From Bacteroidota bacterium (lineage in GTDB: Bacteria; Bacteroidota; Bacteroidia; Chitinophagales; Saprospiraceae): a stretch of DNA of 64,000 nucleotides. Both the position numbers and the translations under genes were made by a program. Of the stretch, positions 1 through 64,000 are shown one piece after another (positions within the stretch are counted from its first letter, which is position 1; every line of letters begins with the position of its first letter). The DNA is taken from contig JAKOVW010000054.1 in NCBI GenBank assembly GCA_029781865.1, forward strand, positions 1 through 64,000, in the 5' to 3' direction. The notes below the pieces were generated by a model. The model made no database searches and was not told the DNA's origin. It saw only the letters and a program-made list of their open reading frames with translations.

Positions 1-331
1 AACTCTTACTCGCCTTTCCTTTTGCTGACAATTGTCATTCCGAGCGACAGCGAGGAATCTTTTGAATAAATGATTAGAAACGTTCAACTTTATCATGTTT
101 ACTTTTCATAAAATAGTCTACTATTTCAATCCGGTAAATAGTAATGGCTGTACAATTAAAAGTATGAATAATGATAACTTTTCAGTCTTTTAGTTATTAT
201 AAACCAGAATTAATCTCAATGCTCTGATGGCACTTCAATTTATCATACTAAATTGTAAGATTCAGACCAGATATTTATTATCTTTGAATCAGGAATTTTC
301 AGATCTCCAAATTGCAAATTCAATTTTGTAA
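1..331. other. Left-edge intergenic region with a dispersed-type motif
   Basis: No convincing gene is seen here. Around 34-60 lies the string CATTCCGAGCGACAGCGAGG, which resembles short interspersed sequences I have seen in intergenic DNA of unrelated bacteria; that resemblance is from memory only. The end of the stretch holds the likely promoter of the caspase gene at 332. The rest is AT-rich and featureless to the eye. Confidence 0.4.
279..286 (+). promoter_or_regulatory. Bacteroidota-type -7 element for the first caspase gene
   Basis: TATCTTTG matches the Bacteroidota -7 consensus TAnnTTTG and lies 45 bases before the ATG at 332. A TTG at 253-255, 23 bases upstream, could be a weak -33 element. 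The assignment is by pattern only. Confidence 0.5.
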
Positions 332-2302
332 ATGATTAGGATTGTCTTTTTTATTTTATTCTTAATTCCGCTGACCGGTTTGCACGCTCAAAACAAAAAA
401 GCGTTGATTGTTGCAATAGGCAATTACCCTTCTGTCAGTGGTTTCAGAAGTATTAATTCTATAAATGATATTCCAATTATTCAAAACGCATTATTAAAAC
501 TAGGATTCAAAGAAAACAATATTCAAATTATCACGGAGGAAGCAGCAACGAAAAAAAACATTGTCAGCGCTTTGGAAAATGACTTTTTGAAATCGCTTCA
601 ACCCGGTGATATTGCCTATTTCCATTTTTCCGGACATGGCCAGCAGGTCATCGATTTGAATGGTGATGAATTGGATGGACTGGATGAAGCACTAGTCCCT
701 TATGATGCATTAGCGGAGTTCGTACCGGGTATATATGAAGGACAAAATCATCTCATCGATGATGACTTATACCTCATCTATTCTAAAATCCGGATGGTCC
801 TCGGACCCAAAGGTCATTTCCTGGCTACAATTGATGCCTGTCATTCGGGAACTTCAACACGTCATATTGGATGCGCAAGAGGGACTGACATTATATTGGC
901 ACCGCCTGGATTCAATAATCAACGAAATGAAAAAAAACAGGATTTATCCCAATCCGAAACGCAAAATGCAGATGAATCTAAAATGGCCTCTATGGTTGCT
1001 TTGTTTGGTTCTACAGCAAGTCAACTCAATTATGAAATACAGGCAGAAGACGGTAAAAATTATGGAGCTTTAAGTTATGCATTCAGTAAAGCTGTGAATT
1101 CTATTCCATCGGATGCAAGCTACCAACAGTTGTTTGACAGAATCCGATTGATCATACAATCTAATTCCAACAATCAAATTCCCGAAGCTTCCGGTATTTT
1201 AGCTCAACCGGTATTGGGAGGAAAATATTTAGGCACCCCAAATTACTTTTCTGTCAGGGAATGGCAGAATAAAAATACCGTTGTAATTGAAGCGGGATTT
1301 TTGAATGGCATAACTTCAGGAACTGTAATTGGTTTCTATCCGCCGGAAACAAGAGAAATATCAAATGCAATTCCGATCACAACCGGAGTAATTAAAGAAG
1401 CTGCTGCCAGCAAATGCATTGCAGAAATTACGCAGGGAATTTCCATGGAAGATGCCCTGCATTCATGGGTTATTGTCAAAGAAGAAAATTTTGGCAATCT
1501 CCAGATTCAATTGCAGTTAAGGGGAGAATTTAAATCTGTTGATCCGGATATATGGAAAGAAATTTTCGAACTCCCTTATATTAAGAAAACCGATACTTCT
1601 GCTGATCTTGTTTTAATCGACGATCCGAATAAAATTGTTTTAGTCAATAAATTTGATAACCAGATTGCTGAATTTTCACATTCTTCCTCCCGATCAGATT
1701 TCTTTTATAAATTAAAATCGGCGTTGACTCAATACGGGCAATCCCAATTTTTAAGAAAGCTGAACCAGGAAAACAAACAGATTGCCATTGAATTTAAATT
1801 GATCCTGGTCGCCAGAAACGGAATTCAATATTCAGAAAAAACACAACCGGAAAATCTGAATGCTCCGGATGGCAAAATAAGTTTTAAAGAAGGAGATCAG
1901 GTCAAAATCAAGGTAACCAATACAGGCAGTAAACCTGCATACTATTCATTATTGGATATTCAGCCTAATAATCAAACCAATGTTCTCTTTCCACAGGCCA
2001 ATGAATCCCCTTCTGATTACTATTTAATTCCTGATGCGAGTTTTATTATTCCAAAAGTATTCAGACTGGACCCTCCACTGGGACAGGAATTATTTAAACT
2101 GGTGGCAACTAAAAATCCGGTAAACCTTCGCCCTCTGGATCAACGCAGAGGAATGGGTGATGATTCAGACAAAGATCCATTTGCCAAAGTGATCAAGCTG
2201 AGTTATTATAAAGATGATACATTGTTGACCAGAGGGATTACATCAAATGTACCAGCCGGCCAGGTGAATATCTATTCCGTTCCGTTTGTGATTGAAAAAT
2301 GA
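332..2302 (+). CDS. Secreted caspase-family (peptidase C14) protein
   Basis: 656 residues. A signal peptide ends near residue 20 (AQ). The caspase p20-like fold follows, with the catalytic histidine in HFSGHGQQ (His102) and the cysteine in IDACHSG (Cys170), so the dyad of the metacaspase/orthocaspase type is intact. An acidic stretch around residues 108-124 could bind calcium, as in metacaspases. The C-terminal 400 residues contain no enzyme domain I recognise; near 520-600 they look like beta-sandwich material. The protein is probably exported to the periplasm or cell surface. It is clearly paralogous to the gene at 7354 over its whole length. A metalloprotease-like gene follows 113 bases downstream on the same strand. 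The substrate is unknown; basic-residue specificity (Arg/Lys) is usual for this type but is not shown here. Confidence 0.88.
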   Translation: MIRIVFFILFLIPLTGLHAQNKKALIVAIGNYPSVSGFRSINSINDIPIIQNALLKLGFKENNIQIITEEAATKKNIVSALENDFLKSLQPGDIAYFHFSGHGQQVIDLNGDELDGLDEALVPYDALAEFVPGIYEGQNHLIDDDLYLIYSKIRMVLGPKGHFLATIDACHSGTSTRHIGCARGTDIILAPPGFNNQRNEKKQDLSQSETQNADESKMASMVALFGSTASQLNYEIQAEDGKNYGALSYAFSKAVNSIPSDASYQQLFDRIRLIIQSNSNNQIPEASGILAQPVLGGKYLGTPNYFSVREWQNKNTVVIEAGFLNGITSGTVIGFYPPETREISNAIPITTGVIKEAAASKCIAEITQGISMEDALHSWVIVKEENFGNLQIQLQLRGEFKSVDPDIWKEIFELPYIKKTDTSADLVLIDDPNKIVLVNKFDNQIAEFSHSSSRSDFFYKLKSALTQYGQSQFLRKLNQENKQIAIEFKLILVARNGIQYSEKTQPENLNAPDGKISFKEGDQVKIKVTNTGSKPAYYSLLDIQPNNQTNVLFPQANESPSDYYLIPDASFIIPKVFRLDPPLGQELFKLVATKNPVNLRPLDQRRGMGDDSDKDPFAKVIKLSYYKDDTLLTRGITSNVPAGQVNIYSVPFVIEK

Positions 2303-2415
2303 TAAGTTTAATAACGGGAAATGCAATTAAATTAATTAAAACAACAATACCTATTACGTGCTAACGCATGAATCAGGTTCATTAATGGATTAAAGATTCT
2401 AAGCTAAGAAATAAA

Positions 2416-4062
2416 ATGAGTATACTTAAAAACAAAGCCATCATCATTATACTGCTGATATCAGTTAAGACATTTGCACAGAACCCGGCATTAAGCACCT
2501 TGCCTTTGATTCAAACTAAAGACAGCTCAACATCCTCAGCTGAAAATAATGTAATCAACTCTGATTATGAAAAGCTAAACTCCATATTCAATAAGCTTGT
2601 AAACGCAAGAGGAGATTTCAGAAGCCCGGTTCCAATAATATTTTTGCGAAAAGAAGAAGCCAGAGTGGCCAGTATTGATTATGAAAAACTTCAAATCATT
2701 ATTGAAGAAAAGGCATTTAAAATTTGCCAGCCATTCGGGGATGGGGCAGTGGCTTTTTTATTAGCACACGAACTCACGCACTATTATGAAAAACATGCCT
2801 GGCGCACTGTGTTTGCAGCAGATTATGCTGACCTAAAAGTTGGTCAAAATTTAAAAAACATACAGGATCAACTAAGTAATGAAACCCAGGCAGATTACCT
2901 GGGTGGATTCCTGGCCTACTCGGCCGGATTTAATGTTTTCTTCAACTCTGAAGATATTCTGCGCCAATTGTATAAGCAATATAACATTGAAGATTTGATT
3001 CCCGGTTACCCATCATTGAATGACCGGATTGAACTTGCCAAACGAAGTACCAAAAAATTAAGATCGCTGATCGAAATATTTGAGATGGCAAATCTGCTTA
3101 CCGCAACTGGAAAGCAAAAGGAGGCGTATGCTTATTATAATTATATCATACAGCAATATCAGAGCCGCGAAATTTACAATAATCTAGGGGTTACCTCATT
3201 AATGAATGCTCTTCAATATTTTAAGGAAAAAGAATTAAAATATAGTTATCCGATTGAATTAGATCTGGAAACACAAGGCTCCAGAGATGCTTCCACTATA
3301 AAGTTGCGAGATTCCTTACTACGCCAGTCTATTAAACATTTTGATGCATCCATTGGTCTTGACCCAAACTATGCACCTGCATATTTAAATAAAGCTACTG
3401 CCTTGGCCATACTTGGAGATACTTTACGTGCTCAATTTTATGCGGAACAAGAAGCTTATCGCATAGCGAAAAAAAACAATTTCCCTAAAACAATAACAGA
3501 TGCTAAAATATTATTGGGTATACTCCATGCCAGAGCAGGTAAAAACAAAGAAGCCAAAAAATTATTTAATGAAGCTGCCACCACGGGCAGTCAATTGGCT
3601 AAAAATAATTTGAACCTGCTAAATGCTACTCCTGCTCCAAAAATCAAAACACAAAACTCAAAACAAACGGATAGTATTGTAATGGATCATTTTGATCTTA
3701 ATACATTTACGAATAAACCGAGTTACAATATGGATAAAGTCATTACCATTAATCCGGAATTTTCATTTCTTCAATATGCTGAAGACAGCCTTACCTTTAA
3801 AATTTATTTTAACCTGAATACAGATACCAGGGATATTCATTATTTTATGTTAAGCAAACCGGAATGCAAAGCGGTAACAAATAAACAAATCGGCATAGGT
3901 TCCACTGAGGCAGTCGTTCTTAGCAACTACGGAACGCCCGCTAAAACAATTGAAACGCCACAGGGGAATATTCTCCTTTATGACAATGTGCTATTCATCA
4001 TCGATAAAGATAAGCAGGTATCGAAATGGGGATATTATTTATCCAAGAAGTCGCTGTTGTAA
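2416..4062 (+). CDS. Secreted M48-like metalloprotease with TPR region
   Basis: 548 residues. A signal peptide ends near residue 21 (FAQ). The zinc site is LLAHELTHYYEKH with HExxH at 118-122, and NETQADYLGGF gives the probable third ligand Glu156, the arrangement of peptidase family M48 (BepA-like). Residues about 215-400 form helical, tetratricopeptide-like repeats (for example the segment with DPNYAPAYLNKATAL). The last 110 residues form a separate, unrecognised domain. This layout resembles periplasmic chaperone-proteases that handle outer-membrane proteins. It lies just downstream of the caspase gene and may be co-transcribed with it; a functional link is inferred from position only. A GTTAGGA repeat array begins 45 bases after the stop. 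Confidence 0.8.
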   Translation: MSILKNKAIIIILLISVKTFAQNPALSTLPLIQTKDSSTSSAENNVINSDYEKLNSIFNKLVNARGDFRSPVPIIFLRKEEARVASIDYEKLQIIIEEKAFKICQPFGDGAVAFLLAHELTHYYEKHAWRTVFAADYADLKVGQNLKNIQDQLSNETQADYLGGFLAYSAGFNVFFNSEDILRQLYKQYNIEDLIPGYPSLNDRIELAKRSTKKLRSLIEIFEMANLLTATGKQKEAYAYYNYIIQQYQSREIYNNLGVTSLMNALQYFKEKELKYSYPIELDLETQGSRDASTIKLRDSLLRQSIKHFDASIGLDPNYAPAYLNKATALAILGDTLRAQFYAEQEAYRIAKKNNFPKTITDAKILLGILHARAGKNKEAKKLFNEAATTGSQLAKNNLNLLNATPAPKIKTQNSKQTDSIVMDHFDLNTFTNKPSYNMDKVITINPEFSFLQYAEDSLTFKIYFNLNTDTRDIHYFMLSKPECKAVTNKQIGIGSTEAVVLSNYGTPAKTIETPQGNILLYDNVLFIIDKDKQVSKWGYYLSKKSLL

Positions 4063-4106
4063 GAAAGCCTAGTTGGAAGATAGTTGTTAATTGATAATTG
4101 CAGATA

Positions 4107-4160
4107 GTTAGAAGTTAGAAGTTAGGAGTTAGGAGTTAGGAGTTAGGAGTTAGGAGTTAG
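4107..4160 (+). repeat. Heptamer tandem repeat, unit GTTAGGA
   Basis: About 7.7 copies with a strict 7-base period; the first two read GTTAGAA and the rest GTTAGGA. The array lies between the 3' ends of the convergent M48-like and beta-helix genes. The same unit recurs at 35581, 37147 and 58319. Confidence 0.9.
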
Positions 4161-4184
4161 TTTAATAAAAAAATTAATACACCA

Positions 4185-5699
4185 TTAATAATTAATACAG
4201 ATTTTGCCGGATCCCAACCAAATTTTTTGTCGTGCTGAAAATACCTGGTAAATGTAAATTCCCGGAACGAATGAACTCTTATCGAATTCGATGCCTTTTG
4301 CTATCATTTTGTTTTGCAAATCATAGATTTCGATAAAACAATCCATATTGGATTTGCTAAATGAAAATTTCGAACCTAAATCGATGTAACGATACGTCTT
4401 ATTCTGAACGTGATTTTGCAATCCTGAGATACATTGCTTTTCATAACAGCCGATATCATAAATCCCATCCTGTGGTCGTGAAATACTATCCAAATCATAT
4501 TTTACCAGATTGGAAACATCTGAAGTTCCATTGTTAAAGGCCAACGAGGAAGCAGAGAGATGATAATCATTTCCGGCCAGATCTTTAAAAACGGAAGCAT
4601 TGTCTTTTACCAGTTTTGAGTGCGTATCATGCCCCATCAATTGCCAGCTTGAAAAATTGATATAACTACTACCCTGATCCATTGTAATTTTATCATTCAA
4701 CAAATTATAATCACTGTAATAATTGGTACAACCGGATTCTATATCCAGGCTACCTTTATTCGAAAAGCTTAATAGAACATTGTTTTCAACAAAAAGGCTA
4801 TCGCTGTCAATGGCTAATATTGCCCACTGTGAGGTCGCCGGAACTATTACGGTATTGTTATAAACTTTTACATCATTGCAACCAGTCGCCGCATCACCCC
4901 AAAAGAAGGTCATGCCATTTCCACCTCCTCCGCTTCCGTTATTGTAAATTAAATTATTATAAATTTCGGAGTAATAAACTCCCTGAAGATTTAATCCGAT
5001 GCGATTGTTATAACAGATGTTGTTATAAATTTTCACATCGACTGAAATACCCGGAGCTCCGCTACTCAAATCCGGGTTTAATTGTATCCCTGCAGCTTTA
5101 TTATTAAAACAAAAATTATTCCTGATAATAACCCGGTCACTGTTGTTGGAGACATAAATGCCATGTTCGCCAAAAGATCTTTTGCAAATATTATTCTCTG
5201 CCAGAAAATCATCTGTATATCCTGTAAAAATTCCACGATAACAACTATCCACTATACAATTCCGGATGGTGATATGATTGGCAAGTACTGCACGAATTCC
5301 ATCCTCCCCGGTTCCGACAGGATCAGATATCCCAAACACTTTAAACCCAATGACCTGAATAAAATCATTGCCTTCAATATTTAAGCCATCGTATCCTCGC
5401 CCACAGGATTGATTGATGATCACATCTTTACCCATAGCATAATAGACAATTTCATGCCCTGCAGAACCGCTGTTTTTATAAAAATGATCAAAGCCTTTAT
5501 AAAATCCATCGTACACTAGTATACTATCACCAGCTTTTACTTTGTTGGTTGCCGTTTGAATGGTTTTAAATGCAGTGGCAAAGCTTAGGCCATTGTTGGA
5601 GTCACTGCCGGTGGATTTGACATAGTAATTCGTGGAATGCGCTATGCAGACCACTAAACTATTCGCAATAATTTCCAAGACAAATGTTCTTAGGATCAT
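4185..5699 (-). CDS. Right-handed parallel beta-helix protein with T9SS sorting tail
   Basis: 504 residues with an N-terminal hydrophobic signal segment (residues 5-22). Next comes YYVKSTGSDSNNGLSFATAF, the opening typical of surface beta-helix proteins (DUF1565 type). Residues about 85-330 repeat short strands with Asn ladders (IRNNFCFNN, IYNNICYNN, IYNNLIYNN), the mark of a pectate-lyase-like parallel beta-helix. The C-terminal 70 residues (IEIYDLQNKMIAKG ... PGIYIYQVF) look like a T9SS type A sorting domain, so export to the cell surface is likely. A polysaccharide-related role is usual for such folds, but no catalytic residues could be assigned. It is transcribed toward the M48-like gene; a GTTAGGA array separates the two stops. 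Confidence 0.8.
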   Translation of the reverse strand: MILRTFVLEIIANSLVVCIAHSTNYYVKSTGSDSNNGLSFATAFKTIQTATNKVKAGDSILVYDGFYKGFDHFYKNSGSAGHEIVYYAMGKDVIINQSCGRGYDGLNIEGNDFIQVIGFKVFGISDPVGTGEDGIRAVLANHITIRNCIVDSCYRGIFTGYTDDFLAENNICKRSFGEHGIYVSNNSDRVIIRNNFCFNNKAAGIQLNPDLSSGAPGISVDVKIYNNICYNNRIGLNLQGVYYSEIYNNLIYNNGSGGGGNGMTFFWGDAATGCNDVKVYNNTVIVPATSQWAILAIDSDSLFVENNVLLSFSNKGSLDIESGCTNYYSDYNLLNDKITMDQGSSYINFSSWQLMGHDTHSKLVKDNASVFKDLAGNDYHLSASSLAFNNGTSDVSNLVKYDLDSISRPQDGIYDIGCYEKQCISGLQNHVQNKTYRYIDLGSKFSFSKSNMDCFIEIYDLQNKMIAKGIEFDKSSFVPGIYIYQVFSARQKIWLGSGKICINY

Positions 5700-6111
5700 A
5701 TTGAATCAGCGTTGATCATTTACAAAAAAAACTATTCATTAAACTTGTCAATAAATATTTTAGTTCTATTGAATTTTCCCTACACATTACTTGCACGAAA
5801 ACATACCAAAACCCATTACGATGTAAAAATCAAATCGCGAATACAGAATTATTTAGCACCAGCCGGAGCTATTATACTTTGCATTTCAAATTATGAAATT
5901 TGAAGAAACCAATAATTTTAAACGGCTGGTGGGAAATCGGCTATGAGTATTTACAAGGAAATAGTAAAAATAATAAATGTCTTTAAAATAAACAAACCTA
6001 TTAAGTTATTAAATAAAAAATGAGGCAAACTGACGCTTGCCTCATTTGATTCGGACAGATACTGCAATTTTTATTCGCGGTATATACCCGGGATTCAGAT
6101 TTCACGATTTT
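5700..6111. other. Intergenic region with nested inverted repeats
   Basis: No gene is supported; a 63-codon frame at 5712-5903 has no recognisable features. CACCAGCCG at 5857-5865 is complementary to CGGCTGGTG at 5923-5931, and ATTTCA/TGAAAT at 5883-5899 forms an inner hairpin, so the transcript could fold into a long structured arm. Its role is unknown. The terminator of the small secreted-protein gene lies at 6018-6047. Confidence 0.45.
6010..6047 (-). terminator. Rho-independent terminator of the small secreted protein gene
   Basis: An 11-base stem AAATGAGGCAA / TTGCCTCATTT (6018-6028 with 6037-6047) with an 8-base loop. Read on the minus strand it is followed by a T-rich tract (TTTTTTATTT counting the stem end), directly downstream of the gene ending at 6112. 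Confidence 0.75.
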
Positions 6112-6582
6112 TTAGAACGGATAGAATTCAACAGCTGTTCCGGCTCCTTTCACGCGAAGACGGTTACCCGTTTTGTTTTTCAATTTACTCTGATCGATGA
6201 TCATTTCACCGGCATCGTTTTTAGAAACAGAATTTGGTACAACATTACCTTTTGGATCAAGTACATCATAGGTTAAATCAATTCCCTGATCTTTGCCTTT
6301 GAATAAGTTACCAGCCAATAATCTTCTGGAAGGTTGTCCACCTTTTGCTGCTGGAGTAACCACATAAACTTTAGGATATGTGATCATTTTGTCCTGAGGT
6401 TTTCCTGATCCTCCCGGAGTTGTCGTGCCTGCACCACCACCAACTGAGCTAGAACCTGCACCAGCCCCTGTTGTTGAGCCAGCTCCTGCACCTCCACCCG
6501 GACGTGTGGTACCCTGTCCGGAAACTGCAGTTGTTAAAAGCATTGCGAATAATGCTGAAGCGAATAAAATGGTTTTTTTCAT
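6112..6582 (-). CDS. Small secreted Gly/Ser/Thr-rich protein
   Basis: 156 residues. The N terminus MKKTILFASALFAMLL with a following SGQ reads as a signal peptide cleaved near residue 22. A low-complexity Gly-Ala-Ser-Thr linker fills residues about 24-60, followed by a compact C-terminal part of about 95 residues with several charged beta-like segments (for example KMITYPKVYVVTP and LRVKGAGTAVEFYPF). No family was recognised. The gene stands alone between long AT-rich spacers and has its own terminator, which supports its being real. The linker suggests a surface or periplasmic protein with a flexible N-terminal spacer. Confidence 0.65.
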   Translation of the reverse strand: MKKTILFASALFAMLLTTAVSGQGTTRPGGGAGAGSTTGAGAGSSSVGGGAGTTTPGGSGKPQDKMITYPKVYVVTPAAKGGQPSRRLLAGNLFKGKDQGIDLTYDVLDPKGNVVPNSVSKNDAGEMIIDQSKLKNKTGNRLRVKGAGTAVEFYPF

Positions 6583-7330
6583 TTTTAATGATTTAATGTG
6601 ATTGAATATTTATTTGATTTAATGAATAATTGCGATTTGCTGATTTAACTTCTTTTTCAATTTTATACTTCTAAATAGACCTCTCAATAAAAGGTTATCA
6701 GACTATGCCACATTTTTTTCAATGCTCCTCATATCTGTACCGGTTATGGATCTTTATAAATTTTGATTTTCAGGTAAATTTAAAAGGTTTCAATGAATAT
6801 TTAATATAACATCAACTATTGATAGGAAAAAATGACATCTTATTGTATAACTATTTCTCAACCATTATTTTAGGAGCGTTGATTTTAATTTAAATGCAGC
6901 TACAAACCATTGTATTGAATACCTAAAAAGCGGGATAAATATCTGATTATCTAAGAACTAATAAAAATATTTTTATTATAATATGTGTCCGGTAAAATAC
7001 CGGATACATCCGTATTTCAGGGATTCCATTAGCAAAATGGCTGAATGGACTTATCTTTGTTTCTATCCAAATCTCAACAGCGGTGCTTTGAAATCATAGC
7101 AAATCCAGCCTGTATGACTGCTCTTGTCAGTAAGGAATTAATCCCGGGACCGGAATCAGTATAAACAGATGTAAGAGTCTTTTGAATTCAAAAGCGGATA
7201 CTATTTTTCAATCCTGAACTTGTTTATTATCGCTTCTTTTACGAACTGATTCTCATAAACCTTCCAAAATAATGATAACTATTTCAGATTATATAATATA
7301 TAGATCGTGAAGAGTACTTTATTTTTAAAG
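6583..7330. other. Long AT-rich intergenic region with one hairpin
   Basis: About 750 bases without a supportable gene. The one clear structure is a hairpin at 6983-7009: 12-base arms around TCCGGTA/TACCGGA with one G-T wobble and a 3-base loop. No T-run follows on the plus strand. It could be a terminator remnant or a structured RNA; nothing else is evident. Confidence 0.4.
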
Positions 7331-7338
7331 TAGTTTTG
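7331..7338 (+). promoter_or_regulatory. Possible -7 element for the second caspase gene
   Basis: TAGTTTTG fits TAnnTTTG and lies 15 bases before the ATG at 7354, implying a very short leader. No clear -33 element was seen. This favours the ATG at 7354 over an upstream TTG at 7336 that lies inside the element. Confidence 0.4.
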
Positions 7339-7353
7339 TTAGTATTTACCACC

Positions 7354-9357
7354 ATGATAAACAAATCAATCATATTAATTTCAGGAATCATTTTACAATG
7401 TGTACTGATTTTTGCGCAACCTGCCGGAAATAAGAAGGCCTTACTAATAGGTGTAGGCAAATATCCTGTAGCCGGTGCCTGGCCAAGTTTGAATTCGGCA
7501 AACGATCTGAAATTGATTAAAGATGCCTTGCAAAACCAGGGGTTCGCTCCTGAGAATATCAGCACAGTTGCAGATGATCAGGCTACTAAACAGAACATCA
7601 TTACTGCCATCCAGTCAAAAACCAAAGAAGTAAAAAAAGGGGATATCGTCTTTTTCCACTTTTCAGGTCATGGTCAGCAAATGGAAGATAAAGACGGAGA
7701 TGAAATCGATGGTTATGATGAATGTATAGTTCCTTACGATTCACCCAAAAAATATCAGTCCGGAGTCTATGAAGGTCAGAACTTATTAAGTGATGATGAG
7801 TTAAATTTATTATTCAGGGATTTACGCAAGAAGCTGGGTAGCTCAGGCCACCTCATTGTGTCATTGGATGCCTGTCATTCCGGTACCGGAACAAGAGGAG
7901 CTGCAACCGGACGTGGTACCACTGAACCCATGGCAAGCCCGGAGTACGTTCAAAAAAACACCCGAAATAAACTATTGAAAGAAAACAATCAAATCAACAA
8001 TAATCAGGATGATCTTAGTTCAGCGTCCAGCCTGGCACCGATGATTGCATTTTTTGGCTCGGCTCAAAATCAAATCAATTATGAAATGACTGATGACAAA
8101 GGTGAACAATTCGGATCGCTGAGCTACGCACTTGCCAAATATCTGGTGCTCTTAAAAAAAGACGAATCCTATCGCGGACTATTTGACAAAATCAAAGTGG
8201 AAATGGGTAAAATCGCACCCCTTCAGCAACCCCAGGCAGAAGGAGATTTAGATATTGAAGTATTAAATGGCAAGGCTCTCGGTTCGGCGAGTTACTATAA
8301 AGTAGTATCTACAACAGATGATGACAAAATCATCATCAGCGGAGGATTCTTACATGGCATTAATGAAGGAGCAGTCATGGGGTTTTTCAAATCGGATACC
8401 CGCGATATTGAAAATACAAAACCCATCGTAACAGGTAAAGTATCTAAAAGTCTTTCTACTTCAGCTTATATCACTTTGGATTCGGTAATGGATCCTGAAT
8501 TATTGAAGGAGAGTTGGATTTTTGTATTGGAAAAGAGCATGGGCAATCTAAAAATTGCTTTGAAAATAGATTTATCCGATAATGTCCTTCTGGAAAAATT
8601 AAAAGCGAAATTTTTTTCTTATAAATTTATCGTGGATGATCCTAAAAATCCAAATTTAATCATCGACGAAAGAAATGATCAGAATGGTGATCGCGTGATT
8701 TCCTTAAGCACGGATCAAAACTATGTTATCGAAACCTACCCTATTTCAAATTTTAATAGTGGCACATTGGCGAAACTAAACAGAAGTATAATCAAATATG
8801 CCCAGGGAGTATCCATACGAAAACTGGAATTGGAAAATGAATTGATCAAACTAAGTTTGCAAATCATCCCTTTACAATTGAACAGAAATGTTTCGAACAT
8901 TGATTCATTGGTAACCTTACCACAAGATGTAACCGGTACCCGCAAAATTATGGTGGGTGATACCTTTCAGGTGTTGATCATTAATGATGGAGAGAAACCC
9001 GCATATTTCAATTTAATAGATCTTCAACCGGACAATATGTTTACTATCCTGTTACCTGCCAAAGATCAAACTGCCGAAGAAATGAAAATTTTGCCTGGAC
9101 AAAAAAAATTACTACCCAATCAATTTATCGTTGGAGAACCTTTAGGAAATGAACTTTTTAAACTGATTGCATCCGGCAAACCTTTGGATTTGAAATCCAC
9201 ATATGGCACCAGGGGCAATTCGTCACGAAATCCATTTGAAAAACTCATGTCAGAGTTCGAAAACGTCGAATTTTATAATACCAGGGGAAGCAAACCTTTG
9301 CCTTTGGGTAATATGGATATAAATATTTTTTCTGAATCATTTATCATTGCTAAATAA
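7354..9357 (+). CDS. Secreted caspase-family (peptidase C14) protein, paralogue of the gene at 332
   Basis: 667 residues from the ATG at 7354, chosen over an in-frame TTG 18 bases upstream because it gives a clean signal peptide ending near residue 22 (FAQ). The caspase dyad is intact: FHFSGHGQQ with His106 and LDACHSG with Cys174. The acidic loop after the histidine (EDKDGDEIDGYDE) matches that of the paralogue. The C-terminal ~450 residues are colinear with the paralogue, including the matching stretches NLKIALKIDLS here and NLQIQLQLRGE there, and a late segment ending near LGNELFKLIASGKP. A 513-residue envelope protein begins 9 bases after the stop, so the two are almost certainly co-transcribed. 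The two caspases have diverged but keep the same domain order. Confidence 0.88.
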   Translation: MINKSIILISGIILQCVLIFAQPAGNKKALLIGVGKYPVAGAWPSLNSANDLKLIKDALQNQGFAPENISTVADDQATKQNIITAIQSKTKEVKKGDIVFFHFSGHGQQMEDKDGDEIDGYDECIVPYDSPKKYQSGVYEGQNLLSDDELNLLFRDLRKKLGSSGHLIVSLDACHSGTGTRGAATGRGTTEPMASPEYVQKNTRNKLLKENNQINNNQDDLSSASSLAPMIAFFGSAQNQINYEMTDDKGEQFGSLSYALAKYLVLLKKDESYRGLFDKIKVEMGKIAPLQQPQAEGDLDIEVLNGKALGSASYYKVVSTTDDDKIIISGGFLHGINEGAVMGFFKSDTRDIENTKPIVTGKVSKSLSTSAYITLDSVMDPELLKESWIFVLEKSMGNLKIALKIDLSDNVLLEKLKAKFFSYKFIVDDPKNPNLIIDERNDQNGDRVISLSTDQNYVIETYPISNFNSGTLAKLNRSIIKYAQGVSIRKLELENELIKLSLQIIPLQLNRNVSNIDSLVTLPQDVTGTRKIMVGDTFQVLIINDGEKPAYFNLIDLQPDNMFTILLPAKDQTAEEMKILPGQKKLLPNQFIVGEPLGNELFKLIASGKPLDLKSTYGTRGNSSRNPFEKLMSEFENVEFYNTRGSKPLPLGNMDINIFSESFIIAK

Positions 9358-9366
9358 AACCAAATT

Positions 9367-10908
9367 ATGAAAGTTCTTCATTTTTTTATTTTCATTCTGG
9401 CTTGTTATACCTTGAAAGGTCAGGATTTAAACATTTACTACGATGTACATAGTGACAGCATGTGGTTTATGAAAGACAATAAAGTAGTTACCGAACCGAC
9501 GGTAAAAAAAGGGAAACAAGTGTATTTCCATTTAGTCGAATTCAATAATTATATCTACAAAGCTAAATTCAAAGCAACCAATAGCACAGCGCCTTTCAGT
9601 GCTGCTGCTCCAAACAATAGCCTCGTAAAAGGTCTATTATCCGGATTTGCAAATACTTTTTTGCCTGGTGCAGCATTGCCTTTGCTTAGTTCGCCTTTAT
9701 TCGGTAACATTTTGGGAGTAATTCCGGAAAATCAGCAAGGTGGACGGGGTGGACAGGATGATGTAATGGCATTTGAAGCTAAACTAAAAGAACTTGAAGC
9801 TGCCAAAGCAGAAATAAATGCACTCTCTGAAGAGATTAACGCAAGAAGAAAATCATTAACTGCGCTTAACAACACCTATGAATTTACAAATCAGTTGTGC
9901 AGAGATAAAAATATTGCACCTTCCAAGACCAAAGAATTGCTGTTAAAACATTGCAGCGATATTTTTTTAAAGTCAGCAAAAGACAATATCACACTGGATG
10001 ATATTGCGACACTCAATACAAAATTAATTGAAATACCCGTGATTGAAAAAAAGCTGAAAGACCGGATTATAAGCTATGAAGGTGGTTTAAGAGATCTTAA
10101 AAAACAACGCGAAAAATTACAAACCGTGGATCACGGTATTGACGAACTGAATCCATTGATTAAAAAATTGGCCCTATCCGAAAGTCAACTTGAAATGACT
10201 GCAAGCGGCTTTGCCAATGAACTCGACAAACAGTGCATTGCAGATGAACAAAACAAGAAAACGGATTATACTGCGCAGATCCAGCAGTTTTATTTCAGGT
10301 ATCACGAGATTAAAGAAAATTCTTTTTCGTATACACACCATGCCAATGCAGAGCAAAAATATCTCATTTATGAAATGGATTTGTTGCAGGTCGATAGTGC
10401 AAATTCATTAAAGCCGGATGATGAGAAGAAAGTTATTAAACACATAGAAGTAAAAGTTAAAACATATGGAGGAACCCAATTCGGCATGAGCCTTGGACTT
10501 TGTGGCTCTAAATTTTCAGAATCACCAAAAACATACTATTTGACCGGTGACAGCAAAATTCTTGCTTCGGAAGAAGATCCGATTGTTCCATTTATTGCCT
10601 CATTGTTTAGTCTCAACTATGATTTGGGTGGTTATTTTTCCCCGGCTTTTTCATTGGGACTGGGTTTACCTCTTTCCAGTGGAAATGGAGTCGAAAATTT
10701 TGCGATCTTTTTAGGACCTGGTGCCTATCTCGGTAAAAAACAATCCTTCCTGGTATCCGGCGGAGTTATGTTTTCCAAAGTTTCGAAACTAAAGACTCCT
10801 TTTAAAGAAGGAGACACCATCATCATCGGGCAGGGAGAAATTCCGACCACTAAGAAGTATGCTACGGGATTTTTTGTAAGTCTTACGTATAATCTCTCCG
10901 CATTGTAG
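9367..10908 (+). CDS. Exported coiled-coil protein with a possible beta-strand C terminus
   Basis: 513 residues. A signal peptide ends near residue 18. Residues about 135-180 and 230-290 are rich in heptad-like Leu/Lys/Glu patterns (coiled coil); a hydrophobic Gly/Pro-rich patch lies at 80-125 (FLPGAALPLL). The C-terminal ~150 residues alternate hydrophobic and polar residues and end in FFVSLTYNLSAL, with an aromatic residue and leucine near the end as in outer-membrane strands. No family was recognised. Its position 9 bases after the caspase gene suggests it is a partner, anchor or substrate of that protease; this is inference. A strong terminator follows. Confidence 0.6.
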   Translation: MKVLHFFIFILACYTLKGQDLNIYYDVHSDSMWFMKDNKVVTEPTVKKGKQVYFHLVEFNNYIYKAKFKATNSTAPFSAAAPNNSLVKGLLSGFANTFLPGAALPLLSSPLFGNILGVIPENQQGGRGGQDDVMAFEAKLKELEAAKAEINALSEEINARRKSLTALNNTYEFTNQLCRDKNIAPSKTKELLLKHCSDIFLKSAKDNITLDDIATLNTKLIEIPVIEKKLKDRIISYEGGLRDLKKQREKLQTVDHGIDELNPLIKKLALSESQLEMTASGFANELDKQCIADEQNKKTDYTAQIQQFYFRYHEIKENSFSYTHHANAEQKYLIYEMDLLQVDSANSLKPDDEKKVIKHIEVKVKTYGGTQFGMSLGLCGSKFSESPKTYYLTGDSKILASEEDPIVPFIASLFSLNYDLGGYFSPAFSLGLGLPLSSGNGVENFAIFLGPGAYLGKKQSFLVSGGVMFSKVSKLKTPFKEGDTIIIGQGEIPTTKKYATGFFVSLTYNLSAL

Positions 10909-10952
10909 ATTTGCCATTATAAAAGATAAAGTTTCTATCTTAAACTTTATAT

Positions 10953-11001
10953 AAATCGTTCTTAATTATTTTCCAAAGAAATTGAGAACGATTTTTCTTT
11001 T
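10953..11001 (+). terminator. Rho-independent terminator after the second caspase operon
   Basis: A 10-base stem AAATCGTTCT (10953-10962) pairs with AGAACGATTT (10985-10994), extended inward by AATT pairs, and is followed by TTCTTTTG. It lies 45 bases after the stop of the gene at 9367. Confidence 0.75.
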
Positions 11002-11113
11002 GTATTCAGCAGGTATTTAGCTTATTTAATAGCTATGCCTAAAAAAAATAAAGACAACTGGCTGGTCCCCTATGAATTATTTATAAAATAGAGCACTTTA
11101 CAATTGCTTAAGG

Positions 11114-11159
11114 TAATTTAGTAATTTAGTAATTTAGTAATTTAGTAATTTAGTAATTT
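11114..11159 (+). repeat. Octamer tandem repeat, unit TAATTTAG
   Basis: About 5.75 perfect copies with an 8-base period, in the spacer between the convergent 9367-10908 and LysR genes. The rest of this 313-base spacer contains only the terminator at 10953. Confidence 0.9.
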
Positions 11160-11221
11160 CGTTTAGAATTAAGTTGAAGGATTTCTAAATCATATTTTTC
11201 GAATTATAATTTTTGTTAAAC

Positions 11222-12145
11222 TTAATATTGCTCAAACCAGTCAAACTTATCTCTAATAATATTTGACTTTTCAATCTTCAAATAATTTAAAAATGCTTGT
11301 GCCACAGGTGAATGTTTTTTCCCTTTGAGCCAGATTAAATTCCAAACGGATTTTATTGGGAATCCCTGCACCGGGATTATCTGCAATTCTCCATTTTGCA
11401 ACTCGTTTTTAATTCCAATCACAGGCATAATAGAGCAGCCCAGACCTGCAATAACGGCTTGTTTAACAGCTTCATTTGAGGTAAGCTCCATTTTCTTATG
11501 CACAGGTAAATTATGTTTAAGAATAAATTTTTCCATAGTTTGCCTAGTTCCCGAACCTTGTTCTCTGTAAATTAATTGCAGCGTCTCGAAGATTGATTGA
11601 TCGTGGACCTTATTTTTGAATTTCTTCAGGGTATTACTTACCACGTACAACTTATTCTGTAATAATTCAATTTTTTCGATTTGGATATTTTCAGGCAATA
11701 CAGACACTAATGAAAAATCCACTTCATTCATCACCAAGCTATCTATTACACCCTGTTTGTTTGTGACATCCAATTTTAAATCAATTGCATTATTAATATT
11801 TAGAAATTCAGCTAAAAAATAAGGCATCACATATTTACCTGTGGAAACAACCGATATTTTTAAACGACCTGCGAGCTCACCTTTTCGAGATTTTAACCTG
11901 TAATCAATAGCATGAATTTCATTTAAGATATTTTCTGCTGCAACAGCCACTTCTTTTCCAAAATCAGTGATAAATATTTTTCTGCCAACCACTTCTGTCA
12001 GCGGCATATCAAATAAATTTTGGAAGTTTTTCAATTGAATGGATACAGCCGGCTGCGTCAAATGCAATTCGTGCGATGCCTTCGTAACACTTTGTGTTTG
12101 TGCTATTTTTAAAAATATTCGAAGTTGATGGATGGTATAATTCAT
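11222..12145 (-). CDS. LysR-family transcriptional regulator (CbbR/CmpR-like context)
   Basis: 307 residues. The N-terminal winged helix-turn-helix (IHQLRIFLKIAQTQSVTKAS then LTQPAVSIQLKNFQNLF, residues 5-46) is canonical for LysR regulators. The remainder is the periplasmic-binding-like effector domain (residues about 90-295). It is divergent from the carbonic anhydrase gene with a 90-base shared spacer, the usual arrangement for a regulator and its target. Its relatives CbbR and CmpR control carbon fixation and bicarbonate uptake, and here the neighbours are a carbonic anhydrase and an SbtA permease, so an inorganic-carbon signal is plausible; the effector itself cannot be read from sequence. 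Confidence 0.9.
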   Translation of the reverse strand: MNYTIHQLRIFLKIAQTQSVTKASHELHLTQPAVSIQLKNFQNLFDMPLTEVVGRKIFITDFGKEVAVAAENILNEIHAIDYRLKSRKGELAGRLKISVVSTGKYVMPYFLAEFLNINNAIDLKLDVTNKQGVIDSLVMNEVDFSLVSVLPENIQIEKIELLQNKLYVVSNTLKKFKNKVHDQSIFETLQLIYREQGSGTRQTMEKFILKHNLPVHKKMELTSNEAVKQAVIAGLGCSIMPVIGIKNELQNGELQIIPVQGFPIKSVWNLIWLKGKKHSPVAQAFLNYLKIEKSNIIRDKFDWFEQY

Positions 12146-12161
12146 TAATTTTTTTTATGAT

Positions 12162-12180
12162 ATTTATTGCAAATATAAAT
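12162..12180 (+). promoter_or_regulatory. Candidate LysR operator in the divergent spacer
   Basis: ATTTAT and ATAAAT flank TGCAAAT, giving a perfect 6-base inverted repeat with a 7-base spacer; the T-N11-A pattern of LysR boxes is contained in it. It sits in the 90-base spacer between the regulator and the carbonic anhydrase gene. AT-rich DNA makes chance palindromes common. Confidence 0.4.
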
Positions 12181-12235
12181 GTTACTTTATGAAAAAAATT
12201 CTGAAATTTGCGGCATCAAATAAAATCAATAAATT

Positions 12236-12937
12236 ATGATTCAAACTAAGTTAAAATCGCTTGTAATTCTCGTAAGTCTGGCTCTTACATCATACGCACA
12301 AGTTTCAAAGAAAGAAAGTCACCCGGTGACTTCAAATAAAATGGCTGAGGTTAAACCAATTCATATACAAACTCCTGATGACGCACTTGCAGAATTAAAA
12401 CAAGGAAATCAACGTTTCCTGCAAGGGAAGATGATTCATACCAACTACCGGGAAGAAATTGAATTAACAAAAAATGATCAGCATCCACACTCCTTAGTAC
12501 TTTCTTGTTTGGATTCCAGAATTCCACCCGAAATCATTTTTGACCAGGGTATCGGAAACATTTTTGTGGCCAGAGTGGCTGGCAATATTGAAGACCCCAA
12601 TATTTTAGGAAGCATGGAATTTGCCACCAAAGTAAAAGGCACAAAACTGATTGTCGTCATGGGACATAACAAATGCGGCGCCGTAAAAGGTGCATTGGAC
12701 AACGCAGAATTAGGACATCTTACGCAGTTAGTTGATCAAATCAAACCAGCTATATCAGGAGATCATACAGATACAGATTCCAAATTGACAGAAACAGCCA
12801 AGAAAAATGTCGAACTCACCATTGCGGACATTTTAAAACAAAGCAGTGTTATCCGTGAATTGGCAAAAGAAGGAAAAGTTAAACTAATTGGAGCGTTTTA
12901 TGACCTTGGTACAGGTGAAGTAGTTTTTATGAACTAA
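12236..12937 (+). CDS. Periplasmic beta-class carbonic anhydrase
   Basis: 233 residues. A signal peptide ends near residue 22 (SYAQ), so the enzyme is probably periplasmic. The beta-class zinc ligands are all present: Cys91 in SCLDSR, and His144 and Cys147 in VMGHNKCGAV; Asp93 and Arg95 form the catalytic dyad. It interconverts CO2 and bicarbonate. The gene lies divergent from a LysR regulator and upstream of a bicarbonate permease; a periplasmic enzyme could supply bicarbonate for uptake by that permease. The DUF6671 gene starts 8 bases after its stop, pointing to an operon. Confidence 0.93.
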   Translation: MIQTKLKSLVILVSLALTSYAQVSKKESHPVTSNKMAEVKPIHIQTPDDALAELKQGNQRFLQGKMIHTNYREEIELTKNDQHPHSLVLSCLDSRIPPEIIFDQGIGNIFVARVAGNIEDPNILGSMEFATKVKGTKLIVVMGHNKCGAVKGALDNAELGHLTQLVDQIKPAISGDHTDTDSKLTETAKKNVELTIADILKQSSVIRELAKEGKVKLIGAFYDLGTGEVVFMN

Positions 12938-12945
12938 TTCAAAGC

Positions 12946-13782
12946 ATGTTCAAAAATAGAAATCTTCTTATCGCAACCAAGCATAAAAAAGAAAGAGTGA
13001 TTTCACCTTTGATGGAAAATTGTCTTGGAGTAAAGTGCTTTATTCCAGATGATTTTGATACTGATCAATTTGGAACTTTTACAGGAGAGGTAGAGCGAAA
13101 AGATGACCCTATAGCTATACTACGTAAAAAGGCTCAAATAGCAATGGAAAAATATAATTGTGACTTGGCAGTTAGTAGCGAAGGTTCATTTGGTCCGCAT
13201 CCCAGCATATTTTTTGCTCATGCTGATGACGAGCTGATTATGTTAGCTGACAAAAAAAATAATCTTGAAATAATTGCCAGAGAACTGAGCACTGAAACCA
13301 ATTTCAACGGTTCTAAAATACATACTGAGAATCAACTGAAAGAATTTGCAAAACGAGCACAATTTCCATCACACAGTTTGATTTTGAGAAACGCTAAAGG
13401 TAGTGACAAAATAATAGTAAAAGGAATAACGGATTGGGAAACCCTGCTTCATTCATTCCATGAAATAAAACAATTATTTGGCACTGCGTATGCCGAAACG
13501 GACATGAGGGCCATGCACAATCCTTCACGCATGAACGTAATTGAGAAGGCAACTCAAAAGCTTATTGATAAAATAAATACCTATTGTCCCAATTGCAACA
13601 CTCCTGGCTTTGGAATTACGGATACAAAAACGGGATTGCCTTGCAATTCATGTGGATTCAAAACCAGATCCATTTTAAGTTACATTTACACATGTAAAAA
13701 TTGCTCTTTCTCAAAAGAAGAAATGTATCCAAATAAAAAAAAGAGTGAAGACCCCATGTATTGTGATGTTTGTAATCCTTAA
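12946..13782 (+). CDS. DUF6671-family protein with C-terminal zinc ribbons
   Basis: 278 residues, no signal peptide, presumably cytoplasmic. The N-terminal ~190 residues match the pattern I associate with DUF6671 (LLIATKHKKERVISPLMENC, GTFTGEVERKDDPIAILRKK, SEGSFGPHPS). The C-terminal part has four CxxC pairs (CPNC, CNSC, CKNC, CDVC at about residues 215-276), likely two zinc ribbons. No biochemical function is known to me. The gene lies 8 bases after the carbonic anhydrase, suggesting co-expression in inorganic-carbon metabolism. The family name is from memory and should be confirmed by a profile search. Confidence 0.75.
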   Translation: MFKNRNLLIATKHKKERVISPLMENCLGVKCFIPDDFDTDQFGTFTGEVERKDDPIAILRKKAQIAMEKYNCDLAVSSEGSFGPHPSIFFAHADDELIMLADKKNNLEIIARELSTETNFNGSKIHTENQLKEFAKRAQFPSHSLILRNAKGSDKIIVKGITDWETLLHSFHEIKQLFGTAYAETDMRAMHNPSRMNVIEKATQKLIDKINTYCPNCNTPGFGITDTKTGLPCNSCGFKTRSILSYIYTCKNCSFSKEEMYPNKKKSEDPMYCDVCNP

Positions 13783-14213
13783 ATTTTTAAAGTTGTTCAT
13801 TTTTGCTTATGAAACTGATGCAGTCATCGTTCATTCATCAGCAATATCGGGTTAATCCCGTTTAACTATTACAGCTTTACATGCACTTAAAATATAGAAA
13901 ATAGAAATTCGAATAGAAGGCAAAGTAAAGATTAATCCATAATTAAAATAAATACCTTAGGACACTTAAAGCTGCTTTATGGAAAGTGATTTTATAGAAC
14001 AATTTGATTTATCTGAAAATACGAAACAAGAACTACAAATCATTGCTCATTCACATAAACGGACTCAAATACATAATCACTGGTGAAGGTCAATACAAAT
14101 ATATAACGCTATAAAATAAAACGTTTCAAAATGGATCAAATTTCCCGAATTTCGATAATCTAATAAAACTAATCTAAACAAAATCTAACTTCGCCAACAC
14201 AAATCATTAATCT
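13783..14213. other. Intergenic region before sbtA
   Basis: About 430 bases. A 35-codon frame at 13979-14086 has no support beyond being open. TAACTTCG about 25 bases before the sbtA start resembles the -7 consensus with one change. No terminator or repeat was seen, so it is unclear whether sbtA is transcribed with the upstream genes or alone. Confidence 0.35.
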
Positions 14214-15185
14214 ATGGATTTCCAAATTCTACTATCCAACCTCACCAACCCGACTTTATTATTTTTCGTATTAGGTGTGTTCGCTGTATTGGTAAAAAGC
14301 GACCTGGAAATTCCACCATCATCCAGCAAATTTATCTCGTTGTATTTACTTTTTTCCATCGGGTTCAAAGGCGGCCAGGAACTGTCGCACAGCGGGTTCA
14401 CAACAGAAATAGTGTACTCCCTATTATTTGGACTTGTGATTGCATCTCTCATTCCATTATACACCTTTTTTATTTTGAAAAGAAAGATGAGTATCAGCGA
14501 TGCAGGGGCGGTGGCTGCCGCTTATGGATCGGTGAGTGCAGTTACCTTCGTTGCAGCTGTTTCATTTTTAGAAGCTCAAAAAGTAATGTATGGTGGCCAT
14601 ATGGTTGCCGTAATGGCATTGATGGAATCCCCTGCCATTATCATGGGTGTTATATTATTGATGAAATATGATGTTGAAAACAGAAGTGATGGAAAATTAA
14701 CCGAAACGGTGAAACATTCATTCACCAATGGAAGCGTGCTTATGATTTTAGGAAGTTTAATCATTGGTCTTATTGCAGATACAAAACAAGCTGAGGGCAT
14801 CAAGCCATTTACCACAGATATATTCAAAGGTTTTCTCGCTATTTTTCTTTTAGAAATGGGCATGGTAACTGCTAAACGATTCTCCGCCTTTAAAAAATAT
14901 GGGTGGTTTGCAAGTGCATTTGCCATATTAATACCTGTAATAAATGGATGTACTGTTGCAGTCATTAGCGGATGGATTACTCCGGATGTTGGTAACCGGT
15001 TTGTTTTCGCCGTACTTGCTGCCAGCGCTTCCTATATTGCAGTACCAGCTGCCATGCGATTAGCTGCACCTAAAGCCGACCCCGGACTTTACATTCCCAT
15101 GGCTCTGGGTATTACATTTCCCTTTAACATAACCATTGGAATGCCGTTGTATTATTTAATCATAAAGGCCACTCTTAATATCTGA
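14214..15185 (+). CDS. sbtA: SbtA-type sodium-dependent bicarbonate permease
   Basis: 323 residues with about ten hydrophobic segments in two inverted halves. The motif run LYLLFSIGFKGGQEL near the N terminus, AAAYGSVSAVTFVAA in the middle and a late ASYIAVPAAMRLAAPKA are typical of the SbtA permease family, which co-transports bicarbonate with sodium across the inner membrane. The length fits non-cyanobacterial members. No sbtB-like PII gene is adjacent, unlike in many cyanobacteria. Together with the carbonic anhydrase and LysR gene upstream it forms an apparent bicarbonate acquisition module. Confidence 0.88.
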   Translation: MDFQILLSNLTNPTLLFFVLGVFAVLVKSDLEIPPSSSKFISLYLLFSIGFKGGQELSHSGFTTEIVYSLLFGLVIASLIPLYTFFILKRKMSISDAGAVAAAYGSVSAVTFVAAVSFLEAQKVMYGGHMVAVMALMESPAIIMGVILLMKYDVENRSDGKLTETVKHSFTNGSVLMILGSLIIGLIADTKQAEGIKPFTTDIFKGFLAIFLLEMGMVTAKRFSAFKKYGWFASAFAILIPVINGCTVAVISGWITPDVGNRFVFAVLAASASYIAVPAAMRLAAPKADPGLYIPMALGITFPFNITIGMPLYYLIIKATLNI

Positions 15186-15559
15186 ATTTTTATTTAACTG
15201 AAATTAAACTTTGTTCAAGTTCACTATATAAAAATCTATGGTGTCTATATTTGAGTACCCCTTATATACCAATATCAATAACCATAAAAGTAAGCGACTT
15301 GAAAATGCAACACCTTGCAAAACGCTACCCTGATTTCATTCTGCGATCAATAAATATAATCCTCAATACTACAATTTCAGTATCCGGATAAATGAACAGG
15401 TTCGTGTATTGTAATTTTAATTTTGATTGCTAAATGCGAAAAACTTTTTTCTGAATACTCAATTCAATACAATTTATTGATAATGAAAAGCCACTTCACC
15501 CAATTATTGCGTCAATAAAATAATTTCGTATCTTCATCCCCGATTTATTTTAAATTAAA
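15186..15559. other. Intergenic region containing the amidase promoter
   Basis: No gene seen in 374 AT-rich bases. The only feature I can support is the promoter at 15507-15536. Confidence 0.4.
15507..15536 (+). promoter_or_regulatory. Bacteroidota-type promoter of the amidase operon
   Basis: TTG at 15507-15509 (-33 element), a 19-base spacer and TATCTTCA at 15529-15536 (-7 element, close to TAnnTTTG). The ATG at 15560 follows 23 bases later. Confidence 0.5.
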
Positions 15560-17185
15560 ATGAAACCAAAAACTAAATTAATTTTAAAATGGATTGGAAT
15601 TCTTTTGGGGTCCATCCTCCTAATCGCTATTATTTTTGCACTTTATGTAAATTCAATAGTCCCTAAATTTAATAGTGTACCGGTAACACTGCAACAAGAG
15701 TTGTTTAATAAGCCCGGACAATTGTTCCCAATGCAGGGAAAATTTATTTACAAAAGCGCTGTTGAAATTGCATCGATAATCAGAAGACAAGAAGCCTCAT
15801 CGGTCGAAGTGGTATCCGAGTTTATAAATCAGATAAAAAACAATAATTACAAATACAATGCCCTCATCTTCTTAAGAGAAGAAGAAGCTTTGCTGGATGC
15901 AAAACAGGCTGACATGGAAATAGCAAAAGGAGATACCATTGACAAACCTCTTTTGGGCGTGCCGGTTACTATCAAAGAAATGTTTTGGGTTAAAGGTTCA
16001 CCTTCCACCATGAATGCTAAAATGTATGGCTTCATAGCGCCTAGAAATGCCATTATTGTCGATCAGCTACGTAAAGCCGGAGCAATTATCATTGGCACCA
16101 CCAATGATGCTTATATGCTTTCCGATTATCAGACACAAGGGGAAGTGTATCCGGCAGCGAGTAATCCGTATGATACAACAAGAACACCCGGAGGCAGCAC
16201 CGGTGGAGGTGCTGCGGCCATTGCAGCCGGATTTTCTGCTATCGAGCTGGGAAGCGATTTGGGAGGCAGCATCCGTGTTCCTTCTGTTTTTTGCGGTCTT
16301 TGGGCGCTCAAGCCGACTTTTTCTGCAGTCAACATTACGGATGGTACAGGACCCGATTCTGCTTTTCAATACAAAAGACTTGCTTTGGCATCACCCGGAC
16401 CTTTGGCAAAGACGCCTGGAGACTTAAAGTTAATTTGGGAGGTACTAGCACAAACTCCCATTGATAAAAAATTTCAAAAACCAATCGAATGGAAACAGGC
16501 TACTTCAAAAAATCTACATGAATATAAACTGGCATGGATTGATGAGTGGAACACACCTAATGGAAATATCAAAATCAGTACAGATGTTAAACAAAAATTA
16601 CACCTGTTCATCGATTCCTTAAAACAACACGGGGTATCCACAGACAAAAAAGCACCGGATATTTATTGTGACCTTGAAAAAATGTTTCTTCGGACATTTG
16701 GTTACCAACTCGGTGAAAACCAACCCTGGCTGATTCGCAAATTTATCGAAATGGACTTTGCGAAAACCGATAACGGAAATGGTAACTTTAAAAATTTCCA
16801 TGATGCCATTATGGATGCATCAGACGCTGGATGGGAAAAGACTGAAGCGGACAGAAAAGAATTGATTGCTAAATGGGAAATATTTTTTCAATCCTATGAC
16901 TTTTTTATTTGTCCGGTAACATATGGTGCTGCATTTAAAAAACAGGAATCATGGAAACCTATTCCAGCGAATGACGGCATCACAGTACCCTATTTAAACT
17001 ATGTACCATACACATACATCATCAATTCAACAGGACATCCATCACTTGTAGTTCCTCTTGGATTAAATAGTAAAGGCCTGCCAATCGGAATACAAATGGT
17101 TGGACGAAATTTTTCTGAAAATGAATTACTTCACTTTGCAAGACTAATAGAACCATTAGTACCGGCTTTTCAGCAACCAAGGTAA
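15560..17185 (+). CDS. Membrane-anchored amidase (fatty-acid amide hydrolase type)
   Basis: 541 residues. A hydrophobic N-terminal segment (residues 9-30) is probably a membrane anchor or uncleaved signal. The amidase-signature fold follows with the full Ser-cisSer-Lys triad: Lys139 in VTIKE, Ser213 in PGGSTGGG and nucleophile Ser237 in GSDLGGSIRVP. The C-terminal STGHPSLVVPLG is also typical. It hydrolyses a carboxamide; the physiological substrate is not predictable, though the N-terminal anchor resembles fatty-acid amide hydrolases and related amidases. An unknown membrane protein begins 10 bases downstream and is probably co-transcribed. Confidence 0.9.
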   Translation: MKPKTKLILKWIGILLGSILLIAIIFALYVNSIVPKFNSVPVTLQQELFNKPGQLFPMQGKFIYKSAVEIASIIRRQEASSVEVVSEFINQIKNNNYKYNALIFLREEEALLDAKQADMEIAKGDTIDKPLLGVPVTIKEMFWVKGSPSTMNAKMYGFIAPRNAIIVDQLRKAGAIIIGTTNDAYMLSDYQTQGEVYPAASNPYDTTRTPGGSTGGGAAAIAAGFSAIELGSDLGGSIRVPSVFCGLWALKPTFSAVNITDGTGPDSAFQYKRLALASPGPLAKTPGDLKLIWEVLAQTPIDKKFQKPIEWKQATSKNLHEYKLAWIDEWNTPNGNIKISTDVKQKLHLFIDSLKQHGVSTDKKAPDIYCDLEKMFLRTFGYQLGENQPWLIRKFIEMDFAKTDNGNGNFKNFHDAIMDASDAGWEKTEADRKELIAKWEIFFQSYDFFICPVTYGAAFKKQESWKPIPANDGITVPYLNYVPYTYIINSTGHPSLVVPLGLNSKGLPIGIQMVGRNFSENELLHFARLIEPLVPAFQQPR

Positions 17186-17195
17186 ACTCAATATT

Positions 17196-17816
17196 ATGGA
17201 ATTAAGTCATAAAAAACGAACCATGCATATAGCCTGGACAATAGCATCAGGCTTCTTTTTGTCAAACATTGCATTCATTGCAACCATGTTTTTTATACCA
17301 ACTATGGGGTCAGACGGCAAACCCATCGTGCCACCAATCATTATGACCTTAGGAGAAATCCAAACAGCCATGCTTATTTTAGGTTGTGTTGCATTGGGTA
17401 TTAAACTTTCTGAGGAAAAGAAAACATTGCCATCAATCGGTTTCACAATGATGTCCATTACACAAGGTGTTATATTTATTACATACACCGTTTCAATTAA
17501 TTCTCATGAAGGAATTGAGGAAATTTACAGAGTATTCATGAGCAGCATGTTTTTGCTGATTCCATCCATGATACTCATTGCTTTTTACAGTGATTTTCCA
17601 AAATGGTTGAACATACTGGGTGTTGTTGCCTGCATACCTTTGCTTATCGAGAATATAGGATTTGCTTACACCGGGAAATTAAGTGAAGGCTTAATAAACA
17701 TGGATGGCTTTGGGCAATTACTCTTTTCCATCACTGCATTCTTTTGGGGATTGCGTACAATCAAAAATGCCCGTAAAGAGATAAAATCAGAGGATAGTAG
17801 TAACGTGATTAAATAG
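17196..17816 (+). CDS. Multi-spanning membrane protein of unknown function
   Basis: 206 residues with about six hydrophobic segments (near residues 13-33, 48-68, 80-100, 112-132, 138-155 and 168-188) and a charged C-terminal tail. No family was recognised. It starts 10 bases after the amidase stop on the same strand, so an operon is likely. Hydrophobicity and context make it a credible gene; function is open. Confidence 0.65.
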   Translation: MELSHKKRTMHIAWTIASGFFLSNIAFIATMFFIPTMGSDGKPIVPPIIMTLGEIQTAMLILGCVALGIKLSEEKKTLPSIGFTMMSITQGVIFITYTVSINSHEGIEEIYRVFMSSMFLLIPSMILIAFYSDFPKWLNILGVVACIPLLIENIGFAYTGKLSEGLINMDGFGQLLFSITAFFWGLRTIKNARKEIKSEDSSNVIK

Positions 17817-17939
17817 CATGCTGTATAAATAGCGTTCTTTAAGAATTAAAGGCAAATAGGATCAGCTCTTATACAGAACGTACATAGTATAGAAATTTCC
17901 AACTCAGTACTATACGAAACTAATTTATTAAATAATCAG

Positions 17940-18712
17940 ATGGGAATTTTCATTATTTCAGTTACAGTTTTTTTAGCAGCCATACTTACTTTTTTTCAGG
18001 ATTTGGTTTGGGAACTATTCTTACTCCCGTATTCATGCTATTTTTTCCGGTTGAATTGGCAATTGCCCTAACTGGAATTGTACACTTCTGCAATAACTTA
18101 TTCAAATTACTTTTGGTAGGACGAAATGCCGATAAAGATGTATTGATCAGATTCGGCGTACCAGCGGTTATATCAGCCATCCTCGGCTCCTGGTTACTAC
18201 TCTATTTCAGTGATCATAGGCCGCTATTTAGTTATGATGCATTTGGCAAAACTATAGCGGTTTATCCTGTCAAATTGATTATTTCTATTTTGTTGATTGC
18301 TTTCGCCAGCCTTGATCTGATTCCGTATTTCAGCAAATTGCAATTTAATAAAAACAAACTGCCACTCGGTGGTTGCCTGAGTGGATTTTTTGGTGGCCTT
18401 TCCGGAAATCAGGGCGCTTTGCGAAGTGCATTTCTAATCAGAGCTGGTCTTAGTAAAGAATCCTTTATAGCAACCGCAGTTGTCGTTTCCACATTTGTTG
18501 ACTTCACCCGGTTGAGCATTTACGCGACACGGTTTTCTGCTTCCGGGCTAGAACGCAATCTGACATTAGTTATCTGCGCTACCGTTTCTGCCATTATTGG
18601 CGCTTACCTTGGAAACAAACTACTGAAGAAAGTAACTCTCCGGTTTTTACAAATTACAATTGCTATCATGCTAATCCTTATTTCTATAGCCTTGGGTTCA
18701 GGGTTGATTTAA
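17940..18712 (+). CDS. TauE/SafE-family permease, reading frame broken near its start
   Basis: The long open frame (18008-18712, about 234 residues) begins inside the first membrane segment of a TauE/SafE permease (LGTILTPVFMLFFPVELAIA). An ATG at 17940 opens a hydrophobic N terminus (GIFIISVTVFLAAILTFF) in a different frame. The frames join if the run of seven T at 17990-17996 had eight, giving ...LTFFSGFGLGTILTP..., the expected start for this family and a total of about 257 residues. The duplicated family motif appears again as LSGFFGGLSGNQGALRSAFL. Such permeases export sulfite, sulfoacetate or similar anions; the substrate here is unknown. Either a sequencing error in the homopolymer or a genuine frameshift explains the break. 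Confidence 0.75.
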
Positions 18713-18865
18713 TGAACCAAATCTTGAAAAGATAAAAAGAACCATATAACTATGAACAGCCTCTATGCGAAAGATTTGCAGCTGACCTGATTCATACCTA
18801 ACTAAATAAAGCATCTGAACTAATTCCGTTCTTTTGACTGAACCACATTTATCTTTTATGATCCA

Positions 18866-20029
18866 GTGTACAAACCACTGCCAGGCTCAATAATTCTTTA
18901 TAAAATCTTAATACCGGATTCGTTACTTTTGTTTTACAAACTTCATCCTTTGCTTTTAAATAATACCAGACAATATACAATACCGATTCAATACCTGTTG
19001 AGTATTGCTTTGGTGTTGTTAGTATCCGGTATTTGTTTCGTTACGGATAATTACATTGGTTATAAAACAGTAGCCCTCCTGCTTCTGGTAACGGTTTCAT
19101 TTATAGCCATGCTTTTTGAAATCGCACCCGTTTTAGTCGCCTCCGTATTAAGTGCTTTAATCTGGAATTTCTTTTTTATACCCCCGTTGTACACCTTCCA
19201 TATAAACAATACCGAAGATGTATTGATGTTTTCACTTTATTTTCTCATCGCATTAGTTAACGCCATGCTTACATTTGAAATTCGCAGGGCTGAATTGAAG
19301 GCAAGAGATAAAGAAGAAAAAGAAAAAACAATAAAATTGTACAATACATTACTTAATTCGTTGTCTCATGAATTGAGAACGCCGGTTTCTACTATAATTG
19401 GAGCTGTTGATACGCTTAAGGAAAACAATCGCAACCTTTCTGAGTCCAATAAGGAAGATTTATTAAATGAAATCCAGACTGCAGGTATGCGTTTAAACAG
19501 GCAGGTAGAAAATCTGTTAAATATGAGTAGATTGCAAAGTGGAATGCTCAAACCAAAATTAGATTGGTGCGATATTAATGAAGTGGTGTACAGTGTCCTT
19601 GAAAAACTATCCATTACAAAAAACAAAAGCATTTTATTTACCGGGAATGATCGATTGCCAATTTTAAAACTGGATGCCGGTCTACTGGAACAAATTCTGT
19701 TCAACATTATTCATAATGCCATCCAATACACGCCTGAACACTCCACCGTTTCAATTGACGTTTCCTATGATTCCAACCTTTGCAAAATTATTATTGCAGA
19801 CAATGGCCATGGTTTTCCGATCAAAGAACTCGATTATGTATTTGATAAATTCTATCGCCTGCCAAACACCAGAACCGGTGGCATTGGATTGGGCTTGTCC
19901 ATTGCAAAAGGATTTGTTGAAGCTATGAATGGAAAAATAACTTTACAAAACAGGTCAGAAGGAGGTGCTGTTTTTACCATTGAAATTCCTGCCGAACCAT
20001 CATTTATAAATAATCTGAAAAATGAATAA
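18866..20029 (+). CDS. KdpD-like sensor histidine kinase lacking the KdpD N-terminal domain
   Basis: About 387 residues from a GTG; the exact start is uncertain. Four hydrophobic segments (residues about 43-60, 66-84, 88-105, 117-135) form a DUF4118-type membrane domain as in KdpD. Then come a HisKA domain with SLSHELRTP (His168) and a HATPase domain with N box (LFNIIHNAIQYTP), DNGHGFP and GIGLGLSIAKGF. The cytoplasmic KdpD sensor and Usp domains are absent. It overlaps the regulator gene by 8 bases, so the pair is translationally coupled. A potassium or turgor signal is inferred from the domain and from the kup gene downstream. Confidence 0.87.
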   Translation: MYKPLPGSIILYKILIPDSLLLFYKLHPLLLNNTRQYTIPIQYLLSIALVLLVSGICFVTDNYIGYKTVALLLLVTVSFIAMLFEIAPVLVASVLSALIWNFFFIPPLYTFHINNTEDVLMFSLYFLIALVNAMLTFEIRRAELKARDKEEKEKTIKLYNTLLNSLSHELRTPVSTIIGAVDTLKENNRNLSESNKEDLLNEIQTAGMRLNRQVENLLNMSRLQSGMLKPKLDWCDINEVVYSVLEKLSITKNKSILFTGNDRLPILKLDAGLLEQILFNIIHNAIQYTPEHSTVSIDVSYDSNLCKIIIADNGHGFPIKELDYVFDKFYRLPNTRTGGIGLGLSIAKGFVEAMNGKITLQNRSEGGAVFTIEIPAEPSFINNLKNE

Positions 20030-20699
20030 AGCTGAAATTCTGATTATTGACGATGAACCTCAAATCAGGAAACTGCTGGAAATCACACTGGAAAGTCATG
20101 ATTATAAAGTATTTCAGGCCGAAACGGGAAATCAGGGAATTATCATGGCCGCGAATCACCCCCCGGAATTAATTTTGCTTGACATTGGTTTGCCTGACAA
20201 AAGCGGCCACGAAGTCTTAAGAGAACTGCGAACCTGGTACAATAAATCCATTATAATTCTATCCGTCCAAAATAATGAATCGGATATTGTATCTGCATTA
20301 GATCATGGAGCAACAGATTACCTGGTCAAACCATTCAGAACATCAGAATTGCTTGCGCGTATCCGTTCAGCAATGCGCAGGAATCCAGATTCAAATAATC
20401 TTAATGTAATTGAATGCGGAGATCTTCAAATAAACCTAACTGCGAGAACGGTAAAAAAAAATCAGGAAATTATTAAATTGACATCTACTGAATTCAATTT
20501 AATTGCACTTCTGGCAAAACACGAAGGCAGAGTCCTGACTCACCAATTTATTTTGAAAGAAATCTGGGGTGTTGCATATCAAAATGAAACGCAATATTTA
20601 CGGGTATTTATAGCCAGTCTCAGAAAAAAAACAGAGCAAAATCCTAATCAACCCAAACATATAATAACCGAAAGCGGAGTAGGTTATCGATTCTCATAA
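20022..20699 (+). CDS. KdpE-like OmpR-family response regulator
   Basis: 225 residues. Receiver domain with acidic pocket IIDDEP and phosphoacceptor Asp54 in LILLDIGLP, switch residue Thr/Lys pair ending in DYLVKPF, then an OmpR-type winged-helix DNA-binding domain (residues about 130-225; LTSTEFNLIALLAKHEGRVL, ending in ITESGVGYRFS). The start overlaps the kinase stop (ATG within its last codons). It most resembles KdpE, yet no kdpFABC genes are present; the next gene is kup, 109 bases downstream, a likely target. Confidence 0.9.
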   Translation: MNKAEILIIDDEPQIRKLLEITLESHDYKVFQAETGNQGIIMAANHPPELILLDIGLPDKSGHEVLRELRTWYNKSIIILSVQNNESDIVSALDHGATDYLVKPFRTSELLARIRSAMRRNPDSNNLNVIECGDLQINLTARTVKKNQEIIKLTSTEFNLIALLAKHEGRVLTHQFILKEIWGVAYQNETQYLRVFIASLRKKTEQNPNQPKHIITESGVGYRFS

Positions 20700-20808
20700 T
20701 TATCATTTTATTTAATCTTTATATTTTCTTTATAAAAGAATGCTATTCTTTATATTTTGATGACAGCTTACTCTTCAATTTTGCAATCGAAATTTAAATG
20801 GACAAAAA

Positions 20809-22758
20809 TTGAAGAATATCGTCAACAACAAAATTACACTCGCTTCCCTGCTGGTAGCCCTCGGTATAATTTATGGTGACATTGGAACGAGTCCTCTTTA
20901 TGTATTAAAAGCCATTGTTGGAAATCGTCCAATAGATGAAACTCTGGTGTTCGGTGGAGTGTCATGCATTTTTTGGACTTTGGCACTTCAAACAACCATA
21001 AAATACATCTGGCTGACATTGAAAGCAGACAATGAAGGAGAAGGTGGAATATTTTCTCTTTATGCACTAGTGAGAAGATATGGAAAATGGCTCGCTATCC
21101 CAACTATCTTAGGCGCGACTACATTACTTGCTGATGGTATTATTACACCTCCTATCTCCGTTGCTTCTGCCATCGAAGGTTTGACCATGTTAGATGGATT
21201 ACAAAACATTCCAACGGTACCAATTGTCATTGTCATTTTATCCATCCTGTTTTTTGTACAACGTTTCGGGACGCATAAAGTCGGAAGCGTGTTTGGTCCC
21301 GTTATGCTTATTTGGTTCTTCATGCTTTTCACATTAGGCTTATTTCAAATTCTCCATTTCCCAAAAGTGATTCATGGACTGAATCCGTATTATGCGTATC
21401 AATTACTAGTTAAGTATCCAAAAGGGTTTTGGTTATTGGGAGCGGTGTTTTTAGCAACAACAGGAGCTGAAGCACTTTATTCAGATCTTGGACATTGCGG
21501 AAGAAAAAACATACGGATCACCTGGGCATTTGTCAAAACCTGCCTGGTGATTAACTATATGGGGCAAGCTGCCTGGTTAATGAATAGCGGTGAGCACCTG
21601 CTCAACAACAAAAATCCATTCTTTGAAATTATGCCTCAATGGTTTTTAATTACTGGTATTATCATATCAACAGCCGCCACAATTATAGCTTCACAGGCAC
21701 TGATCAGCGGCAGCTACACACTTATCAGTGAAGCAATGAATTTAAACTTCTGGCCGAGGGTTGCGGTTCGACAACCTTCCGAAACCAAAGGACAAATCTA
21801 TATTCCAAGTGTCAATAATATCCTTTGGATTGGTTGCATTATGATGATTTTGTATTTTCAATCATCCACACACATGGAAGCTGCTTATGGCTTTAGCATC
21901 ACCATTGCGATGATGATGACTACCATTCTACTCACTTATTTCCTGGCTTATAAGTTAAAATGGAAAAGAATATTTGTGACAGCACTGCTATTTGTTTTTT
22001 CCGCAGTAGAACTTTCTTTTTTTATTGCAAATGTGGCGAAAATTAAAGAACGCTGGATGTTCCTGTTTTTCGAACTCTTTATATTCCTGGTAATGTATGT
22101 ATGGTTTTATGCGAGAAAAATAAATAACCGATTTACTAAATTTGTTGATCTTGGTCAATATGCACTTCAATTGAAAGAATTAAGTGAGGATGATGTGATT
22201 CCAAAATTTTCAACGCATTTGATATATCTTACCAAAGCAGACAAACGACATGAAATTGAAGAAAAAATTATTAAATCCATCTTTTCAAAAAAACCAAAGC
22301 GTGCTGATGTCTATTGGTTTGTACATATAAACAGAACGGAAAAACCGTATACCTTATCTTATGATGTTTCCGAACTAATTGATGACAAACTAATAAAAAT
22401 AAATATTCATGTTGGATTTCGCATTCAACCAAGAACGGAATTGTATTTCAAAAAAATAGTTCAGGATTTAGTTGACAACAAAGAATTGAACCTGCACATC
22501 AGGCCTGATGGCTCCAGCAAATACAATAATCAACCGGACTTTAAATTCATTGTCATTGAGAAATATCTATCCGTCGAAAACGAGTTTGCACTGAAAGAAG
22601 GCTTGTTGCTGAATACCTATTTTTATTTAAAACACCTGGGCTTGAGTGATGAAAAAGCGTTCGGCTTGGATAAAAGCGATGTAGAATTGGAACAGGTCCC
22701 CCTGATTTATCAACCTATTAGTACTATTTCTCTTACCCGAATTCACAAAAATGTATAA
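20809..22758 (+). CDS. kup: Kup-family potassium uptake protein
   Basis: 649 residues with about twelve membrane segments in the first 430 residues and a C-terminal cytoplasmic domain. The N-terminal ALGIIYGDIGTSPLYVLKA is the family hallmark, and EGGIFSLYALVR follows. It imports K+ with protons. The start is a TTG at 20809; an ATG at 20798 reads only four codons before TGA, but one extra base in AAATTG would put that ATG in frame, so the start may be affected by a small indel. The gene lies downstream of the KdpD/KdpE-like pair and overlaps the porin gene by 8 bases. Confidence 0.93.
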   Translation: MKNIVNNKITLASLLVALGIIYGDIGTSPLYVLKAIVGNRPIDETLVFGGVSCIFWTLALQTTIKYIWLTLKADNEGEGGIFSLYALVRRYGKWLAIPTILGATTLLADGIITPPISVASAIEGLTMLDGLQNIPTVPIVIVILSILFFVQRFGTHKVGSVFGPVMLIWFFMLFTLGLFQILHFPKVIHGLNPYYAYQLLVKYPKGFWLLGAVFLATTGAEALYSDLGHCGRKNIRITWAFVKTCLVINYMGQAAWLMNSGEHLLNNKNPFFEIMPQWFLITGIIISTAATIIASQALISGSYTLISEAMNLNFWPRVAVRQPSETKGQIYIPSVNNILWIGCIMMILYFQSSTHMEAAYGFSITIAMMMTTILLTYFLAYKLKWKRIFVTALLFVFSAVELSFFIANVAKIKERWMFLFFELFIFLVMYVWFYARKINNRFTKFVDLGQYALQLKELSEDDVIPKFSTHLIYLTKADKRHEIEEKIIKSIFSKKPKRADVYWFVHINRTEKPYTLSYDVSELIDDKLIKINIHVGFRIQPRTELYFKKIVQDLVDNKELNLHIRPDGSSKYNNQPDFKFIVIEKYLSVENEFALKEGLLLNTYFYLKHLGLSDEKAFGLDKSDVELEQVPLIYQPISTISLTRIHKNV

Positions 22759-24226
22759 ATTAATTATCCTTACAATTTATTTTTTTACAACAGAATTAAC
22801 AGGACAAGTTAGTTCAACACATGAAAATGAATTATTCAATCAGCAGTCGACAAAAAAAATCCAGGATAGCCTGAAAAAATCACCCTCAGCTGATCATACC
22901 ATAATAAATTCCGATCCTGTTGAACCAAATCAACAATCCGGTGAGCCATTTGAAGGCCTTGATTTGAGCTGGGCCAACGGCAATGACCGAAGAACGCTGA
23001 ATATCTGGAGTAGTTTGAACTATTTTACTCCCAGCGTTCTGATTGATTTAAATTACACACACTCTTTTAATAATCCAATTGACAACACAGTGGTTGGTTC
23101 AACTGCCCTGGCACGCAATAATGAAATGCAACTATCCGCATTACATTTTGGTGGCGATTTTAATTATAAAGGTGCAAGGGCACGCATCATGACTCAGTTT
23201 GGTACCCGGTCAATCGTTATACCCAGAAATGATTACAGCCCATACAGGGGGCAATACCGACTGGCAGATGCATACCGGTATCTCAGTGAAGCTTTTGCCG
23301 GTTATCATATCAGCAAATGGTATGGCATTAATATCGATGCTGGCTTGTTTATGTCTTATATAGGTCTGAATTCTTTTTATCAGTCGGAGAATTGGGAATA
23401 TCAGGCTTCCTTTACTTCAGACAATACCCCCTGGTTTTTTAATGGACTGCGCATCCAAATTCACCCTACCAGACATTTGAAAATTGAAACATGGATTATT
23501 AACGGCTGGCAGAGTTATGGCGTGTTTAATTCAATTCCTGGTATAGGAGGTAATATTACATGGGTCCCGAATAGCAATATCAAGTTATTAACCAATGATT
23601 ACTTTGGAACAGATGCAGCAGGAATTCCGGAGCGGAAACGTTTTCATAGTGACAACAGCTTATTAGTCCGCTATTATAATTCACCCAAATCACGAGGAGT
23701 ATCCAAAATGGCATTTACATTGACAGCAGATATAGGATTTGAGAAAGGAGGAGGTGTAAATGGATTCACCAATGGTGACAGTACTAAAGGGCCCGCACAA
23801 TATTTCGCAAGTGCAATGTTTTATCACCGGATCTGGTTTTTTCAGGACAGATTTGCCTGGACTATTGGTGGAGGATTAATGAAAAACCCGGGCAGGTATT
23901 TGGTGTTACTTCCAACCGGTCAAGCCAGTCCGCTTCCAAATCCCAACAATCCTACTCAATCAGAAGGAGCCTTTCCATTTGGTGCAAATCCGGGTGATCC
24001 ATTCTCAGCCTGGGATTGTTCAACAAATATTGATTATATGCCAAACCAAAGTATAACATTTCGAATTGAATTTGTGTATCGCCATGCAAGTGTTCCATAC
24101 TTTGCAGGCCGCGGAGGAGTAACTTCGCAAACCGGTTACTCAACGTCAACTCTTGATCCTGAATGGAGACCGGATTTAGTTCAATCGGAAAGCAGATTAC
24201 TTTTCGCTTTATTATTCCGGATATAG
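22751..24226 (+). CDS. Outer-membrane beta-barrel porin-like protein coupled to kup
   Basis: 491 residues. A short signal peptide (residues 1-18) is followed by a polar linker (to about residue 75), then repeated amphipathic beta strands with many aromatic residues, ending in SRLLFALLFRI, typical of an outer-membrane barrel (BBP2-like). Its ATG lies within the last codons of kup (8-base overlap), so translation is coupled. A plausible role is a pore for potassium or a co-ion feeding Kup, inferred from position alone. Confidence 0.75.
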   Translation: MYKLIILTIYFFTTELTGQVSSTHENELFNQQSTKKIQDSLKKSPSADHTIINSDPVEPNQQSGEPFEGLDLSWANGNDRRTLNIWSSLNYFTPSVLIDLNYTHSFNNPIDNTVVGSTALARNNEMQLSALHFGGDFNYKGARARIMTQFGTRSIVIPRNDYSPYRGQYRLADAYRYLSEAFAGYHISKWYGINIDAGLFMSYIGLNSFYQSENWEYQASFTSDNTPWFFNGLRIQIHPTRHLKIETWIINGWQSYGVFNSIPGIGGNITWVPNSNIKLLTNDYFGTDAAGIPERKRFHSDNSLLVRYYNSPKSRGVSKMAFTLTADIGFEKGGGVNGFTNGDSTKGPAQYFASAMFYHRIWFFQDRFAWTIGGGLMKNPGRYLVLLPTGQASPLPNPNNPTQSEGAFPFGANPGDPFSAWDCSTNIDYMPNQSITFRIEFVYRHASVPYFAGRGGVTSQTGYSTSTLDPEWRPDLVQSESRLLFALLFRI

Positions 24227-24475
24227 CATGGCGCGATAATCCAACACAAATTTCGTTTGAGCAACAATACGTTATTTATGATAAAATGTCCTTATTGGAC
24301 CAGTTAAATTAATTTGGTTTTCGCGCTCTCAATTTACATAATCTTCCTTCAGATCATCTGACTAATTGATTGCTGTAACTCGTTTTGCCCTTTCAATTCA
24401 TCCCACAAATTCAACATTTCATAGACAATATCAACAACCGGTGCAGGCTTAGGACATCTTCAGGAAAACTTTCAA

Positions 24476-24483
24476 TACCTTCG
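24476..24483 (+). promoter_or_regulatory. -7 element of the LytS kinase operon
   Basis: TACCTTCG, one change from TAnnTTTG, ends 4 bases before the ATG at 24488, so the transcript may be almost leaderless. No convincing -33 element was found. Confidence 0.35.
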
Positions 24484-24487
24484 CAAC

Positions 24488-25540
24488 ATGTCTTTACAGC
24501 GGTATAGCAAAAAAGAACCGATGGTTTTCCTATGGATCATTGTACCGTATATTCTTATCATGAACTTGTTGATCTTTGGTACCTGTATATTCAGCTCATA
24601 CCGTTTGTTTTTTGAAAGCTTCTTTTTTAATGCCCTCTATTTTTTTATCATCTATGCGATATTCGGCAGCGTTGCCGTATTGATTCATAAACGCATTCCG
24701 AATGCCGGCGATCTGTTCAAACGAATCAGCATCATGTTGCCTGTATTTTATCTCATGAATATTGGTGCATTACATGGTGCATTTTACCTGTATAAATACA
24801 ATGATCTTTTTGACTGCAAACCAGTTCCGGATATGCTATGGTATACGATATTGTATGGTTGCATAATGAGTACCGTGATCACCTTTATCAATGAAGGGAT
24901 GGCAAATTGGGAAAAATGGAAAGATTCATTGGCTGAAAGCGACAAACTGAAAAATTCTTACCAACGAAGTAAATTATTGGGATTGAAAGGTCAGATCAAT
25001 CCACACTTCCTATTCAACTGCTTTAACACACTTTCAGGTTTAATTTCAGAAAATGAAGAACAAGCGGAAAAATTTCTGAATGAAATGACCAAAGTACATC
25101 GCTATTTACTGCGCAGCGATGATGATTACCTTGTTTCCCTGCGGGACGAAATGAAATTTGCACAATCTTACCTCTACCTTATTAAAGCCAGATTTGGCAA
25201 TGCCATTCAGATTTCTACAGATTTGTCTGAAGCTTCCCTGAACCTGATGATTCCACCTTTGAGTATGCAGGTCATTCTTGAAAACATCATTTATACCAAT
25301 GCGCTGAATAAAAAGGAACCTCTGCAAATTCAGATTGAATCGGATTCCGCAAATCAACTGAATATAATACATAGTCTGCATGAAAAAACAATCATCAGCA
25401 ATTTAAATGTCGATGAAGGATTGGACAACCTGATGACCAAATACAAATTATTAAATTCAGTTTCCATTCAGATAAAGGAAAACGGCAGTCAACGCAACAT
25501 TACTTTGCCATTATTTCAAACCAGAAATGTGCAGATATGA
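24488..25540 (+). CDS. LytS-family histidine kinase with degenerate ATP-binding site
   Basis: 350 residues. Four hydrophobic segments lie at about 13-35, 45-66, 82-103 and 117-135. The His_kinase (PF06580-type) domain follows, with phosphoacceptor His173 in GQINPHFLFNCFNTLSGLI. The ATP-binding half is weak: the N-box reads LENIIYTNALN (canonical LVENAVKHN) and the Gly-rich lid reads DEGLDNL instead of GIGLSNI. The stop overlaps the start of the next kinase by 4 bases (ATGA). It may act as the phosphate-receiving or regulatory half of a heterodimer with the next gene product; that is inference. Confidence 0.82.
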   Translation: MSLQRYSKKEPMVFLWIIVPYILIMNLLIFGTCIFSSYRLFFESFFFNALYFFIIYAIFGSVAVLIHKRIPNAGDLFKRISIMLPVFYLMNIGALHGAFYLYKYNDLFDCKPVPDMLWYTILYGCIMSTVITFINEGMANWEKWKDSLAESDKLKNSYQRSKLLGLKGQINPHFLFNCFNTLSGLISENEEQAEKFLNEMTKVHRYLLRSDDDYLVSLRDEMKFAQSYLYLIKARFGNAIQISTDLSEASLNLMIPPLSMQVILENIIYTNALNKKEPLQIQIESDSANQLNIIHSLHEKTIISNLNVDEGLDNLMTKYKLLNSVSIQIKENGSQRNITLPLFQTRNVQI

Positions 25541-26568
25541 AATTTCACAAACCACCTACTTATCAAATAGCCGGTTTTTGGATTTCAATGCCGTTTATTG
25601 TTTTTGCTTTGAGTTACATCATGTATGGCGATCGCTTTCTTCACGAATGGAAAATCTGGTTTGTCACCTATCCGGTAATCTATTTCATCGGTTATTTTTC
25701 CTGGCGCTCCCATTATGTTTACGATTATTATTTAAGAAGTAAATTTCCATCTCTTGAGCAGACCTATAGACGGGTCATGTATAAGCTGCTGGTTAATCTT
25801 TTTGTCATGTCGCCATCGGTGCTCCTGATTTTTTACTTTTTTCACGCATTTCATTTATTTGATTATACCCTGAAGACGGAGGATTTAAAATACGGATTTC
25901 TTACCGGGCTTACCGTGAACATTATTTTTGAATCACTTTGGGAAGTCCTTTATATCATCGAAAAATACAAAGAAACATCAGCCGAGAAGGAACTCATAGA
26001 ACAAATGCAATTACAGCAGGAATTTGATAATCTGAAACAAAAAGTTAACCCCCATTTTCTGTTTAATTGTTTTAACACCTTGTCCTCCCTGATTGCAGAA
26101 GATAAAAATCAGGCTGAAAAATTTCTGGATGAATTGAGCAAAGTTTACCGTTACCTGCTTCGGAATAATGAAAGTGGGATGAGTACTGTCGAACAGGAAA
26201 TTCAATTTATAAAATCCTATTCCAAACTTCTGCAAACGCGTTACGGATCCGGTTTTGAGCTCGAACTGAGCATTGATTCAACATATAAAGATTTGCAGCT
26301 TCCATCGCTTAGCTTGCAGCTGCTCGTAGAAAATGCAGTAAAACACAATGTGGTCAGTAAGCAAAAACCGGTAAAAGTCTCCATCGTTTCTACACCAAAC
26401 AAAAAACTGATCATAGAAAACAATCTGAATAAAAAATACAATACCCTTGAATCCACCGGGATAGGGCTTTCCAATATCAGGGATAAATACAGATTATTGA
26501 ACCATGAAGATGTAGAAATTGAAGAAGGCAATGGAATATTCAGGGTTACCCTGCCTCTGATTGCATGA
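25537..26568 (+). CDS. LytS-family histidine kinase, intact
   Basis: 343 residues, colinear with the preceding gene: four membrane segments (about 13-30, 40-57, 84-104, 118-138), His173 in KVNPHFLFNCFNTLSSLI, a canonical N-box LVENAVKHN and a Gly-rich lid GIGLSNI. The His lies at the same residue number in both proteins, so this looks like a tandem duplication. The ATG overlaps the previous stop. The LytTR regulator follows 171 bases downstream and is the expected phospho-target. Confidence 0.87.
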   Translation: MKFHKPPTYQIAGFWISMPFIVFALSYIMYGDRFLHEWKIWFVTYPVIYFIGYFSWRSHYVYDYYLRSKFPSLEQTYRRVMYKLLVNLFVMSPSVLLIFYFFHAFHLFDYTLKTEDLKYGFLTGLTVNIIFESLWEVLYIIEKYKETSAEKELIEQMQLQQEFDNLKQKVNPHFLFNCFNTLSSLIAEDKNQAEKFLDELSKVYRYLLRNNESGMSTVEQEIQFIKSYSKLLQTRYGSGFELELSIDSTYKDLQLPSLSLQLLVENAVKHNVVSKQKPVKVSIVSTPNKKLIIENNLNKKYNTLESTGIGLSNIRDKYRLLNHEDVEIEEGNGIFRVTLPLIA

Positions 26569-26739
26569 ATTCCTCAAATACAATTCACGACACAAAAATG
26601 ACAATTGGAATAAATTTTATGGCAATTCGGAACTCTTGTCAATATGCATTTCATCGGATCACTTTAATTTTAGAAATTATTTCAAATCCGATTGACCGAA
26701 ATTAATTCGAATTTGCAAACAACTGAACTAAATAAATCC

Positions 26740-27516
26740 ATGAATATTTTTATTGTTGAAGACGAAGACCTGGCCGTAAAAAAATTGCAAAAAACACTGC
26801 ATGCCATTAATTCCGAACTTCGGATTGCAGGAACAGCTGACAGCATCGCCTCAGCAGTAGAATGGTTAGAGCAACATGCACAACCTGATTTGATTTTAAT
26901 GGATATCGAATTAGCGGACGGTCAGAGTTTTGAAATCTTCAATCGCATAGATGTAAAAAGCCCGGTGATCTTTACTACGAGTTATGATGAATATGCCTTG
27001 AAAGCATTCAAAGTAAACAGCATAGATTACTTATTGAAGCCGATTCAGAAAGAAGATCTTGAAGCCGCTCTTGCCAAATTCAATACCTTAAAAAATAATT
27101 ATACCGGATCCAATGCACCCGGTCCGCAAATGAATCAACTGATTCATGAATTGAGGCAAACCCTACAAAACAAAGAATATCGGAAACGTTTTCTGGTAAA
27201 GCATTTGCAAAAGCTCCAATCCATTGACATCGATCAGATCGCTTATTTTTACAGCGATGACCGGATCAATTTTTTCAAAACTCGGGATGACAAAAAATAC
27301 CTGGTCGATTATACTATTGATGAAATAGAAAACATGATCGACCCTCAACACTACTTTAGAATCAACCGTGCCATGATTGTTTCGATTAAAAGCATCGATC
27401 AGATCCAGGATTATTTCGGCAACAGACTGATCCTGCAATTAAATCCTAAAATCGACAAAGAAGCCTTAGTAAGCCGCGAAAAAGTTTCAGAATTTAAAAA
27501 CTGGATGGGTAAGTAA
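26740..27516 (+). CDS. LytTR-family response regulator
   Basis: 258 residues from the ATG at 26740; an in-frame TTG 48 bases upstream would add 16 polar residues not usual for the family. The receiver domain has the acidic pair in IVEDEDLA, phosphoacceptor Asp55 in LILMDIELADG and the lysine in DYLLKPI. The C-terminal LytTR DNA-binding domain spans residues about 155-255 (RFLVKHLQKLQSIDIDQIAY, YFRINRAMIVSIKSI). It is paired with the two LytS-type kinases just upstream. Targets are unknown; the divergent kinases suggest integration of two inputs. Confidence 0.9.
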   Translation: MNIFIVEDEDLAVKKLQKTLHAINSELRIAGTADSIASAVEWLEQHAQPDLILMDIELADGQSFEIFNRIDVKSPVIFTTSYDEYALKAFKVNSIDYLLKPIQKEDLEAALAKFNTLKNNYTGSNAPGPQMNQLIHELRQTLQNKEYRKRFLVKHLQKLQSIDIDQIAYFYSDDRINFFKTRDDKKYLVDYTIDEIENMIDPQHYFRINRAMIVSIKSIDQIQDYFGNRLILQLNPKIDKEALVSREKVSEFKNWMGK

Positions 27517-27519
27517 AAC

Positions 27520-27546
27520 ACATTACTTCCAGGATTGAAGTGATGT
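27520..27546 (+). terminator. Possible weak terminator hairpin after the LytTR gene
   Basis: ACATTACTTC (27520-27529) pairs with GAAGTGATGT (27537-27546) with one wobble and a 7-base loop, 4 bases after the stop. No T-run follows, so intrinsic termination is doubtful. Confidence 0.3.
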
Positions 27547-27597
27547 GAATGATTCGCTTGAGGAAATAATCCCCGAGTATTCATTTCATTTTATAAA

Positions 27598-27678
27598 TCT
27601 ATACAATCTGCGTAATCTTCATAATCTGCATAATCTGCGTCATCTGCATAATCTGCAAAATCGGCGTAATCTGCGTAC
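27598..27678 (+). repeat. Degenerate 9-base tandem repeat, core TAATCTGCN
   Basis: About nine imperfect copies (ATAATCTGC, GTCATCTGC, AAAATCGGC and similar) with a 9-base period between the LytTR and STAND genes. Because nine is a multiple of three, it gives an open frame of Asn-Leu-His/Arg triplets, which I regard as non-coding. Confidence 0.8.
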
Positions 27679-27782
27679 CACGGTTCAGTATACATTTTTT
27701 ACAGTTCATACAACATGTCCTTGTCAGCAGCACGGTAAACACACACCTTTGTATCGCAATAGCACAAATTAAATTCAGACAG

Positions 27783-30353
27783 ATGGAATCTTCACAAACA
27801 CAAATCTTAACCCCGGATCAGCGACTCCGCGTTTTTATCAGTTCAACACTCCATGAATTGGCAACAGAACGTGAAGCTGCCAAAAAAGCCATACAGGAAA
27901 TTCATCTGACTCCGGTTATGTTTGAACTGGGCGCCAGACCGCATGCACCCAGAAATTTGTATCGCGAATACCTTGCGCAAAGTCAGATATTCGTCGGAAT
28001 TTATTGGGATCGTTATGGATGGGTGGCACCTGAAGAAAGCATATCAGGACTTGAAGATGAGTATAATCTCTCCGGCAACATGCCAAAATTAATTTATATC
28101 AAAAACAGTTCCGGAAAACGCGAAGAAAGACTCACGGAATTGTTACATAAAATACAACGCGATGATAAGGTATCGTACAAATCATTTTCAAATGCAGATG
28201 AATTAAGCAACCTGATCATTAACGATCTTGCCGTTTTATTGACAGAGCGATTCAATTTGAGTTTGCGTCAGAAATTAAATGACACCAGATTATTTCAATC
28301 ATTACCTGCTGCTCCGAATGCTTTGATCGGCAGAGAAAAATGCCTGGAGCACATCACCGGTATGCTCAAAAGTCCAAACAACAGGATGATTACTCTATTT
28401 GGACCCGGAGGAATCGGCAAAACAAGATTAGCTATAGAAAGTGCAAGAAGGATAGAAAATCATTTTCGCGATGGAGTTGCTTTCATTCCGTTGGCACCGG
28501 TCAGAGATCCCAAGCTCGTTGCTGAAACCATTTGTTACAATCTTGGCATCAAAGTATCGGCAGGCAACACACTGGATAGCCTTAAAATTTATCTCCAGGA
28601 TAAACACTTTTTATTATTGCTGGATAATTTTGAACAAATCGTAAATGCTGCTTCCATCATTGACGATCTTTTGTTTGCTGCACCCAATTTGAAAATTTTA
28701 GTAACCAGCCGCGAACGATTGTCGCTTTCATTTGAACAAGTGGTTGCAGTTCCACCATTACAAGATTCTTTTAAAAACAATGACAAGGGTGTTACGGACC
28801 AGTTACCACCAGCTGTTGAATTATTTATCAACCGCGCAAAATCCATTCAACCGGATTTTGAAATGACTGATCAGAACCGAGATAAGATTTTTCAGATTTG
28901 TCATTGCCTCGAAGGTTTACCTTTGGCTATTGAATTGGCTGCAGGTCAGATCAATTTATTGAGTCCGCAATTGTTATTGCAAAAACTGGATCACCGCCTT
29001 GATGTGCTGAAAGGAAATTTCAGGGATATTCCGGACAGGCAAAAAACCATTCGCAAAACCATCGAATGGAGTTTTGACCTGCTTACTGAAACCGAACAGG
29101 ATTTATTGTTGCGCATTAGTTTATTTAATGCCGGTTGTACCTTACAAGCAATCGAATTCATTGGTGCTGATCTTGGAGAAGATGTTATGATGCTGCTTGA
29201 CTCGCTGCTCAACAAGAGTCTGCTATCCAAACAAGATGAAGAGATGCAGGTGAGATTTCAAATGCTTGAGAGTGTCCGTGAGTTTGCGGTTGAAAAAATA
29301 AAAGCGCAAAATAAACTGGAGTCCCTTCAACTGAAACAAGCGGATTTTTACCTGGCATCCTTACACGCCTTCAAATTACAAAAAAACAAGGTCGATCAAT
29401 CCGTAGCACTGTCCATGATGGAAAAAGAACATCCAAATATCCGTCAGGTCATGGATTTTCTTCTGCAAAAAAATGAATTGATTAAGTTAACGCAAATTGC
29501 CTGGAATCTTTGGTTGTTCTGGTGGGTAAATGCACATACCAAAGAAGGATATAGCTGGTTGATTAAAGCATGGGAGCAATACAAAAAAGGAACATTGGTC
29601 TTTGATGATAAAACGCTCTGCCTGCTGGCAACAAATGTAGGGATCATGTCATTCCTGCAAAGAGATTTCGCAAGTTATACGGATGCTCTTGAAAAAAATC
29701 TGGAATGCGTAAAGGGACAAGACGATGACGAACTCGTGGCTACAGCATTGTTGATAGCCGGAGTAGTGGCTACGATACTAAAACAATACGAAAAATCAGA
29801 TCAGTATCTACAGACCAGTTTAGCGAAATACAAAAAAATCGGTTTGACCACAGGCATTAGTTTGGCATTAAGCGGATTGGGCAGAAATGCCATTTACGCC
29901 GGAAATAAAATCAAAGAAGCAAAAGAATATTATCGACAGAGTATCGCCCTGGCCAAGGAAGACCGCAATGAAATTTCAGTGATTATTTGCCTGAGCGGAT
30001 TTGCTCTTTGTGAAGTCATGGAAAAAAGTTCGGATGCCAAAAATTATCTCCGAGAAAGTATTTTACTGAGTCAGAGTTTACACTTTTATGAAGCATTAGC
30101 CTGGTCATTGGAGATCTGGGCGCTGGTATCCATTAATGAAAATAAATTTACGCATGCCGTAACCTTGCTTGGCGCTGTAAATCATTTGAGAGTATCCACG
30201 CATATGCCCGTGTGGGATGATCTGGAAGCTATTATTGACCAAGCAAAGGATCAAATCCAACAAAGCATGCCCACCGACATGTTTATGGATTCCTGGAATG
30301 CCGGAGGCAAAATGAATATTGATCAAATGGTTGGATTTGCAATGGAGCGGTGA
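27783..30353 (+). CDS. DUF4062-STAND ATPase-TPR protein
   Basis: 856 residues, no signal peptide. Residues 13-125 form a DUF4062 domain (LRVFISSTLHELATEREAAK, then FELGARPHAPRNLYREYLAQ and IFVGIYWDRYGWVA). Residues about 180-460 are an NB-ARC-type STAND ATPase: Walker A GPGGIGKT (207-214), Walker B FLLLLDN (276-282), LVTSRE (306-311) and GLPLA (378-382), followed by a winged-helix region. The rest is helical and TPR-like. STAND proteins act as ligand-triggered oligomerising switches; C-terminal repeats usually sense and the N-terminal domain is the effector. No HTH was found. It could be a signalling regulator or a conflict/defence sensor; context does not decide. Confidence 0.82.
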   Translation: MESSQTQILTPDQRLRVFISSTLHELATEREAAKKAIQEIHLTPVMFELGARPHAPRNLYREYLAQSQIFVGIYWDRYGWVAPEESISGLEDEYNLSGNMPKLIYIKNSSGKREERLTELLHKIQRDDKVSYKSFSNADELSNLIINDLAVLLTERFNLSLRQKLNDTRLFQSLPAAPNALIGREKCLEHITGMLKSPNNRMITLFGPGGIGKTRLAIESARRIENHFRDGVAFIPLAPVRDPKLVAETICYNLGIKVSAGNTLDSLKIYLQDKHFLLLLDNFEQIVNAASIIDDLLFAAPNLKILVTSRERLSLSFEQVVAVPPLQDSFKNNDKGVTDQLPPAVELFINRAKSIQPDFEMTDQNRDKIFQICHCLEGLPLAIELAAGQINLLSPQLLLQKLDHRLDVLKGNFRDIPDRQKTIRKTIEWSFDLLTETEQDLLLRISLFNAGCTLQAIEFIGADLGEDVMMLLDSLLNKSLLSKQDEEMQVRFQMLESVREFAVEKIKAQNKLESLQLKQADFYLASLHAFKLQKNKVDQSVALSMMEKEHPNIRQVMDFLLQKNELIKLTQIAWNLWLFWWVNAHTKEGYSWLIKAWEQYKKGTLVFDDKTLCLLATNVGIMSFLQRDFASYTDALEKNLECVKGQDDDELVATALLIAGVVATILKQYEKSDQYLQTSLAKYKKIGLTTGISLALSGLGRNAIYAGNKIKEAKEYYRQSIALAKEDRNEISVIICLSGFALCEVMEKSSDAKNYLRESILLSQSLHFYEALAWSLEIWALVSINENKFTHAVTLLGAVNHLRVSTHMPVWDDLEAIIDQAKDQIQQSMPTDMFMDSWNAGGKMNIDQMVGFAMER

Positions 30354-30373
30354 TTGCGGACGAATAGCATTTC

Positions 30374-30630
30374 AATCGATTGGGAATTCACTTCATCATT
30401 CATAATTCGTTAATCGATGTTCATCATTTTAATTTTAAGCTAAATTTTCCATTTAGAAAGTTAACGCCGAATGATGAATATCGAATGATGATTTTGGAAG
30501 TATGAGCTGTTGTATAATGAATCATTCCATTTTAATTGATTCCAGAATTCACTTCATCATTCATTATTCGTTAATCGATGTTCATCATTTTACTTTTAAG
30601 ATATAGCTCCTTCTGAGAAATTTAATTCCG
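30374..30630 (+). repeat. Direct repeat block, left copy (one full plus one partial unit)
   Basis: A unit of about 160 bases beginning near AATTCACTTCATCATTCAT is followed by a partial second unit from about 30533. Internally it contains complementary strings (TTCATCATTC and GAATGATGAA), so it can fold. The same full-plus-partial block occurs at 32849-33110 in the same orientation, on the other side of the T9SS gene. It fills nearly all of the 300-base spacer between the STAND and T9SS genes. Confidence 0.85.
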
Positions 30631-30654
30631 ATTTTAATTTACTAAATCTTAGTC

Positions 30655-32754
30655 CTAAGTACGAATAAATTTCAACCATTGATTCCTGTTTTTTTGACTC
30701 ACATGGATAATATAGACATTGGAATTCGCAAATAAATTTGAATTTAGATCTAAATAAGTCTTATCTGCTTTTGTATGAAAACTCGAAATTTTCATTCCTG
30801 AAATAGTATAAACAGAGACCTCAATTGATTCTTCCGGAATAGGTCTGGAGGAATAAAGGAATATACTTCCGTCTGTTCCATTAACAATTGAAAAATTATT
30901 TTCTTCGTCACATTTAATTACCCGGCCTGCATCAGATACTTCAGTGTCAGATGAATGACTTCGATTTGAATTAATGAAAATAAATTTATTTAAACCTGAA
31001 CAATCACGGACGTACCTTCCTTGCCAAATGCAATCTCCATTAGTTACTTGTACGCTAAGGTTATTATAATAGGGCTGCATTAATTCTACATAGGAATTTT
31101 TTCCTCCAGTTGACCAATTTATAACATATTTATTTGGATCAACAATTGATCCATCTTTCTCAAATAATGCAATTATAAATTTGCAGTCATTCCTGCAGAT
31201 TGAATGACAAAGATTCGGTGGAAATTTTAAGTTACTATTGACAGAATATTGGTCCCCACAGGAAGATAAGATAAAATCAAAATCATTACAAATTCCGGAA
31301 CAAGGTATCTGTGCCGTATCCATAATTCTTCTTTGACAAATATCAGCAAACTCTATGGTTTTTGGAACTCCCTTAACCCAGCTATAAATTTTGGAAGTAA
31401 CACTAAACACTGTGCCACCTGGAACGATAACCGGATTTCTTTGCGTTATTGAATAATTACCTTGCGCACTCAATTCGTTAAGACTCCAAAATAATTCATG
31501 CTTTCGAATCAAAGGATTAACCTTATCCCCATTGGCATCCAGAATTAATAATTCAACAGAGCCATTTGAAAGGCATGTTTGTTTTAAAATAATATCACAT
31601 GTATTTGCAGGACAAGCTCTGGCCTTAATTGAAAAACTCAAATTGGTCAGCGAACCTGTTCCAATTGGCAAACTAATTCCATCGGGCAGGAAGTTACAAA
31701 GGATACCTTTTTCATTAGGATTTGCAATTATACTTAATGCATTAATCGCATTATAATTTTTATCAACATGCGCTATATAAATTCTGCCATCAGGACCAAG
31801 TTCGATTCCAGTAGAAATATCCTGAGTATGGTTCATTCTGTAAACAGATAAGTTTGGATTTATTTCATTAAGATCATATTGATAACAGCTTGCATGCCCG
31901 GCTAAATAGGCATGAAATGTAGTTACATAGACAAATCTTTCATTCGGGGAGAAAGCAATGTCAAAAGCTACACTGAACTCTGGAAGCCGGGTTTCAAATT
32001 TTATGCTTCCAACCTGACCGGTTGCCGTATTATAATTTAAGATCTGAACATTGTTTCCGCTAAACATTGGAGCGTATTCGTGATAAGTAATCCCTATATA
32101 CTTACCATTGCCAGAAATTTTCATTCCTCCAGCTGCTTGAAATGGAGTTGGAAAGTTAAATCCAATATTGGATATTACCGGAGGCAATATACCTGCAGTG
32201 GATATTTGAAATGAGTAAAAACTATTTCCAACAGCACTGTGAGCCAACAACCAATAATCAGTACCATTATTATGAAATGTAAGATCTAATTTTTCACTGG
32301 TATATTCGTTTGTCAAAGGAACATTTTTCTTATTTGCAACCACATCTCCGAAACCAGAATTTAATGAAAGATCGATCAAGGTGTAAGACAACACATTATT
32401 TTCTTCATGTGACCCGGTAGTAAAGATATAATACAACGTATTACAGCCAGGCGCCTTTGCCATTAAAGTAGTAGCCGCACTATAAGCACCTGCTAATCCT
32501 GAGCCGTTCGGAAGCGGCAGACCCCTATAATCATAAACGGTTTGGCCATTTGTATAAAGTAGTAATTTACCATTTTTATCCGAAACACTTGCAGATCCTT
32601 CAAACCCAACAAATGGCTTTTGTGTAGACTCAGCTTTAACAGGACTATAGTTAAAATCCATTAAGCAATTATTTCCAAACACCCAGACTAAATCTTCTTT
32701 TTGGCCAAAAGCAAGATCCGAATACAAAAACAATAAAAAGACTATTTTCCTCAT
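30655..32754 (-). CDS. Large surface protein with T9SS type A sorting tail
   Basis: 699 residues. A signal peptide ends near residue 17 (AFGQ). The first ~370 residues read like a beta-propeller built from repeated segments (SDKNGKLLLYTNGQTVYD, LELGPDGRIYIAHVDK-like pieces), a type frequent in Bacteroidota secreted proteins. A Cys-rich middle follows (residues about 380-600), then a C-terminal T9SS type A domain (VSVYTISGMKISSFHTKADK ... WLKFIRT). It is probably exported and attached to the cell surface; function is unknown. It stands alone between two copies of a ~260-base repeat block, suggesting acquisition or movement as a cassette. Confidence 0.75.
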   Translation of the reverse strand: MRKIVFLLFLYSDLAFGQKEDLVWVFGNNCLMDFNYSPVKAESTQKPFVGFEGSASVSDKNGKLLLYTNGQTVYDYRGLPLPNGSGLAGAYSAATTLMAKAPGCNTLYYIFTTGSHEENNVLSYTLIDLSLNSGFGDVVANKKNVPLTNEYTSEKLDLTFHNNGTDYWLLAHSAVGNSFYSFQISTAGILPPVISNIGFNFPTPFQAAGGMKISGNGKYIGITYHEYAPMFSGNNVQILNYNTATGQVGSIKFETRLPEFSVAFDIAFSPNERFVYVTTFHAYLAGHASCYQYDLNEINPNLSVYRMNHTQDISTGIELGPDGRIYIAHVDKNYNAINALSIIANPNEKGILCNFLPDGISLPIGTGSLTNLSFSIKARACPANTCDIILKQTCLSNGSVELLILDANGDKVNPLIRKHELFWSLNELSAQGNYSITQRNPVIVPGGTVFSVTSKIYSWVKGVPKTIEFADICQRRIMDTAQIPCSGICNDFDFILSSCGDQYSVNSNLKFPPNLCHSICRNDCKFIIALFEKDGSIVDPNKYVINWSTGGKNSYVELMQPYYNNLSVQVTNGDCIWQGRYVRDCSGLNKFIFINSNRSHSSDTEVSDAGRVIKCDEENNFSIVNGTDGSIFLYSSRPIPEESIEVSVYTISGMKISSFHTKADKTYLDLNSNLFANSNVYIIHVSQKNRNQWLKFIRT

Positions 32755-33202
32755 GAAAGAACAATTAAAAATTGATAATTAATCAATCCGATTAACTGAA
32801 GCATAAAGCTAGTGCTGTTTAGCATTAAAGATCCGCAATTATTCAGCTGATTCCAGAATTCACTTCATCATTCATTATTCGTTAATCGATGTTCATTATT
32901 TTTCTTTCTAAGCTAAAATCTCCATTCAGGAAATTCAACGCCGAATAATGATTAACGAATGATGATTTTTGAAGTATGAGCTGCTCTATAATGAATCATT
33001 CCATATTAATCGATTCCAGAATTCACTTCATTATTCATTATTCGTTAATCGATGTTCATCATTTTACTTTTTGAGCAGTAAGCTCCAAACATGAAATTCA
33101 ATTCCAAATAAGAATTAAATAATTAGAATGGATACAAATCCGTAATCCGCTTTTGCACTCGATTTAAGAGATAGAATTGCTACAATTTAAACTAAACATT
33201 GT
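32755..33202. other. Intergenic region largely filled by the right repeat block
   Basis: No gene seen. Apart from the repeat block at 32849-33110 the DNA is AT-rich. The promoter of the T9SS gene should lie in 32755-32848, but no clear -7 element was recognised. Confidence 0.4.
32849..33110 (+). repeat. Direct repeat block, right copy (one full plus one partial unit)
   Basis: It begins GATTCCAGAATTCACTTCAT and runs about 158 bases before the unit restarts near 33007 (CGATTCCAGAATTCACTTCA). The unit order, length and orientation match the block at 30374-30630, with scattered substitutions, so the duplication is not recent. Confidence 0.85.
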
Positions 33203-33832
33203 TTATTTAATTAATTTTCCGTGTATCATTCCATTTTTAAATCTTACGTTTTCACTATAATATCTTCCAGGTATGCTACTTTGCTTTGCTAATTTAAAAG
33301 ACAAATCAAACTCTGCATCCAGCACAAAATCAGTTGAAGAATCAATTTTTGAAATCTGCACAAAATTGTCTTTTGAATCATCAATATCCCAAACAGCATC
33401 AGTTATATCACCGCCATCCGTATATTTAAAATATACTCCGGCCAACTTAGTTGTATCCAGATTATATGACGAATTACTTACAATTAATTGCCTCTTCCTT
33501 ATGTTTGGGTTTAAGCTAAAAACTATTAAATCACGTAAATTGGCTAAATTTTCTAATTGTCTCCAATTCAAAGTATCTGAATAATTCGCAAGGTAAACTG
33601 TTAAAGTGTTCTTTGTATGATCGAATAATTTTGCATCTGAACACCAAGTTACTAAGGGTTTCGCTGGAACTTCTTTGCTAGCCGCTGCTATAAATATATT
33701 TTCTCTGGTTAAATATTTTACTAATTCTATATCTGCAAAATTAGTATTATCATTGTCCTTGCAAGAAACAAGACATAATGTAAGACCAAACAACAAGTAA
33801 ATAGAACTATTTATTAAGGAACATTGATTCAT
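33203..33832 (-). CDS. Putative lipoprotein of unknown function
   Basis: 209 residues. A hydrophobic segment (residues 8-22) ends in the lipobox LVSC followed by KDND, so lipid attachment is likely; the acidic residues after the Cys suit surface export signals described in Bacteroidota. The rest has alternating beta-like segments with no recognised domain. Its ATG overlaps the stop of a T9SS-tail remnant (33829-33965), suggesting it was once the second gene of an operon with a secreted protein. Confidence 0.65.
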   Translation of the reverse strand: MNQCSLINSSIYLLFGLTLCLVSCKDNDNTNFADIELVKYLTRENIFIAAASKEVPAKPLVTWCSDAKLFDHTKNTLTVYLANYSDTLNWRQLENLANLRDLIVFSLNPNIRKRQLIVSNSSYNLDTTKLAGVYFKYTDGGDITDAVWDIDDSKDNFVQISKIDSSTDFVLDAEFDLSFKLAKQSSIPGRYYSENVRFKNGMIHGKLIK

Positions 33833-33965
33833 ATATACTTGGGTTTTCTCATAAACAATTTAGATAAAGATACAAATTTATATTCTTTACGAATGATCTT
33901 GATTATATACACGCCAGAAGGTAAATTATCCTGAAGTGTAAATACCCATTTCCCAAACTGGATTT
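33829..33965 (-). pseudogene. Remnant of a T9SS type A C-terminal sorting domain
   Basis: Reading the minus strand from about 33965 gives QFGKWVFTLQDNLPSGVYII followed by KIIRKEYKFVS and a stop at 33829-33831. LPSGVYIIKI is the characteristic end of a T9SS type A sorting tail. A stop codon immediately upstream in the same frame and no secreted-protein body mean only the tail remains; the rest has been deleted or decayed. Confidence 0.65.
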
Positions 33966-34143
33966 AAATTGGGTTTCGAATTACTAACTTCTATACTTCA
34001 TCATCTTCACCAAAAAGCAGAGATAATTAACGACCCTGCCGGGATCTTGACCCGCCACAAACTTATGGATCGGCATCTCCTTCTGTTAAGTATTTATTCA
34101 CGTTTTTTTTAATAAGAGCCCTCCAAATTCTGCCTAGTCGGCT
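33966..34143. other. Spacer upstream of the ATP synthase operon
   Basis: No gene. A GC-rich patch at about 34033-34056 contains the 4-base-stem hairpin CGGGATCTTGACCCG (34040-34054), compositionally unlike the AT-rich surroundings. It does not fold into a tRNA that I can draw. A run of eight T follows about 45 bases later. Confidence 0.3.
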
Positions 34144-34151
34144 TACCTTTG
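34144..34151 (+). promoter_or_regulatory. -7 element of the atp operon
   Basis: TACCTTTG matches TAnnTTTG and lies 33 bases before the atpB ATG at 34185. It overlaps an in-frame TTG at 34149, which argues that the TTG is not the translation start. Confidence 0.55.
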
Positions 34152-34184
34152 CAGCGATTTTTAAAAGCCCTGGGCAAAAGCCTT

Positions 34185-35507
34185 ATGAAGCAGTTTAAAA
34201 TTTTGTTTTTATTCCTTTTTATTGGAATTGGTAGAACTTTTAGCCAGGATAACTCGCTAAGTACCAATAATTCTTTGGCACAGCACGAAAGCCACGAAGT
34301 TCAAAATCCGGCCGCACCAGGCCATGAAGCTGCAAACCAGGAGCCTAGCCATTCCGGAAGCAGCCCTGCCGCTCATGAATCCCATAAATTCGACCCGAAA
34401 GAAACAGCTTTCCACCATATCTCGGATTTGAATGTGTATAGTATCGGACCCTGGAATTTTCCCCTTCCCTGCATCCTGTATGCTCCATCCAAAGGTTGGT
34501 CGGTATTTTCCTCAGGTCGTTTTCAAATCGATGACAACCACCACGGGACAGGTCAAAAAATAGTCGACGGCTATGTGCTGAATAAAGGACGGATCAACCG
34601 TATCAAAGCCAATGAATTTCCGGCCGGCGAAGTGGCATTGGATGAAATAATCACAAAAAAAGAAACCGTTTCGGGTAAAGAAAAAGAACAGGATTATGCC
34701 ATGGCACAAGGCCGCGAATGGCTATTAGATAAACCAAGCACAGCCGACGGAGGACTCTTCGGTGGTGGTATTACTTCCTTTTATGATTTTTCAATTACCA
34801 AAAACGTGCTCAGCATGTTGCTGGTATTTGCTCTACTGGCCTGGGTTTTTCTCTCTATGGCCGGAAATTACAAAAAAGCTCCGGGCACAGCTCCCAAAGG
34901 TGCACAACTCTTAATGGAGCCTCTTATCCTTTTCATTCAGGATGAAGTGGCTAAACCTTTTCTCGGTCCGAAATGGGAACGTTTCTTACCCCTGCTTCTG
35001 GCCATATTCTTTTTTGTACTAGGTCTGAATTTGTTTGGACAAATTCCATTTTTCGGAGGTTCGAATGTCACCGGAAATCTTTCGTTCACCCTGGTCATCG
35101 CACTGATCTCATTCATTATTGTGAATGTCAACGGTAACAAGCATTACTGGGAACACGTATTCTGGATGCCGGGAATTCCTGCCTGGGTAAAAATCATTCT
35201 GACACCGGTAGAGGTACTGGGCGTGTTGATCAAACCGGTCACTCTGACACTCCGTTTATTTGCAAATATTACCGCCGGACACATGGCGATACTGATATTC
35301 ATTTGTTTGATTTTTGTTTTTGGAAATTCAGGAGCAAATACTGGCGCAGGAATAGGTGCTTCGATTGGTTCGGGATTGCTTACTGTTTTCATGATGTCGA
35401 TAGAATTGTTGGTTGCATTTATACAAGCATTTGTGTTTACCCTGTTGACTGCCTCGTATATCGGAGCAGCAACGGAAGAACATCATGCGGATGCGAATCA
35501 TCATTAA
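34185..35507 (+). CDS. atpB: ATP synthase F0 subunit a
   Basis: 440 residues from the ATG at 34185, preferred over a TTG 36 bases upstream because it directly starts a signal peptide (cleavage near FSQ, residue 21). A His-rich, low-complexity periplasmic stretch (residues about 22-85) and an extra N-terminal domain precede the membrane part, as in other Bacteroidota. The proton-path helix with the essential arginine is LTLRLFANITAGH. The C terminus is again His-rich (EEHHADANHH). It forms the stator proton channel with the c-ring. It is the first gene of atpB-E-F-H-A-G; a repeat-filled 205-base spacer precedes atpE. Confidence 0.95.
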   Translation: MKQFKILFLFLFIGIGRTFSQDNSLSTNNSLAQHESHEVQNPAAPGHEAANQEPSHSGSSPAAHESHKFDPKETAFHHISDLNVYSIGPWNFPLPCILYAPSKGWSVFSSGRFQIDDNHHGTGQKIVDGYVLNKGRINRIKANEFPAGEVALDEIITKKETVSGKEKEQDYAMAQGREWLLDKPSTADGGLFGGGITSFYDFSITKNVLSMLLVFALLAWVFLSMAGNYKKAPGTAPKGAQLLMEPLILFIQDEVAKPFLGPKWERFLPLLLAIFFFVLGLNLFGQIPFFGGSNVTGNLSFTLVIALISFIIVNVNGNKHYWEHVFWMPGIPAWVKIILTPVEVLGVLIKPVTLTLRLFANITAGHMAILIFICLIFVFGNSGANTGAGIGASIGSGLLTVFMMSIELLVAFIQAFVFTLLTASYIGAATEEHHADANHH

Positions 35508-35513
35508 GAATGT

Positions 35514-35594
35514 AGCTAGGAGGAGCTAGGAGCTAGGAGCTAGGAGCTAGGAGCTAGGAGCTAGGAGCTAGGAGTGATGAGTTAGGAGTTAGGA
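35514..35594 (+). repeat. Heptamer tandem repeat, units GCTAGGA, GTGATGA, GTTAGGA
   Basis: About eight copies of GCTAGGA, with one small phase slip near 35520, pass into single GTGATGA and GTTAGGA units, all keeping a 7-base step. The array starts 7 bases after the atpB stop, inside the operon. Confidence 0.9.
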
Positions 35595-35603
35595 GTTGTT
35601 TAA

Positions 35604-35673
35604 TAACTGCAAACTGGAAACTGCTAACTGGAAACTGTAAACTGTAAACTGTAAACTGGAAACTGGAAACTGG
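35604..35673 (+). repeat. Heptamer tandem repeat, unit AAACTGG/AAACTGT
   Basis: Ten 7-base units (TAACTGC, AAACTGG, AAACTGT variants) occupy the second half of the atpB-atpE spacer, ending 39 bases before the atpE ATG. The unit is unrelated in sequence to the preceding GCTAGGA array but has the same period. Confidence 0.9.
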
Positions 35674-35706
35674 AATTAAGAAAACTTTTTAATCATTATA
35701 AATTAA

Positions 35707-35919
<213 letters not shown>

Positions 35920-35988
35920 AAGAAACGGGAAAGTATTCAGCGGTTGGCTGTTGTACTTTCCCTTTTTTAAAATTTCAAACGATTCAAC

Positions 35989-36519
35989 ATGAATTCATTT
36001 TTTTACTCCATACTCTTAGTTGACTTTTCACCTTTGAAACCGGACTTCGGATTGCTATTCTGGTCATCCGTATTCTTTTTATTGTTCTGGTTCCTGATTG
36101 GAAAAATGGCCTTCAAACCGATTGTAAAAGCTCTGAAAGACCGTCAGGATGAAATCCAATCTTCACTGGATGCAGCTAAAGATGCACGCGCTGAAATGTC
36201 GAATCTGAAAGCAGAAAACGAAAAAATTCTGGCAGAAGCTCGTGAAGAAAAAATGAATATCATCAAAGAAGCTAAAGAATCAGCAACCATAGTCATTGCC
36301 GAAGCAAGAGACAAAGCAAAGGAAGAAGCACAGCGCTTATTGCAACAGGCTAACCTGGATATCGAAAATGCAAAAAAAGCAGCTATGGTCGATGTGAAAA
36401 ATGAAATCGGAAAAATGGCGCTGCAAATTGCAGAAAAAGTAATCCGCAAGGAATTAGCAGACAAACCGGCTAATGTGGATTATGTAAATAAATTAGTCAA
36501 TGAGGTGAAAGACAATTGA
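35989..36519 (+). CDS. atpF: ATP synthase F0 subunit b
   Basis: 176 residues. One N-terminal membrane helix (about residues 22-42, LLFWSSVFFLLFWFLIGKMA) and a long Ala/Glu/Lys-rich coiled coil to the C terminus, the peripheral stalk. The family's conserved fold ends with a delta-interacting region (VIRKELADKPANVDYVNKLV). A short TAATTAG heptamer run follows before atpH. Confidence 0.95.
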   Translation: MNSFFYSILLVDFSPLKPDFGLLFWSSVFFLLFWFLIGKMAFKPIVKALKDRQDEIQSSLDAAKDARAEMSNLKAENEKILAEAREEKMNIIKEAKESATIVIAEARDKAKEEAQRLLQQANLDIENAKKAAMVDVKNEIGKMALQIAEKVIRKELADKPANVDYVNKLVNEVKDN

Positions 36520-36526
36520 TAATTTC

Positions 36527-36547
36527 TAATTAGTAATTAGTAATTAA
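36527..36547 (+). repeat. Short heptamer repeat, unit TAATTAG
   Basis: Three 7-base units (TAATTAG, TAATTAG, TAATTAA) 8 bases after the atpF stop. Short and AT-rich, so weak alone, but it fits the period of the neighbouring arrays. Confidence 0.55.
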
Positions 36548-36569
36548 AAATCAACTAACAACTAAATCC

Positions 36570-37139
36570 ATGTCTCAACTCCAAATAGCAGAACGGTACG
36601 CAAAATCACTGATCGACCTGGCTCAGGAACAAAACCTGCTTTCTGAAATTTATGAAGACATCAGGACAGTACAGGATGTTTGTAAAAATAAAGAGTTCAT
36701 CAGCATGCTGCAAAGCCCGGTCATCTACTCCGATAAAAAACTGGCTATATTCAAACAATTATTCGAAGGTAAAATACAACTGCTGACTATGCAGTTCATC
36801 CAGTTATTGATTCAGAAAGGAAGAGAGTACGGATTAAATGCCATTTGTTCTGCATTCATCGAACAATACAAAACCATAAAAAAAATAAAAACGGCACGTA
36901 TTCTTACTGCAACTGAATTGAATGAATCTGAATTGAATAACATTAAGAATCGCTTTGCCTACTGGCTGAAACCCGGTGAAGTAATGGATCTTTCACAAAA
37001 AACAGATCCGAATCTCATCGGCGGTTTCATTCTGGAAATGGGCGACCAGAATTACGATGCCAGCGTTAAAAGACAATTGGAAGAATTGAAAGACAATTTA
37101 TACGATAAAAGTTATATCAGTCTGGTGGAGAAAAGGTGA
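36570..37139 (+). CDS. atpH: ATP synthase F1 subunit delta
   Basis: 189 residues, soluble. The N-terminal helical bundle (AERYAKSLIDLAQEQNLL) and the C-terminal signature region (LIGGFILEMGDQNYDASVKR) are typical of the OSCP/delta family. It links the F1 head to the subunit-b stalk. Repeat arrays follow 8 bases after its stop. Confidence 0.95.
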   Translation: MSQLQIAERYAKSLIDLAQEQNLLSEIYEDIRTVQDVCKNKEFISMLQSPVIYSDKKLAIFKQLFEGKIQLLTMQFIQLLIQKGREYGLNAICSAFIEQYKTIKKIKTARILTATELNESELNNIKNRFAYWLKPGEVMDLSQKTDPNLIGGFILEMGDQNYDASVKRQLEELKDNLYDKSYISLVEKR

Positions 37140-37146
37140 GAATTTG

Positions 37147-37234
37147 GTTAGGAGTTAGGAGTTAGGAGTTAGGAGTTAGGAGTGATGAGTGATGAGTGAT
37201 GAGTGATGAGTGATGAGTGATGAGTGATGAGTGA
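37147..37234 (+). repeat. Heptamer arrays GTTAGGA then GTGATGA
   Basis: Five copies of GTTAGGA (37147-37181) run in phase into seven perfect copies of GTGATGA (37182-37230) plus a partial. The array lies in the 148-base atpH-atpA spacer, 53 bases before the atpA ATG, so it is transcribed with the operon. Confidence 0.93.
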
Positions 37235-37287
37235 AAATATGAATAGGAATGATGAACAATTAATAATTGACAATAAATATTTAAAAT

Positions 37288-38877
37288 ATGGTATCAATAA
37301 GACCGGAGGAAATTTCAGCGATTTTAAAACAGCAAATTTCCGGAGCAAATACAGCAGCATCTCTGGAGGAAGTAGGCATCGTGTTGCAAGTCGGAGATGG
37401 AATCGCACGCGTATATGGTTTGTCTAATGCACAATCAGGTGAGCTCGTAGAATTTGAAACGGGTACACAGGCGATCGTTCTTAACCTTGAGGTGGATAAT
37501 GTCGGAGTCGTTTTGATGGGTCCATGGGATGGCATCAAAGAAGGCTCTAAAGTGCGCCGTACCGGAAAAATTGCATCCATAGATGTAGGCGAAGGAATGG
37601 TAGGACGGGTAGTCAATCCTCTGGGTCAGGCCATCGATGGTAAAGGTCCGATCTCAGGTACTAAATACGAAATGCCGCTGGAACGCAAAGCACCCGGAGT
37701 TATCTTCCGTCAACCGGTAAATGAACCCCTGCAAACGGGTATTAAAGCCATTGACTCCATGATTCCCATCGGTAGAGGTCAGCGGGAGTTAATCATCGGA
37801 GACCGCCAGACAGGTAAAACTGCCATAGCTATAGACACGATCATCAATCAAAAAGAATTTTACGACAGAGGAGAGCCGGTTTATTGTATCTATGTGGCTT
37901 CTGGTCAAAAGTCTTCTACAGTTGCAAAAGTGGCCAGAACACTCGAAGAATACGGAGCGATGTCCTACACGGTAATTGTTTCGGCTTCCGCTTCCGATCC
38001 TGCTCCATTGCAGTTCTTTGCACCATTTGCCGGTGCCGCAATCGGAGAGTTTTTCCGCGACACAGGCCGTCCGGCATTAGTGATTTACGATGATCTATCC
38101 AAACAAGCAGTTGCTTATCGCGAAGTATCCCTGTTGCTGCGCCGTCCACCTGGACGCGAAGCCTATCCGGGAGACGTATTTTATTTGCATTCCCGTTTAC
38201 TCGAAAGAGCGGCAAAAATTCTCAATAACGACGAGATTGCCAGAAGCATGAACGACTTGCCGGATTCACTTAAAAAAGCCGGAATCGTAAAAGGCGGTGG
38301 TTCATTAACTGCATTGCCCATCATAGAAACCCAGGCCGGAGACGTATCCGCTTATATTCCAACCAACGTAATTTCAATTACCGACGGACAGATTTTCCTC
38401 GAATCCAATTTATTCAATTCGGGAATACGTCCAGCTATCAACGTGGGTATTTCGGTATCGCGCGTTGGAGGTAACGCTCAGATCAAATCCATGAAAAAAG
38501 TAGCCGGAACCCTTAAACTGGATCAGGCACAATACCGCGAACTAGAAGCCTTTTCCAAATTTGGTTCTGACCTTGACGCTGCAACCAAAGCCGTTCTTGA
38601 CAAAGGAAAACGAAATGTGGAAATATTAAAACAGGCACAATACAGTCCGGTAGCCGTAGAAAAACAAGTAGCCATGATTTATCTCGGTACGTCCAATTTA
38701 TTGCGCGATGTGCCTGTAGAAAAAGTGAAGGATTTTGAAAATGTCATATTGACTACGCTCGAACAAAAATATCCGGCTGTTTTAGAAAATTTCCGTAAAG
38801 GCGCATTGAATGATGCGGACTTAAAAATTCTGAAAGACCTTGCAGCAGAGATGAGTTCAAGCTACAAAGCAGGTTAA
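37288..38877 (+). CDS. atpA: ATP synthase F1 subunit alpha
   Basis: 529 residues. P-loop GDRQTGKT at 171-178; the family signature around [14 protein letters not shown] includes the arginine that reaches into the beta-subunit active site. The N-terminal beta-barrel and C-terminal helical bundle are complete. It forms the non-catalytic half of the F1 hexamer. The partner beta gene (atpD) is not in this window. Confidence 0.98.
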
Positions 38878-38903
38878 TCGACTTTTCTATTTAAAATAAA
38901 CGT

Positions 38904-39800
38904 ATGGCAGCCAATTTAAAAGAAGTACGAAACCGGATTAAGTCAGTTATCTCCACACAGCAGATTACCAAAGCTATGAAAATGGTTTCTGCTGCAAAAC
39001 TGAGAAAAGCGCAACAGGCTATACAGCAATTGCGTCCCTATGCCAACCGGTTGAATGTTACCCTGAGTCATATCCTGGCTGGTGGTAACGCCGCTGCAGG
39101 ACTTTCCTTTGGCAAAACCACAGCTAAACAAAAACCGCTGTTGATTATCATTACGTCTGACCGCGGACTTTGCGGTGGATTCAACGCCAACATTCTGAAA
39201 CTGGCTTTTGCCTATATCAAAGAACATTATCCGGATGCATATGCTTCCGGTCGTTTAAGCTTTTTATGTATCGGTAAAAAGGGCTTTGAATATTTCAAGC
39301 GCCGTTTTCCTAAAGCCAATTTTATTACCGAATATCAGCAATTGTACAGCCATCATGATTTTGCACAGATAGCTGCACTTGCCGATCGACTGATGAATGA
39401 TTTTCGCGAAGGCACTTTTGATCAGATGGAATTGTATTATGGCAGATTTAAAAATGCGGGAACCCAGTTTCCGGAACGCGAGCAATATCTTCCTGTAGAA
39501 AAACTTCCGGAAGCAAAAGGAAGCCAGGCTAAAATGAATGCAGACTACATCTTCGAACCCAATCAACAGGAGTTGCTCGAAGAACTCATTCCTTCCATCC
39601 TGCAAACACAATTGTTTAAATGTCTGCTTGACACCCAGGCTTCTGAACACGGTGCGCGCATGACAGCCATGGACAAAGCCACCGAAAACGCGGAAGAAAT
39701 GCTCGGCGAACTTCGCATCAATTACAACAAAGCAAGACAGGAAGCAATTACCAAAGAATTATCCGAGATCGTTGGTGGTGCTGCCGCATTAGCTGGATAA
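38904..39800 (+). CDS. atpG: ATP synthase F1 subunit gamma
   Basis: 298 residues. The N-terminal coiled coil (NRIKSVISTQQITKAMKMVS) and the C-terminal helix with MTAMDKATENAEEMLGELRI form the rotor shaft; the middle holds the Rossmann-like domain beginning ITSDRGLCGGFN. It is the last gene of this cluster; a strong terminator follows 25 bases later, so atpD and atpC must be encoded elsewhere. Confidence 0.97.
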   Translation: MAANLKEVRNRIKSVISTQQITKAMKMVSAAKLRKAQQAIQQLRPYANRLNVTLSHILAGGNAAAGLSFGKTTAKQKPLLIIITSDRGLCGGFNANILKLAFAYIKEHYPDAYASGRLSFLCIGKKGFEYFKRRFPKANFITEYQQLYSHHDFAQIAALADRLMNDFREGTFDQMELYYGRFKNAGTQFPEREQYLPVEKLPEAKGSQAKMNADYIFEPNQQELLEELIPSILQTQLFKCLLDTQASEHGARMTAMDKATENAEEMLGELRINYNKARQEAITKELSEIVGGAAALAG

Positions 39801-39824
39801 AAAAATTAAATCTTTACTGATTAT

Positions 39825-39858
39825 AACAGCCTGTGATTTTGATTACAGGCTGTTTTTG
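39825..39858 (+). terminator. Rho-independent terminator of the atp operon
   Basis: AACAGCCTGT (39825-39834) pairs with ACAGGCTGTT (39845-39854), extended inward by three more pairs, with loop TTTG and a following T5 tract. Confidence 0.88.
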
Positions 39859-40084
39859 TATTTGACGTAAGCTTCACCATTTGAAGAGAATGCGTAATCC
39901 AGTGCATTGAATTGTTGCAGCATTAAACATTCAGATCAATGAGTGCTCTCCAACTTTTAAAGTTGCTGCATTTTTTTTATTTATTTCACGGTAATACCGT
40001 TCTTAGTTAATTGTAGAAAATAGACAAGCGAATGTTCTTTCAACATCACTTGCAATTTAGAAACACAACACTGTTCTAATGAAA

Positions 40085-41524
40085 CTAATAGATAAATTTA
40101 GTGAGATGAATTCCTCCATTCCATTTATACCTGATAAAATAAAGTCCATTGAATGGGATTGGTATTGTGGCATTTTGAGTATTATATCCTTTCGCAATCT
40201 GAATTCCCTGTAAATTATAAATCTGCCATTCATCCAGTACCTGATCAGAATTCAATTCAATTCCATCAGATAGATTATGAATTTTAAGATCTGCATTTAT
40301 GGATGAATTTTCATTCCTGGTCACTCTATTCACCACTCCGATTTTAAAACGTATGGTATTATCATTGCCGTCATGCCAGCAGAGATAGAATTTGCCATTG
40401 ATATACGTGAGATCCGGAGTATCCTGGCTGCCATTCTGATCCGTATTGATGCGAACCGTATTTTTGATCAGGTCCTGTGAATTATTGCCGGTGAAATAAC
40501 TAAAAAAGATATCATAGCCGGTAACTGCTTCAGTCCAACAGATACCAACCGTATCTTTATTTCCGGCCATTTTAGGATCAACCTGTTGCAGATTTTTACC
40601 CAGGGAGTGATTCATGATTTGGAAAGCATCCACTTTTTGCGTATTCAGATCGAGGCGCGAGTAAAATACTTTGTTCGTGCCGGTACGCCCACTCATCCAT
40701 GTGGTATGTAAATAGTGATCATTAAAAAAACCATCACCACCTGAGGCCGGACAAGATTGCAAAAACCAATTTGCTGTATCCAGTTCCTGTGTATATGCAA
40801 ATGAGCCGGCATTATCCAAAGAAATGGCCGCCGTCATGTTGCGAAAGTTGTTGCGATTATTGCGGTATAAGATAGCAACACGGTCCCCATCGGAAGCCAT
40901 GCCAACCGGGCAACAATCGCAGGCAGTGCCTTTTGAAATATCGGTTGCTTCCACATAAGGCGAAAAAGTATTGCCAAAATCGGAAGAGCGGAGCGTTACA
41001 TAATGCGCCTGCGTCCAGTCCGTTTTGAACCTCATGTAGCTGATAATGGGCTGATTGTCTTTGTCTATGGCAACACCCGGAAAACGGCTGAAAAATCCGG
41101 TATTATCCACTACCACAATCTGTGTGCTGAATGTTTTTCCATAATCCACAGACCGCAATAAATAGATCTTTCCCAAATCTGCCGGATCTTCCTTGTAAAC
41201 AATATATACATACTGATTCCTGCCGGCAAGCTCCGTACTGGCCCAATCGGTGATAAATGCTTTGGTATTTTTCATATCGATGTTGCGGGTTTGGGACAAG
41301 CTGTCCTTCGACCAGTATTTGTATTGTATGCTCTGTTGACTGGAGTTTCCCCAGATGATAATACCATGGTCTTCATCCAAAGCCAGAATTCTCGGCCGGA
41401 TTCCGGTACCGCCACCGCCTGTAGTAATTTTTAAATCATTGCCCCATTTGATATCCTGGGCACAAACAAATTGGCCAGTTACTGAAAGGATAACAATTAA
41501 AATGGGAGCGTATATGTTCTTCAT
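40085..41524 (-). CDS. Secreted BNR/sialidase-like beta-propeller protein with T9SS tail
   Basis: 479 residues from the ATG at 41524; an in-frame ATG 27 bases upstream would place charged residues before the signal peptide (IYAPILIVILSVTG, cleavage near CAQ). Repeated segments of the type RSVDYGKTFSTQIVVVD, RSSDFGNTFSPYVEA and SLDNAGSFAYTQ are BNR/Asp-box-like and suggest a sialidase-type six-bladed propeller; the catalytic arginines of true sialidases could not be assigned. The C-terminal ~75 residues (DEWQIYNLQGIQIAKG ... LYFIRYKWNGG) form a T9SS sorting domain. A TACATTTG -7 element lies upstream. Confidence 0.78.
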   Translation of the reverse strand: MKNIYAPILIVILSVTGQFVCAQDIKWGNDLKITTGGGGTGIRPRILALDEDHGIIIWGNSSQQSIQYKYWSKDSLSQTRNIDMKNTKAFITDWASTELAGRNQYVYIVYKEDPADLGKIYLLRSVDYGKTFSTQIVVVDNTGFFSRFPGVAIDKDNQPIISYMRFKTDWTQAHYVTLRSSDFGNTFSPYVEATDISKGTACDCCPVGMASDGDRVAILYRNNRNNFRNMTAAISLDNAGSFAYTQELDTANWFLQSCPASGGDGFFNDHYLHTTWMSGRTGTNKVFYSRLDLNTQKVDAFQIMNHSLGKNLQQVDPKMAGNKDTVGICWTEAVTGYDIFFSYFTGNNSQDLIKNTVRINTDQNGSQDTPDLTYINGKFYLCWHDGNDNTIRFKIGVVNRVTRNENSSINADLKIHNLSDGIELNSDQVLDEWQIYNLQGIQIAKGYNTQNATIPIPFNGLYFIRYKWNGGIHLTKFIY

Positions 41525-41548
41525 AATTTCTTGGTTTAATAATGTTTT

Positions 41549-41556
41549 CAAATGTA
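41549..41556 (-). promoter_or_regulatory. -7 element of the BNR-type gene
   Basis: On the minus strand TACATTTG (exact TAnnTTTG) ends 24 bases before the ATG at 41524, supporting that start. The alternative ATG at 41551 lies inside the element. Confidence 0.45.
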
Positions 41557-41753
41557 AATTTAAGTAATACGGGTCATCCGGAGTTTCTTATTCTCTATCT
41601 CCGCAATACAGCCCTATACGAAGAAAAGCTTGTATAGTTGTCTGCATTAAGGAGCTAGGATATTAGTAATAGGTTTTAGGAGCAAATTTTAATATTTCAT
41701 TTGCCCTTATCCATTGAATTTACGGCCTGTTTTTTGCAGCTTTACACCATCCT

Positions 41754-42746
41754 ATGAAAGCCATTATACCTGTTGCAGGGGCAGGAACGAACCTCCGGCC
41801 CATCACTTATACTCAGCCTAAACCACTGATTCCGGTTGCCGGCAAACCCATAATAGGTTATATTCTGGATCAGCTGGTTGATGCAGGCGTTGAAGAGTAT
41901 GTCTTTATTCTGGGTTACCTGGGTGAAAAAATAAAAGCTTTCCTCGAGGATCATTATCCGAAAATCAAAAAGAACTATGTCTATCAGGGCGACCGGCAAG
42001 GGCTTGGCCAGGCCATCTACCTGTGCAAGGATTTACTGAAAGATGAAGAAGAATTGTTAATCCAGTTGGGAGATACTATTCTCGATATCGATATAAAAGT
42101 ATTCCAGCATTCCCGTTTTAATACCCTTGCTGTGCGCAAAGTATTGGATCCCAGGGAATTCGGAGTTGTAGAGCTCGATGACCATGGATTGGTTACCCGA
42201 CTGATCGAAAAACCGCAGATCCCAAAATCCAACCTGGCCATTGTCGGACTTTACCTCATTAAGGAATGGCCAAAGCTGCTGAGCTGCCTGGAAACCAATA
42301 TTCAAACCGGCCGGAAAACGAGAGGTGCTTTTCACCTGACTGACGGATTGATGTGCATGTTGGAGAATCAAAGCCGCTTCGAAGTCATGGAGGTAAAAAA
42401 CTGGTTTGATTGCGGTAAAAAAGAAATTCTTTTATCTACCAATGCGACCATGCTGGCCCGCCGTGATCAGACCCCATTGGCCAAACAATATGAGGATAGT
42501 ATTTTTATTCCTCCCGTAAGCATAGGATACAATTGCCAGATCAAACACTCCATTATCGGCCCGAATGTTTCCATTGGAGAAAACAGCCAGATCAGCAACT
42601 CCATACTCAAGGATGCCATAATCGGCAATTTTACCAGCCTGGAAGACGTTGTACTGCAGCATTCGATTATTGGCAACGATGCCGTCATCAAAGGAAGATT
42701 TCAAAGTTTCAATATCGGAGATAATACAGAAATTGATATGGTGTGA
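41754..42746 (+). CDS. Sugar-1-phosphate nucleotidyltransferase with left-handed beta-helix
   Basis: 330 residues. The N-terminal nucleotidyltransferase domain (residues 1-235) starts MKAIIPVAGAGTNLRPITYT with the PKPLIPVAGKPI motif; the usual Arg of GxGTRLRP is Asn here. VQLGDTILD-like LIQLGDTILDIDI gives the metal-binding Asp. The C-terminal ~85 residues contain hexapeptide repeats (SIIGPNVSIGENSQISNSIL, DAIIGNFTSLEDVVL), a left-handed beta-helix. It activates a sugar phosphate (glucose, mannose or an amino sugar) with an NTP for cell-envelope glycans. The substrate is not determined by sequence inspection. Confidence 0.85.
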   Translation: MKAIIPVAGAGTNLRPITYTQPKPLIPVAGKPIIGYILDQLVDAGVEEYVFILGYLGEKIKAFLEDHYPKIKKNYVYQGDRQGLGQAIYLCKDLLKDEEELLIQLGDTILDIDIKVFQHSRFNTLAVRKVLDPREFGVVELDDHGLVTRLIEKPQIPKSNLAIVGLYLIKEWPKLLSCLETNIQTGRKTRGAFHLTDGLMCMLENQSRFEVMEVKNWFDCGKKEILLSTNATMLARRDQTPLAKQYEDSIFIPPVSIGYNCQIKHSIIGPNVSIGENSQISNSILKDAIIGNFTSLEDVVLQHSIIGNDAVIKGRFQSFNIGDNTEIDMV

Positions 42747-42752
42747 GGGGGA

Positions 42753-42816
42753 AGGTGTTTAGGTGTTTAGGTGTTTAGGTGTTTAGGTGTTTAGGTGTTT
42801 AGGTGTTTAGGTGTTT
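42753..42816 (+). repeat. Octamer tandem repeat, unit AGGTGTTT
   Basis: Eight perfect copies with an 8-base period beginning 7 bases after the nucleotidyltransferase stop. The last copy forms the outer end of the palindrome at 42810-42863. Confidence 0.95.
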
Positions 42817-42863
42817 AAAATATGATGAATAAATTAGGATTTATTCATCATATTTTAAACACC
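42810..42863 (+). repeat. Perfect 24-base inverted repeat (hairpin)
   Basis: The left arm 42810-42833 (GGTGTTTAAAATATGATGAA...) and right arm 42840-42863 are exact reverse complements separated by the 6-base loop TTAGGA. No T-run follows. It may end transcription or be a repetitive-element remnant. Confidence 0.9.
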
Positions 42864-42902
42864 CAAATTCAACTAACTACAGACTATAGACTAAAAACTA
42901 AC

Positions 42903-42990
42903 AGTCTAATAGTCTAATAGTCTAATAGTCTAATAGCCTAATAGCCTAATAGCCTAAAAAGCTAAACACCTAAATCCCTAAATTGCTAAA
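42903..42990 (+). repeat. Octamer array, TAGTCTAA/TAGCCTAA decaying to nCTAAnnn
   Basis: Perfect 8-base units (TAGTCTAA, then TAGCCTAA) give way to divergent units CCTAAAAA, GCTAAACA, CCTAAATC, CCTAAATT, GCTAAAAC that keep the CTAA core at an exact 8-base spacing. Confidence 0.85.
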
Positions 42991-43007
42991 ACCCCCCTCC
43001 ATTGTGT

Positions 43008-43015
43008 TATTTTTG
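43008..43015 (+). promoter_or_regulatory. -7 element of the lipoprotein gene at 43033
   Basis: TATTTTTG fits TAnnTTTG; a TTG lies 22 bases upstream (42983-42985) as a possible -33 element. The ATG is 17 bases downstream. Confidence 0.5.
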
Positions 43016-43032
43016 CGCCGTCATTAGGTCAA

Positions 43033-43746
43033 ATGAAATCATTTATGAAATCCATTTTATATTCCGTTTTTGTTCTTTTAGTGTTGAATGCTTGTACCAA
43101 AAAAGAGACCTGTCCTCCGGATGTGGTGTTGGGCAATGTATCGCTGGAATCCAACAGCAAAGATTTCTTACCATACAACCACATCACTTATCTGGAATTT
43201 GTAGATAGTGCAGCTATAGACACTGCAATTCTTTTCAATCCCGCAGGTTTAGTCAGTGATTTGAGTAAAGCGATTGTTGGAAATATTTGTTTGCTGGATG
43301 CAGAACGATCCGATAGTTTTTATTATGCTGAACACAAAACCATAAATTTCTTTGATATCGATACCAGTCGAAAGTTCAGAGTGATTGGTAACCTCACTAT
43401 TTTAGAAGACTATTTATCCAAATCGTCCACACCTGATAATCCCGTGCTGTTTGATGAATTAAAATTGACGGTACACCGAAGTAACCCAAGTTTGAGCGGT
43501 GGTGTCGCCACTTTAGAATTTGTGACCAATGACCGTGGAAATAAAAGCAGGATGAGCGATAGTCTGATTTCAAAAATCAGCCGGTTCTCATTAATCCCGC
43601 AAGTTAGTGTAAATGGCTCTGTATATAATGATGTATATGAATACAGAACAAATGACAGTGCGTATTTCTATTTCAAACCACTTAAAGGAGTTGTGGCTTT
43701 CCGCGATTTAAGCAACAGATGGTGGAATCTGAGCAGAGCCTATTAA
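43033..43746 (+). CDS. Putative lipoprotein of unknown function
   Basis: 237 residues. The N terminus (ILYSVFVLLVLNACTKKE) is a lipoprotein signal with the modified Cys at about residue 21. The remainder is probably beta-rich; no domain was recognised. A candidate -7 element (TATTTTTG) lies just upstream and no partner gene follows on the strand, so it is likely monocistronic. Confidence 0.65.
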   Translation: MKSFMKSILYSVFVLLVLNACTKKETCPPDVVLGNVSLESNSKDFLPYNHITYLEFVDSAAIDTAILFNPAGLVSDLSKAIVGNICLLDAERSDSFYYAEHKTINFFDIDTSRKFRVIGNLTILEDYLSKSSTPDNPVLFDELKLTVHRSNPSLSGGVATLEFVTNDRGNKSRMSDSLISKISRFSLIPQVSVNGSVYNDVYEYRTNDSAYFYFKPLKGVVAFRDLSNRWWNLSRAY

Positions 43747-43840
43747 GCATTCCTCAATTCAACTTCCGAAACCTGTTTCCGGAACGTATACTTTAGAATT
43801 GCAATTTCCAATAAACCGCAAATTCCATTCAACCATAAAC

Positions 43841-43903
43841 AAAAAACCAGGAAAAGAAACGGAAATTCATTTTGGTGAATAAATCTCTACGAATCTTTTC
43901 CTG
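43841..43903 (-). terminator. Terminator of the cold-shock gene
   Basis: On the minus strand CAGGAAAAGA (43903-43894) pairs with TCTTTTCCTG (43857-43848); an inner ATTCA/TGAAT stem shortens the large loop. A TTTTTTG tract follows at 43846-43840. Confidence 0.6.
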
Positions 43904-43922
43904 ACAAACAAAGAACTAGTCT

Positions 43923-44117
43923 TTATTTAAGTACTTCAACGTCGACTGCGTTTAATCCTCTTTTTCCTTTTTCAATATTGAATTTCACCCGGTCATTTTC
44001 TTTGATCTGGTGCTTCAATCCACTTGAATGGACAAAGATGTCTTCGTTAGAATCAGATGGCTTAATAAAGCCGAATCCTTTAGATTCATTAAAAAATTTT
44101 ACAATTCCTTCACTCAT
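43923..44117 (-). CDS. Cold-shock domain protein
   Basis: 64 residues forming a single OB-fold cold-shock domain with both RNA-binding motifs: RNP1 KGFGFI and RNP2 DIFVH. It binds single-stranded RNA or DNA. It lies 78 bases downstream of the DEAD-box helicase on the same strand; both families act in RNA unfolding at low temperature, so joint expression makes sense. A terminator hairpin follows its stop. Confidence 0.95.
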   Translation of the reverse strand: MSEGIVKFFNESKGFGFIKPSDSNEDIFVHSSGLKHQIKENDRVKFNIEKGKRGLNAVDVEVLK

Positions 44118-44161
44118 ATAATAAAAATAAAAAATAATTAATCAAAATTGAATTCAATCAA

Positions 44162-44203
44162 CAATTAGCAATTGGTCATTAGCAATTAGTAATTATTAAT
44201 TGA
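44162..44203 (-). repeat. Degenerate heptamer run at the 3' end of the helicase gene
   Basis: Six 7-base units on the plus strand (CAATTAG, CAATTGG, TCATTAG, CAATTAG, TAATTAT, TAATTGA). The run covers the helicase stop codon at 44196-44198. Confidence 0.6.
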
Positions 44204-45401
44204 CAAAAGTATATGCCTTCCCGCTTTTACCTGCTCTACCTGTTCTTCCGATCCGGTGCACATAACTGTCCATATTCTTGGGTTGTTGAAAATTGATGAC
44301 ATGTGACACATCGACAATATCCAAACCTCTTGCTGCAACGTCTGTTGCCACCAACACCTGTATCTTCCTGTTGCGGAAGGACTCCAATGCCTTTATGCGA
44401 TAACTCTGGGATTTGTTACCATGAATTTCATCGGCTTTAATTCCTGCGTGTCTCAATTGTCTGCATACTTTCTTTACTGAATGTTTTGTTTCAGCAAATA
44501 CCAATACTTTGTCAAATGAGTCATCGCGTATCATGCTCAACAAAACATCTATTTTATTTTCACCCATTTTTACCTGGATGATTTCCTGATCTATGTGATC
44601 ACCGGTTGCATTGCCAATGTTTAATTTGACTTCAACCGGATTTCTCAACAATGATTTTATCAGAGTTTGCTGACTTTTTTCTTCGGTCGCTGAAAACAAG
44701 ATCGTTTGTTTCCGGTTTCGCATGCCTCCGACCAATCGTTGTATTTCTTTTGAAAAACCCATATCCAGCAAACGATCAAATTCGTCGAGTACCAGAAAGC
44801 TGAATTTTGATAAGTCCAATGCTTTTTGACTTACCATATCTGCAATACGTCCGGGAGTGCCGATGATAAAATGTACCGGTCTTCTCAATTTGGCAATATC
44901 TTTTTCTACGCTCGTTCCTCCGATCAAACATAAACTGAACATATTCAATCCATGACTGATACTTTTAAACTCTTGTTCAATTTGCAAGGCGAGTTCTCTT
45001 GTAGGAGAGATGACAATAACCTGGAAATTTGGTTTTTGATTCAATAAATTATGAATCAAAGGCACGAGGAATGCACCGGTCTTGCCGGTTCCTGTTTGTG
45101 CCAAACCCAACAAATCATTGCCTTCTAAAATGGCTTCCAATGATTTATCCTGAATTTCTGTAGGGGATTCAAATCCTTTTTTCAAAAGGTTTGAAATAAT
45201 AGATTCATGCACCGGTAAATCTTTAATCGTCCGGGTAGCTGTATAACTATACTCTTCCGGGGTTTTTGCAGTTTTTACAAATTGATTGATATCAATATCC
45301 TTTGTTATATTTTTTTTGTTAACGGCTACTCTTGAAATGCTGGAATTCCTATTTGAAAAATGTCTTGGTTCACTCTTTTTTACACTGGTTACGGACTTCA
45401 T
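44196..45401 (-). CDS. DEAD-box RNA helicase (RhlE-like) with short C terminus
   Basis: 401 residues. After an 80-residue basic N-terminal extension come the helicase motifs: Q motif (GFESPTEIQ), I AQTGTGKTG, Ia SPTRELALQ, GTPGR, II DEFD (Phe in place of the usual Ala), III SAT, then the second RecA domain with VATDVAARGLDI and VI HRIGRTGRAG. The chain stops at YTFVN, only about 11 residues after motif VI; the last helix and any tail seen in relatives are missing. A heptamer run covers the stop codon. It probably unwinds structured RNA and lies next to a cold-shock gene. Confidence 0.9.
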   Translation of the reverse strand: MKSVTSVKKSEPRHFSNRNSSISRVAVNKKNITKDIDINQFVKTAKTPEEYSYTATRTIKDLPVHESIISNLLKKGFESPTEIQDKSLEAILEGNDLLGLAQTGTGKTGAFLVPLIHNLLNQKPNFQVIVISPTRELALQIEQEFKSISHGLNMFSLCLIGGTSVEKDIAKLRRPVHFIIGTPGRIADMVSQKALDLSKFSFLVLDEFDRLLDMGFSKEIQRLVGGMRNRKQTILFSATEEKSQQTLIKSLLRNPVEVKLNIGNATGDHIDQEIIQVKMGENKIDVLLSMIRDDSFDKVLVFAETKHSVKKVCRQLRHAGIKADEIHGNKSQSYRIKALESFRNRKIQVLVATDVAARGLDIVDVSHVINFQQPKNMDSYVHRIGRTGRAGKSGKAYTFVN

Positions 45402-45988
45402 AAAATTTTTTAATTATTTAATGGGATTTGGCAGAATTTGCTCAATAGATACTAAGTTCCCTGACTACTTTCCCTGTTTTGATTTATTTGTTAATTGGCG
45501 AGATTTGGAAAGGAAGTGTTCCTGATATGGGCCTGGCCCCTTTGAAATTCTTACAATACTTATCTGTGCATTGCCAAATAGACTGCATAGATACGACTTT
45601 TTTGGCAATTCACCTAATTTTCCGCCTTTTCCGAAAAATACTTCGAAGAATCAGGACGATAAAATTTTGTCGGGGAACCGTCATTCCGGAGACATTTTGG
45701 GTCTAAATAAGGATGTGAAAGAGCTCTGATGATACAATTCCGACGATAGCGTTAAATTTTATCTATGATCAACTTTCAAGAATGGATTCCATTAAAGCAA
45801 AATATCGTCTTATTTATATCGTGGTTTATACCGTGAAATCTCTTCAATTGGCTTAATTGTACCCAATTCATTTTAACCTGTTTCTAATTACCGAAATTTC
45901 AAATCGGATTTTCAATCTAAAATCCAAATTCCTCGCACCTAATGACCTAATAACCTAAAAACCTAACTTCCTTAACCTCTGATTCCCC
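45402..45988. other. Long spacer: helicase leader and pcm 3' flank
   Basis: 587 bases with no credible gene. The part next to the helicase would be its 5' leader; long structured leaders are common in cold-shock genes. It contains GGGCCTGGCCC (about 45527-45538), a strong short inverted repeat. The part next to pcm contains the CCTAA octamer run at 45938-45977. Confidence 0.4.
45938..45977 (+). repeat. Degenerate octamer run, CCTAAnnn
   Basis: Five 8-base units (CCTAATGA, CCTAATAA, CCTAAAAA, CCTAACTT, CCTTAACC) just 3' of the pcm gene. The core is constant and the last three bases vary. Confidence 0.7.
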
Positions 45989-46636
45989 TCACTCTGTTCC
46001 CTTCAACATCGGCACAAATTTGAAATTGCCAAAATTTTCCTTTTTGAGTTTGCCATCCTCCAGTTTAGTGATCTTCATCATTTTTTGAACACTTCCTTCT
46101 GTCAATGGAATGACCATTATTCCACCAATCTTTAACTGACTTAATAATTCATCGGGAATTTCCGGCGCAGCAGCCGTAATTAATATTTTATCGAATGGCG
46201 CAAATCTTGGTAAGCCTTTAAATCCGTCACCATAAAATGTCCGGATATTGGGATACCCAATTTTACGAAGTCTTTGTGCAGTTTGATCATGCAAATGTTT
46301 ATGCCGTTCTATAGAATAGACTTTTGCTCCCATCTCATAAAGTACGCATGCCTGATACCCCGAACCCAATCCAATTTCCAGAACCTTATCTTTTGGTTTG
46401 AGCTCCAACAAAGAGGTTTGAAATGCAACAGTATAGGGTTGTGAAATGGTTTGCTCACAATCAATCGGAAATGCATTGTCTTTATATGCCCACTCGTCAA
46501 AAGCATTGTCCAAAAACAAATGTCTTGGTACAGCTAATATGGCATTTAATACCGCTACATCATTGATTCCTTTCTTTGATAATTCCTTAACCAGTTGCGC
46601 CCGCAATCCTTTATGTCTGTATGTATCTGTATTCAT
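45989..46636 (-). CDS. pcm: Protein-L-isoaspartate O-methyltransferase
   Basis: 215 residues from the ATG at 46636; an upstream in-frame TTG overlaps a -7 element and is unlikely. The family's N-terminal helix (LRAQLVKELSKKGINDVAVL), the TISQPYTVAFQTSLLELKPKD segment and SAM-binding motif I VLEIGLGSGYQACVL are present, as is ITAAAPEIP. It methylates isoaspartyl residues to start repair of damaged proteins in the cytoplasm. It is monocistronic here. Confidence 0.92.
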   Translation of the reverse strand: MNTDTYRHKGLRAQLVKELSKKGINDVAVLNAILAVPRHLFLDNAFDEWAYKDNAFPIDCEQTISQPYTVAFQTSLLELKPKDKVLEIGLGSGYQACVLYEMGAKVYSIERHKHLHDQTAQRLRKIGYPNIRTFYGDGFKGLPRFAPFDKILITAAAPEIPDELLSQLKIGGIMVIPLTEGSVQKMMKITKLEDGKLKKENFGNFKFVPMLKGTE

Positions 46637-46645
46637 AGTACACTG

Positions 46646-46653
46646 CAAAGATA
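46646..46653 (-). promoter_or_regulatory. -7 element of pcm
   Basis: Minus-strand TATCTTTG is an exact TAnnTTTG match ending 9 bases before the ATG at 46636, giving a very short leader. Confidence 0.55.
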
Positions 46654-46829
46654 GAGAATATGACCTGAAGATAATTTGTCAGGTAAGTCGGCTGCAGGCT
46701 ATCGAATGCAAAACATAGACCGTTTATTTTCAGCTATGGTCAAATTATATTTGACCAATTGACTTAATTAATACACTTAGAAAAAGGCAAATTATAAAAT
46801 CACGAATCTTGTTTGCTCAAGCCTGACAA

Positions 46830-46885
46830 GCTAATTTCCTAAAATCCTAATAACCTAAGCGACTAACAACCTAACTACCTCCCTA
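46830..46885 (+). repeat. Degenerate octamer run, nCTAAnnn
   Basis: Seven 8-base units (GCTAATTT, CCTAAAAT, CCTAATAA, CCTAAGCG, ACTAACAA, CCTAACTA, CCTCCCTA) in the 328-base spacer between pcm and the phosphohexomutase gene. Same core and period as the runs at 42903 and 45938. A near match to the -7 consensus (AATCTTTG) lies about 25 bases before the gene at 46965; the rest of the spacer is featureless. Confidence 0.7.
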
Positions 46886-46964
46886 TCTTACATTAATTAA
46901 CAGCTCATTTAAATGATCTGCATTAATTATTGATAATCTTTGCATACCGAAAATTGAACCATAA

Positions 46965-48356
46965 ATGTATTCTATTAAATTTGGCACGGACGGTTGGCGG
47001 GCTATTATAGCCAAAGATTACACTGTCGATAATGTCCGAAGAATTGCTGCAGGTACATTGGCCTGGTTGAAATCAAAAAATTACCGCAAAGTTATCATCG
47101 GTCACGATTGCCGATTCGGAGGGCCACTATTTCTGGAAGAAATTGCAACCATTCTGGCGCAGGATGATATCGAATGTTTGGTCGCGAGGGGATTTGTCAG
47201 CACACCCATGGTTTCTTTGGGCGTCATTCATCATAAAGCGGATTTAGGAATTGTCATAACGGCCAGTCACAATCCGCCTTCTTACAACGGCTTTAAACTT
47301 AAATCTTCTTTTGGCGGACCCAGCATTCCTGCTGACATTGCTGAAGTAGAAGCCATGATTCCGGAGTTCGTTCCGGAATTAAAATCCTCCTTTAATACCC
47401 TGATCGAAAAAAAACAGATCCAATTCGTGGATCTGGAAAAGGAATATACCGATCACGTAAGAGCTTCATTTGAACTGGAAAAAATAAAGTTGCAAACGCG
47501 CATTGCTTATGATGCCATGTATGGGGCAGGTCAACGGGCTATGAAAACAGTAATTCCTGAATTAAAAGCATTTCATTGCGAATACAATCCCGGTTTTTGT
47601 GACACCCCACCGGAACCGATCCTCAAAAACCTAGGCGAAATTCAACAATTCCTGCAATCCAATCCGGGTAAATTCATAGGTGTCGCAACAGATGGAGACG
47701 CAGACCGATTGGCCATGCTGGATGATCAGGGAAACATGGTCGATTCGCAACATTTGCTTTTACTCTTACTTCATTATCTCGCCGGATACAAAAAACAAAG
47801 TGGTAAAATTGTCGTCAGCTTTTCCGTAACCAATAAACTCAAAAAACTTGCAGACCACTACGGACTGGATTGTGTCATCACCAAAATCGGATTCAAATAC
47901 ATTGCAGAATTGATGATCAGGGAAGACGTGTTGGTTGCAGGTGAAGAATCCGGAGGACTCGCGATCAAGGGTCATATTCCGGAGCGGGATGGAATCTGGA
48001 TTGCATTGACTATACTCGAATTCATGAGTGTAACCGGAAAATCTATTAATGAACTGATTGCAGAAGTGTACTCCATCGTTGGTACATTTCAATATGACCG
48101 CCTGGATTTACATTTGACAGACAATCAGATTTCAAATTGTAAACAAACGCTGAGCTCAGAAATAAAATCCTGGTCTACGTACAAGGTATTGCATTCCGAA
48201 AATCTCGATGGCGCTAAATACTATTTTGAAAATGATGCCTGGTTATTGATCCGTACATCCGGCACTGAACCGGTTTTGCGTATATATGCTCAGGGAAAAG
48301 ATCAATCTGAAGTGATTTCAATACTGAATGCAGCAAGAAGTGTATTGAATGTGTGA
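46965..48356 (+). CDS. Phosphoglucomutase/phosphomannomutase family protein
   Basis: 463 residues. The phosphoserine loop is VITASHNPPSYNGFK (Ser101), the metal loop DGDADR near residue 242, a sugar-binding GEESGG motif and a C-terminal phosphate-binding loop RTSGTEPVLRIY. All four domains are present. It interconverts hexose 1- and 6-phosphates in the cytoplasm and could supply the nucleotidyltransferase at 41754. Whether glucose, mannose or glucosamine phosphate is preferred is not clear from inspection. A hairpin-repeat cluster follows the stop. Confidence 0.9.
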   Translation: MYSIKFGTDGWRAIIAKDYTVDNVRRIAAGTLAWLKSKNYRKVIIGHDCRFGGPLFLEEIATILAQDDIECLVARGFVSTPMVSLGVIHHKADLGIVITASHNPPSYNGFKLKSSFGGPSIPADIAEVEAMIPEFVPELKSSFNTLIEKKQIQFVDLEKEYTDHVRASFELEKIKLQTRIAYDAMYGAGQRAMKTVIPELKAFHCEYNPGFCDTPPEPILKNLGEIQQFLQSNPGKFIGVATDGDADRLAMLDDQGNMVDSQHLLLLLLHYLAGYKKQSGKIVVSFSVTNKLKKLADHYGLDCVITKIGFKYIAELMIREDVLVAGEESGGLAIKGHIPERDGIWIALTILEFMSVTGKSINELIAEVYSIVGTFQYDRLDLHLTDNQISNCKQTLSSEIKSWSTYKVLHSENLDGAKYYFENDAWLLIRTSGTEPVLRIYAQGKDQSEVISILNAARSVLNV

Positions 48357-48372
48357 TTGATTTGTGATTTGA

Positions 48373-48590
48373 ATAGTTGCAAGTTGCAAACTTGCAACAA
48401 CAAATGGATCGTGGCAAGTTACAAACTTGCAACAACAGGTTAAAATAGTTTGCAAACTGGAAACAACATGTGGATCGTTGCAAGTTACAAACTTGCAACA
48501 ACAGGGAGTTACAAACTTGCAACAACAGGGGGATCATTGCAAGTTACAAACTTGCAACAACCGGGAGTTACAAACTTGCAACAACCGGAA
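48373..48590 (+). repeat. Cluster of GTTGCAAGT hairpin repeats
   Basis: Four roughly complete copies of GTTGCAAGT-TACAA-ACTTGCAAC or variants, plus half copies, spaced irregularly between the convergent phosphohexomutase and acetyltransferase genes. Each arm pair is an inverted repeat. Linkers such as GGGAGTTACAAACTTGCAAC and GGGGATCATTGC recur. It may terminate transcription from both sides. Confidence 0.85.
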
Positions 48591-48628
48591 ACAGGATATT
48601 AACTCCGTTCAAATTTTAAAATAAAAAT

Positions 48629-49093
48629 TTAATGTTTCCCGAACTGAAGCGAATGTCTGATCATAGCATGATGCGGTAATCCATCTTCGAGGTATTCCGA
48701 TCCCCATTTTTCAAACTGTAGGGATTCATAGAACGGTATCAAATAAGATTGCGCTGAAATTTTGATATTATAACCCGGGAATAGCAACTCACATTGTTCC
48801 AGACTCTTTTCCATGATTTTTCTGCCGGTTCCCTTTCCCCTATAATCAATGTGTGTTGCAACCCTTCCGATAGATGCATATTCATCATAAGAAATTTTTG
48901 GCGGGACCAGGCGGGTCAATGCAACTAGAATATTGTCATCAAATGCCATCACGTGATAAGAATGCAGATCCTTGTCGTCGATATCCTGATAAATGCAATT
49001 CTGTTCAATAATGAAAATAGCCTCACGCAATTGCAACAATTTGTACAATTCTATAGTGGATAATTCGCTAAAATGTTTGACCAAAAATGTCAT
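48629..49093 (-). CDS. ElaA-like GNAT acetyltransferase
   Basis: 154 residues from the ATG at 49093; a GTG two codons upstream is possible. The ElaA pattern is clear: LYKLLQLREAIFIIEQNCIY near the N terminus, HVMAFDDNILVALTRLVPP, and the acetyl-CoA loop ASIGRVATHIDYRGKGTGRK. It transfers an acetyl group from acetyl-CoA to an unknown substrate. On the minus strand TATCTTGT directly precedes the start, so the mRNA may be leaderless. Confidence 0.85.
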   Translation of the reverse strand: MTFLVKHFSELSTIELYKLLQLREAIFIIEQNCIYQDIDDKDLHSYHVMAFDDNILVALTRLVPPKISYDEYASIGRVATHIDYRGKGTGRKIMEKSLEQCELLFPGYNIKISAQSYLIPFYESLQFEKWGSEYLEDGLPHHAMIRHSLQFGKH

Positions 49094-49631
49094 CGCCACA
49101 AGATAAGAAGACTTGTGAATGTGCTAAAATAAAATGGTAAAGGATGTTTATGTACTAATATTGCTTAGGATTTATTTTTGGTATAACATCTTTAACTGAT
49201 ATATCTCACTGTGCCTTGGTGCCTCTGTGGCTAAAATTAAATTCATTCCTTGGATAAATCCTGAAATGAATTCGATTATATAGCAGGGTCTTTTGTCTAC
49301 CTATCCAAAAAATAGAATTTATTTCAGCGATTTGTCAATCAACAAAAAAAAGCCTCCCACTTCTGAGAGGCATCCAAGGTTTGCCACTCTTATTATTCAC
49401 AGGCAACCTTACTAAACAAACTATAAACTTATAAAACAGAAGAGAAAATCAGAAAATACAATGTATCAACCCATTGATTTGAGGTCATTCGATTTTGCAA
49501 CAATCACAAAACTGAATTTCAATCCAATAAAGTAATGTTCATTTCCACTCCATCACGATTCCTTTATCTTTTTAAATAGAATGTATCAGACATTCATCTT
49601 GAAGGAATCAATCCATGTTTACTATTCCATG
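49094..49631. other. Intergenic region with a terminator and a GTGCC octamer motif
   Basis: No gene. At about 49211-49234 three 8-base units GTGCCTTG, GTGCCTCT, GTGGCTAA stand in phase. The terminator for the haloperoxidase operon is at 49343-49371. Remaining DNA is AT-rich. Confidence 0.4.
49343..49371 (-). terminator. Rho-independent terminator of the 49.6-52.1 kb operon
   Basis: On the minus strand an 8-base stem (GCCTCTCA with TGGGAGGC, one wobble) and GAAG tetraloop is followed by eight or nine T. It lies 260 bases after the stop at 49632. Confidence 0.75.
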
Positions 49632-51173
49632 TTACTCACCGCCATCTGCCTTTGCTAAATTCACAACATAAACCGCCACTTTTTTACCGGTGTCGAGTCC
49701 TGCCTCAATATCAAAGCGGTAATGTATTCCTCCATAACTTCTCGACTCGGCTGCTTCTCTTGCATACGCGTTGAACAAACCATTCTCAGATGGGAAGAAA
49801 TGACTCAACACATCCGCTGCTGCTGCAGAAAAAGTGGAATGCCCAGAAGTATAACTAGGAAAGTTGGGTGTTCCCAAAATGGTTTTAAATCCTGGTATGG
49901 TTTGAATCGGACGTGGATAGTGATAATAATACTTAGCATCCCAGCATGCAATACCTGCATCCATTTCGGCCATATTTAAGTAAGCCAAAGTTCTCGCCGA
50001 GCGCAAGGGGTTTAATTTATATTGGATTAACTCATTACAGGCAAACCGATTCCAATGTCCGGGTGGAGTATACGTTCCTAATCCATCAGACCAAAAATTG
50101 GCAATCTTTCTTTGATCTTCTGTAATATTATCCAATCGTTGTTTCAATTCATCTGCCGCAGCATTGAATTCAGCAGAACCAGGCTTTGGTGGTGCCGGAG
50201 GTCTCACATCAACGATATTGGTTACTGCCCAGGTTTTTACTTTACCGAAATAAGGAGTAATACCAACAGGTCGTGGAGGAGTCTCCAGATTGCTCCAGGA
50301 CCATCCAAAGGTATTTTGCGCCAGCGTTTTTAATGAATCTGAAATTGCTTTAGGTGTTTGCGCTGCTCCCATTCCATCTGTCTTTGCTCTGGCCAAAAAA
50401 ACTTTTGCTACCTCAGCACCTAAAGTTTTGCCAGCATCAATATCGCTTTGTACATTGGCACCGGACCACAAAAATGCATTGATACATTCATCTGCTTTTT
50501 TCGCAAGAAAATCTTTTTCCAAAGGAAACATAGCTGATAAGATATCGCGGGATACCGCTGCGATCACCGCACCATCTGATGGATATGATGGTAAATTGGA
50601 TTTCGGAAACAATTGCGCTATGCTTGCATCAGTTACACCCGGCTCCGGTCTGTTGAATTTGTATTTATAATGCCAGCATGCAATAAGTGCATCAAACTGA
50701 GCCGTAGCTAAATAAGCGAATGCACGACAGGAATAAGGTGGATGTGCAAATGGAAATAAAGGATATTTGTCCGGTGTCGCAGAACTTGGAGCAGGATAGC
50801 TACCATCTGCATTCGGTGCAGGTGCCAGATTGTATTTTGCAGACAGTTGTCTGGATATTTCATTCCAGCGAATGATAGGATTATTGGACCAATATTCAAC
50901 ACTTGCTTTTTGACTTGCTGTAACAGCAGCAGTTGTTGCTTTTAAAGCAGCAAGCTCTGTTTTATATTCAGCAGAACTTACATCCGTTGGATCAGGAATG
51001 GCTATTTGCTCATTGCTGCTCAACAAAATAGGTTTCCAGTTGCCTCCCGTTGCATCAGTATTTGTCCAGGAATATACCGGATAAGATACATACTGAGGTA
51101 CATCTTCCGTACAAGAAGCAATGAAAAGAAGACTAATTATAATAAGTATAAAAATTGAATTATGACTTTTCAT
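49632..51173 (-). CDS. Vanadium haloperoxidase/PAP2-superfamily lipoprotein with internal duplication
   Basis: 513 residues. Lipobox FIASC (Cys21). The C-terminal half carries the complete vanadate/phosphate site: Lys414 and Arg421 (KYYYHYPRP), SGH at 443-445 (NFPSYTSGHSTFSA), Arg478 and His484 (SRSYGGIH). The N-terminal half (about 148-265) repeats the same layout (FAYLATAQFDALIACW, NLPSYPSDG) but lacks the His and Arg ligands, so it looks like a decayed second copy. It is either a vanadium-dependent haloperoxidase or an acid phosphatase. It follows a beta-barrel gene by 12 bases. Confidence 0.85.
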   Translation of the reverse strand: MKSHNSIFILIIISLLFIASCTEDVPQYVSYPVYSWTNTDATGGNWKPILLSSNEQIAIPDPTDVSSAEYKTELAALKATTAAVTASQKASVEYWSNNPIIRWNEISRQLSAKYNLAPAPNADGSYPAPSSATPDKYPLFPFAHPPYSCRAFAYLATAQFDALIACWHYKYKFNRPEPGVTDASIAQLFPKSNLPSYPSDGAVIAAVSRDILSAMFPLEKDFLAKKADECINAFLWSGANVQSDIDAGKTLGAEVAKVFLARAKTDGMGAAQTPKAISDSLKTLAQNTFGWSWSNLETPPRPVGITPYFGKVKTWAVTNIVDVRPPAPPKPGSAEFNAAADELKQRLDNITEDQRKIANFWSDGLGTYTPPGHWNRFACNELIQYKLNPLRSARTLAYLNMAEMDAGIACWDAKYYYHYPRPIQTIPGFKTILGTPNFPSYTSGHSTFSAAAADVLSHFFPSENGLFNAYAREAAESRSYGGIHYRFDIEAGLDTGKKVAVYVVNLAKADGGE

Positions 51174-51185
51174 GATGAATCGATT

Positions 51186-52130
51186 TTAAGATTTTGAAAT
51201 TCCGAACTGATAGGTAACACCGACTAAAAAACCGGAAGACTTACCTACATTTCTACCGGCAAACACTTGTGAATAGTTGGCAAGTACACCAAATCCTCCG
51301 GCAGGAAAATACTGAGCGTGAAGACCAATACTGGAAGCTTCCATTTTATTTGAAGGAAATCCTGCATCTTGTCTTCTGATGTCATGTCCCTTTACCGTAT
51401 TGAAATTTTCATACGTACTTTCCACTTTTAGTTTTCTATCAAAAAACCAGCATCCCAATGTTCCGGTAAAATCCGTTGCATTCGGCACATCCACTTTATC
51501 GGAATAGTATCCGGTATCAGCATAATAGTAATCCCGTTCAATTTTAGTTGTGCCTCTTGCAAGAAATGCCCCGGTAACTCTGGCATAAATTCCCATATCC
51601 AATAGATACTGAAGGATAAGTCTGCCCTGTGCTTCCGGCGCACCTAATCCCAGACTGAAAGGCGCATAGTCGGATAAATAATTGGACATTGGTGTTGTAA
51701 ATCCAACTACGGCATGTGTTGTAAAATCACCACTTCCCAAATGAGACTTTAACACTTCCGCTTTAAGCCATGCACCAAAATCCTGTAATCCTTTAGCGTC
51801 TTTAAAATAGCCACCGGATGACGAAGTATGAACATACGGCACAGAGACCAATATATTCAGTTTAGTAGTAATGCCTCCTGCAAGCATTAATCCGTAAGTG
51901 TTTCTGGTAAAAGGAGTCACATTACCGTTAGTCCTCAGAAGTGTTCCTTCCCAATAACGATCCCATTTATCGCTCCCATACAATCCGGCTACACAAATGC
52001 GTTTGCCTTCCATCATGATTGCATCTGAAGGAGTTTGGGCTTTAGTAATTGCCGGAATCATATTAACGATCCCAAGCGTCAGTGCCATGAGCACCTTTGA
52101 ATTTAGTTGAATACGCAGTAGTTTGTTCAT
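51186..52130 (-). CDS. Outer-membrane beta-barrel (transporter-like) protein
   Basis: 314 residues. A signal peptide ends near residue 32 (AQT). The remainder alternates hydrophobic and polar residues with regular Gly/Tyr-rich strands and ends VGVTYQFGISKS, consistent with an outer-membrane barrel of the type often annotated as transporter. The haloperoxidase-like gene starts 12 bases after its stop, so the two form an operon with this gene first. Confidence 0.72.
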   Translation of the reverse strand: MNKLLRIQLNSKVLMALTLGIVNMIPAITKAQTPSDAIMMEGKRICVAGLYGSDKWDRYWEGTLLRTNGNVTPFTRNTYGLMLAGGITTKLNILVSVPYVHTSSSGGYFKDAKGLQDFGAWLKAEVLKSHLGSGDFTTHAVVGFTTPMSNYLSDYAPFSLGLGAPEAQGRLILQYLLDMGIYARVTGAFLARGTTKIERDYYYADTGYYSDKVDVPNATDFTGTLGCWFFDRKLKVESTYENFNTVKGHDIRRQDAGFPSNKMEASSIGLHAQYFPAGGFGVLANYSQVFAGRNVGKSSGFLVGVTYQFGISKS

Positions 52131-52483
52131 TGCTTTTGAGTTTGGTTTTGTAAAACGTACAGAATTGCTGATTCTGACCTTAGAATAAAAAGCCCGTAAA
52201 AGTAGATTTCTGAAATAGGGAAAAGTATTCTATTTTACGAATACGTCTTTACAGTGGATAAATTCCCATTAGAGATTGACAAAAGTTTGAGGTTGATTAC
52301 AACCATTACCTTCTTGAAAAGCAATTAAAATTATGAAAGTGAATGTCAATGCGATTCTATTACAATTAGAATACTCATTATTATTTGCGAATAGAAAGTA
52401 TTAAAACAAAAAATCATTACGTATACACAATACTAAATGAATCCATTACACCTTCAAAATAATAATAAGGTAATATTCGCCTG
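52131..52483. other. Spacer between two minus-strand operons
   Basis: 353 AT-rich bases without a gene. CAGAAT/ATTCTG around a 5-base loop near 52162-52178 is the only small hairpin noticed, in the probable leader of the barrel gene. Confidence 0.35.
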
Positions 52484-53383
52484 TTATTGCTCAGGCATTG
52501 TTGGTTTAACCAAAGTGAATACCCTGGATAGATTAAAACCAAAATGAATTTGTCCTTTGGACCAGGAGTCTGTTGACTCTCCAATAAACCCTTTGTAGAT
52601 CATTTGGGTAGCATTGGTAAAATGAAGCTGGAATACATGCCCACCGGTTTCAATATCAAAACCAACAGATAGTGGATTTTCAAATCCATCCGCAAGCTGA
52701 TTTGGAAGCGTATAAAAATACTCCACGTTGATCGAAGTTCTTTTTGTTAGTTTTTGACGGAATCCGATTCCTAAACTATAGACATCATTTTTTTCTGAAC
52801 TTGTTTTGACTAAATTCCGGTGAACCAGTGTAGGCATAATCTGAATAGATAAACCGTCACTGAATTTTCTCGCGATGAGTAATTGATTGACATAATACAT
52901 CCGGCTGGAAAAATAATTGGGCCTGGTCTGATCCGCAAATTTTGATGTTTTTAATTCAATAGATGAAAACCAGGACAATGACACCGGCATATTTTTCTTG
53001 CCGCTTGACTGTCTTAATATTTTGATTTTGGCAAAGCCATCTACAGCCTTATCAACAGTAGACCTGCCGAGGCCAATCATAATCCTGTTCGTCAGACCAT
53101 AGTCCGCTCCTATTCGTATCGTAGCACCATCCAATCCAAAAAATTCACTAACACCTCGGTCTATACTAGAAAACCGGTGTTGGATTTTGACATCCAAAAC
53201 CCCTTTGGCAGCATTTTCAATACTTTGACTGTTTATAATCCGCGTCGTTTTAAAAGTGGCAGACGTATATTGAGTGACCTCTTCCTCACCCAGCAAACTG
53301 AGCAGATCTGTTTGTGAAAAGGATCTTTGAATTCCACATACAGTCACCAATAAAATAATAAACAGGGATGGGAAGGACTTCAT
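52484..53383 (-). CDS. DUF5777-family beta-barrel protein
   Basis: 299 residues. A signal peptide ends near residue 23 (SFSQ). The barrel-like body contains the pattern I associate with DUF5777 (VLDVKIQHRFSSIDRGVSEF followed by GADYGLTNRIMIGLGRS) and ends in FGFNLSRVFTLVKP. It is the last gene of a five-gene operon, starting 1 base after the YceI stop. Presumably in the outer membrane; function unknown. Confidence 0.78.
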   Translation of the reverse strand: MKSFPSLFIILLVTVCGIQRSFSQTDLLSLLGEEEVTQYTSATFKTTRIINSQSIENAAKGVLDVKIQHRFSSIDRGVSEFFGLDGATIRIGADYGLTNRIMIGLGRSTVDKAVDGFAKIKILRQSSGKKNMPVSLSWFSSIELKTSKFADQTRPNYFSSRMYYVNQLLIARKFSDGLSIQIMPTLVHRNLVKTSSEKNDVYSLGIGFRQKLTKRTSINVEYFYTLPNQLADGFENPLSVGFDIETGGHVFQLHFTNATQMIYKGFIGESTDSWSKGQIHFGFNLSRVFTLVKPTMPEQ

Positions 53384-53384
53384 A

Positions 53385-53960
53385 TTATTGACTTAGAACA
53401 TTATAATCAACCTTAACCGTGATTTCTACATCATTTGAAATATTATCTTTTACAACAGCAGGTATCTCTATTTTATAATCACTACATTTAACGATAAACT
53501 TGGCATTGGCATGCAATCCTTTTGCATCGACTACCAGTTCAGCCGGAATCGTTATCGATTTGGTTACACCATGCATGATCATATCTCCGGTTACAGTAAC
53601 TTTATAAGTACCCGGGACAGCGAATTTCACATTACTGACATCATTGATCACTCCTTTAAATACCGTTTTAGGAAACTTACTGGATTCCATATAATTTTCA
53701 TTGAAATGTTCCTGCATCAAAGCCTTTTCAAAAACAAAGGCATTATTTAATGCTGCAAATTCCAATTTTCCGGTAGCAGCATCGATTACCGTTGTTGATG
53801 TTGAATTCACTCCTTCAATTTTCTCCATCGGAGAGTCAGAATGAAAACGGATCATCGCATTTTTTGAAAAATATTTTTGTCCATTTCCCTTTGTGATTAT
53901 AAGTACAAAAGCAAATACAATCAACAATGTCTTACCACTCATACGAATTAAATTTTTCAT
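53385..53960 (-). CDS. YceI-family lipid-binding protein
   Basis: 191 residues. A signal peptide ends near residue 27. The YceI lipocalin-like barrel shows ATGKLEFAALNNAFVFEKAL, SKFPKTVFKGVI and TGDMIMHGVTKSITIPAELV, the last being highly characteristic. Members bind polyisoprenoid-type lipids in the periplasm. Its ATG overlaps the stop of the OB-fold gene (ATGA, 53957-53960), and DUF5777 follows after 1 base. Confidence 0.9.
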   Translation of the reverse strand: MKNLIRMSGKTLLIVFAFVLIITKGNGQKYFSKNAMIRFHSDSPMEKIEGVNSTSTTVIDAATGKLEFAALNNAFVFEKALMQEHFNENYMESSKFPKTVFKGVINDVSNVKFAVPGTYKVTVTGDMIMHGVTKSITIPAELVVDAKGLHANAKFIVKCSDYKIEIPAVVKDNISNDVEITVKVDYNVLSQ

Positions 53961-54373
53961 AGTTTATATACTGTTTGATTTAATACAATATCCATTAGTT
54001 TACCAGAACAAATTCCCTGGATTTTGACATTCATTCCTTTCTTCACTTTATCGCCCACCTCGTTAATAAACCGACTATCCATTTCACACTGAATGTTACT
54101 TAATGGGCTTCCGGTTGAAACAATCCAGATCGTTTGATTGCCCACTTTCTGAATGTCGAGTAATTGCCCTTCGGTCTCGATTATTTTATTCAGATATTTT
54201 GCCAATGCAGCATTTTCATCTGATTCAAAATCTCCCAAAAGAGTTGCCGCTGAAACTATAAAATCCGCTTTCTTATCACTAACATTGACCGGACCTTTGT
54301 TATACATTCTGTATGCATAAAATCCTGCAGCTGCTACAATGATCAGAACAGCTATTGCAATATTTCTTTTCAT
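53957..54373 (-). CDS. Membrane-anchored OB-fold protein (tRNA_anti-like)
   Basis: 138 residues. One N-terminal hydrophobic helix (residues 4-21) anchors a small periplasmic domain of about 100 residues with the OB-like pattern EGQLLDIQKVGNQTIWIVST, then VKKGMNVKIQGICSG. This matches the tRNA_anti-like family seen next to YceI genes. It lies 4 bases after the short cytochrome-like gene and overlaps YceI. Confidence 0.78.
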   Translation of the reverse strand: MKRNIAIAVLIIVAAAGFYAYRMYNKGPVNVSDKKADFIVSAATLLGDFESDENAALAKYLNKIIETEGQLLDIQKVGNQTIWIVSTGSPLSNIQCEMDSRFINEVGDKVKKGMNVKIQGICSGKLMDIVLNQTVYKL

Positions 54374-54377
54374 AACG

Positions 54378-54743
54378 TTAATTATTTTTTTTACCCTGGT
54401 TTATCCAGGCTTCAATTGTATTGATTTCACAATCGGGTAATTTATCTCCACCCTGAGGCATCGCTATAACCCCGGACACCCTTTTTATGGCGCCAAGAAA
54501 ATTTTGACTTGCAATAATAGCAACTAAATCCGTGTATCCTTCGAATTCATAAACAGAAACTGTATTATTGTTACCATGGCAACTGTAACATCTGTTTTGC
54601 AAAATCGGATTAATATCGTTAGTGTAACTAACATTCAGGGTATCACAAGTTGAAGTTATGGGATATAGTTTATCCTCGGAGTCATAATAACAGGAGCTCA
54701 AAGAAAGAATAAATAAACCCAGTACACAAAGTTTGACATTCAT
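54378..54743 (-). CDS. Small cytochrome-c-like lipoprotein, one heme site
   Basis: 121 residues from the ATG at 54743, preferred over an in-frame upstream start at 54779 because it begins the lipoprotein signal (LCVLGLFILSLSSC) and leaves a 5-base gap to the previous gene. A single CxxCH heme site (NRCYSCHGN) lies near residue 60, and MPQGGDKLPDCEINTIEAWI resembles the Met-ligand and C-terminal helix region. An electron-transfer or heme-binding role in the envelope is likely. Confidence 0.82.
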   Translation of the reverse strand: MNVKLCVLGLFILSLSSCYYDSEDKLYPITSTCDTLNVSYTNDINPILQNRCYSCHGNNNTVSVYEFEGYTDLVAIIASQNFLGAIKRVSGVIAMPQGGDKLPDCEINTIEAWINQGKKNN

Positions 54744-54748
54744 AAAGA

Positions 54749-55498
54749 TCAGTTGTTTAATATTCCCTGCCTGATCCATGCTTCTATCAAATGAATTGAA
54801 CAGTCACTGAGCTTTTGACCACCGTTGGGCATTTTCACACAACCCGGATTCCAATTGATTACGCAAGTCAATTTGCCGCTTAAAGCGTAATTCCGTATTT
54901 CTGCATAACTGCTCAATGATACATTTCCCAAAGGAGCTGTTCCGGAATGACAAACCTTGCAATTGTTGCTGATAATTGGAAATACCGATTTGATAAAACT
55001 TACAGCAACCGTATCACAGGTTTTTGGCAAATCACAGGTCTCATTCTTTGCACCCTGCAAAATCCAGTCTGTTATTAGTTTTTTCTGATCAGCTGTCAAT
55101 GCATTCATAGGAGGGGGCGGCATTCTGTCTTTTAAATCACTGTTCGTGATCATTTTATACAGTTTGCTACCCCCTGGATTAAAGGCCTTAATGCCGCCAG
55201 TATTGACGACATTCACAAAACTATTCAAAACTACACCGTCTTCTTTGGAAACAGGATCATGACATCCCGAAAGCGCACAACTAGATAGCAAAATGGGTAA
55301 AATCTGGTTGTCGAAATAAATCACATTCGGATCACAGGGCTTGCTGTTGGGATCGACTACATTGGTATCAACCGGATTGCCGTTGGAATCCACCGGATCC
55401 GTTGCAATAATAACAGGATCGTGTACGCATCCACCCAGGTAAACCCCCATGGCACTCACCACCAACAAAAATACCGTTAACCGAATGATCAATTTCAT
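54749..55498 (-). CDS. Cytochrome-c-like lipoprotein with two heme-type motifs
   Basis: 249 residues. Lipobox YLGGC (Cys24). The first motif is CALSGCH (C-x4-C-H, Cys74/Cys79/His80) and the second a regular CKVCH (Cys180/Cys183/His184). Each is followed by a Met-containing segment (RMPPPPMNALTADQKKLITD; VKMPNGGQKLSDCSIHLIEA), so the protein is two tandem cytochrome-like domains. The longer spacing of the first motif is found in related Bacteroidota proteins but makes heme attachment there less certain. It opens the operon ending with DUF5777. Confidence 0.82.
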   Translation of the reverse strand: MKLIIRLTVFLLVVSAMGVYLGGCVHDPVIIATDPVDSNGNPVDTNVVDPNSKPCDPNVIYFDNQILPILLSSCALSGCHDPVSKEDGVVLNSFVNVVNTGGIKAFNPGGSKLYKMITNSDLKDRMPPPPMNALTADQKKLITDWILQGAKNETCDLPKTCDTVAVSFIKSVFPIISNNCKVCHSGTAPLGNVSLSSYAEIRNYALSGKLTCVINWNPGCVKMPNGGQKLSDCSIHLIEAWIRQGILNN

Positions 55499-55782
55499 AA
55501 AGCATTAATACGGTAATACTACCCTAAATGTTACAGAAATGAAGCTGTTTACCTACCCAACCATGAAAATTTGGCGATGAACCGGCAATATTAGTTGGTA
55601 GGAAAATCACATCTAAGAATGGACGAGTGGGGGTTAATAGAATTTTTCATGAATAGAGCCTAGATCTATACGACATATTACAGTGACCATTGCAAATCAG
55701 CTTCTAAATTGAACCCATAACAAGTGGTGCAGGGAAATGTAAAATCCGCGCAGGAATGAGATAAACTAAACCATTTTTTGCA

Positions 55783-57612
55783 TCAATCTTTTCGGATTAC
55801 GGACACCGGCATATTTTCATCGTAATCACCGGCAATCATAGGGGTTTGAACATTCCCGGTATATTGACGGACATTGGTATAGACATAATTAAAAAGCTCT
55901 TTAACAGTTACAATCCGGTCGCGATTCATGTCAGCCTTTCCTTTCAAACCATCAATGAGAAAATGCGAAAACACTCCCTGATGTAATCCACCGTCCTCCA
56001 GCGAAAACTCCTTACTCTTGGAAGACATGATAAATGCTGTTCCACCGTTTGCTTTTTCAAGTTCATCGTAATAGTAAAGAAGTGAATTGGAGAAAGCACC
56101 TTTCGCTGCGAGCAGGCTACCGGAATTGCATGCATCCAGATAACAAATCTTATATTTCGCATGAGACTTGTTTATGATTTCTTTTACTTCATCGTGTTTA
56201 AGAAGATTCGAAAATCCATCATAATCGATAGGAATAAAAGTACCTTCCAAACCATGGCCTGAATAATACATCATAACGACATCATTCTCGTCCGCACGCA
56301 TGAAAATCTGGTTCAAAGCCTGTAATATATTATTACGTGTTGCTTCTTCGTCGATGAGAATTTTTATCTGTTCGTCTTTGAGCGCTCCGCCTTCTGGGCT
56401 TTTCAGAAATGCATAAATCTTGTAGGCATCATCATCAGAGTACTTCAGGGTAGGCATGTGTTCATACCGTGCAATTCCAACGATCACTGCCCAAATTTTT
56501 ACTTCCGGATTTTTATCAACAGGGACATTATTGTCAAATATGAATTCTTTTTTGCGTTGTAATTCCTTCACCGATTTACCGTGATCCCAAATGGCCCCGT
56601 AGGTCAGTCCTGAACTGAAATACATAATCCCTTCTCCATTTGGAGCATGATGATCCCACATTCCTTCATAGCGATCCCCATTCACATAATAGCAAACACC
56701 CTTACCTTTGGGTTCTCCATCTACAAATTCGCCGACATATTTTGATCCATCACCATAGGTAAACATGCCTTTGCCTTTTGCACAAAAAATGGCATTGCAA
56801 TTCGGCAAATTAATTCCACCCAACTGAACACCTGTATCATCTGCATTTGGAATGACAACCTGTTCCCTTTTGCTGGGTTTTAAAATTGAATGTTCAACTT
56901 TGAATTTTTCGTCAGGTTTTTCCTGGACGACTTCATTTGTCTTTTCTTTAGGTTTAATGAAATCAAGATGCATACCTACATTTTCCTGCTTGTTGTTCAA
57001 ACTATCTGAACCGGATACTGATGCAGTTTCATCCAGAATCTTAATTAGTTTATCATTTTTCCACTGTGCAGCGATTGTCTTACCGCTCACATCTCTGAAT
57101 TCCCCATAGCCATCTTTCTTACTGGCTTTCCATAGCCCCTTATAATAGCTTCCCGATTTGTAGTACAGGCTTCCTTCTCCGTCAAATCTTGAATCCACAA
57201 AATTTCCTTCGTAACGTTCACCCGTGGCAAAATAATAGGCTCCTTTTCCATTTGGTTTCCCGTTTTTCCAATTTCCGGAATACCGGTCTCCGGATCTGAA
57301 GTCCATACTCCCCTGGCCTTCCATATTATCCGATTTAAAATTCCCGGTATAAACATCTCCATTGGAAAAAAATAGCTTTCCTTCCCCCTGTTTTAGATCA
57401 TTGATCCACTCGCCGATATATTTATTGCCGTTAGCGTAGTTGTATATTCCTTTCCCGTTTTTCCTGCCTGACTTGAACTCCCCGCTATAACGGCTGCCAT
57501 TACTGTATCTATAGGTTCCAAATCCATTGGAGCAGGTCCCTTTAATACATCCCTGAGCTTCAATGGATAATACATATAAACTCAGAGCTACCCCCAAAAT
57601 AATTGCTTTCAT
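55783..57612 (-). CDS. MORN-repeat protein with C-terminal caspase domain
   Basis: 609 residues. Signal peptide to about residue 20. Seven or so MORN repeats (residues 32-185, e.g. GRKNGKGIYNYANGNKYIGE), a polar linker, two more MORN repeats (281-345), then a caspase (peptidase C14) domain from about 372 with WAVIVGIARYE, catalytic His453 in YYSGHG and Cys495 in YLDACNSG. A DMNRDRIVTVKELFNYV segment at 561-577 resembles a calcium-binding loop. MORN repeats commonly bind lipids or proteins and may position the protease at a membrane. It differs in architecture from the two other caspases in the window. Confidence 0.9.
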   Translation of the reverse strand: MKAIILGVALSLYVLSIEAQGCIKGTCSNGFGTYRYSNGSRYSGEFKSGRKNGKGIYNYANGNKYIGEWINDLKQGEGKLFFSNGDVYTGNFKSDNMEGQGSMDFRSGDRYSGNWKNGKPNGKGAYYFATGERYEGNFVDSRFDGEGSLYYKSGSYYKGLWKASKKDGYGEFRDVSGKTIAAQWKNDKLIKILDETASVSGSDSLNNKQENVGMHLDFIKPKEKTNEVVQEKPDEKFKVEHSILKPSKREQVVIPNADDTGVQLGGINLPNCNAIFCAKGKGMFTYGDGSKYVGEFVDGEPKGKGVCYYVNGDRYEGMWDHHAPNGEGIMYFSSGLTYGAIWDHGKSVKELQRKKEFIFDNNVPVDKNPEVKIWAVIVGIARYEHMPTLKYSDDDAYKIYAFLKSPEGGALKDEQIKILIDEEATRNNILQALNQIFMRADENDVVMMYYSGHGLEGTFIPIDYDGFSNLLKHDEVKEIINKSHAKYKICYLDACNSGSLLAAKGAFSNSLLYYYDELEKANGGTAFIMSSKSKEFSLEDGGLHQGVFSHFLIDGLKGKADMNRDRIVTVKELFNYVYTNVRQYTGNVQTPMIAGDYDENMPVSVIRKD

Positions 57613-57766
57613 ATGACCTATTTTACGCTTGAAATACCTAAAAGTTAGCAGATTACACCTTTATATATTAAACAAAGTTATAATCTATCTTAGAGAAATA
57701 AAAAATAATTTTAAAAGGTAGGTTTGGTCCGATATGGATTGGAAACTTAAAACGCCGCCGGATTAG

Positions 57767-57774
57767 TATCTTTG
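57767..57774 (+). promoter_or_regulatory. -7 element of the DUF4920 gene
   Basis: TATCTTTG is an exact TAnnTTTG match ending 17 bases before the ATG at 57792. Confidence 0.55.
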
Positions 57775-57791
57775 CCTCTTAAATTTTTGAA

Positions 57792-58295
57792 ATGAAAGCT
57801 ACTTTTTTATCAACCATTCTCTTGTTATTACTGTCCTGCAAGTCAGAAAAAAAGGCAGATCCCGCACCGACTTCAACAAGCACTCCTGCCCTGGAATTTT
57901 TTGGAGAAAAGATTGACACCTCAGCCAGTACTTCGGTTAATGCTACATTGGATGCTTTGAAAACCAAAGACAGCCTTGAAGCAAAAGTTACCGGATATGT
58001 CACCGGAGTTTGCAAAGTCAAAGGCTGCTGGATGATGATTAGTCAGAATCCGACAGATACCACAGGCCTTTTTGTAAAATTCAAAAATTACGGATTCTTT
58101 GTTCCTAAAGATCTAACGGGAAGCAAAGTGACCATTGCAGGTACTGCGTTTAAATCCATCACCAGTGTAGAAGAACTCAAACATTATGCTGAGGATGAAG
58201 GAAAATCAGCCGAGGAAATTGCTAAAATTACCAGCCCCAGTGAAGAACTGAAATTTATGGCAAATGGAGTTGCTCTGATTGAGAAGGGAAAATAG
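57792..58295 (+). CDS. DUF4920 lipoprotein
   Basis: 167 residues. Lipobox LLLSC (Cys16). The domain begins FFGEKID and contains KVTGYVTGVCKVKGCWMMIS, a pair of cysteines spaced CxxxxC typical of DUF4920, and later DLTGSKVTIAGTAFKSITSV. An OB-like beta fold and a metal- or redox-related role have been suggested for the context of such proteins, but no function is established to my knowledge. It is divergent from the MORN-caspase gene. Confidence 0.82.
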   Translation: MKATFLSTILLLLLSCKSEKKADPAPTSTSTPALEFFGEKIDTSASTSVNATLDALKTKDSLEAKVTGYVTGVCKVKGCWMMISQNPTDTTGLFVKFKNYGFFVPKDLTGSKVTIAGTAFKSITSVEELKHYAEDEGKSAEEIAKITSPSEELKFMANGVALIEKGK

Positions 58296-58304
58296 GAAGA
58301 GGAA

Positions 58305-58400
58305 GTGATGAGTGATGAGTTAGGAGTTAGGAGTTAGGAGTTAGCAGGGTTGAATATTGAATATTGAGTATTGAATATTTAGTATTGAGTGTAGAGTGCT
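58305..58400 (+). repeat. Mixed heptamer array GTGATGA, GTTAGGA, GAATATT
   Basis: Two GTGATGA and four GTTAGGA/GTTAGCA units, a 5-base break, then seven units GAATATT, GAATATT, GAGTATT, GAATATT, TAGTATT, GAGTGTA, GAGTGCT, all with a 7-base step. It starts 10 bases after the DUF4920 stop. Confidence 0.88.
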
Positions 58401-58495
58401 GGATAATAAATATGTATACTGCAATTAAAAAGAAACGATTGATGACCGTTATAGGTCTTATCATTGCAGACTTTGAATAAATAAATAATTCTTAT

Positions 58496-59569
58496 ATGTC
58501 AAAATTATCGATTCCCGAATTATTAGGAGACAAAGCATCTTATTATTTAGAGCATGAATGCAAGACCATTTCAAAATCTATGCTTCATTTGCCATCCGTT
58601 AATACTATCGATAAAATCTGGACATCAACGAACAGGAACAATCAAACACTTTGTAGTTTACAACGAATTTTTGATCATGGCCGATTATCCGGAACTGGTT
58701 ACGTATCCATTTTACCGGTCGATCAGGGAATAGAGCATAGTGCCGGTGCATCATTTGCTCCGAATCCCATTTATTTTGATCCCGAATACATCGTCAAATT
58801 AGCAATGGAGGGAGGATGCAATGCAGTAGCATCCACTTATGGTGTTTTGGCATCCGTATCGAGAAAATACGCTCATAAAATTCCATTCATTGTAAAAGCG
58901 AATCACAATGAATTGCTTTCGTATCCAAATAAAGCTGATCAGATATTATTTGGTACCGTTGAAGATGCATGGAACATGGGAGCAGTTGGTATCGGTGCCA
59001 CCATTTATTTCGGATCGGAAGAAAGCACCCGCCAGATTACAGAGATTGCCGAAGTTTTTGAATATGCACATCAACTCGGAATGATGACCGTTCTTTGGTG
59101 TTATCTCCGAAATCCGGCATTTAAAAAAGATGGCAAAGACTATCACAATTCTGCAGACCTTACAGGTCAGGCAAATCACATCGGAGTCACAATACAAGCC
59201 GATATCATTAAACAAAAACTTCCCACTTTAAATGGAGGCTATACCGCTTTGAATATGGGTGGTTCCTCCTACGGAAAAGTGAATCCGAAAATGTACACCG
59301 AATTGTGTTCTGATCATCCTATTGATCTTTGCCGCTACCAGGTTGCCAATTGTTATATGGGCAGAGTAGGATTGATCAACAGCGGCGGCGAATCTAAAGG
59401 AGAAACTGACTTAAAGGAAGCTGTAACCACTGCAGTTATTAATAAGAGAGCCGGCGGTATGGGACTGATATCCGGACGCAAAGCCTTTCAAAAACCATTG
59501 AAAGAAGGCGTGGAAATTTTAAATGCCATTCAGGATGTTTATCTGGACAGAAAAGTAACTGTCGCTTAA
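58496..59569 (+). CDS. fbaB: Class I fructose-bisphosphate aldolase (DhnA/FbaB type)
   Basis: 357 residues, cytoplasmic. The family's opening motif [20 protein letters not shown], the [18 protein letters not shown] segment, and a C-terminal [20 protein letters not shown] phosphate-binding region are all present. It splits fructose 1,6-bisphosphate in glycolysis or forms it in gluconeogenesis using a Schiff-base lysine. It appears monocistronic, with a weak hairpin at its end. Confidence 0.9.
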
Positions 59570-59590
59570 TTGAAACGTGTTTCAACTTTT
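59570..59590 (+). terminator. Probable terminator after the aldolase gene
   Basis: TTGAAA and TTTCAA arms around CGTG (59570-59585), then CTTTTC and further T-rich sequence. The hairpin is short. Confidence 0.45.
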
Positions 59591-59935
59591 CTAATTTAAT
59601 TTTTAGTTGTCATTTTAAGTCTACGCTAGCTTTATTATAAAAATAATAAAACCAGCTACCTTCAGGATATTCATGAAAAATCGTACCTCGCGATTTTGAA
59701 TAGTACTAAATTTCAATAATAATATGAAAGTTATTAAAAGTTCAAACATTTTTATTCGGGTATTTTAAAAACGGCTTCATATTTAAAATATCCAATGATA
59801 AAATAGTTTTCAATCTAACTCCACAGTAGTTTTATTTATTGATTGCGCTACTTCCATTTTACAATGCTTAATTCTTTCGTCGAAAAAAAATCATGATCTG
59901 ATTTTATGCAACTACAGTTAGCAATATTGGAAATT
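59591..59935. other. AT-rich spacer between convergent genes
   Basis: No gene, repeat array or strong hairpin recognised in about 345 bases. Confidence 0.4.
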
Positions 59936-61297
59936 TTATTTCTTCAAAATTAAGTCATTAAAATGTCTTCCAATATTCGTGCCTTCTTCCAGACCGAGCT
60001 CCAGATCCTGGCGATATTGAGTGCCTGAATAAATTCGACTCCAGCTTGCTTCATTCGCCAGTTCATAAAAAGAGTTAAACGTTCTTGGCGCGTGAAAAAA
60101 ATCAGGAGTTGCATTTGAAGGTGCAGTGATTGCATAGTTATAGCCAAAATAGGAAGCAAGAACTTCCATGGTTGCTCCAAACTGCATTGCATGTTCGCTT
60201 GGAAATGCAGGATATGAAGTATTGCTAAATGTACTCAAGGGATTTTGTGGAGGAATCTTGTAATTCGGATCAATAAAATACCGGATAAACGTTTCAGGTC
60301 TGAGCAATATAAACTTATATTTAGATCTCCAGCAAGTAACAAAAGCATCATGTGCTGTTATGCCAATTTTAGACAACACTTCAGCTGCTATTGCAAGATT
60401 TGCATTTTCTATCTTCAACACTTTTGCAGCAATAGCGATAGAATGCCCTGCTGGTGTCGATGATATACCTGAATCCTCATTCCAAAATTCTAATACCCAT
60501 TTTGTTACATAATCAGTTGGAGCCTTAGTATAAGCCTCCAAAGCCTGAGAATAAAATCCCGATTTCGCATCTGTTGAAAATTCAAACGTTGGTTTATACT
60601 TCATGATAAATTCATCATTCACATTGGATGACAAAAAAGGTCTGACCTCTCCCCAATATGCTTGTAATGGATTTGCCTGTTTTGGATCTGTAGATTCCCA
60701 ATGTCCGGGAGTGTTTGGAATTGTATAATCAGGAAAATTATGCAAATAAGCTTCATCCTGTCCGTCCGTTACAGAAAAATTATAAATAGCCAATCCTGCT
60801 TTTTTACCGTAATCAATGGATCGTAACCTGGTATTCATTTCTATTCCACTATTCTGATTTAAATACTCTTTTTCTAATGAATCAATTTTTTTAAACCGGT
60901 CACCTGGAGCCAGTTTGAATTGTTCCTTTAAAAGGACCGCCATGCATGCGTTGACTACTAATTCCCAATTATATTCTTTTCCATTCTCAGCAACAGGCAT
61001 TGATTGTCCGGTGTATCCGTTGATCAAACCAGAATAAGACAAGTGGTCCTTTATGCCAGCCGCAATGGATTCATACATTGCCAGTGCAGCGTATGCATAT
61101 GCTCTTGCTGCAACCGGGGAGGAATAACCGGGAGTATATTGCACCAATTCCCTTTGCAGATCTATCCAATTTAAAGCAACATCCGCTTTAAATTCCGATG
61201 CCTGATTGATATTTAAAACAGAATCCGCATTGTCCTTATGGCATGATCCGAGACTAAGGATGAAAAGAATAGAAAAAAAGATGTTCGTGTTTTTCAT
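59936..61297 (-). CDS. Haloperoxidase/PAP2-like lipoprotein with substituted active-site histidine
   Basis: 453 residues. Lipobox SLGSC (Cys19). The vanadium haloperoxidase/PAP2 core keeps Lys326 and Arg333 (KYKFILLRP), PSEH at 366-369 (His369 kept, Gly replaced by Glu) and Arg421, but the residue equivalent to the vanadate-binding or nucleophilic His is Gln427 (SRIYSGTQ). It shares long stretches with the next two genes (WELVVNACM, TPAGHS, AAEVLSKIG). Catalysis by the usual mechanism is doubtful; it may be a binding protein. First of three tandem paralogues by coordinate, last by transcription. Confidence 0.82.
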   Translation of the reverse strand: MKNTNIFFSILFILSLGSCHKDNADSVLNINQASEFKADVALNWIDLQRELVQYTPGYSSPVAARAYAYAALAMYESIAAGIKDHLSYSGLINGYTGQSMPVAENGKEYNWELVVNACMAVLLKEQFKLAPGDRFKKIDSLEKEYLNQNSGIEMNTRLRSIDYGKKAGLAIYNFSVTDGQDEAYLHNFPDYTIPNTPGHWESTDPKQANPLQAYWGEVRPFLSSNVNDEFIMKYKPTFEFSTDAKSGFYSQALEAYTKAPTDYVTKWVLEFWNEDSGISSTPAGHSIAIAAKVLKIENANLAIAAEVLSKIGITAHDAFVTCWRSKYKFILLRPETFIRYFIDPNYKIPPQNPLSTFSNTSYPAFPSEHAMQFGATMEVLASYFGYNYAITAPSNATPDFFHAPRTFNSFYELANEASWSRIYSGTQYRQDLELGLEEGTNIGRHFNDLILKK

Positions 61298-61428
61298 AAT
61301 TATTTTTTTAAATGTTCAATAATCAATTTGACTTTACCACAATGCATTTCCACATAAGTGAAGAACCAAATAATATCAATCTACTCTCTTCCTGTTCATT
61401 TTTCCATTATAAGGAAAATTTATTCCTG

Positions 61429-62766
61429 CTATTTTTTCAAATCAATATAAACAAAATTTCTTCCGATCAGGTTACCCTGATAAATGCTGAGTTCGATGGA
61501 TCCCCAGAGATTAAATCCTCCGAGCAACCTCGAATGAATCTGCTCATACAATAATTGGTACAACGTACTGAAAGATCTTGGCTGACATTCTGCATTCACC
61601 ATCATTTTTTTATTATCATTACTCACAGTAACGGAATAGTTTGAACCATATAGAACATCCATTGCAGAAACTACAGCAGCGATCTGCACTGCATGAGAAC
61701 AGGGAAATTCAGGCGACGGATCCGTTTCCAAAAGGGTAGTATAATTCGGATCTATATATTGTTTAATATAGGTCTCCGGCCGGATCCGATTGTACGTATA
61801 TTTAATTTTCCAGGAGGCTACATAAGCATCATGCAAGGCCATTCCGATTCGCGAATAAACTTCAGCCGCTTTTGCAAGATTCTCATTTTCGTTTTTGAGA
61901 ATGGAGGTCAAAATAGAAAGCGAATGACCAGCAGGGGTTGAGGTTTCTCCATCTTCATCATTCCAGAATTTAACTACATTCATGGTTTCCAGATCCTGAT
62001 TGCTGCTCTGATTATAAACTTCATTCGCCTGAGAATAATACAAACTAGCCGGATCAGTAGAAAAATCTTGCGGAATAAATATCGGATTATACGCTGTATC
62101 AACAGAAAGAAAAGGCCTGACCGATCCCCAATAAGGCTGAAGTGGCCGGTGGTTATTCATATTGGTCGATTTCCAACTCCAGGGTGAATTTGGAAGATTA
62201 TAGTCGGGAAAATTATTGAGATGTGCATTTTCCTGACCATCGGATTTAGCATAGTTAAATATCGCATCTGCCACTTGCCTTCCATAATTTACTGATCTTA
62301 AAATTTCAGTCTGATCCGAACTTAAATTTTTATCCACATACTTTTTTTCAAGCAGAAAAATGGAATCAAGATTTGACAATGAAGCGGTTTTGAAAAATTG
62401 CTTCATTACACTTGACATACATGCATTGACTACTAATTCCCAATTGTAGCTTGCTGAAGTTTCAAGAACAGGAATACCTGTTCTTTGATATCCGTTAATC
62501 AATCCGGAATATGACTTGTTTTCCGGAATTCCAGCCACTACTGACTCGTACAAAGCTAAAGAGGTATAAGCGTATACTCTGGCTGCAACAGGAGCGGTAA
62601 AGCCGGGAGTTGTCCTGACCAGAAAACGTTCCAGGTTAATCCATTCAATGGCAACTTCAGATGAATACTCAGATGGCTGATGAATTGTGGAGTTACTGGT
62701 CTCTTTCCTGCAAGCTGAAAACAGAATATAGGGAATCAGTACAAAAAATAATTTTGATGGTTTCAT
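61429..62766 (-). CDS. Haloperoxidase/PAP2-like lipoprotein with substituted active-site histidine
   Basis: 445 residues. Lipobox LFSAC (Cys19). Lys322 and Arg329 (KYTYNRIRP) and His358 (FPCSH) are present, but the SG pair is Cys-Ser and the final His is Asn419 (SRLLGGFN). The fold is otherwise complete and colinear with both neighbours. The spacer to the next gene is 131 bases. Loss of the apical ligand in two adjacent paralogues suggests neofunctionalisation rather than random decay, since both frames are intact. Confidence 0.82.
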   Translation of the reverse strand: MKPSKLFFVLIPYILFSACRKETSNSTIHQPSEYSSEVAIEWINLERFLVRTTPGFTAPVAARVYAYTSLALYESVVAGIPENKSYSGLINGYQRTGIPVLETSASYNWELVVNACMSSVMKQFFKTASLSNLDSIFLLEKKYVDKNLSSDQTEILRSVNYGRQVADAIFNYAKSDGQENAHLNNFPDYNLPNSPWSWKSTNMNNHRPLQPYWGSVRPFLSVDTAYNPIFIPQDFSTDPASLYYSQANEVYNQSSNQDLETMNVVKFWNDEDGETSTPAGHSLSILTSILKNENENLAKAAEVYSRIGMALHDAYVASWKIKYTYNRIRPETYIKQYIDPNYTTLLETDPSPEFPCSHAVQIAAVVSAMDVLYGSNYSVTVSNDNKKMMVNAECQPRSFSTLYQLLYEQIHSRLLGGFNLWGSIELSIYQGNLIGRNFVYIDLKK

Positions 62767-62991
62767 GTGTTCTATTCAGTTATTTCAAAGATACTCTGAA
62801 ATGTCTTGTTTTACTGCAATTAGTAATTAGAATTTACTTAATTGAAGGATGCTATACAACAGGAATTTTGACTTAATGCCTTTATCCTGATTAAAGTCCA
62901 AACAGGGCAAAGTCACCACTATAGCTTGTTGAATAAGTAATCCATTGAAAACTCAGTCTCATTCCCTTTTCTTTTAAAATTAATTCCGGTG

Positions 62992-64000
62992 TTACTTCTT
63001 CAAAGGTATATTCACAATATTTCTACCGATAATTCTTCCCTGGTCTTTTCCTGATTCAATGGCCTGTCGAAAATGAATTCCTCCATAAAGCCTTGATATT
63101 GCAGCTTCATTGGTAATCTCTGAAAAAGAATTAAAAGTGCGTGGACTTCCATCTATATCTGTTCTGGATTCATGTGTATGATCGGTAAATCCATAATTAG
63201 AACCAAAATAATGTTCAAGAACTGTCATCGAAGCAGAAGTTTGCACTGAATGACCGCTGGTATGTTCAGGAAATGAAGGGGTTGTCAGTAAGGTGGTCCA
63301 GCTTGCATCGATGTTTTTATTGATATAGGTGATGGGTCTAAGTAAATTATAAACATATTTGGATTTCCAGCAAGAAATAAATGCATCGTGCACGGCGAGT
63401 CCAACTTTTGAAAACACTTCTGCAGCAATGGCCAGGTCAGATTTTTCCAATTGAAGTACTTGTCCAGCTATTGACATAGAATGTCCGGGTGGTGTTGCTG
63501 TAATTCCAGGGTCATCACTCCAGAATTTTGCAATTTTCTTCTGTTCATCTGTCAAATTTAGTCCGACAATGTATACTTCATTAGCCTGTAGATAGAAAAT
63601 GCTCTTAGGCTCTGTGGAATAAGCATTTGGTGGAAAGGTCTGAATCAATGCACTTGCGGTATCGCTGCCAACAAAAGGTCTGACCTGTCCCCAATAAGGT
63701 TGAAGCGGCTTTGGATTCATTGCGGAAGTTGGTTCCCATTTCCCCGGAACATCCGGAACGACATAATCCGGGAAATTTGAGCTGTATGCTTCGTCTTTAC
63801 CATCCGTTTTTGAATAATTGTAAACGGCTTCTGCAACAGCTCTTCCATAAGCTATAGATCGAGTTACGGTAGCAGTATCCGTTGAGTTGCTATTGATATA
63901 AGTTTGTTCGAGTTGGTCTATCAATGCTAAATTAGCTGCAGAGCTGGTTTTAAATTGGTTCCTCAGCATATAGGCCATGCATGCATTAGCTGATAATTCC
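62992..64000 (-). CDS. Haloperoxidase/PAP2-superfamily protein, partial at right edge
   Basis: The frame runs open to the end of the window: the residues before the first internal Met read ELSANAC, matching WELVVNAC in the two paralogues, so the true start and probable lipobox lie beyond 64000. The active site is intact: K...RP in KYVYNLLRP, FPEHTSGH and SRLYGGIH. It is thus the one of the three tandem copies likely to bind vanadate or phosphate. Expected full length is about 450 residues, of which roughly 335 are visible. Confidence 0.85.
   Translation of the reverse strand, partial: ELSANACMAYMLRNQFKTSSAANLALIDQLEQTYINSNSTDTATVTRSIAYGRAVAEAVYNYSKTDGKDEAYSSNFPDYVVPDVPGKWEPTSAMNPKPLQPYWGQVRPFVGSDTASALIQTFPPNAYSTEPKSIFYLQANEVYIVGLNLTDEQKKIAKFWSDDPGITATPPGHSMSIAGQVLQLEKSDLAIAAEVFSKVGLAVHDAFISCWKSKYVYNLLRPITYINKNIDASWTTLLTTPSFPEHTSGHSVQTSASMTVLEHYFGSNYGFTDHTHESRTDIDGSPRTFNSFSEITNEAAISRLYGGIHFRQAIESGKDQGRIIGRNIVNIPLKK

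What the first reader, a model, noticed from the sequence alone, without database searches (positions are those of the whole stretch)
59936..64000. Three tandem haloperoxidase paralogues, two lacking the vanadate-anchoring His
The rightmost copy has SRLYGGIH, while the others read SRIYSGTQ and SRLLGGFN; the SGH motif is also changed to SEH and CSH. The other conserved Lys/Arg residues and full length are kept. Paired losses beside an intact copy suggest pseudo-enzymes with a retained role, possibly as partners of the active one.
Basis: partly seen in the sequence, partly recalled or inferred. Interest (0 to 1): 0.6.

Follow-up and report, generated by a model that had tools for sequence, protein, structure and literature searches.

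The report
Haloperoxidase copies without their metal site
Next to an apparently intact vanadium-haloperoxidase gene, this bacterium carries two full-length copies that lost the residue that anchors vanadium and residues lining the halide pocket; similarly decayed copies are kept under strong selection in related genomes, so the protein has probably been given another job.

Summary
Copies A and B carry Gln427 and Asn419 where neighbouring copy C has the vanadate-ligating His. They keep the Lys, both Arg and the acid-base His, but read S-E-H and C-S-H for S-G-H. Models of A and B match the Zobellia iodoperoxidase fold (Z 45.5, 47.6). A and B are sisters; the syntenic place in a related genome holds one intact copy. 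A codon model rejects neutral drift, though synonymous sites are saturated. Gln/Asn do not mark a subfamily; the site decayed several times. Two findings go further. Decayed rows also lose pocket positions equivalent to VCPO Phe397 (kept in 170 of 170 intact, 2 of 26 decayed) and Pro47 (160 of 170, 1 of 26), though few events are independent. And two other decayed lineages occur once each in 8 of 9 genus genomes, with dN/dS 0.06-0.07 in the one pair measured; one always follows a thioredoxin-domain gene. 'Pseudo-enzyme with a retained role' is supported; 'partner of the active copy' is not. The new function is inferred, not shown.

The parts
59936..61297 (-). Copy A: haloperoxidase-fold protein, 453 aa, axial His replaced by Gln427, S-E-H
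   Evidence: ORF; alignment; model pLDDT 86.6; best structure 4cit Z 45.5, rmsd 2.4, 392 aligned; Pfam PAP2 24.5 bits, below its cut-off 27.2
60017..60019 (-). Codon CAA, Gln427 of A, at the vanadate-ligand position
   Evidence: sequence; alignment
60191..60199 (-). S-E-H of A (Ser367, Glu368, His369)
61429..62766 (-). Copy B: same family, 445 aa, axial His replaced by Asn419, C-S-H
   Evidence: ORF; alignment; model pLDDT 87.2; best structure 4cit Z 47.6, rmsd 2.2, 393 aligned; PAP2 21.9 bits, below cut-off
61510..61512 (-). Codon AAT, Asn419 of B, at the vanadate-ligand position
61693..61701 (-). C-S-H of B (Cys356, Ser357, His358)
62786..62819 (-). Bacteroidota-type promoter-like TTG-N-TATCTTTG, 19 nt before the start codon of B; one at the same spacing precedes C (outside the window); none in the 131-nt B-A gap, so B and A may share a transcript (inference)
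   Evidence: a match also in 56 of 2000 shuffles of this gap and 66 of 2000 for C's gap, so modest; the consensus is recalled
62992..64000 (-). Copy C: apparently intact vanadium haloperoxidase (start codon at contig position 64332, beyond the window), all seven vanadate-site residues
   Evidence: 4cit E 1.8e-58 for the in-window part; PAP2 33.8 bits, above cut-off
63073..63075 (-). Codon CAT, axial His of C
63250..63258 (-). S-G-H of C

Best explanation
A and B are tandem duplicates of a C-type vanadium haloperoxidase gene that no longer work as haloperoxidases and have been kept for another role. Shown by sequence and models: a tandem array with one intact copy, retained full length and predicted fold, loss of the axial His and change of the Ser-Gly pair, loss of the pocket positions equivalent to VCPO Pro47 and Phe397, rejection of neutral drift. 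Inferred: the proteins are exported lipoproteins (hydrophobic N-terminus followed by Cys); the remaining Lys, two Arg and His still form a positively charged pocket; without the axial His and the halide-site Phe that pocket holds an anionic ligand or runs a non-redox reaction instead of oxidising halide. In A the Glu in place of Gly may fill part of the oxyanion site. The same kind of change happened several times in the family, and two older decayed lineages (P1, P2) show that such proteins can be kept throughout a genus.
For: Motifs and conservation. Co-loss in 198 rows (170 intact, 26 decayed, 2 with gaps set aside): Phe397 equivalent kept in 170 of 170 intact and 2 of 26 decayed; Pro47 equivalent 160 of 170 and 1 of 26; Pro395 equivalent 170 of 170 and 8 of 26; VCPO numbers from the alignment. 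Pro47 and Phe397 are among the residues near the docked substrate of VCPO (passage in PMC10278073) and F397 is the suspected halide acceptor (figure legend in PMC10427571). Synteny with a single intact copy in G004. Sisters A+B (SH-aLRT 98; 100/97). Omega of 1 rejected (lnL lower by 13.6 for A alone, 18.3 for B alone, 91.5 for both). Folds. P1 and P2: YN00 dN/dS 0.063 and 0.072, against 0.031 for an intact paralogue of the same two genomes.
Against: No activity, ligand or expression data. Synonymous sites are saturated (branch lengths reach the bound), so omega values are not usable and constraint before the losses cannot be told from constraint after them; no close orthologue of A or B was found to measure it directly. 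The H496A mutant crystal of VCPO is listed with vanadate (table in PMC8407142), so losing the axial His need not empty the pocket. Only 5 independent decayed/intact contrasts exist on supported branches; Phe is lost in about 4 of 5 and never the other way, sign test p 0.125. Two decayed rows keep Phe (L137, L240), one keeps Pro (L240), and a fragment scored later (L313, S-C-H, rest of the site intact) also keeps Phe.
Confidence: 0.6

Rival explanations
1. A and B are still vanadium enzymes: the oxyanion pocket (Lys, two Arg, His) holds vanadate without the axial His and gives a weak or altered oxidation.
For: Lys, Arg, Arg and the acid-base His are kept in both; the H496A mutant crystal of VCPO is listed with VO4 (table in PMC8407142).
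Against: The halide-site Phe and pocket Pro are lost too, as are Gly403 in A and Ser402-Gly403 in B. [quoted passage not shown]
Confidence: 0.15
2. A and B are partners (heteromer subunits, chaperones or inhibitors) of the active copy C.
For: Direct adjacency on one strand; a decayed-intact tandem pair also in L147; similar promoter-like sites before B and C.
Against: P1 and P2, the older decayed lineages, have no other family member in the fetched stretches in 16 of 16 loci. Adjacency follows from tandem duplication alone. Zobellia VIPOs are listed as monomers. G004 has only the intact copy at the syntenic place.
Confidence: 0.12
3. A and B catalyse a non-redox reaction, as NapH3 does among haloperoxidase homologues.
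For: NapH3 has this fold (Z 29.4 to A and 31.3 to B) and the title of its entry names an alpha-hydroxyketone rearrangement; NapH3- or MarH2-like proteins are called close non-halogenase VHPO homologues (passage in PMC12871659). The acid-base His is kept in A and B.
Against: NapH3 keeps the axial-His position and loses the SGH His (alignment), the opposite pattern. I saw no obvious biosynthetic cluster in the ORFs beside C, but most of these were not put through family searches.
Confidence: 0.25
4. A and B are decaying duplicates on the way to becoming pseudogenes.
For: Long terminal branches (0.68 each against 0.34 for C); no row groups with A or B in the trees.
Against: No stops or frameshifts in about 450 codons each; omega of 1 rejected; 26 and 23 of 32 conserved positions kept.
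Confidence: 0.08

Closest known systems
Zobellia galactanivorans vanadium iodoperoxidases (PDB 4cit, 4usz)
   Same: Best solved match: C and A by sequence, A and B by fold, P1 and P2 by profile; similar length
   Different: A and B lack the axial His, the intact S-G pair, and the pocket Pro and Phe
NapH3 (PDB 8cxl), non-halogenating haloperoxidase homologue
   Same: Haloperoxidase fold with a decayed vanadate site
   Different: NapH3 loses the SGH His and keeps the axial position (alignment); A and B do the reverse
Curvularia inaequalis chloroperoxidase mutant H496A (PDB 1vnh)
   Same: Engineered loss of the same axial His; same fold (Z 30.4 to A, 31.9 to B)
   Different: One engineered change; A and B also changed pocket residues and the S-G pair
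PAP2 / class A acid phosphatases
   Same: Shared core fold (Z about 13, partial coverage)
   Different: Their phospho-His nucleophile is the residue missing in A and B (equivalence recalled)

Membership tests
Vanadium-dependent haloperoxidase (A and B) | Whole-chain haloperoxidase fold | tested here: met
   Predicted models, Z 45.5 and 47.6 to 4cit
Vanadium-dependent haloperoxidase (A and B) | Axial His ligand of vanadate (VCPO His496) | tested here: not met
   Gln427 in A, Asn419 in B
Vanadium-dependent haloperoxidase (A and B) | Lys353, Arg360, Arg490 equivalents | tested here: met
Vanadium-dependent haloperoxidase (A and B) | Ser402-Gly403-His404 equivalents | tested here: not met
   S-E-H in A, C-S-H in B; His kept in both, Ser in A only
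Vanadium-dependent haloperoxidase (A and B) | Halide-site Phe397 and pocket Pro47 equivalents | tested here: not met
   A Tyr and Ser, B Ser and Ala; intact rows 170 of 170 Phe and 160 of 170 Pro
Vanadium-dependent haloperoxidase (A and B) | Halide oxidation with H2O2 and vanadate | not testable with these tools
   needs protein
Vanadium-dependent haloperoxidase (C) | All seven vanadate-site residues, pocket Pro and Phe | tested here: met
Vanadium-dependent haloperoxidase (C) | Halide oxidation and halide preference | not testable with these tools
   needs protein
PAP2 phosphatase (A and B) | Nucleophilic His (same place as the axial His; recalled) | tested here: not met
   Gln or Asn there; PAP2 profile below cut-off for A and B
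NapH3-like non-halogenase (A and B) | SGH His lost, axial His position kept | tested here: not met
   A and B show the reverse

The most novel reading that the evidence does not exclude
This family contains a recurrent, selectively kept class of vanadium-free haloperoxidase-fold lipoproteins, recognisable by joint loss of the vanadate ligand set and of the Pro47/Phe397 pocket. One lineage (P2) has become tied to an exported thiol-disulfide protein (DUF4369-DUF5106-thioredoxin) throughout a genus, and A and B are a local instance of the same conversion, for example as anion- or oxidant-binding proteins that report on or buffer the product of the active paralogues.
Probability: 0.25. Interest if true: 0.7.

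Novelty: new variant of a known kind. Interest (0 to 1): 0.5.

Why it matters
Haloperoxidase homologues are easily taken for halogenating enzymes; here 26 of 196 scored rows (not a random sample) lack parts of the site. Two positions outside the ligand set (the pocket Phe and Pro) largely separate intact from decayed rows and offer a simple annotation test. A-B-C allows an intact enzyme to be compared with two decayed sisters of one cell, and P1/P2 are conserved proteins whose copies in this genome match no Pfam family.

Tried and rejected
Conserved Gln or Asn subfamilies at the axial site: rejected; when not His the residue is N in 5, Q in 5 and Y in 1 of 196 scored rows, needing at least 7 changes on the 149-row tree. 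A scan of named genomes with A alone found no relative; with the 7-row profile A1 it found 110, of which 80 were kept. Triplication after the split from G004: the trees put C with L014, but a clade A+B+C is not rejected (p-AU 0.368), so the time of duplication is open. Sigma-70 promoter scan: no excess (17 against a mean of 15.5 in shuffles; terminators 3 against 2.8). Neutral decay: rejected, with the caveat of saturated synonymous sites; the free model's omega of 4.2 on the A+B stem sits on a branch of length 0.05 and is not used. A preference for Q/N among one-step changes from His was considered and not used, as H to Q/N is a common exchange anyway. Whether Glu368 of A fills the vanadate site, or another His (B has His411 nearby in sequence) replaces the ligand, could not be measured: model coordinates are not in the Python box. 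In the library I saw titles and starts of abstracts for haloperoxidase with NapH3 (4 papers), Zobellia iodoperoxidase and mutant (34: 7), H496A (50: none), pseudoenzyme (51: 1), axial histidine and mutant (55: 2), Saprospiraceae (56: 3), His496 (64: 5), homolog/lack/histidine (72: 13, 12 listed), Bacteroidetes and paralog (80: 3), pseudoenzyme/PAP2 (83: 19, 8 listed); none of those listings describes natural haloperoxidase homologues without the axial His. Papers were not read whole, the Zobellia VIPO paper is not held, and most subscription papers are outside the library. PMC7564803, PMC13061610, PMC10301674 and on PMC11871015 gave nothing used here.
Full report
WHAT IS THERE. The right end of the window holds three same-strand genes read from right to left: C (62992 to beyond the window, start codon at contig position 64332), B (61429-62766) and A (59936-61297). 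Gaps are 225 nt (C-B) and 131 nt (B-A). Each starts with a hydrophobic stretch and a Cys (SCHKD, SACRK, HSCKE), which I read as lipoprotein signals (inference). C scores above the Pfam PAP2 cut-off, A and B below it. By sequence the nearest solved protein of C and A is the Zobellia vanadium iodoperoxidase 4cit/4usz (E 1.8e-58 for the in-window part of C, 7.3e-36 for A; B was not searched this way). AlphaFold2 models of A and B on alignments of 28 rows each reach mean pLDDT 86.6 and 87.2 and match 4cit at Z 45.5 (rmsd 2.4, 392 aligned) and 47.6 (rmsd 2.2, 393 aligned).

THE SITE. In VCPO vanadate is held by axial His496 and by hydrogen bonds from Lys353, Arg360, Ser402, His404 and Arg490 (passage in PMC10278073; Gly403 is recalled). 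The acid-base His is kept in both as well.

HOW THE COPIES AROSE. The own genome gave 12 matching stretches for C, from about 11 genes. Of 60 genomes, the own one included, 43 have a match to A at E <= 0.001. I fetched many but not all of the places listed; 103 distinct ORFs came out, two short ones (268 and 135 aa) were dropped and 101 aligned. A and B are sisters (SH-aLRT 98; 100/97 in the careful 37-row tree). C pairs with L014 of genome G004 (93; 97/71). A clade A+B+C is not rejected (p-AU 0.368). In G004 the syntenic place (seven neighbouring gene clusters shared) holds only the intact L014. Hence a tandem triplet with one intact member, either made in this lineage or reduced in G004. L014's protein is identical to one of a record titled Saprospiraceae bacterium MAG (L123).

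ARE A AND B DRIFTING? Both are full length. A codon model on A, B, C, L014, L015 (436 codon columns) loses 13.6 lnL if A's branch is set to omega 1, 18.3 for B, 91.5 for both. Branch lengths reach the bound, so synonymous sites are saturated and the omega estimates are not usable as rates; only the rejection of 1 is used. Of 32 positions conserved in at least 90% of 148 intact rows A lost 6 and B 9; 4 of the 6 and 6 of the 9 are ligand or pocket positions (C-frame positions 66, 358, 360, 365, 366, 426).

HOW COMMON IS DECAY, AND WHAT GOES WITH IT? With 80 loci from named genomes (seven duplicates of earlier rows and one short ORF set aside) and 23 further rows from the top hits of two profile searches (these lean towards P1/P2-like proteins), 198 rows were scored: 170 intact, 2 with gaps set aside, 26 decayed. 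The axial residue is His in 185, N in 5, Q in 5 and Y in 1 of 196. Three positions outside the ligand set go with decay: the Phe before the SGH loop (VCPO Phe397 by the alignment), 170 of 170 intact and 2 of 26 decayed; the Pro at VCPO Pro47, 160 of 170 (3 of the other 10 are gaps) and 1 of 26; the Pro at VCPO Pro395, 170 of 170 and 8 of 26. Pro47 and Phe397 are among residues near the docked substrate of VCPO (PMC10278073), and F397 is the suspected halide acceptor (PMC10427571 figure legend). Rows are not independent events: on a 149-row tree built without the motif columns the decayed state needs at least 7 changes, 5 on well-supported branches; in 5 independent contrasts the Phe is lost with decay in about 4 and never the other way, likewise the Pro, sign test p 0.125. 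One of the 26 (L240) differs only by Arg to Gly and keeps Phe and Pro, and L137 keeps Phe. Six rows scored afterwards add five intact ones with Pro and Phe, and a fragment with S-C-H that keeps Phe. So the pattern is strong in rows and consistent but small in events. Position 403 is acidic in A, L031 and all 8 P2 proteins (10 of 26); a carboxylate filling the oxyanion site is my guess.

OLDER DECAYED LINEAGES. Two clades, P1 and P2, occur once each in 8 genomes (G000-G007) of the 9 genus genomes; none was seen in G008, which is 66% complete. P1 keeps Lys353 and Arg360 but loses the SGH His and Arg490 (8 of 8); P2 has Asp/Glu at 403 and at 490 (8 of 8) and never the SGH His. With L224 (another genus of the family) and L137 (a record titled Bacteroidetes bacterium) they form an 18-row decayed clade (support 91). 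Between the close genomes G005 and G007 YN00 dN/dS is 0.063 (P1) and 0.072 (P2), against 0.031 for an intact paralogue and 0.027-0.196 for eight other genes of the P1 and P2 loci. P2 lies directly after a gene that in the own genome has DUF4369, DUF5106 and thioredoxin domains, clustering by BLAST in 8 of 8 genomes; a phosphoribosyltransferase and a carbamoyltransferase gene (read as pyrR, pyrB) lie upstream, with a glycosyltransferase between in 4 of 8. The thioredoxin-domain protein has matches in 38 of 40 genomes, own included, but in 22 of 22 fetched loci of other genera no haloperoxidase-like ORF lies within the 1.5-kb flanks, so P2 probably joined it in this genus. The own P1 and P2 proteins match no Pfam family at E <= 0.01, yet profiles of both find 4cit (E 4.1e-59 and 1.2e-52). 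Outside the genus profile scores fall from 716 or more to 396 bits (P2) and from 805 or more to 452 (P1) (248 genomes each, four of them of the genus among the hits).

READING. A and B are haloperoxidase homologues that have probably left the haloperoxidase function. What they do is inferred: a retained basic pocket that binds an anionic ligand or performs non-redox chemistry, as NapH3 does with a different site. A partner role is possible but rests on adjacency. A weak vanadium enzyme is not excluded, because the VCPO H496A crystal is listed with vanadate (PMC8407142). Of papers I saw passages, abstracts or search listings; none was read whole.

Noticed in passing
window 49635-51185 (-): A further full-length haloperoxidase paralogue with an intact site (SGH, SRSYGGIH) in the same window; PAP2 44.2 bits.
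   Followed up: partly
window 52484-55498 (-) and L062:2886-4374: Gene row DUF5777 barrel, YceI, tRNA_anti-like, a weak haem-binding match and PSCyt1 near that paralogue; a similar-looking trio lies about 3.7 kb from a haloperoxidase gene in G047 (similarity judged by eye).
   Followed up: no
window 55783-57612 (-): MORN-repeat protein with a C-terminal caspase domain.
   Followed up: no
L211:9182-12087 (-), own genome C79: P2: decayed haloperoxidase homologue directly after a DUF4369-DUF5106-thioredoxin gene, an arrangement found in 8 of 8 genus genomes that have P2.
   Followed up: partly
L147:1539-4296 (+): Jiulongibacter record with a decayed copy (K-R-S-I-E-Q-H) directly before an intact one, a tandem pair.
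   Followed up: partly
L112:169-3012 and L094:5087-7930: Frames of 948 codons that hold a haloperoxidase domain, about twice the usual length; the extra part was not examined.
   Followed up: no
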